DNA of 37,803 bases from Schoenoplectus triqueter (Eukaryota; Streptophyta; Magnoliopsida; Poales; Cyperaceae). Both the position numbers and the translations under genes were made by a program. Under the pieces are notes generated by a model. The model had not been told where the DNA came from and did not search any database. It saw only the letters and a program-made list of their open reading frames with translations. This document shows, in pieces, positions 1 to 37,803 of this stretch. The stretch covers positions 1 through 37,803 of the forward strand of contig CAXKVV010001228.1 in the NCBI GenBank assembly GCA_964058805.1, in the 5' to 3' direction. Numbering within the stretch: the stretch's first letter is position 1; each line of letters opens with the position of its first letter.

Positions 1-3000
1 TTTAGAGTACACAATGTACATTTTATTCTTCATCTTTATTTATTTTTCTATCAAAAATTAATCAGGTCGTTTGATAAAATTATAAAGGATTTCATATTTA
101 GATTTTAAAAGTCGTACGAACCTCATGTCAAGTCAACTTTACAAAGGAAGTCTAATGCACTTGTGAATTTTAAAACTCTAAAACAGACTCGTTAACCTTT
201 TCAATATGTATTATGAAAAGTAAATAGACATGCCTTTGATTGTTGAGTTTTCTGACTTAGATTTAATTTTCAAAATTATTACATTAGATCTTGTTTAGAT
301 AAAAATTGAGTTGATAGTTCGGACCAAAATCTGTGTTTGAAACTTGCTTGAGGGCAAGCAAGAATTAAGCTCAAGGGAGTTTAATAAAAGGATTTAAATG
401 TTATATCCTAGATGCGGGTTAATCTCAAAAGTTAGTTTTTTAGATTTAATTAGAGTTAATTAAGTTTGATTTAGGGTTTACATGATAAAGTTCAAAGTAT
501 TGTTTAGATTTTATTGATTTTTCAGGTTTAGAGTGAAGCCCAAGGAAAATTGAGAAAAACGACATAAATTGAAGTTGAAATAGACTACAAATGAGCAAGA
601 TATGACCAAACAAGTTTCAACCTTAATTTGAATCGGTCTGATCCCCAGCCAAACAGAGGAGCATCTCGAGAAACCCATTAGATCAGTCTGATCCCTAGCC
701 TATGGTTTTAGCCTTGCCTCATGACGGTTATTTATAATTTTTGAAAGATCCGTTTAGAACTTTTAGCGTTCTTAGACTCGTTTCGATCCTGACAACAAGA
801 AGAACACAACCTTTATGGCCTTACTACCAAAATATATCTGAATATAGATGAAAAGTAGAAGATTTGAACGTTTTTCTTATTATTTTCACATAATTTTCTT
901 ATAAAAGATGGACTAGAATTAGATGGATGGATATTTTTTTAGATAGTTTTTTTGAGAAAGAAAGGAGGAGATTTTTATTTTTCTTCAGAAGAGAGAGAAA
1001 GCATAAGGGAAATCACAATCGAGTATAAATTTTTTTCTTTATGATTTTTTTTTCTGATTTTTATCGATTTTATCTATAATTCTCTTTCTTTGATGGAAAA
1101 GTACATCTTATTCTAGGGTTGTAGACATGTAAACTTAAAATTTGATATAATAATCATACTCATTATTTATTTTAATTACTTTTGTATTTGTATTAACTAT
1201 GCATGGATTAAATTATTATATGTTTGTATTAATAATCCACTTAGAATTAGAAACTCTAAGTATCATAGATTCATAAATTATAAATGATATTAGAATTGCA
1301 TATGTATCTTGGAGAATTATTTAGATTTTTAATCAAAATCTAACAATTTTTCAGCCTTCAAAAGTGGTATCTAATCTCAAATGATGGACCTAATTATGAA
1401 ATCTAGATTAGTTGAGATTTTTTTCTAAACATTTAGATTATTAATTGGATGGACCTAATTGTGAACAATTAGTCTTTGAATTGTTAAAATTATCAGAATT
1501 TAACGGACTTTAATTAGAAATAATGATGGACTTAATTATGAAGTTTACTCTAATTAGAGTATGGTGTTAACCTCTAACTAGAATCTTGACACTAAAATAG
1601 CCGGTAACCCACATAAATTAGCAATAAAACATAAAATTAGTATGATTATGACTCAAGTAGATAATAATGCTGAAATTCTAGTATTTTTTGTTCTTGAAGC
1701 AGACTTTGTTTAATTATTTATTTTTAGAATTTACTTAATTTAGAATCAACCTTTTACTCAGAATTCACCTTGTAGAAATTAATTAAATCGATATTTTAAT
1801 TAGTCTATATGAAATCAATATCTATTTACTACGCAATAGATCATGTGTTCACGACTGAATTGTTGTTATTATTAACTTAGAATTATTAGTTTAAAAATTA
1901 CACAACATCATGCAAGAACAACACTTAGTTGGACTCTTTATAGCACCAAAATAATGAATTATGTAATTGGACTTTTGAAAAAAAAAATCATTTTGAACTC
2001 TAGCAGCCAACTTCTCGTCCTTTCTCTTTCTCTCTTCCACAAAAGAAAAAAAAAAGAACAAACAAATCTATATCAAAATAAGTCGTGCAAATCCAACACT
2101 TAGCACTACTTTGTACCATACATTGGATTGAGCAAGATTGACTTTTGTTCACAATACGTCAAATAAAAAATTCAAATGGGTGTTCTAGCAAATTAACTAT
2201 TATGTCCGATTAAAATTGGGTAATTGGAGTAAATATCAACCTCTTTATTCTCGTTATTTGCCTGAATTGCATCCTCCTCAATCTATATTCACTGCATCAT
2301 ATCATCCTGTTGTCCTGTCCTCCTCCCTTTATCCTTTTTTCCACTGCATCATCTAAATTTTCTGAATTCATGGCCGCTGTGTACAGAATGAGACGAGCAT
2401 GAGAAGTTCGGTAGAATCAATTTGCATAGCGCTTCTTGTTTAATTGTTTAATTATCTGCGAACTATATTTCTGATGTGAGCTACAAAAAAGCTATTAATT
2501 AACAAATTATTTCGAATTAATCCCGTGGAACTCTCTTTTAGTTAGTTGGACTCTATATTCTTTATAATATTGTATCCTACTATATGCATTATATTTACTA
2601 GGATAAGGGTTGTTCATTAGGTTTTGTGTCGAAAAATAAAATATATTTAAATAATTAGATATCTAATGAGAATTTTTCTGTAAAATAACTTATCTTAAAA
2701 ATATTTTAACATAAATATATTTTTTAAACTGCTAAAATATATTTACTGATAAATATTATAATAACTATATAATAATTCATTAAAAAGAATACAAAGAGTT
2801 GTATTGTTTTAGTATTTTAATTTTACTTGAAAGATATCATATCATATCTTTAAATTAAATAAAGAAAGAGAAAAATAATATGAGTCATTTAATTAAGATA
2901 AATGAAGAAAGAAATGATAAAAAAAATATAGATGACGTTGCTTAGCTAAAAAGCCAGAAAAACTAATCTCTTTCTGAATATAGAATTTCATATTTCTTAA

Positions 3001-3250
3001 TCAGAATTTATCGGCTTTCAAGCCCCCGCACACTTAACAACAGGACTTCAGCTTGCTAAAAACTACCCACAATTACTTAATAACACCATTGGGGGCGTTA
3101 AAAAAAACATAGTTTTTTTTATTCTTCTCTGAAAGCATGATTTGCCTTCTAGAGAGGCGCAAAAAAGAATCATATAAATATATACTCCGATAACTTCCAA
3201 AAAATAAAAATAAAAACATTACCTCTTTAACTCAAAGTAAAAGAGGCACT
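1..3250. other. AT-rich intergenic region with no supported gene
   Basis: No open frame of gene quality was found here. The stretch holds A/T runs, a possible LTR-retrotransposon relic around 0.85-1.6 kb (listed separately) and pyrimidine-rich sequence near 2.27-2.35 kb. A short ATG frame of ten codons starts near 2370 and runs straight into a stop; nothing around it supports an exon. Confidence 0.6.
850..1580 (+). mobile_element. Possible decayed LTR-retrotransposon 5' end
   Basis: Around 1361-1375 the sequence reads AAAAGTGGTATCTAATC. This resembles the plant primer-binding site for initiator tRNA-Met (TGGTATCAGAGC) with several changes. The preceding 500 bases have the look of an LTR, with a purine-rich stretch, a T-rich stretch and an A/T-rich 3' part. 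After it, the motif 'gatggacctaatt' or a variant recurs at about 1384, 1448 and 1525. No gag or pol frame survives and the second LTR was not located. This is inference from a single degenerate motif. Confidence 0.3.
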
Positions 3251-3269
3251 ATGCTGTTTTTAAGTAAAG

Positions 3270-3670
3270 AGAGTGAGTGAGGCTATAGTGTTTCGTGATT
3301 TATAATTTTTTTTATGTCTTATGTCTGTATCTCGAATTTGAAAGTTCAAATGACCGATTCAAACCATTAAATATGTTCTTCATATTAAATATCTTTAGAG
3401 ATCATATTTTTATATTTTTTTTGAAATTTTTTACTATTTGTTAGATAGGTGGAAAACCACTAATATTTGATGGTACAGAAATCGTTAGATCAGTAAATTT
3501 TGTACCCATCTAAAAAATTCAAAAAATATAAAATTTGATCTCGAAAATATTTTAATATGAATATCATGTTCAACATTTGGATCGGTTGTTTGTACTTTTA
3601 TATTCAAGATATAGATGTGAAGTACGGGATCGCAAAACATATTGCACGGATTGATAGGGAGGTTTGTGCT
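3270..3670. repeat. Foldback (MITE-like) repeat, copy A
   Basis: The two halves are imperfect inverted repeats of roughly 130 bases. The left half reads ...tctcgaatttgaaagttcaa...gaccgattc..., and the right half carries the reverse complement of a related string (...gaatcg-like, ...tattcaagatatagatgtgaag...). The same family occurs again at 9.69-10.09 kb inside intron 2 of the TBL gene. A right-half fragment is visible at about 3.93-4.06 kb. No clean target-site duplication was seen, so the superfamily is unassigned. The minus-strand frame at 3485-3754 lies in this repeat and is not considered a gene. Confidence 0.5.
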
Positions 3671-3899
3671 TCGTAAAGTGTAAAATACAATGTATTGCAC
3701 GGATGCGCTCATGTAACGCATTAAAATCTCAAATTTTAAATTAAAAATGATCAATCTGAATCATTTAATTTATTTTTCATATCAATTTTTTATAGAAAAT
3801 TAAATTTTATATTTTTTAAAATTTATTTGCTCTTATTTTTTACCAAAAAAAGTTGCTGATTTGAGAATTTTGGATCGTCTACTAGTGACGATTTTCTTC

Positions 3900-4070
3900 G
3901 TATAAAAAAATAGCAATTTTTTTTAAAAAATATGTAAATTTTGATCTCTAAATATATTTTAATTTGAAGATCATATTTAATGATTTGGATAAGTTACTTG
4001 GACTTTTAAATATGAAATATAGACGTAAAGTATAAGAAATTTTATATTTCACAAAACACCATAACTTCAT
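3900..4070. repeat. Half copy of the foldback repeat family
   Basis: The order of short strings (gatctctaaatat, attttaatttgaagatcatattta, gatttggataagttacttggac, tagacgtaaagtata) follows the right half of the foldback at 3.54-3.64 kb. The matching left half is not visible, so this looks like a truncated copy. Confidence 0.35.
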
Positions 4071-4386
4071 TTATATTTATGTTAGTATCATGGTATGCAA
4101 CTAAGACCCCATCAAACTTCTTTTCCCTCTGTATCTTCAACATATATGTATTTTTACCCCAAAAATGGGAAGCTTCAAAAGTTTTCCTTGGTTCTGGCGT
4201 AACTTCAAATAATCCACATAGAATCAGTTTGTCATCATAATGGAATTGGCAATCTAGTGCCCAAAAAAGCATTGCAAAGAATAACGTTGCTGTTGTTATT
4301 GGTGTCACTGGATTTGCTATTTCATCTGCTGCTGCTTCCTCCGCTGTTAATATTTTCTTTAACCATACATTCATTCCATTATTCAT
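4042..4386 (-). CDS. Unrecognised 114-codon open frame, doubtful gene
   Basis: This open frame lies downstream of the TBL stop codon on the same strand. The translation starts MNNGMNVWLKKILTAEEAAA, has one hydrophobic stretch (about residues 29-44, ending FFAMLFWALDC) and a mixed, non-repetitive C-terminal half. The composition is more protein-like than most frames in this AT-rich DNA, but no family was recognised. No splice context or second exon supports it, and its 3' end runs into the foldback family fragment. It could be a gene relic, a small lineage-specific gene or chance. Low confidence. Confidence 0.15.
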   Translation of the reverse strand: MNNGMNVWLKKILTAEEAAADEIANPVTPITTATLFFAMLFWALDCQFHYDDKLILCGLFEVTPEPRKTFEASHFWGKNTYMLKIQREKKFDGVLVAYHDTNININEVMVFCEI

Positions 4387-4399
4387 CCCATAACAGTAA

Positions 4400-4867
4400 C
4401 CGGTAAATTTTGGAAATGATTTATAATTTTACTGAACTTCGTTATAGTTTTGACTTGCTTTATATTTCTAGAAAAAAAAAGACTAAACAACAAATAGATT
4501 CCTGAAGAGTGTACTCAATCCCAATTCACAAAAGTCACTTGTTAATAAAAAAGGAAGAAAAAGAATAGTCTGATACAGAATAAATACCGTTATTACTTTT
4601 CATTAGAAAAATAAGTAAGTTCCAATAAGACGTATACATAATATTTTTCATCCTTCGGATGAAATTCCCTCTGACAATAACATCTCCAACGTAACATGGA
4701 TTAATTCCTTCAAATTCCATCAAATAATTAGCGACGACTCATTCTCTATTGTTTATTAACTGTATGTATATCCCCGACCAAAAGCATGAACAAAATTAAA
4801 ACAATTATAAAGAATGATGAATGACCTATGCTATAATAATTAATATGAATTTTCTGAAATTTCCTTC
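4400..4867. other. TBL 3' flank, no gene seen
   Basis: This AT-rich stretch must contain the 3'UTR and polyadenylation region of the TBL gene, which is transcribed right to left. No clear AATAAA signal in the right place was found, and no other feature is supported. Confidence 0.4.
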
Positions 4868-7800
4868 TCACTTGCCTTGAAGCATAGAAGCATAGAGCAA
4901 CTGGTTCCATGTGTCAGGCACGCCGGCAAGGCACCAGTGTGTGCAGTCGTTGTCGAATTTAGCACCACCATATTTCGAGGGATGCCCATCTTTCCTTAGT
5001 TGACACAGAAATGTTATATCTAGCAAATAAACTGGTTTAGATATGCTACTCAACATATTTTTCACGATAGCCTCTTGTGGCACCGGACCTGCAGAGTACG
5101 TCGACGTGTTGACTGGTTGGGTCTCTCCTAAGCATGTGTGTTTGATCGATGCTCCCCAATCTTGGCCACTGAATAAAAAGCAACATATTTGTTATTTGCT
5201 GAGGTTGAGATGGATGGTGTTGTGACTGTTGCCTTGAAACGAAGTATTTTTTTTTTAATAAAAATGGGAGTCTAAGTTACTCAGCTTCTAATTGTTCATA
5301 AAGAATTCTTCATTCAAATTTCTAATATGCAACATCTCACATGAAAATTATTGAAACACATTTTTAATATGTAACAATGAAATCATACTTCCTTACATCT
5401 CTTCTTTTTTAGATACAAAAAACATGAGACTCTATGTTCAGTCTAGTGATAAAGACAATACTCTTCTAATGAAAGATCCTTTAGAAATATTTAAAAGTCA
5501 GATATCTTAGACACAATTTTATTAAGAAAAATACAAGAGACCTTTTTTACTATTCAACAAGCTTCTAGTTCCAGCCAAGTCCATTGGGCCGAAACCAGAT
5601 AATGCAAGGGTTTATGTCTGAAAGCATTATTGTACAGTCTTTGAAACGTGAAACCCATCATCATGTAGAGGTGATATTGACAGTTCTTTTTTAATTGGTT
5701 CAATTCAAATTGATCTGACCAAATTTTTTATATTAGGTGCTCGAAATTTACAAATGTTTATGAACAACTTAATGTCAAATTTAACTGATATCTTTATGTC
5801 TGACACTGCGCTATGGTTTTAAATGAAGTGAGGTATCATTTAATTATGTGATATGACCCTTGTTTGGTCAAATACATAATAATTGAAATACCATTAGATA
5901 GAAAAGGCAGTTCAATAATGTTAATGCCCCATACCTATCATTTTAGATTTTTCATTACATAATTGAAGCTAAAACTTTAGTTGAAACTGATCTTGACATG
6001 ACACATAGTTTGGCACAATTATGGTAATAATTGACATCACCCCCCTAACCCCTATTGAGGTAAGTAGGCAACAATAATTTCCCCATTTTGGTTACTTCAG
6101 CTACTTTTTTTATTTATTTTAAATTTTTTAATAAACAGCGCCTGATCTAATATATTTTTGTAAAGTAAGACCTATTTTGTTTTTTTAACAGAGAGCTATC
6201 AGTAGCACAAAATACTGATTTATTTAAAGTTGATACTTACTGATAGTGAACTGGAGAAACACCCTGATAGTAAAGCTTTGTAGTTGAAGGAACATTTGTG
6301 TCAACCCATTTAGCCCATGTTTGTAATCCCTTTGTAAAAGCAACCGTCCGATCCATGTCCTTGAGAAATCGCTGCCCATCTTGAATGTAATCCCACCTGC
6401 ATGAAAACCACTTGTTCTTACGGTTGTAACTTACAATATTAGAACACCTTTACAAAATGAAAATGTATAACACAAGTTCTTACGGTTGCGCTGAGCCAGT
6501 GCGCGGCCACCAGTGCCATGTGTTGAAGATTAACACGTCGGCATTCAACCATGTGTGGCCGGCTTTGATCGAGTCGAGCTTGAGAATCCGCCCCATCGGC
6601 GCACTGACAATGTCGACCAAATAATGTGAGAGGTAATACATCAAGCTCACATTGTAATCCTACAAGAACATTTTTTTTTCATTTAATCAGGTGCTTCTTT
6701 GTGGAATTTGGGGATTCAACTACAGATTAGTACATTTTTTTCACTGAGGAATGATGCTTCTTAATTTTATGATAATTTGGGAGACCAAAATACAGCTTGA
6801 ACCAACTTCAACTAACGGAAATGATGTTGATTGAAATATGAAATGCTCCTAATTCCTAACAGATAGGTAGGTGCTAGAAGCTAGTACTTCAATGATTATC
6901 TTGGTAAAGCTCTTTACTTGAAGTCTACTTTTCAATTTACTAAATATAATGTAGATGGAGCTCTCTTTGTTTGTTAATTTCTTAAATTCCTGATTATCAT
7001 ACCTGGGGTCATGGAATGGTATATTGTTTGGACTTGGTAAAATTGGCATAGATTTAATTCCTTCGATATATTTTTTTTAATTTTCATCCCATGTCATATA
7101 ACCACTAATGACAGACATTGTGTGCCAGAGAAATCTACCTCGCCTTAGAGAACCTAAATATGCATTCCTTTTAGTACTCATTCGTAAATACGTCAGTCAT
7201 ATTTTTCCTTGGTTTACTATCTTTCCGAATAACTTCCATGAATAAGCGAAAAGCTGTTGAGAAAGACAGATTACTCATAGCCGGCCTGGCGATGTAGATT
7301 CTCTGACCCGTTTTCTGATACACTTCACCACGTGTCGTTAAACTAACACATGTATCACAAGAGAACAAACTACTACAACTCTAAAAATGCTCCCATACAC
7401 ATAGTAACAAGTTGATGATTCGGAAAAGTTCGGTGAGGTTAAAAATTCGACGTTCGGATATAATACGGGTATAATTCGGAAATAGTTTGTTTCACATAAT
7501 ATAAATAATATATATATTATATTGATAAAATATTAAAAGTATATTTAAAACTATGAAATTTTATATAAAATAATATATAATGTGTTTTTTTGCCGAATAA
7601 TTCGTAAATAAAATATTTTTGATCAAAAAACGCACTGTATATTAAACTGATGAATTATTAATAAAATATCTGTCTAAAGGTGAAAAATAAATTATTCACA
7701 AATTATTCGTGAATAATTCGCCACTGTTATTACTAGTCCATATATATAACTTGACTCGTCACAACACATTACATTCTGTGCTCGCCGCGTAAGATCTGAC

Positions 7801-10777
7801 AGTCGAACAGTGGAGCAAAAATATGAGCTGATATTGAAAGAACAAAGGCCAAAGATGGTTTTTATGTATCAGCACACGCATCAGAATCACATGCGGAGAG
7901 GCCATATTTCTGACCTCATTATTTATTTTGGAGTATATACCATCCTCTCACAGTCTCACGTGCCTCGGCTCTATGGCCTCATTATTTATTTTGGAGTATA
8001 TACCATCCTCTCACAGTCTCACGTGCCTCGGCTCGTATTTCTTTAAATTTAAAAATTGATTTAAAAGATACGTGAATCTTTAATTTTGTATTAAAATTTA
8101 TAATGATCATTGAAAGTATAAATTTCAGATTTCGAGGTCTGTTAAAAGTATGAATCTCAATGTAAAATCAATGACTCACGCACCTTTCGAATTAATTTTT
8201 GAGTTCAAAAGAGTGCGAACGTACTCCGCTCCCTCGGCTCTCACTTTGTGTTGTGTGCTCAATTGATTTATATATGGGAACAGATGGGTTATCTTGATAA
8301 TTTTAATAATAAAATTTTAAATAAATATTAAAAAATTATAAATATATTTTTCTACTTATAAATTGATAGTGATGTGAATTTTATGTAATTTTATTATTAC
8401 TTACTAGTCTATCAAATATTATTAAAATATTATGTACTTTCTAACGGTTCTAATTTAATGATCTTTGATGGATTAACAAACGATAATGAAATTGCATGAA
8501 ATTTGAATCACCATCAATCTATAAGTAGAAAATATATCTATAAAATTTTATTTTAAAATTATTTCGTATTTATTTTAAGATCTCTTATTGATATTGTCAA
8601 AATAACCATTGTCAAGTGATACCTTCCCTAATTATATAATACCCCTATTATTATTCATTTGTTAGCGTGTGTGTGCGTGTGTGACCGCTGATCATTGAGT
8701 GGGTTGCATCTAATGAGAATATAACAACATAGTACACGTTACTGATTGCTCCATCATCACATGGTCTTTTAAAAATGGATGTCGCCCTTTTACTGTGTGA
8801 ATTTACATGACTTGCATGTAATGGCTTTCAGTTAGGGACATGAACAATGATCATGCTTGTGGCATTTGCAATTGTCATTGATCAAGTTTATGAAGTATTT
8901 GACAGGAAGGTTCATGGCATTCTATTATACAGTGTTTCAGGCTTTTGATGTCTGTGGAGTGTGGACCCCACTCTTACCATATAATACCAAAAGGGATTAT
9001 GGGATAAAAAAGTTAAAAACCACATCACCCTTTCACAATTGGAGAGGATCCAAATAGTTTTTTCGTGTGGGAAACAAGATTTTACATGAACTTTTTATTG
9101 GTTAAAGATTTTACATCACCTTACTTGCTGTCCACCTAACATTCAGCTATTTGTTTTTTTTTTATTGTTACTTTCACATCATATTTAATTTTCTTTTTTA
9201 TTTTGCTTCTCTGAATCCAAATTTCATGTGGCCTATATAGACAGCTATCGCATGCAGTGCCATACAGTCTAAAATAATTATTTAAGATAATAAATAATTA
9301 ATTGTGGTGTAAATAAAAATGTCGTGGGAAACAAATGCCAACAACACTCCATACTTTTTTGGCATTTAGTACTAATTATTTTCAATTTTTAAGTGACTTG
9401 TGATGTTGGTTTTACACTTTTACTAATGTAGCAGTTCCCTTAACTATTACAGTTGAAACTAATTAGCCTACCTATTCATTCCTGGTTTCATTGATGAGTT
9501 TCATGCATAGTTACATGACATCATTAAAACTGTTTCTGTTAGTAGGGATTATTTGGAAGTTAGAATATTTATGAAATAATAATAACAACAATAACAATAA
9601 TAAAATTGATGTGATATTTGACAAATTCTTTAGGCATAAAATTACTAATTTTCATTACGCACTTAAATATTATTATTATTATAAAATATAAATGAGGGTA
9701 TGATTTTTAGTGAAGTACAAAACTTTCTGTGTTTCATGTTCATATTTTGAATTTAAAAGTTCAAATGATCGATTCGAACTGTTGAATATAATTTTCACAT
9801 TAAAATATCTTTGCATATCAAATTATATATATATTTTTTAAAGCTTTTACTATTTTCTATATGAATTCAAAATTTATTGATCTAACGATATTTGCATCAT
9901 TTAGTACTAATGATTTCTCACTCATCTTAAAAATAATAAAAATTTTAAAAATATATATAATTTATTTTTTAAAAATATTTCAGTATAAAAATTATATTTA
10001 ACAATTTAAATCGAATATTTAAAATTTTAAATTTTAAATACAAACGCAACACAAAAAAATTTATACTTCATAAAGCAGGAAACCTCATTCATATAATATG
10101 TATATTAAAAATTTAATAGTACGACATCCCTTGTTCTTAAATGCTACTTTTTCTCTTTACCAGAAGCAAGAACAGAACATGTCAGCACATATGTACCTCA
10201 AACAAAGTTCTCCCAAAATTATACCATGAAATTTGGAATAGCAAAAAGAAGAAGAGATACATACCTCAAATCTGACAATGGTAAGCACATCGTTTCGCGT
10301 CGAACTCGTTCTCGCATTCGGCACATCGGCATTGATCATGCAAAGCAGCGACTCGTATTGATTCAAGCTCAGTGAATCCCCTACAAACATCACTTTCTTC
10401 CCACTCCATTTCTTCAATAGATCCACGCCATCAAATCTTCAAACAAAAAGCATGTAAAAAAGAAAAAAAAATTAAAAGAAAATTTTGTAATTTTGTAATT
10501 TTGTACATATCTTGATGTATTTGTATACTAACTTTGGTAGCTCACATCCACTTGGCTTCCATTTGTATATGAGATACAATTTGTCGGTTCGGCCGTACTT
10601 GATACAATCGAACTCGGGACGAATGAAGGGGCAACTACTTGAATCATAGAGCGGGTATGACGGATCAATTACCCAACTTCCAGTAAACAAGTTGCAACCA
10701 GCGGTTGCATCTGCACTTGCACGCAAAACAGAGTATGAGAAGGAGAGAAGAAGCAGAGACCCAAAACCAATGCCCAT
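4868..10777 (-). CDS. TBL43-like: TRICHOME BIREFRINGENCE-LIKE protein (TBL41-43 type), probable polysaccharide O-acetyltransferase
   Basis: Five coding exons join in frame with GT-AG introns: 10777-10533, 10436-10265, 6659-6484, 6396-6241 and 5168-4868 (1,050 nt, 349 residues). Visible features in order are an N-terminal hydrophobic signal or anchor (residues 4-20), then the PMR5N-type block starting CNLFTGSWV and ending ELPKFDG. The catalytic GDS follows at 101-103 ([12 protein letters not shown]), then IFNTWHWW, then the DxxH motif at D324/H327 (DCTHWCLAG) near the C-terminus. In known TBL/PMR5 proteins (DUF231, GDSL-like) the GDS Ser and DxxH residues catalyse acetyl transfer to xylan, mannan or pectin in the Golgi. 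The ending [16 protein letters not shown] is what I recall for the TBL41-43 group; acceptor polysaccharide and exact orthologue are not decidable here. The start has a good context (AAG before ATGG) and precedes the signal. Length is normal for the family. Intron 2 is unusually long (3,605 bp). Confidence 0.93.
5169..6240 (-). other. TBL43-like: TBL intron 4 (1,072 bp)
   Basis: The donor GTAAGT and acceptor ATTCAG flank it. It is AT-rich. Inside, at about 5830-5893, is an imperfect 27-bp inverted repeat whose loop-proximal ends are GACC and GGTC. It may be a small foldback insertion. No coding sequence was seen in it. Confidence 0.7.
7402..7735. mobile_element. Candidate hAT-type MITE in TBL intron 2
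   Basis: The left end reads TAGTAACAAGTTGATGATTC and the reverse complement of the right end TAGTAATAACAGTGGCGAAT. They share TAGTAA-AA and a following GAATTATTCG-type subterminal sequence (repeated ATTCG words), as seen in many plant hAT derivatives. The flanks (CCATACA and CCATATA) resemble each other but are offset, so the 8-bp target duplication is not clean. Confidence 0.4.
7914..8034 (+). repeat. 58-bp direct tandem duplication
   Basis: The string starting CCTCATTATTTATTTTGGAG and ending GTGCCTCGGCTC occurs at 7914-7971 and again, identically, at 7977-8034. The copies are separated by TATGG, giving a period of 63 bp. Identity between the copies suggests a recent event. It sits in TBL intron 2. 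Confidence 0.9.
8286..8607. repeat. Foldback (MITE-like) element of about 320 bp
   Basis: The left half starts GGGTTATCTTGATAATTTTA and contains TTTCTACTTATAAATTGATAG. The right half, reverse-complemented, starts GGTTATTTTGACAATATCA and contains TTTTCTACTTATAGATTGATG. The inverted arms are roughly 120-130 bases with many small differences. A clear target-site duplication was not found. Confidence 0.55.
9691..10089. repeat. Foldback (MITE-like) repeat, copy B
   Basis: The inverted arms start AATGAGGGTATG on the left and, reverse-complemented, AATGAGGTTTCC on the right. Both continue into a GAAGTA string and then a TTTAAAAGTTCAAATGATCG-type block. It belongs to the same family as the copy at 3.27-3.67 kb. 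It lies near the 5' end of TBL intron 2. Confidence 0.5.
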
Positions 10778-12700
10778 CTTGGTTTTGAGTCTCTTATTCT
10801 CTAAATTGGATCAAAATGGGGCAAGAACGTTCCCTTTAAATTGAGAGACGTACGAAAGCTGGATTGTTTTTATGTAATTTTGGGTTTTTCTGTGGAGAGT
10901 GTGGAGACAAGGAGGAGAAGGAGTGAGAAGGGGTGTTATAATACTTGGCATTAGGGAATTGGATACGGTACAAAGACCGGTGTTAATGGTATTTATTGTT
11001 GGGGCGAGATAAGAGAGGAGAGAGAGAAACAGTATAAGTCTGGAAGGAATCAATCAATGGCGATGTGGGATTGAATGTGCAAAAGGAAACAAGAGCAATG
11101 GAGTCTTGGAGAGAGAAAAGGAGACAGAGGTGCAAACAGAGTATTAATTCGGTCGGTTCGGTCCTGAAGGAATTAACCCAGCATTAGTACAGAAGTTCAT
11201 AACTGAGAAGAAAAAATTATAAAACCGTGCCGCACCCAAAAATAAATATGAAAATTTATATGAAAAGTAAAGAATTTGGTGAGCATATATGTGCCGACAA
11301 GTTCTGTTCTTGCTTTAAAAATTATAGTTATATACCCCGGTTGCAGCAGATTTTTTATTTAAATATTAAAATGTTATAAGATAAAAAAATTCATATTTAT
11401 TTAATATTAAATTATAAATTCACCAAATTATAGAGAAAACTTATAATAAAGACTATATTTAATCTTGAATGAGATTTTTGCACAATATGAATTAATGATT
11501 CATGATTTTTATGGCAAAAAAATAAATTATTCTAACATATATTATAACCATTAATTTCTTATCAAATATGCACAAAGTTGCTAAATAAAAATAATAATAT
11601 TATGAAAATAATAGTATATATGGGAAAGAAATGGAGAGAAAGAGGAGATCAATGGACGCGATCACAAACGTTCGATCAACCAAAAATAAATATTATCTAT
11701 CTAATTGAGGGATAAAATGGGTATAATAAAAAAAATAATATGACAAAAAATAGACCATTCAATTCTTAGATGCTTTATATAATAGTATAGATATAGTTTC
11801 CTAGTAAGTTTTCGTATGATTGGATGGTGAAAAGATTGGTGTAAGAATAATATTTTTTGGATTAGGAGTTGAGAATAGTATAAAATTAGTGATATCTCAA
11901 AAACTATGAGAAAAAATATCTATTTTTCATTATTTTGGGTTAGTAAAATTTTATTTTGATAGTAACTTGAGAATGTCAAAGGGAATAGTTAAAATAATTA
12001 CTCATTTTTTATTATTTTATTTAATAATAATAATATTTAATATTGCTTTATACTAATATAAAGAAATTAATTTTTTTATTATTTTCACCATCCTCATGGA
12101 GTACTAATCTGCTAACCCAATGTTTCCAATGGGTTAGCGGATTATTTGTGTTTGAATGATCATTGCTAACCCGAGAATAATATTGTTATTCTGAGAACCA
12201 TCTGAATACATTAAATTGATAAAATTTCAAAAACACTCAAATTATATTAAAATTAAATTTATTTATTTTATTTTTAAGATTTTTTTGTGAATTTATATAA
12301 AATTAGTTGTCAAAATTATTAACAATATTAATTATCAAGAGATCGTCACCCATTTAAATATTTTCATAAATTTTTGTATCAAAATTTCATAAGATACAAA
12401 AATTATTCATTTTTTTAATATTTATTTTATTTTCTAGTCTCATAAATGTTAAAGTGAAGTGTTTGCAACAGTTTATTCAGTTTTCATTTTTGCAATACAA
12501 AACACAAGTACTTAGATGATCTAGTTGAGTATAAATTGAAGTGTTTGTGATAATAGGTCTAGTTCAAGTCGATGCCAGATTTACCCTGGTTCTGATGAAG
12601 TTATGGTACCAGTTGGAAGTGATACCAGTTGGGTAAATTAGGAGAACGACTGCTGAGGAAGAAAGGATGATTATTTTCTACGTTGGATTTTATTCGACGA
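10778..12700. other. TBL upstream region and AT-rich spacer
   Basis: The first 300 bases upstream of the TBL start are rich in GA on the plus strand (CT on the coding strand), which is common for plant 5'UTR and promoter DNA. A TATTATAA string lies about 160 bases upstream of the ATG on the coding strand but is not assignable as a TATA box with confidence. Beyond 11.2 kb the stretch is A/T-rich with only a small hairpin at 12.1 kb. No gene was seen. Confidence 0.45.
12106..12143. repeat. Short hairpin
   Basis: AATCTGCTAACCCA and TGGGTTAGCGGATT pair at 13 of 14 positions around a loop of about 10 bases. GCTAACCC recurs about 20 bases further on. It is probably a remnant of a foldback element. 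Confidence 0.5.
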
Positions 12701-12708
12701 CAAGGAAT

Positions 12709-13286
12709 TAGGGTTGTCAATAGCACCATTTTGATTGTTTATCTGATCCGTATCGTATCCGATAAGATGGATATGAATAAGATTTTATTTTCGTTAGATA
12801 ATCGGGTATGAGTATGGATAAAAAAAAAATTGTTAACTTATCGGGTATGAATATGGATAAGGGGTTTTCGTTACCCGTTATCCATTGGGTAAAATTATAT
12901 AAATATATATAAATATAATTATTTTATATTTTTAATAAATATATATATAGTTAAATTATATAAATATATATAGTAATTAGTATATGTCTTTTATGACAAT
13001 TAACATGAAAAAATATATGATTTTTATTATATCTAAAATGTTAATTATTATTGCACTTTATTAGTATATTTATTTAATGCTATTTATTTTTCTAAATCAT
13101 ATAATTTTTTATTTTACCCGTTATCTACCGTTACCCGTTCGTTATCAAAAATTTTAATAGATAAGTGTAGGGTATGGATAAAAAAATTTTTAATGAATAT
13201 GAGTAGAGTATGGATAAAAAAAATTTAATGAATATGAATATGAAAATACCTCTACATGCACCCTACCCTACTCATTGATAGCCCTA
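12709..13286. mobile_element. hAT-type MITE with 8-bp target-site duplication
   Basis: The ends are TAGGGTTGTCAATAG and, reverse-complemented, TAGGGCTATCAATGA. They are flanked by the identical 8-mer CAAGGAAT at 12701-12708 and 13287-13294. An 8-bp duplication with a TAGGG-type terminus is the hAT signature. The interior has subterminal words such as GGGTATGGATA and TTACCCGTTATC in both orientations and no transposase frame, so the element is non-autonomous. Confidence 0.85.
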
Positions 13287-13294
13287 CAAGGAAT

Positions 13295-14250
13295 GAAAGC
13301 AGACCAGAGGAGACGGATCAGATATGGGAACTATATTTGGGTTTAGGCATATTCTTGGAAAAATGAAAAAATAGTTTCAAGTATATTTTTTTTAATTAAA
13401 ATGTACAATAAATATGTTAGAATGATAAAATTAAAATTAAACTGATTTTGGAGTGAAATTAAACAAAGTTTGAAGAGAGTGACATTTCTTTAATTTTATA
13501 ATTTTGGAGTGGTATATAACCGATTATCTCTTTTTTTTAGTCAAGCTCATCATAGGAGTTAGCGACATCAAATTCATACTTACTTTGTTATTTTCTTATC
13601 CCTAATTAAACTTGAATTTATTGATTCATTTACTAGCTAGGGGTTTCTTTTCTTTTTAGTTAGGAGAGGGAAGAAAATGCTGACTAGTTTATTATTATTG
13701 AATTTATTTTAATAACAAAAATAAAAAATTATTGAGTTCTTTATTTCAATTCTCTTACGTATTGTACATATTTTCTGTGTTGGAAAATAAAACTGCATCC
13801 CTATACTAATCTGTGGACCCGTCGTGATTATTTTCAAATTTCTTCAAGCAAAAGTGAGAAGATGGAATACACATCAATATTAACTATTTGTAAAAGTTAG
13901 GCCTAAATCAATTGATTAAAGCAATATAATTCTTCGTGGATGCAAATTTGTAATTAATTTATTTTGTGAGCTCTGTTTATTTTTTCTACAGATTTTAGCT
14001 ATGACGTTTCAGTTCATAAGATTTTAACCTACAACTGAATACCTAAATTCACTAATTTGAGAACCGATGGTCAAAATTATTATGACCAACTAAACAACAG
14101 AAATTAATACCATGTATGATCGTCGCTACCAAAATTAACAGATCTTATCCATGTCGTCAACAATTTAGCAAATGTTAGCCACTGTTATGGACGTTATTGA
14201 CATACCATATAGAACAAGGTTAAGGTTAATAAGATGGGATCTATTAGGGT
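13295..14250. other. AT-rich spacer, no gene seen
   Basis: No open frame, repeat or RNA gene could be supported. The stretch separates the hAT MITE from the CACTA-like element. Confidence 0.5.
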
Positions 14251-15104
14251 CACTACAACATAATGAAGTTTAGATAACACTCATTCAATAACGATTTTAA
14301 ATACTAATTTTTGCTAAAAGAGTTGAGTGACAATTGTGAAATATTGAATAACATGTTTTATAACGGTTTTTTAAAAAGAGACGTTATTAAAACTACAAAC
14401 CGTAACATCTATTTTTCTCTCTTTAGCAACATTTTTTAGGATAAACCGTTACGAAATCTTTTAACAACGGTTCCACTTAAGAACCATTGTGAATGGATTT
14501 AACAACGGTTTCTACCAAAAATCGTTGCTAAATAGGGGCTTTTACAACGATTCCATTAAAGAACCGTTATTAAATATATATCCTAAAACCCTATCGGTTT
14601 AGGTTTGCGCTGCTACGGTCATTTTTTCTCCATCTTTTCTCTTCTTCTTCCCTCTTCTTCTCTGACTGCGGCTCTTTAGGGCTCAATTTCTCCTTTGTTG
14701 TTCAAGTTTGTGTTACCTCTTTGATCCCCTTTTCTTCAGATTTGTTACTGATCTCCTTCCCTCTCTTTAAGAATTTTTCTACTAAGATATAATTTAAAAT
14801 TTCAGACCTTTAGTTTAATTAGTAGATGATAGTAATATTGTTCTATATAGTTAGTTAGATATTATCTATAATAATAATTTCTGATGTTGATCTGCAAAGA
14901 TAATAATAGTTATTGTTTAGTGAATAATATAGTATATTGTTTAATTAGACTAAAAGTATTGAATAATATAGTATTTGTTGAGATAATTTGATTTTGATCT
15001 GCTGAGATAGTAATATTATTTAATTAGCATGTGCATGTGTATAAATTAGATTAGTGAATAATTAATTAGTATTATTTGTATGAAATTAATTACATATATA
15101 TTAA

Positions 15105-15108
<4 letters not shown>

Positions 15109-15139
<31 letters not shown>
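15109..15139. repeat. (TA)n microsatellite
   Basis: About 15 uninterrupted TA units inside the CACTA-like element. Confidence 0.95.
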
Positions 15140-15142
<3 letters not shown>

Positions 15143-15475
15143 ATTGATAGTATTGTCATATAGGGTCATTAAACCAAAATTTTTAATAATTTAGGTCGGT
15201 GTCCGTTCGAGATTAATCTAATAGAGATTAATCTCGAATAGTCTCTATTGTGACTGCTTTTTGAATATTTTGTCTTATATAGAATTAGTGAAGATATGTT
15301 GGTTTCAATCTTGTGTTTAAGAATTATCCCGTATAGTATTTCACCTTTTATTTTCGCGAGTACGTATGTGCATGCAAATGTGCAAATGTGTAAATGTGCA
15401 TGTGGTGTAGTATTTCACCTTTTTATAGAATTAATTCATTATTGTACCATTTATCTAATTAATATAATGAGTTAC

Positions 15476-16051
15476 ATGCACCATTGGATTCTTCTTATTG
15501 TCAATTTTCCGAAATAAATTATCTATATCATGGATCCTCTTAATGACAACTCTATGTGGCCACTCACAATTCAGAATGCATTAAATATGTAAGTTTCTTT
15601 ATTTAATATTTTATCTCAATAATATATAATGCATCTTTATAACATATTTATTGACAAAGGGTGAGAAGAAGAAAACCAAATTTACCTATACAAGTATCAG
15701 CATACGTAACTCACTTATCTTTTAATTTAAAATCAAAATTTATTGTGCAAGAATAGATAATTATTGTGTAATTCTTAGTGTGCAAGACAATCGGGTGGTT
15801 CGGAGTGCGCTTATTATGTCATGAAATTAATACATGACATAATCGGCACTTATCACACCGAGGATACTTTGCCTGAGGTATTAAAAAATAACATAGATCC
15901 ATTTATTATATTATTGCATTACTTTATATTTTCATGAAAAAATAATGTTAAGTCTTTTCTTTTTATTTTGTAATGCTAATGCTAATTATAATCAAAGTGA
16001 TATCGATGAGGTCAAAAAGATGATAATTTTATATTACATTGAAAATATTTG
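15476..16051 (+). pseudogene. Ulp1-like (C48) cysteine protease remnant inside the CACTA-like element
   Basis: Four exon-like pieces read as the C-terminal half of a transposon-borne Ulp1 protease. Piece 1 (15476-15588) gives MHHWILLIVNFPK, a stop (TAA at 15515), then IIYIMDPLNDN. Piece 2 is 15660-15705. Piece 3 (15779 to about 15877) gives CARQSGGSECAYYVMKLIHD. Piece 4 (about 15990-16051) gives SDIDEVKKM. The His of HHW and the Cys of SEC occupy the catalytic positions of the family, with D-P-L after them as usual. GT-AG junctions join pieces 1 to 3 in frame, apart from the in-frame stop. Ulp1 domains are known passengers of plant CACTA and Mutator elements. The gene is broken, with no N-terminal part visible. 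Confidence 0.7.
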
Positions 16052-16709
16052 ACCGTTATTATTTGGATGTTATGTATTTGATTACATTACTTATTTTGAT
16101 ATATTTAAATTGTGATATGTATTATGCATGTGTAATTTATATTTGTTTATGATATATGCATGTGTCATGCATATATGTGTTATTTATATACATGTGTGAT
16201 GCATATATTTACATTTGAGGCAGAATGAGATTAGTTACAAAATCGCTAGCATGCATATGTGATGTATATGTTAATTGTTTGTGATGTATGTGTGTGTGAT
16301 GTCATATATAATTTAATTATTTATGATATATGCATGTGTGATGCATAATTATAATCAAAGTGATATCGATGAGGTCAAAAAGATGATAATTTTATATTAC
16401 ATTGAAAATATTTGACCGTTATTATTTGGATGTTATGTATTTGATTACATTACTTATTTTGATATATTTAAATTGTGATATGTATTATGCATGTGTAATT
16501 TATATTTGTTTATGATATATGCATGTGTCATGCATATATGTGTTATTTATATACATGTGTGATGCATATATTTACATTTGAGGCAGAACGAGATTAGTTA
16601 CAAAATCGCTAGCATGCATATGTGATGTATATGTTAATTGTTTGTGATGTATGTGTGTGTGATGTCATATATAATTTAATTATTTATGATATATGCATGT
16701 GTGATGCAT
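15984..16709 (+). repeat. 363-bp tandem duplication
   Basis: Copies 15984-16346 and 16347-16709 start AATTATAATCAAAGTGATAT and end GATGCAT. The only difference spotted is T versus C in GGCAGAATG / GGCAGAACG. The unit includes the last Ulp1-like piece and a run of ATGCATGTGTGATG words. The near-identity indicates a late event in the element's history. Confidence 0.92.
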
Positions 16710-17121
16710 ATGTATAAATTAATTTGTGAAATATATATACATGTGTTGCATATATGAATTTTAATTGTTTGTATTATGATATAAAAAAATTATGTATATA
16801 TATGCTAGCAATATGAGCTAGCAACCGAGAAATAGACATTTTTAAAAAAATACATTTAACAACGGTTCTAACAGAAAATCATTGCAGAATATTATTAATC
16901 ATTAAACAAAAATAACATTTTATAATGGTTCTAACGTATTAACCGTTGCAAAATAACTATTTAACAATGGTTCACATTGTAAAACCGTTGTTAATCATGT
17001 GTTTAGCAACGGTTGTAGTATGGAAACCGTTGCTAAAATCCTATTTAACAACGGTTTCAGCTTAGCAACCGTTGTGAAAGCCTACTTCCTATGTTGTTGT
17101 TAATCCGTTTTGACTCACGTA

Positions 17122-17238
17122 CACTACATATTTGGCAATGATTTTCAATATTTTTCCTGACACCTCTTTACTAACAGTTCAATAACCATTGTTAAACTTA
17201 GTCAACAACTGTTGTCAAAGTTTTTCTCTCTCGTAGAT
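17122..17238. mobile_element. Possible short CACTA derivative next to the larger one
   Basis: It begins CACTACATATTTGGCAATG and ends CTCTCTCGTAGAT, which would be a TAGTG end with one change. ACAGTT / AACCATTGTT-type subterminal words lie inside. Either it is a separate deletion derivative or the true right end of the larger element. No target duplication is visible. Confidence 0.3.
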
Positions 17239-18761
17239 ATGATCCGATCCCAAAATGTCTTACAAAAAGGATAAGATATGGATTAAAAAAATTTTGACAC
17301 GTCACAGATTGAGTCATATATGAGCCGATTCGATCCATTTAATTATGTTTTCTATTTGTTATGTGACTTAACACTAATTAAAACTTATATACTAATTAAG
17401 ATCAAATATATGTTTATTAATATTAATTACTTAAAAATATATAAGAATAGTTAATAGATAATTAATTTTTTTTATTGAGATTGGATCGGGTTGGATCATT
17501 TTCAACAGATCAGATCGAAAAGTAACAAAATAATAATGATCCCATCAAAACCAAACAAATCCACTTACACCCTCTATTGACGATCACGAAGAGTAACTAG
17601 GTTGGTCGTATTATAAATACAACATTTAAAATATAATGGTTTACTATATAAAAATTGATAGTATTTGATACAAACTTTATCGTTCATCTAAAATATTACA
17701 ATTTTCATAGCTTGGATTTACCGATCTCAATGGAATATCAGAAGATATTTAATTAAGCTGTATGAAATTGAAATATGATAAACAATTATTATAAGTTCAA
17801 TTATATATCTATGATTTTTCTACAACTCTATTGAATTTATTGAATAATATTATCAAGATTTTCAAATTTTAAGTTACCAATGGATATGTTTAGTCCATTA
17901 TGTTTTTTTATCGTCCGAATACATGTTTGATGTTTCATGATGTCTCTTCGTAGACATCCGAATCCAAGTTTCATGATTTTTGTCAAAATTTTATCATGTA
18001 ATATGATAGTACTTGAACAAGGTATATGGACAAAAAATAGTTAATTATTCTAAGATCGATGGACATTCAACAACGCCTAATTAAGATGGTCTCAATAACT
18101 ATTTGGCGCTTAGCTTAGAAGAAAAATGTCATGAATTTTCTGGTCGTTCCAAGTCTTAAAAAAAAATTCGAGTACAAAAGATAATTAATTAATTTTCTTT
18201 TGAAGAAAAGATTCTGGAAGAGTAATACATTCTTAAAGGTAAAAGAGAGGATTCAGAGTATATATGTATATTTTAATTTTCGCACCTCCCAGAAATTACT
18301 GATATTTTCTGCTGTGTTTAAAAAAACTATGCGAATTAACTTGTGATTTTCTTTACTAAAAAAATGTGATTTTCCAAGCGTGTACAGAAGAAGCTTGCTA
18401 ATTAATCATGGGTCAATTTTGTCTTATTCTCTCTTTTCAGTAGATATTTTCCACATATGTAACCATGAGCAAAATATTATAAAAGTTTGGATATTACACA
18501 GTACACATTATTTTCTTACTTATATTTCGCATATGTAACCATGAGCATAATTCTAGTAGTGGACGAGTATGAGGCGAAATTGGCACCACAAAAAATAAAA
18601 TCATCGTTCTTAGTGAGAAATTAATCGTGAAATGGTCACCCCAATTGGCCAATTGTATGCACTATGCAGAGATATATTTCACAAACTTGGATATTCTCTC
18701 TGTTTGTTTAGGCTACAAAACTTGGGTCTTGAGACTTGATCCGAAACTATCATTTAACAGC
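17239..18761. other. Spacer with partial hAT-like sequence, no gene seen
   Basis: At 17.24-17.57 kb there are GATCCGATCC / GGATCGGGTTGGATC words, and an apparent right end CACTTACACCCTCTA near 17574. This resembles a hAT derivative whose left end is lost or interrupted. ATATGTAACCATGAGCA occurs at about 18457 and again at about 18533. No coding sequence was seen. Confidence 0.4.
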
Positions 18762-19413
18762 AAAAACTAACTTTGACTCTTTAAAATAGAAAAATGATTA
18801 GACAATTCAGCTAATTAAAGCTAGTTGTTGAAAACTATTAGTTTGTGCGTGTAAATTAAAACTCTATAACAAATTTAGACTCCTTTAAATAGAGGAGAGA
18901 TCAAGTACTGTAAGGAGAAAAAAAAAAGAGCGAAATAAAAATTCCAGAAAAAGGAAATTGTAATCGCCTCCTAATTTAGGAGAGGAAAAAAAATAAATAT
19001 CATTATCTTCATTTGATTATATAAGGGTTGTCAAGTTCTTTACTACTCATACGTATCAAATTAGTATCAGAGCATTAGATTATGTCTGTGTACGGTATCA
19101 ACAAGACGTGACTATAAAGCGACCAATGAGACATTTTCTAATTTGAAAGTTCATCAACAATCGTGCATGTAAAACAATAACAATTATATTTGTTACAATA
19201 TTAAATGAATCTTTAATAGCTGATCTTGCTAAATTTGTGATTACACTGACAGAGCAAATGACAGTAGTTCTCCATTGTATTACCAAACAAGATGATGAAG
19301 AAGAGGTGGATAATGATGATGCTTCAACTAAAACATTAAAGAACTCCAACATAGATCCCAAAAATATAAAAAAAAATATAAAAAAAAAATCTCAATATGA
19401 CGAGCAACCAATA
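18762..19413 (+). mobile_element. LTR-retrotransposon 5' end fragment (LTR end, PBS, gag start), plus orientation
   Basis: LTR-like sequence up to about 19060 ends ...ACGTATCA. It is followed at 19061-19073 by TTAGTATCAGAGC, close to the tRNA-Met primer-binding site TTGGTATCAGAGC. About 130 bases further, a frame with ADLAKFVITLTEQM and an acidic run DDEEEVDNDDAST reads as the start of a gag-like protein. The fragment then stops at the centre of a large palindrome, where an inverted relative begins. No pol or 3' LTR is present. Confidence 0.7.
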
Positions 19414-19415
19414 CT

Positions 19416-19985
19416 TTTTGGTTGCTCGTCATGTCGAGATTTTTTTTTTTTTGTTGAAGCATCATCATCATCTGCCTCTTCTTCATCATCTTATCTAGCA
19501 ATTCAATCAAGAATTACTTTTATTTGTTCTAACAGTGTAACCACCATTTTAGCTAGATTAGCTATCATAGATTCATCTGACATTGTAACAAATATAGTTG
19601 TTGTTATTTTGCGTGATCGTCGTTAAACTTTTAACTTAGGAAAAGGCTCGTTGATTGAATTGCAACCATGTCTTGTTGATGCCATACACAAACATAATCT
19701 ATAGTTCTAATACCAATTTGATCCATATGAGTAGCAAATAACTTGACAACTCTTACGGAATCGAATGAAGGTAATGATATTTTTTTTCTCCCCTAAATTA
19801 GGAAGCAATTACAATTTCCTTTTTCTGGATTTTTTTTTATTTCGCTCTTTTTTTTTCTCTGCTTACAATATTTAATCTCTCCTCTACTTAGGAGTCCGAA
19901 TTTGTTATAGAGTTTAAACTTACACACAACAATTAGCTGAGTTGTTTAGTTGTTTTCCAATTTTGAGGTGTCAAAGTTAGTTTTG
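19416..19985 (-). mobile_element. Second retrotransposon 5' end fragment, inverted
   Basis: Reverse-complemented, this is a diverged copy of the preceding fragment. It has the same LTR landmarks (ACTCTATAACAAATT, AAAAGAGCGAAATAAA, CCAGAAAAAGGAAATTGTAAT) and a PBS at 19716-19704 reading TTGGTATTAGAAC. Its gag-like frame (MSDESMIANLAKMVVTLLEQ) has two in-frame stops, then DDEEEADDDDAST. The similarity ends at the outer limit, where TCAAAGTTAGTTTT pairs with AAAACTAACTTTGA. Confidence 0.7.
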
Positions 19986-21227
19986 TTATTTTGACGTGTC
20001 TATTGCCCTCAATTCTTTTGTTTCGCAACGAAAATGTGTTTTCATATTTCTTTCTGCAAGCTTATATTTTCGCATTTCAAATTCAATAAAAAAATTGCTG
20101 AATTAAATAGGTACGAAGCTCAATACTTTTGTTTAATGCAGATTGATTTTTATTTTAATAATTATGCATTTATGCTTCTTTTTTATATTAGCCGATATAC
20201 CCTAAATACCCAACTATTATATTGAAATCCCCTTGGCAATATTAATAATATTTGTAAATTTTAAAATCCAAGAACTGAAACGTGATATCTTTATTTATAA
20301 AAATTAAGTGTTTTTTTAGTTTGTTGTTTATAGTTCTTTATTGTTCAAATTGCACAAGCTTTAATACACAATAAATCTACAGAAATCAACAATATTTTTT
20401 TTGAACTTGTTTTTCATCATTGCGAAGTTGTGGTTTGATTTAAAATGGTTTTCAAAATTCATGTTAGTTAGTTCACTGTTAAGGACCCCAACTAAATATA
20501 ATTATTAGTATAGTTCTAGTACGAAGAACAAAAATAGTTTGTCTTTTTCTTATTAATTCTGTTTAACATGGGTAATTTATGCTGCCGAAAATTGTTGTTT
20601 TTTCCACCAAAAAAAATAGTTTTATTTACTAGACTGTTACTTTTTCTTCTATTGGTAATTTGAGCACATATTTCATTGACCTAATCTTATCAAATCTATT
20701 TTTTATTCAGCAAGCTTTTATCTATTTTAAATTTGAGGCACATATTTCATGTACCCAAGCTTTTATCTATTTTAAATTTGAGGCACATATTTCATGTACC
20801 CAAGCTTTTATCTTGGATGCTATTATTTGGACCCCCTGTTCGGCAAGTTCACACTTTCAGAATTCCAAGTACAATCTTATATATAATTTATCCCATCTAA
20901 GAAAATACAACAGAAAATCTGGATAATTTGCTTTATCCTAGAGAATGTTATGGGTAAAAAAGTGACACCTTCAAATCTCTGTTGCCCAATATGTGTTACA
21001 ATCCTGTTGCAGGACATTGATACGGGGGTCCACCAAGTTTTAAGGGGCCCCCATGCACTGATCAGTGTCTCATCTGTTAACACTTAACAGAGAGCGCTTA
21101 CCTTCCATTCCACTAAAATTGAGATCCTTATGTTGAAAATGACCTATTTGTTATACATGCAAAGCAAAAGATATTAAATGGATTAATTTGTCACATATAT
21201 GATACATCATATATACTTGATTGAATG
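19986..21227. other. Spacer, no gene seen
   Basis: AT-rich DNA with one 45-bp tandem repeat, listed separately. Open frames here are short and unrecognised. Confidence 0.5.
20711..20813 (+). repeat. 45-bp tandem repeat, 2.3 copies
   Basis: CAAGCTTTTATCTATTTTAA starts units at 20711 and 20756 and a partial third unit at 20801. The first two copies look identical. A degenerate piece (GAGCACATATTTCATTGACC) lies just upstream. Confidence 0.9.
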
Positions 21228-21533
21228 TAGAGGTGGTAAAAACCGATTTGAATTTGTCTGATCCGAAAAATCTATCTGATTTATTCAGATTTGAATTCGA
21301 TCCGATTTAATTTTTAGAACAGTCAAACTGATCTGATCTGATCCGAATCCGATTTGACCCAACTCGATCCGAGGTCAAATGATCTATAACCCAATCGAGA
21401 TCAATCAAAAATTTAAAGAAACATAACATATAAATTGACCCCACCCAACCCTAACTCAATCCGTCTCATTCTAATTTCTTCTATAATATCAAACCTACCC
21501 AACCCAACTCAACCCGTCCTATTATAACCTCTA
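21228..21533. mobile_element. hAT-type MITE with 8-bp target-site duplication
   Basis: The left end is TAGAGGTGGTAAAAACC and the reverse-complemented right end is TAGAGGTTATAATAGG. The flanks are the identical 8-mer ATTGAATG at 21220-21227 and 21534-21541. The interior is full of GATCCGAT / CCCAACTC-type words and has no coding frame. It is non-autonomous. Confidence 0.85.
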
Positions 21534-21541
21534 ATTGAATG

Positions 21542-23419
21542 GGACGTTGCTATGACAAAAAGGGGGGACATAAATAAATTTATTGCACTAATATCGTAGT
21601 CTTGTAGAAGCTATGTCCTAACTGGTGATGTAGACGTAATCGTAAATGGATCAATTCGTTATTTTTTTTGTTTAAAAAAAACGTAATTATGTTGTATTAT
21701 ATATATGTGTAAATTTTGATAAGAATCTTGCAGGTCTTATTTTCTCTGTCATAATCGTCTTAAAATAATTAAATTCACAGAAGGTTACAATCACAATATA
21801 AAAGTTTAAATTCTCGGTCCTAAATAAATTCTTAATACATAAAGATGATTAATTTTTTAAGTTTTTTAAGCATGTCACATCATAACTTTTCTTCACCATT
21901 AATTTTATTTAGATCTTTTCATCTTCTTGAATCCAATTATTCATATAAAATAGTTTCTCTCTCCTTATTTAAAATAATATGTGTAATATACTTAAGGTGA
22001 AACTTAACTCTTAAAATAATCTAACTTTGTATATGATCATTTATAGATTATTATGTGTTTAATTATATTATTTATTTATTATTATTATTATTATTATCAT
22101 CATTATTATTTAATATTTAAAAATATTATGTTTAGATTTTCTTTAATGTGAAAATTTATTAAATATATTAAATTTTTTATATTATTAATTATTTATTTAA
22201 GAGCTATATTATCGGGGCGAAGTCCGAGTTATAGTCTAGTTAACTTAATTTGCAAAATCGGTTGGTTCAAAGGCGCAGATGCATGGTGATAGTTTTGGTT
22301 CAATCATTTCTATGTGTTATCATGCTAAAAGAATTTTACACCAAAAGTACATAGTTTTGTTTACTAGCATAATAGAGACCTGACCTTTTTATGAAAAAAA
22401 AATGATACAGACATGATTCATTTTAATTAATTAATGACTCTGTGGGTTGCATGATTTTATTTGTTTAATATTCATGTTTAAACTTGTCTTTTTCTAGACC
22501 TTTCGTCTTCCAAGTTGGAATTGAAACAGGCCATTCAAATATAGTCAAAACTTTTAGCAGATATTTGACAACACTTGACTGCAAAGAACAGAGCCAAGGG
22601 CACAAAGAGACTTGCATCCCGGTCCAAACCAATTCAAACATATATTGCGTGTGACATTTTAATATCAACCCCAATTGAGAACAGTAGATCTCATATCACC
22701 GACTTGGCTAAGTGCTTGCTATTTGAGGGAAGGGGTGTAACAGTGCTCTCAAGCGTGATTTTTTGTGAATGATTTTAGGCTAATTTGTCCCCTATTTAGA
22801 CTTGTCCGGTCGTTTCGTGTAATTATTTGCCAGCCTAAATACTAAAAAAATAATTTGCGTAAAATATTCTCCACTCTCATAATTACTCGCCGATTTGATC
22901 AATCAAGTACTTAATTTTTTGCACTTAATTGAACAAAATTTAAAGGTGTTACGTTCTTGGTGCGGTGCGAAAGTGCGAACAAGAAAAAATTAAATCATAA
23001 ATATTTTTATTATTATTTTGAATAAACGCCAACCTTTCCCTAAAAGTAAAGAAATGCATATCCCTCCAACTAATCTTAAAAAACTATTTTTGTAGAATAA
23101 AAATTATTAGTCCGAAACTTTTGGCAATCTCACAAGCACTTCATTTTTAAACTTTGAAATTCCTTTTTTTTTAAAAAAAAAAGAATCATATACTTCGGTG
23201 AATGTTCCCCTTCTCCTTCCAACCCCAAGTTCATAAATGTTTATTATTATTATTTTGCGTGGAAGAACAATAGGTGCCAAATGGGCCAAACGGACTGAAT
23301 GCATGTGAATTATTCAACACAATTTAAAGGCCTCCTCCATTGAGCCTCTCCTCCCCTGTTTGGATTTTTTTTTTCCTAAGTTCAACTTTATCCATCTCCA
23401 GATGCATATACTATAGATA
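21542..23419. other. AT-rich spacer, no gene seen
   Basis: The stretch holds an ATT-rich microsatellite at about 22070-22110. Opposite-strand frames at 22465-22772 overlap each other and match nothing recognised. No exon or RNA gene could be supported. Confidence 0.5.
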
Positions 23420-23428
23420 TCATTTGAG

Positions 23429-23811
23429 CAGTTTTTAGTAATAATATTTATTATTAAATTAATATTATTAAAAATAAGAGTGAGAACCGTAAAATTTTAA
23501 ATATACGAAAGGCAATTTTCTTGGGATATTCATCACAAAAAAAGATTATAAATGTTATGATCCAATCAATAAAAAATTTTATATTTCAAGTGGTGTGTTT
23601 CATTATTTTTATAAAACGCACCACTGGCAGTGGCGCATTTGCTTTTTATATATACAAAACACGCAACGCCTCTCCATCTCACTTGCGTGGGGTTTGGACG
23701 AAACACGCCACTGGCAGTGGCGCGCTGTCATTCGTATATTTGAAATTTTACGATTCTCACTCTTATTTTTAATAATATTAATTTAATAATAATTATTATT
23801 AATAAAAACTG
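23429..23811. mobile_element. Mutator-like MITE with 81-bp terminal inverted repeats and 9-bp target duplication
   Basis: The left arm (23429-23509, starting CAGTTTTTAGTAATAAT) is the near reverse complement of the right arm (23731-23811, ending ATTATTAATAAAAACTG). The identical 9-mer TCATTTGAG lies at 23420-23428 and 23812-23820. Long TIRs with a 9-bp duplication indicate a MULE derivative. The interior holds two palindromes built on GCCACTGGCAGTGGC (about 23618-23636 and 23706-23724). No transposase is encoded. Confidence 0.85.
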
Positions 23812-23866
23812 TCATTTGAGATATTAATTTAATAATAATTATTATTAATAAAAACTGTCATTTGAG
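23775..23866 (+). repeat. 46-bp tandem duplication of the MULE end plus target site
   Basis: The last 37 bases of the right TIR together with the 9-bp target duplicate occur twice in succession (23775-23820 and 23821-23866), apparently identical. As a result TCATTTGAG is present three times around the element. Confidence 0.93.
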
Positions 23867-24457
23867 ATTTGGAGTTCATATGAAGGTCTGAGCTGATTGT
23901 GTTTGGTCTTTAGAGAAGTGTTGGCAAGTCAGATGTGTCATTGCCTGGCTGATCAATTCAAATCTATCAGTACGCCAGTTGATACTTGACTGCATACTCA
24001 ATCTTGGAAAGCATATATGGTGTATGCACCTGGATTATATACCTCTTTATAATTATCCTTGTGTTAAAGATTGCTCGCATTTAAAACTTGTTTTATAGAT
24101 TGCTCGCATTTAAAATTTGAAATGTATTTGTTTTAAACATATTAAATGTCTACTTATTTTGCACCAATATAAATAGCTTTCTAAATATGAAATGCATTAT
24201 AGATGGATGAATTATCCATCAACCAGGAATCTAATATTTCAAGTATTATATCTCTGGCAATCTAATTAGTAAATGGATGAATTATCAGCAAAGCGTATAG
24301 AGTTTCCATTTTCCAACAGTACAGTGAACGGAAGGGAAAAATTACTAAAAATACTGAATTGCAATTTGCAATATTAGTTAATTATTTTTTGTCAATGAAG
24401 ACTTCAAAATATTTTGGATAATTTTAACAATTATCATTACTTAATTGCAGTTGAGTG
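23867..24457. other. Spacer, no gene seen
   Basis: AT-rich DNA with a small repeat (AGATTGCTCGCATTTAAAA occurs at about 24068 and again, with a change, at about 24098). Nothing coding is supported. Confidence 0.5.
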
Positions 24458-25255
24458 TAGTGTTTACCAAACGGGCGGGTATGGGCGGGCACGGGTACAA
24501 GTTGCCCGGGTCACGGGTTGTCCGGGCACGGGTTGGACGGGTTAAACGGGACGGATTGAGATGGGTTGAGTTTGGGGTGATGATCCTAACACACCCTTTG
24601 ACCCATCGGGTTGGGCGGGACGGGTTGGGACGGAGCGGATACGGGCGAACACAGGTTTATTATTATTTTTAAATCCGAAAATTCTCAAATAACTCCGTAT
24701 AATTCCAAAAAATTTAAAAAATCAGAAAATTTGCAAAATAATGTCATGTTTAATTTTTATTCAAAATAATTTATTTTTTAATTAAAATTCTAAAATTCAA
24801 AAGTAATGAAAAAATCACAAAAAAAATTTCATGTGTTTGCCAAAAAAATCACAAGAAATCGAAATAATTGTAAAAAAAATGAACAGTTTTTTTTATATAA
24901 CTTGATTTTTTTTAATTATTTGTAAGTAAAATATTATCTTTGAAAGATAATAAAAGAAATAAATAAATAAATAAAAGAATCTTAGAAAAGAAAATAAACA
25001 CTAGTATTTGTTAAAAATATAAGTCACCCTCCTCTTTTATTCCGGGCGGGTGGAGCGGGTCACGGGACGGGTTAAGAAAGGGTTGAAAAGGGGCGAATTA
25101 TCACGGATGAAATTTTGAAGGGCGATCCAAACCCTATATAAAACCCGCCCTTAGTACGAGCACGGACGGTCACGGATTGAGTATAGAGGCGGGTTTGGAC
25201 GGGCAACGAAGGCGCGCGGATCAAATTTATCCATATGAGTTTTATCAAAACACTA
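24458..25255. mobile_element. Candidate hAT-type element with GC-rich subterminal regions
   Basis: The left end TAGTGTTTACCAAACGGG and the reverse-complemented right end TAGTGTTTTGATAAAAC share TAGTGTTT. The subterminal 150-200 bases are rich in ACGGG/GCGGG words, in sharp contrast to the A/T-rich core, a pattern seen in plant hAT derivatives. The flanks GTTGAGTG and GTTAGTGC are similar but not identical, so the target duplication is decayed or the ends are off by a base. The open frames at 24445-24672 and 25072-25266 are by-products of the GC-rich ends. Confidence 0.55.
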
Positions 25256-26500
25256 GTTAGTGCCACTGAAACATTATTCTAAGACCATTATAGAACCGAA
25301 TAGGGTAGCTTGCTTTAGACCAAACTTTAACGCACAACATAAGACTATTTCCATCGCCGTCCAAGTCCCAAAGTAACACCATACATTGATAAACGTGCGC
25401 CATGATTTAGTGTGCTACAGTTGTTGCTCTCAAATTTGTGTTTGTCTTCTTATGGAGTGAGCGGAGGTTGGGACAATTTGTTTTTATAGTTGGTTTGAAA
25501 TTTTAGAGATGATGTAGACTTTTGAAAAATAAAAATATTGCTGACATGAGAATCGGGTTTGGTTCGGTGGTAAATGGTTTTCTGAAGTATATAATAGGCG
25601 ATACGCAGTGGCAGAATCGGAATAGTGGTCCGATTTAAATAAATATCGGATTAAAATAAAATTTATTTTTTAAGTACGATTTTTATTTTTCAGTGAATCA
25701 AAGAAATGTTCGGACGCCGGTTGGCGTCTACTTTGATTCCGCCAGTGACGATAAGTCTTCTATGATATTTGATTAATAATTAATAAGATAGTAAAAAAAG
25801 TTTTACTAGACACATAAAGTGGAGAAAAAGATAGGAGAGATGGGATTACATCCATAAACCTATGAATCAATAATTAATGATATAATAAATTACCCATAGC
25901 CATTTGAGAATGAGCGCTTGATTTTGTAGACGTAGATCAATGATTAACCATACAATTTCTAGTTTTATATCCACACCATACTTTAGTTGTAAAACTAGAA
26001 ATTGTATGGTTAATGTTAATGAACTACAATTATTTACTGGATGAAGATTGCATGAAATTGATTGAGAAATGTTGAAAAAAAAAATCATTGACGTGATAAA
26101 ATAATGTCATTTTTTTTTTACAATTTCAAAAAAATAGAATATAAATGAACAGCTGATCACGCCTATTCAGTAATACGCAAAACTAATAATCTAGGCTTGT
26201 GTTATCCTTAAATTTAATTCCGTTTGATGATATCTTACATTATTTTCTATTTGAATTTCAAAATTTTAACTTGTAAAAATCATTAACGAGGGTTTATTAC
26301 AGACCCAAGAATTCTATTGTTCAGAGACCAAGCAGAAAGATTAAGAACAAAATCTTGATTAGAAAATGGTCCAATCCGCAGTTACATTATTAACCTCAAT
26401 AAACATCGTCAAAAATGCCAAGGAAGCTACCTATTATACAACTTGTTTTATTAAGTACAGCTCCAGTTTCTTTGATTTTCAATATTAACTTAAATAAGAA
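25256..26500. other. Spacer and 3' flank of the exon-cassette gene
   Basis: It contains the 25-bp perfect inverted repeat at 25943-26014 and presumably the 3'UTR of the downstream gene near 26.3-26.5 kb. Nothing coding is supported. Minus-strand frame 25867-26088 simply reads through the inverted repeat. Confidence 0.5.
25943..26014. repeat. Perfect 25-bp inverted repeat with 22-bp loop
   Basis: ATTAACCATACAATTTCTAG... at 25943-25967 is matched base for base by its reverse complement at 25990-26014. Transcribed in either direction it would fold into a strong hairpin. Origin unknown; the pairing stops outside the 25 bases. Confidence 0.95.
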
Positions 26501-29500
26501 CTACACTATCTCCCAATCTGAATCAGCAGAGTTTGCATTTCGCTTGTCTGCTACTTCACTCAACTGGGATTTTATCGAGTGTCGCAACCTTGAGATAAAC
26601 TTGGCTGCCAATTTGTTCTGCAGGGAGTAAATTTCCCAATGTCAAGACATTACTTTGGGATATATAATGTTAGAAACAAATACTAAATTATCATATTTTG
26701 AACAGTGTCATTACCTTGGAAGACTTCTTGGATTCATGATAGGAAACCAAGTCGAGATCATAGTCGATATCATCTTCCCAGTCATCCCTTAGATCTATAT
26801 CCTCAAAACCTCCTACAACATAAAAACACAAAAATGAAATAAAAAATACAACTTTATATTACTTACATGGATATGGATGGATACATGCATAAGAGACTCA
26901 GATGCCAGCATTCAAAATTTGAATTTAGCCATTCCATGTTACTGGCGCATGAGCCAATTTAGCTTCCCATCTGGTATCAAGGGTGTCTCACTGTTTATTT
27001 TCTTGACTTAAACTCTTTTGCAGTCAACAAAGTCTCAAAAAGACGTAAAATGAGATGAATTCAACTCTTCTACAGAAGTTCACAAGAGCAAAAGACCGAT
27101 ATAAATTAAGGGAAACAAAACACATACCAAAATGAAGTGGCCTAGAATAGCTGACTAAATTGTCAGCCTCATCTGTGGTTTCATCAGTCTTGTCAATGGG
27201 ATCCAGTTTGGAGTTTCTATCATGAGATTTGCTAGCCTCATCTGTGGTTTCATTTGTCTTGTCAATGGGATCCACTTCGGAGTTTCTATCATCAGTTTTA
27301 CTAACTTCCACCAATGCACTTTGATCCACTGAAAAATAATATTTGCAGGGAGTTTTAAAAAAATATATAGCAATCCAGTAATGAAGTCAAACAACAGATG
27401 AATTCCAACATTCTTTGCTCTTCATGTCTTAAAAGATATAGACCAAACAAAAATTAAAGTTGCATATTAATGCAAAAACCATTAAAAGTAGTGGAAGAGA
27501 CAGATAAGTACCATGTGCTTCACTTGGCACAACATCAACTCGTGAAGACAGCATATTAGATGTCGTGTCATCTAGTAAGGTTTCAGGTAAAAACTCATCA
27601 GCTGCAATTAGTGGAACAGCATGCAGATCAGATGCTTTATTTCATGTAAAATCACCTTGTGAAGATAACATTAGATTTCATGCTGTCTCACAGGGTTTCT
27701 GATAGGAGGAGCTCCTTAGCAAGATTTGTTTTAATCAGGGAATGTGAATCTTGACAATACCCAATCAATAGTATCAAATTGAAGGTAATTTATCATGGAT
27801 TCATTCTGTAACAGATAAATGGAAATGACTATTTATGACCTGTGAAAAAAAAAATTCTATTAGATTTATCCATTCTGTTTTAGTGAGGTATGAGCCAGTT
27901 TAGATTCCTATTGGTTGCAAAGGGAACTCACTATTTAGTCCCTTGACTAAATCCTATTGGACTCAATATATACTCAGAACACATAAAATTCCATGAAATA
28001 ATAAATACACCGCAGAAGTTAACTGCACCAAAAGACTATCAAATAAGGGACAAAAACATACGAAATGCGCCTATCTCTGATAAGGGGACAAAATTGTCAG
28101 CTTCGGCTGTGATGATTTTATCAGCCTTGCCAATGGAAACCACACTAGAGCTGTCACCATCAGATTCACTATCTTGTGAAGACGTAATACCAGATGTCTT
28201 GCTATTTTGTACAGCTTGTGACAAAAGAACCTCATTAGCTGCAATTTGTTCCAAAACAAAATACATTTATCGTATATTAATTAATTAATTCTGTGCTCTC
28301 TGGTTTTTAATATATCTGAAAATATCTCAAGCACAAAACGTACGAAAAGATATAGGCTGGAATGGAAGAAGACTGTGTTTACTATATGTTCCATACGATT
28401 TGAGTTCTCCTAGTGAAGATGGCATATAAGCTGCCATGTTATCTTCTAGGTCCTTCAGTTGAACTGCAATTTGTTTCGAAAAATTGATAATTAAAGAGAA
28501 GTTATAAATTCAGGAACACCTAGCATTTCGAGTCTTGTAGCATAAAAGCCTTAATTGGGAACACTGTGCTTACCAAATTCTTCAACTCTTGTACTACAAT
28601 CTCCCAAGTTATTTTCTAGGGCCTCTGATGAAGCCATCTCAGTAGCTGCAATTTGGTTTGAAGAATTGACAAAATATAAACACAAAGAACACTTGTCAAT
28701 TTAGCTACCCTAGCAGTTCTGGTGTTGTCATGTAACAGATTTAATGGGGAACACTGTGTTTACCATAATCTTCATTTGATTTGAGTTCTCCTTGTGGCAA
28801 TGCCATATAATCTCCCGCATCATATAATAGGGAACCTAAAAAAAAATCTAGGTCACTAGCTGCAATTTGGTTCAAAAAATTGATTAAAAAAATTATCAAT
28901 TCAGGTACCCTAGTGTATTGTAGTATGACAGCTTTAACTGGGGAACACTGTATTTACCATATTCTTCATTTGACTTGAGTTCTCCTAGTGAAGATGGCAT
29001 AAAAACTGTTGTGTAATAAGTTCTCGTGTAATTTTCCATGGCCCCTAGTGGATCTACAATTTGGTACCAAAAATTGATAATTAAAACCTATACATTTAGG
29101 TACCTAGCAGTTCTAGTATTGTGGTATAAAAGCCTTAACTGGGGAACACTGTGCTTACCATATTCTTCATTTGGTTTGAGTTCTCCTAGAGAAGATGGCA
29201 TATAAGCTCTCATGTAATTTTCTAGTTCCCCTAGAAAAGCAACCTGAGTAACTGCAATTTGGTTTCAAAAATTGATAAAATAAAGAAAATTTATCAATTC
29301 AGGTACCCTGGCGGCCCTAGTATGGTAGTATAACAGCCTTAATTGTCCCTAAACGGAGTATAGAATCAAAATGGCGGTGGCAATCAATTACCTGACCAAA
29401 TAGGTCCAGCAGTCCATCTCAATCCAATGGCTTAGTGGGTTGGGGCCGGGTTTGATATCCACTGACCCATTTTTTGTCAGGTTGGGTCAGGTCAGATCAT

Positions 29501-30961
29501 GACATGTTTAACTGAACAAGGCCCTCTTTATTTATTTTTTTATTTTAAAATATAATATAACAGCTGAAATTTGGATTGAGGGATCACACTATTGAGATTT
29601 TGGACCAAACTTCAGGCAAGCATGGTCCAAAGCGCAACTATCATCACAACTAGTTCATTTTAATTGATAAGCGATAGAATCAAATAAATTCATAGTGAAT
29701 CTTAGACCAAAACTGTTGGATCAGATTGACCCATCAGGGGTCTGACATGTGTCAGGTCGGCTACCCAAAGAAGGTTATGATCCAGTTCAGGTCTGACCCA
29801 TTCAAGTAAAATAAAAAGATATTAGCGATCACAACTGATATTTTGCCACACCTAATTTTAGTTGTAAAAGAAGTTTTTAAAATTCCTAACAAAATAGAGG
29901 TTTGCATCCCAGGTACAATGCTTCAATTTCAGAAAAGGTAGGTTTCTATCCACGGTAAGGATTGCTATATATAACTACAGTATATTAGGCACCAGGGTCA
30001 CCATTTTTGAGAAAATCTCTTATTATGCCTCATTTATCTCAATTTTACAATTTTTCTGAAAGAAAAATTTATGTTATTAGTAATCAATTGAATCCAAATT
30101 TACCCCAAATCTTAGAATTTTGTTTTATCTTTTGGATAACATGTAAAATTTGTCAAGTTAATATAAAATTTCTTGGGTAATAGCTCCATTTTTATCTGAT
30201 TTTTTTCATGTACTATTTTTTTGCCTGAATTAAACCCCAGTAATGGCAGTTGAGTGATACCACAATATAACTTGTACAACAACCACAATCACAGAGAAGC
30301 TGTGATATGAAAATTAATAAAAACATCCTTTATGAATAGAAAAAAAAATTGTAATTTAGTACCTAATGGGGGCTTTACTTCAGATTCTTGGTCGGAGGGT
30401 TTATTTACATTGGTAGATTTTGAATCATCAATCGGAACTCCAGATATTGCCAAGTCATCAATCTCCTCATCAGTTTCAGACTCAGTATTTCCATCAAGAT
30501 CGTCTTCACTTTCATTGAGCTCCTCTTCAGGCTCAGAATTTTCAGAAGTGATCTGCACTGGCTCTACATTGACTGGATTGATATCCAAGCCCAACCAATC
30601 AACTGACACCTCATCAGCAAACTTTTTGGCTAAATTAACGCACTTGCCGGGTATCTATCGACAAAAGGAGAAACAAAATAGATTACTTCATACTCCCACA
30701 CGTCTTTTTCTATCAGTAACACATGAAACCAGAAACGAAAACTAAAAAAAAAAAGAATAGCACAATTACCTTGGCAAGTTTAGAGGGCTCACATGCTTTG
30801 CCTAGATCATCATACAGCTGTCCCAATCCATCGAATGAGAAATTCAAATCCATTAGAGAAAGTGTATCTGTGAGGTTTTCATCCACCTTCTGTGCTAGTT
30901 CACAAGCTCTTTGAGAGATCTGCGCCAGTTTCTGGCGACTCTCTTCAAAATTCTTCTGCAT
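26501..30961 (-). CDS. Acidic protein with tandem exon cassettes and C-terminal WEIV motif; possible ATG8-interacting (ATI3-like) protein
   Basis: Twelve coding exons join in one frame: 30961-30770, 30654-30363, 29251-29159, 29053-28958, 28859-28764, 28645-28574, 28463-28383, 28238-28062, 27601-27512, 27328-27128, 26812-26715, 26617-26501 (1,605 nt, 534 residues). A 5'UTR exon probably ends at 31660. Residues 1-64 are helical and coiled-coil-like (MQKNFEESRQKLAQISQRAC). Residues 65-90 hold a tryptophan block (VSVDWLGLD), followed by an acidic E/D/S stretch. Residues 162-308 are five related cassettes with the core PSSLGELKSNEEY. Residues 308-463 carry a second repeat type (ETTDEADNLV, TAEADNFV). 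Residues 464-496 are very acidic (DDWEDDIDYD). The last exon is basic and helical and ends SDWEIV-stop. No enzyme domain was seen. A terminal [WFY]xx[LIV] preceded by Asp is an ATG8-interacting motif, as described for dicot ATI3 proteins; that identity is a hypothesis. Confidence 0.85.
27631..27720 (-). pseudogene. Fossil exon, decayed duplicate of the exon at 27512-27601
   Basis: In the intron just upstream (gene sense) of the exon 27601-27512, the minus strand reads GAGCTCCTCCTATCAGAAAC... and aligns with that exon around GAAACC, ATCTAAT and TCTTCAC. The copy has in-frame stops and no good splice sites, so it appears to be dead. It shows that this part of the gene was also duplicated. Confidence 0.55.
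28383..29345 (-). repeat. Tandem array of five exon-plus-intron cassettes (about 182-214 bp each)
   Basis: The acceptor sites lie at 29251, 29053, 28859, 28645 and 28463. Each unit has an acceptor in the context AAATTG(C/T)AG, an exon of 72-96 nt, a donor after ...GAATATG-like sequence, and an intron containing GGGGAACACTGT (on the plus strand) plus an AAAATTGAT string. All five exons begin and end in phase 1, so loss or gain of a unit keeps the frame. Introns are as similar between units as exons are. The array breaks off at about 29346. Confidence 0.88.
29365..29865. mobile_element. Possible hAT-like insertion in intron after the exon at 30363-30654
   Basis: The sequence between TGGCGGTGGCAATCAATTACC and TTTTGCCACACCTAA has GC-richer ends with GGGTTGGGTCAGGTC and TGACCCAT words in both orientations. 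The two limits are inverted relatives (GGTGGCAA / GTGTGGCAA). No 8-bp target duplication could be matched. Confidence 0.35.
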
Positions 30962-31688
30962 CTAAAAGGCTTAATAAAAAGCAAAATTTAGTATAAATTT
31001 TGTTTTCAGAATTGAAGAATGGTTATTAGGAATGAAATCCTTTCTGTATTATAGTATATAGTTGAAGAAAAGATTCCCCAAAATTATCAACTAATTATGC
31101 AGAGTGTAATATTAGGAGAATGAACCAAACTTCTATTGGAAAGGTTGTCCTATCGATGGAAAAGAATTAGAAGCGAAATTGCCAAAAATTGCATTCCTTG
31201 TTTCCACATACGTATTGTTCTTTCAGAAATAGAGCACCCGTAGTTATTGCAAAAACGGATTACATGAAATAGCCTTCAAAACCAAAAAAAATAGAACAAA
31301 ATATTGCATCAAGCAACCACAATAAAGAATTTAGACGGAGAGAGATAACTAAGATTAGAAATTCCGTTTTTTCTCTATTTATTACCTGGTAAGATATTAA
31401 GATTAAAGTTTTAACATGCTTTACAACAAAATATATTTTTGAAGTAGTTTTACAAGAAAATTGAACTCGCATACACCATATTTAACCCAAAGAAAAAAAA
31501 ATAAACTTATAGCAGAACAAATGTAAATTTATTGAAGAAAAGAATAGCTCTTATTGAAAAATACACTATTCAGCGCAAGCGAAGATTAAAAGCTAACCTA
31601 AGACTAAGAGGGGAGCGATTAGCGGGAACGAAAGGTAGAGATTAGAGAATAACAAGTACCTGAGATGTACTGGTACATCAGAGAGCAT
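30962..31688 (-). promoter_or_regulatory. Predicted 5'UTR exon end and 5'UTR intron of the exon-cassette gene
   Basis: CTCAG|GTACTTG at 31660/31659 is a good donor, and TTTTAG|ATG at 30962/30961 is a good acceptor lying directly before the start codon. The main ATG would therefore be the first three bases of exon 2. An ATG at 31688-31686 in the leader opens a frame that crosses the junction and ends inside the main coding sequence in another frame. The transcription start is not visible, so exon 1 has no defined 5' end. Confidence 0.5.
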
Positions 31689-32213
31689 GATGAGAAACTT
31701 TCTCCGCGACTTAAATCGCGATAATTCTCCTTTTTAACGAAAATATTGCTTAAACAAAGGGATTATTTTTTGTTGCATTCTAGAGGTTCACTGTGTAACT
31801 ATGTGTAACTGTATTGAGCACTCTTTATCGCACAGCAAATTTGATCTGTTGGATCACGTTAAGAGTCGTGCTAGCGTGAATCACATGAAAATCCAACAGC
31901 ATATGTGCTGCTGTGTACGATACTGCGCAGCAGAAGAAAAACATTCACCTTTTATTTGGAACTTGATGAAATAGCAAAAAATTAGAATAAAATAGTTATT
32001 CCGACGAATTAATTTGCCAAACGAATTTTAGACTAAGTAGAAGAGAGTGAAAGAGTGCTAATCCGGTATACCAAGTTATAGGTGGTATACCGGATTAGCT
32101 CTCGTCGGAATAGCGATTATTATTTGATTATGTTGTATTATATTATTATATTATAATTTATTATTATATTAATATTATGATGATTATTTATTATTATTAT
32201 TATTATATAATAT
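31689..32213. other. Promoter-proximal region between the exon-cassette gene and the satellite
   Basis: It contains a degenerate foldback at about 31829-31921 (ATCGCACAGCA...CTGTTGGAT against ATCCAACAGC...GCTGTGTACGAT), a second foldback at 31991-32121, and an A/T-only ATT-rich stretch from about 32118 to the satellite edge. No TATA box was assigned. Confidence 0.5.
31991..32121. repeat. Foldback element with nested 17-bp perfect palindrome
   Basis: The outer arms ATTCCGACGA and TCGTCGGAAT lie at 31998-32007 and 32102-32111, with partly matching bases outside. An inner perfect stem GCTAATCCGGTATACCA (32057-32073) pairs with 32083-32099 around 9 bases. On the right the outer and inner arms are nearly adjacent. 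On the left about 50 unpaired bases lie between them. Confidence 0.75.
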
Positions 32214-35200
32214 TGTGTATTTATGAGGCCAAAAATATTATAATAGGCATAATTTGGAGTAGTTACGTTAATTTTCATGAAATTATATGTAGTTATGCGG
32301 CCAAATAAATTGAAAAACACAAAAAACTTGTTTAAACAGCTGTTTTTAATGCATCTTACTTATGTTTTCTGCAAAATTAGTGTCATAGAATGTTTTATAT
32401 TGAAGTATTAATTGGATATTCTTTTAATAGGTATAATTAGGAGTAAATATATTAGTTTTCACGAAAAAAATGAGTATTTAGGATGCAACAAATGTTGAAA
32501 ATGTTAAACAATTTATTTAAACGGCAGTTTCTAATGCATCATACCATAATTCTTCACAAAATTAGTGTCGTGGAATATTCATTTCGAAGTATTAATCAGA
32601 AATCCTTATAATAGACATAATGATGAGTAACTATATCAATTTGCACAAAATTATGAGTAGTTATGCGGCCAGAACTTTTGAAAAACTCAAACAACTTGTT
32701 TAAACTGTTGTTTTTAATGTATCCTACTTATGTTTTGTGCAAAATCAGTGTGGTAGAATTTTCATATCGAAGTGTTAATGGGATAATCTTTTAATAGGCA
32801 TAATTAGGAGTAATTATATTAATATTCACGAAATTATGTGCAGTTTTGCGGCCAGCAATGTTGAAAAATTCAAACTACTTTTTAAATAGCAGTTTCTAAT
32901 GCATCTTACAAATGATTTGAGAAAAAATATTGCCGCGGAATATTCATATCGAGGTGTTAATTGAACCGTCCAATAATAGGATGAATTAGTAGTGATTATA
33001 TCAATTTGCACCAAATTATATGTAGTTATGCCGCCAAATTTTTTGAAAAAGTCAAACAACTTGTTTAAACAGCAGTTTTTATTACTTATGTTTTGTACCA
33101 AATTACTGTTGTAGAATATTCATGTCGTTGTGTTAATTAAATAATCTTATATTAGGTATAATTTGGAGTAATTATATTAATTTTCACGAAATTATGTGTT
33201 TTTAGGCGTCCAGAAATTTTAAAAACCTTAAATAACTCGTTTAAACAGGTGTTTTTAAAACTAATGTTTTCTGCAAAATTAGTGTTGTAGAATATTTAAT
33301 ATTGAAGTATTAACTGAATAATATTCTAACAGGTATAATAAGGAGTAAATATATTAGTTTTCGTGAAATTATGTGTATTTATTAGGCAATAATTGTAGAA
33401 AATCCTAAATAACTTGTTTAAACAGCAGTTTCTAATGCATCTTACTATTATTGTGCAAGAAAAACAGTGTTGTAGGATATTCATTTCGGAGTGTTAATTA
33501 GACAATATTATAATAGGCATAATGAGGAGTTATTATATCAATTTGCACGAAATTATGTGTAGATATGCGGCCAAAAAATTATAAAGAGTCAAACAACTTG
33601 TTTTAACTGTTGTTTTTCAAGAATCCTATTTATTTTTTGTGCAATATTAGTGTCGTAACATGTTCATATCGAAGTGTTAATTGGATAATCTTTTGATAGG
33701 CATAATTAGGATTAATTATATTAATTTTCACGAAATTATGCGTAGTTATGCGGCCAAAAGTTTAAAAAGAGTCAAACAACTTGTTTTAACTGCTGTTTTT
33801 CAAGGATCCTACTTATGTTTTGTGCAATATTAGTGTCGTAACATGTTCATATTGAAATGTTAACTGGATAATCTTTTTATAGGCATAATTAGGATTAATT
33901 ATATATTAATTTGCACGAAATTATGCATAGTTATGCGGCAAAAAATTTAGAAAGAGCCAAACAACTTGTTTTAAGTGCTGTTTTTCAAGAATCCTACTTA
34001 TGTTTTGTGCAATATTAGTGTCGTAACATGTTCATATCGAAGTGTTAATTGGAGAATCTTTTAATACGTATAGATAGGGGTAATTATGTTATTTTTCACG
34101 AAATTATTTGTAGTTATGAGGCCAAAAATATTTAAAAACTCAAACAACTTATTTTAAATAGCAGTTTCTAATGCATCTTACTTATGTTTTTTGAAACTTT
34201 AGCGTCGTAGCATATTCATATCAAAGTGTTAATTGGACAATATTATAATAGGCATAATTAGGAGTAATTACGTTAATTTGCAGGAAATTATATGTAGTTA
34301 TGCGGCCAAACAAATTGAAAAACTCAAAAAACTTGTTTAAACAGCTGTTTTTAATGCACCTTACTTATGTTTTCTGCTAAATTAGTGTTGTAGAATATTT
34401 AACACTGAAGTATTAATTGAATAATCTCCTAATAGGTATAATTAGGAGTAAATATATTAGTTTTTATGAAATTATGTGTATCTATTAGGCAATAATTGTA
34501 GAAAATCCTAAACAACTCGTTTAAACAGCAGTTTCTAATGCATCATACTATTATTGTACAAAAAAAATAGTGTTCTAGGATATTCATTTTGGAGTGTTAA
34601 TTGGACAATCTTATAATAGGCATAATGGGGAGTAATTATATCAATTTGCACGAAATTATGTGTAGTTATGCGGCCAAAAATTTAAAAAGAGTCAAACAAG
34701 TTGTTTTAACTGCTGTTTTTCAAGAATCCTATTTATATTTTGTGCAATATTAGTGTCGTAACATGTTCATATCGAAGTGCTAATTGGATAATCTTTTGAT
34801 AGGCATAATTAGGATTAATTATATAAATTTGCACGAAATTATGTGTAGTTATGCGGCCAACAAATTTTAAAGAGTCAAACAACTTGTTTTGACTGCTGTT
34901 TTTCAAGAATCCTATTTATATTTTGTACAATATTAGTATCGTAACATGTTCACATCGAAGTGTTAATTGGATAATCTTTTGATAGGCATCATTAGGATTA
35001 ATTATATTAATTTGCACGAAATTATACGTAGTTATGCGGGCCAAAAATTTAAAAATTGTCAAACAACTTGTTTTAACTGCTGTTTTTCAAGGATCCTACT
35101 TATGTTTTGTGCAATGGTAGTGTCGTAACATGTTCATATTGAAGTGTTAACTGGATAATCTTTCTATAGGCATAATTAGGATTAATTATATCAATTTGCA

Positions 35201-37803
35201 CGAAATTATGCGTAGTTATGCGGCCAAAAATTTAGAAAGAGCCAAACAACTTGTTTTAACTGTTGTTTTTCAAGAATCCTACTTATGTTTTGTGCAATGT
35301 TAGTGTCGTAACATGTTCATATCGAAGCGTTAATTGGAGAATCTTTTAATACGTATAGTTAGGGGTGGTTATATTATTTTTCACGAAATTATGTGTATTT
35401 ATGAGGCCAAAAATATTTAAAAACTCAAACAACTTATTTTAAATAGCAGTTTCTAATGCATCTTACTTATGTTTTTTTGAAACTTTAGCGTCGTAGCATA
35501 TTCATATCAAAGTGTTAATTGGAAATATTATAATAGGCATAATTTGGAGTAATTACGTTAATTTTCATGAAATTATATGTAGTTATGCGGCCAAACAAAT
35601 TGAAAAACACAAAAAACTTGTTTAAACAGCTGTTTTTAATGCATCTTACTTATGTTTTCTGCAAAATTAGTGTCATAGAATGTTTTATATTGAAGTATTA
35701 ATTGGATATTCTTTTAATAGGTATAATTAGGAGTAAATATATTAGTTTTCACGAAAAAAATGAGTATTTAGGATGCAACAAATGTTGAAAATGTTAAACA
35801 ATTTATTTAAACGGCAGTTTCTAATGCATCATACCATAATTCTTCACAAAATTAGTGTCGTGGAATATTCATTTCGAAGTATTAATCAGAAATCCTTATA
35901 ATAGACATAATGATGAGTAACTATATCAATTTGCACAAAATTATGAGTAGTTATGCGGCCAGAACTTTTGAAAAACTCAAACAACTTGTTTAAACTGTTG
36001 TTTTTAATGTATCCTACTTATGTTTTGTGCAAAATCAGTGTGGTAGAATTTTCATATCGAAGTGTTAATGGGATAATCTTTTAATAGGCATAATTAGGAG
36101 TAATTATATTAATATTCACGAAATTATGTGCAGTTTTGCGGCCAGCAATGTTGAAAAATTCAAACTACTTTATAAATAGCAGTTTCTAATGCATCTTACA
36201 AATGATTTGAGAAAAAATATTGCCGCGGAATATTCATATCGAGGTGTTAATTGAACCGTCCAATAATAGGATGAATTAGTAGTGATTATATCAATTTGCA
36301 CCAAATTATATGTAGTTATGCCGCCAAATTTTTTGAAAAAGTCAAACAACTTGTTTAAACAGCAGTTTTTATTACTTATGTTTTGTACCAAATTACTGTT
36401 GTAGAATATTCATGTCGTTGTGTTAATTAAACAATCTTATATTAGGTATAATTTGGAGTAATTATATTAATTTTCACGAAATTATGTGTTTTTAGGCGTC
36501 CAGAAATTTTAAAAACCTTAAATAACTCGTTTAAACAGGTGTTTTTAAAACTAATGTTTTCTGCAAAATTAGTGTTGTAGAATATTTAATATTGAAGTAT
36601 TAACTGAATAATATTCTAACAGGTATAATAAGGAGTAAATATATTAGTTTTCGTGAAATTATGTGTATTTATTAGGCAATAATTGTAGAAAATCCTAAAT
36701 AACTTGTTTAAACAGCAGTTTCTAATGCATCTTACTATTATTGTGCAAGAAAAACAGTGTTGTAGGATATTCATTTCGGAGTGTTAATTAGACAATATTA
36801 TAATAGGCATAATGAGGAGTTATTATATCAATTTGCACGAAATTATGTGTAGATATGCGGCCAAAAAATTATAAAGAGTCAAACAACTTGTTTTAACTGC
36901 TGTTTTTCAAGAATCCTATTTATTTTTTGTGCAATATTAGTGTCGTAACATGTTCATATCGAAGTGTTAATTGGATAATCTTTTGATAGGCATAATTAGG
37001 ATTAATTATATTAATTTTCACGAAATTATGCGTAGTTATGCGGCCAAAAGTTTAAAAAGAGTCAAACAACTTGTTTTAACTGCTGTTTTTCAAGGATCCT
37101 ACTTATGTTTTGTGCAATATTAGTGTCGTAACATGTTCATATTGAAGTGTTAACTGGATAATCTTTTTATAGGCATAATTAGGATTAATTATATATTAAT
37201 TTGCACGAAATTATGCATAGTTATGCGGCAAAAAATTTAGAAAGAGCCAAACAACTTGTTTTAAGTGCTGTTTTTCAAGAATCCTACTTATGTTTTGTGC
37301 AATATTAGTGTCGTAACATGTTCATATCGAAGTGTTAATTGGAGAATCTTTTAATACGTATAGATAGGGGTAATTATGTTATTTTTCACGAAATTATTTG
37401 TAGTTATGAGGCCAAAAATATTTAAAAACTCAAACAACTTATTTTAAATAGCAGTTTCTAATGCATCTTACTTATGTTTTTTGAAACTTTAGCGTCGTAG
37501 CATATTCATATCAAAGTGTTAATTGGACAATATTATAATAGGCATAATTAGGAGTAATTACGTTAATTTGCAGGAAATTATATGTAGTTATGCGGCCAAA
37601 CAAATTGAAAAACTCAAAAAACTTGTTTAAACAGCTGTTTTTAATGCACCTTACTTATGTTTTCTGCTAAATTAGTGTTGTAGAATATTTAACACTGAAG
37701 TATTAATTGAATAATCTCCTAATAGGTATAATTAGGAGTAAATATATTAGTTTTTATGAAATTATGTGTATCTATTAGGCAATAATTGTAGAAAATCCTA
37801 AAC
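32214..37803. repeat. Satellite array: ~183-bp monomers in an 18-mer higher-order repeat of 3,290 bp
   Basis: Monomers share landmarks in order: GTTATGCGGCCAAA, TCAAACAACTTGTTT, GCTGTTTTT, TACTTATGTTTTGTGCAA, TTAGTGTCGTA, TTCATATCGAAGTGTTAATTGG, ATAGGCATAATTAGGA, CACGAAATTATG. Landmark spacing runs from 176 to 185 bp. The GCGGCC landmark at 32297 recurs with the same neighbours at 35587, and TGAGTATTTAGGATGCAAC at 32471 recurs at 35761. The offset is 3,290 bp throughout, enclosing 18 monomers. The array continues past the window end. The two visible higher-order copies differ at only about six positions noticed over about 2.3 kb. It encodes nothing; frames at 32826-33101 and 36170-36391 are the same satellite segment read twice. 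Confidence 0.95.

Follow-up and report, generated by a model that had tools for sequence, protein, structure and literature searches.

Tandem, frame-neutral exon-plus-intron cassettes in the variable middle part of a sedge gene

How can the middle of a coding gene change in length by whole exons while its reading frame is kept? The question is raised by a locus of Schoenoplectus triqueter (Cyperaceae) in which consecutive exons look like copies of one exon-plus-intron unit. The window analysed here (37,803 nucleotides) is one entire contig (C1199) of an assembly of 82 Mb in 2086 contigs. On its minus strand lies a gene modelled with 12 coding exons (30961 to 26501), with GT-AG ends at every internal intron and a stop-free frame for a protein of 534 residues, many of them acidic as judged by eye. 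An upstream non-coding first exon is likely. Searches of the assembly at the DNA and protein levels, with the best candidates scored, found no second copy of the gene. Very probably, this is a lone-copy gene in the assembly, with conserved ends and, between them, a loosely constrained linker that grows and shrinks as small exon cassettes are duplicated, decay and, probably, fuse. The features on which this reading is built are collected in Table 1.

Table 1. Features of the cassette gene, in positions of the window.
Feature	Position	Strand	Basis
Coding span of the gene model	26501..30961	-	Open frame over 12 exons, introns all GT-AG, both ends shared with the Carex proteins
First coding exon, conserved N-terminus	30770..30961	-	Gene model, Carex alignment
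Second coding exon, remainder of the conserved N-terminal part, phase 1 at its end	30363..30654	-	Gene model, Carex alignment
Incomplete cassette intron before cassette 1, limited to the 3' part of the unit	29252..29345	-	Unit alignment
Cassette exon 1, 93 nt, phase 1-1	29159..29251	-	Gene model, unit alignment
Cassette intron between cassette exons 1 and 2	29054..29158	-	Unit alignment
Cassette exon 2, 96 nt, phase 1-1, verbatim PSSLGELKSNEEY	28958..29053	-	Gene model, unit alignment
Cassette intron between cassette exons 2 and 3	28860..28957	-	Unit alignment
Cassette exon 3, 96 nt, phase 1-1	28764..28859	-	Gene model, unit alignment
Cassette intron between cassette exons 3 and 4	28646..28763	-	Unit alignment
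Cassette exon 4, 72 nt, phase 1-1, without the repeat core	28574..28645	-	Gene model, unit alignment
Cassette intron between cassette exons 4 and 5	28464..28573	-	Unit alignment
Cassette exon 5, 81 nt, phase 1-1, core present, 5' part shorter	28383..28463	-	Gene model, unit alignment
177-nt exon, phase 1-1, with a diverged cassette copy in its 5' part and a 3' part like Carex type B	28062..28238	-	Unit profile, B-type protein match
Probable dead cassette copy, intronic, some 120 bp before the 90-nt exon	27629..27738	-	Profile, pairwise test
90-nt exon, phase 1-1, diverged cassette copy	27512..27601	-	Unit and exon-only profiles, Carex match p 0.002
201-nt exon, phase 1-1, B type	27128..27328	-	Gene model, Carex comparison
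Final pair of coding exons, 26812-26715 and 26617-26501, with the conserved C-terminus	26501..26812	-	Gene model, Carex alignment

Relatives of the protein were found in two species only: FCM35_KLT05647 from Carex littledalei (434 aa) and LOC144568536 from Carex rostrata (418 aa). The search covered 5.8 billion proteins, of which the 7994 candidates sharing the most words were scored; another search comprised 39 candidates. Identity in the alignment is 55% with the C. littledalei protein and 53% with that of C. rostrata. Both have the first two and the last three coding exons in common with the Schoenoplectus gene, with 12 residues extra in S. triqueter in the first two exons, and the shared N- and C-terminal parts make it likely that both are orthologues. 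The protein ends in SDWEIV (window 26501-26521), matched by SDWEIL in both Carex proteins, an ending which we take to resemble the W-x-x-[ILV] motif of autophagy adaptors (AIM). A structure predicted for a Carex protein from a six-row alignment, in which the counterpart of the first coding exon is helical at very low confidence, has a mean pLDDT of 34; it neither supports nor excludes a disordered, spacer-like linker. Known families were of little help: the single Pfam match, Cac1_C, lies below threshold (13.8 bits versus a cut-off of 24.3) and was set aside, the one match in a sequence search of the PDB (E 0.5) was disregarded, and Rfam at gathering scores gave no match.

Between the conserved ends, five consecutive exons repeat a single exon-plus-intron unit in tandem, as the original prediction had proposed from the letters of the contig. 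Local alignment of the four adjacent unit pairs gave scores of 480, 436, 333 and 346, well above the maxima reached in 300 dinucleotide shuffles per pair (167, 185, 201 and 185). The copies are adjacent, with no unrelated exon between them, and the predicted spacings were recovered exactly, at 198 bp (29251-29053), 194 bp (29053-28859), 214 bp (28859-28645) and 182 bp (28645-28463). The start of the first unit, 29345, was carried over from that prediction, and a profile that includes it matches there with an envelope out to 29352. All five exons are indeed phase 1-1, with lengths that are multiples of three and with GT-AG introns; the run of such exons is in fact one of eight (8/8, 29251 to 27128) rather than of five. 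The repeat core had been described correctly in part: PSSLGELKSNEEY occurs verbatim in one of the five exons (28958-29053) and altered in three, and the 72-nt exon, said to have lost part of it, lacks it. The 81-nt exon, of which the same had been said, keeps the core as PSSLGELKSYGTY; it is its 5' part that is short, by a 15-nt gap in common with the second cassette exon.

The coding frame is free of stops in all five cassette exons, and the other two frames of each contain one to four. Open frames alone are nevertheless weak evidence, because all five copies stayed stop-free with a probability of 0.04-0.16 when their neutral drift from a common ancestor was roughly simulated. The alignment gaps respect the frame. 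Gap blocks in the exons measure 15, 3, 15 and 21 nt (two of them overlapping), all four being multiples of three, compared with one of eight in the introns (1, 7, 2, 1, 13, 14, 8 and 9 nt, partly overlapping, and leaving out a 17-nt block that corresponds to the truncated start of the first unit). This pattern bears on the proposal that the cassette exons are dead or were never spliced, so that the model would merely join decayed duplicates within one long intron. Ratios of dN/dS near or above 1, the absence of the cassettes from the annotated Carex proteins and one further intronic copy that does appear dead could be read in that way. However, GT-AG sites, phase and open frame are kept in five of five cassettes, and gaps come in multiples of three in the exons and mostly not in the introns, which makes dead exons very unlikely.

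The cassette introns are 98-118 nt long, have GT-AG ends and present no visible barrier to serial splicing. Before the acceptor they can form a small hairpin, AATTGATAA / TTATCAATT (window 28464-29345), in which the intron 28763-28646 has substitutions at both positions of one pair and several pairs are broken elsewhere. As a consensus, this fold is weak, with a covariation term of +0.8 (unfavourable) and a compensatory change in one of 12 pairs. These properties matter for the view that the five cassettes are mutually exclusive or optional exons, each transcript carrying some of them and the gene giving several isoforms. Such a use would suit five homologous, tandem, frame-neutral exons, any subset of which preserves the frame, and introns conserved beyond the exons are expected if they carry splicing signals; tandem exon duplication is also tied to mutually exclusive splicing in the available parts of two papers (PMC9013439, PMC6071210). 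With short GT-AG introns in which nothing visible opposes serial splicing, and with so weak a hairpin as the sole predicted intron structure, we regard optional exons as unlikely.

A further departure from the original prediction concerns the divergence of the units. Introns had been said to match as well as exons do; they match better, at 75-88% identity versus 57-83%, and exon identity is the lower in nine of ten unit pairs. The mean p-distance between units is 0.196 for introns and 0.323 for exons, a difference of 0.127 (bootstrap 95% CI 0.054-0.203). The excess is located in the 5' half of the exon, where 25 of 35 columns are variable compared with 41 of 102 in the introns (p 0.0017), the core half being no more variable than the introns (21 of 46 columns, p 0.59). 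Between three, four and five units, respectively, dN/dS is 1.00, 1.03 and 1.56 for the whole exon, 1.69, 1.25 and 1.63 for the 5' half and 0.54, 0.83 and 1.62 for the core, the values for the halves coming from few sites. Codons for these ratios were taken from the DNA alignment; in the protein alignment, the 72-nt exon appeared misaligned. The reading frame is kept in the cassette exons, and the amino acids, to judge from these comparisons, seem little constrained.

It could be argued instead that amino-acid change has been favoured, so that the cassette exons, mainly in their 5' halves, have outpaced their own introns. The gap in p-distance, the variable columns of the 5' half and its dN/dS of 1.25-1.69 all point in this direction, but the core half does not follow, with its variability like that of the introns and its dN/dS of 0.54 to 1.62. 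Moreover, synonymous divergence also exceeds that of the introns (pS 0.27 versus 0.17 for four units, 0.23 versus 0.20 for five), which speaks against amino-acid selection as the sole cause since such selection would not produce it. The 5' half also adjoins indels, so misalignment would inflate its apparent divergence, and intron homogenisation or constraint accounts equally well for the gap. Diversifying selection as the driver is thus quite improbable. Indel-side misalignment, diversifying selection, splicing constraint on the introns and conversion confined to the introns could each contribute to the difference. A mosaic test for exchange between units gave one of 30 comparisons under p 0.1 (0.086) and therefore no support for it.

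The cassettes are not limited to the five-unit block. A profile of the five units, run across the whole window, also matched 28256-28173, the 5' part of the 177-nt exon (27.9 bits, E 2.7e-8), and the 90-nt exon at 27610-27513 (21.8 bits, E 2e-6). In 60 shuffled regions of 8 kb, the best scores were 11.9 bits for the unit profile, which found some match in 33 of the 60, and 10.6 bits for a profile of exons only; the latter gave 15.2 bits to the 90-nt exon and 8.8 bits to the 177-nt exon. For the 90-nt exon, the link to the cassettes is drawn from these DNA profiles, its protein-level match to the cassette exons being not significant (5 comparisons, p 0.10 to 0.43). An intronic match at 27731-27629 (7.4 bits, E 0.05) was equalled in two of the 60 shuffled regions; in one of six pairwise tests, each with 1000 shuffles, it aligned to the 90-nt exon at p 0.008, and it is probably a dead cassette. 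Several weaker likenesses among the pairwise tests were not relied upon: the 201-nt exon with its neighbouring intron (p 0.038), two cassette introns with the intron that follows cassette 5 (p 0.20 and 0.05), and one cassette intron with two further introns (p 0.69 and 0.65).

As to the age of the array, the units are 57-88% identical overall, and their longest exact matches measure 12-27 bp. If the introns changed at 6.5e-9 per site per year, a rate for grasses that may not fit this plant, their distances between units, 0.14-0.31, would make the duplications roughly 11-24 million years old. The youngest-looking change in the gene, apparently younger than the cassettes, is instead a 69-bp in-frame tandem duplication within the 201-nt exon (about 27165-27303), whose copies agree at 62 of 69 positions. 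Coding minisatellites and other repeat genes with variable unit number carry tandem in-frame units in one protein. The present array is like them in this respect, but its unit is an exon plus an intron and its copies are too diverged for easy exchange. Near-identical units, as in an unstable coding minisatellite, were not found here, and without any exact run longer than 27 bp the present array offers little for unequal crossing-over to act on. The expectation that protein length would vary between individuals thus found no support. An array that is unstable today, with unit number varying among individuals by unequal crossing-over in the manner of a coding minisatellite, would be in keeping with tandem, frame-neutral units and with the differing lengths of the two Carex proteins and the Schoenoplectus protein; given the divergence of the units and a youngest repeat that lies outside them, we consider it extremely unlikely. 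The five-unit block looks old rather than currently unstable.

The comparison with Carex, made with annotated proteins and not with Carex DNA, places this turnover between genera. Neither annotated protein has an aligned counterpart of the five units; each has differently composed repeats. The middle of the C. littledalei protein can be segmented, in our own scheme, into three A-B repeat pairs, in which A resembles the 90-nt exon and B the 201-nt exon. In these comparisons, for which p 0.002 is the floor of 500 shuffles, the third A has its best counterpart in the 90-nt exon (score 79, p 0.002), the third B matches the 201-nt exon (score 127, p 0.002) and the first B the 177-nt exon (score 49, p 0.002). 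The scheme is firm for B, the three units of which score 74-80 with one another (p 0.002), and loose for A because the A units are weakly alike (p 0.012, 0.072 and 0.082) and the second is also like the B units (p 0.002-0.044). Compared as proteins, the cassette exons gave no significant match to the first or third A unit (p 0.12 to 0.98 in 10 comparisons); one of them reached p 0.008 with the second, among 91 comparisons, and was not counted. With three A-B pairs in C. littledalei, the Schoenoplectus middle differs in having five cassettes, a possibly fused A-B exon and one A-B pair. The 177-nt exon would be this fused exon, possibly two exons joined through a deletion. Since the middle repeats differ in Carex, the linker between the conserved ends is made up differently in this plant and in Carex, and turnover of cassettes is the most likely way in which the middle was reshaped between genera. 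Of the predicted variation in length, the part concerning species is thus in line with the data, as it is chiefly in the middle, in its length and its content, that the Carex proteins depart from this one (434 and 418 versus 534 aa).

A bolder version of events, which we hold to be as improbable as optional exons, is that the gene is limited to sedges, perhaps with rushes, that its linker is continually rebuilt, and that the exons diversify by selection faster than their own introns, which splicing signals or gene conversion hold. We prefer the reading of conserved ends and a loosely constrained linker. The linker would change in length through tandem duplication, decay and probable fusion of small phase 1-1 exon-intron cassettes, the duplications presumably arising from unequal exchange. 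Every cassette is bounded after the first base of a codon, so that, when both breakpoints of a duplication or deletion fall in introns, the protein gains or loses 24-32 residues and the frame is unchanged; gain and loss of units are thus frame-neutral, as originally proposed. All units would be spliced together into the mRNA, and the cassettes would serve as length or spacing elements, perhaps with short binding motifs, rather than as a folded domain. The little amino-acid constraint seen in dN/dS favours a linker that is spacer-like and probably disordered.

Other repeats lie elsewhere on the contig. A satellite array with periods of about 183 and 368 bp occupies 32234-37803 and reaches the contig end; within it, 33000-33740 and 36290-37030 are 100% identical, and the satellite is also present on contig C79 (2 of 705 candidates scored). 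Satellite periods of 155, 181 and 364 in Juncus and of 29-31 in Carex are given in the available part of one study (PMC9526063). The periods at the contig end are near those of Juncus JR2 and JR3 and unlike those of Carex, a likeness of periods and not of sequence. A direct tandem duplication of 363 bp (15979-16717) has 98% matches, and shorter ones with 100% matches are found at 7914-8034 (63 bp), 20711-20813 (45 bp) and 23775-23868 (46 bp). Finally, GC-rich repeats resembling CGGG/GGCGGG were seen by eye around an AT-rich core at 24466-25220, in AT-rich surroundings; this segment is perhaps a transposable element.

The locus adds a new case to tandem exon duplication, a known and common process, which in its full-exon form is said to have been treated by Letunic et al. 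2002 and by Kondrashov and Koonin 2001. In the accessible text on Exonize (PMC12343006), full-exon duplication is put at about 4-7% of vertebrate genes, with degenerate exons detected as well. In an excerpt of another study, on Arabidopsis, rice and maize, units of tandem repeats are involved in 38-43% of the spliced-out-domain patterns (PMC2674458). The gene resembles the cases in the Exonize text in that whole, adjacent exons were duplicated in more than one round and that one intron holds what is probably a degenerate copy, and is unlike them in being a plant gene of no known function whose introns are retained and better conserved than its exons. It shares tandem, homologous, frame-compatible exons with mutually exclusive clusters of the Dscam type (PMC6071210, PMC1397879, PMC1431710); in such clusters exactly one copy goes into each transcript, whereas the present cassettes show no sign of such a choice. 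No paper on the gene was found in the literature searched, by searches not aimed at the gene itself. What the locus offers is a clear plant example of cassette gain and decay at several stages within one gene: beside five recognisable copies, it has two that are diverged, one that is probably dead and an exon that may be a fusion. With its two Carex relatives, it would allow a test of frame-safe length change in lineage-restricted genes, and of why introns, once duplicated, can remain more similar to each other than the intervening exons do.
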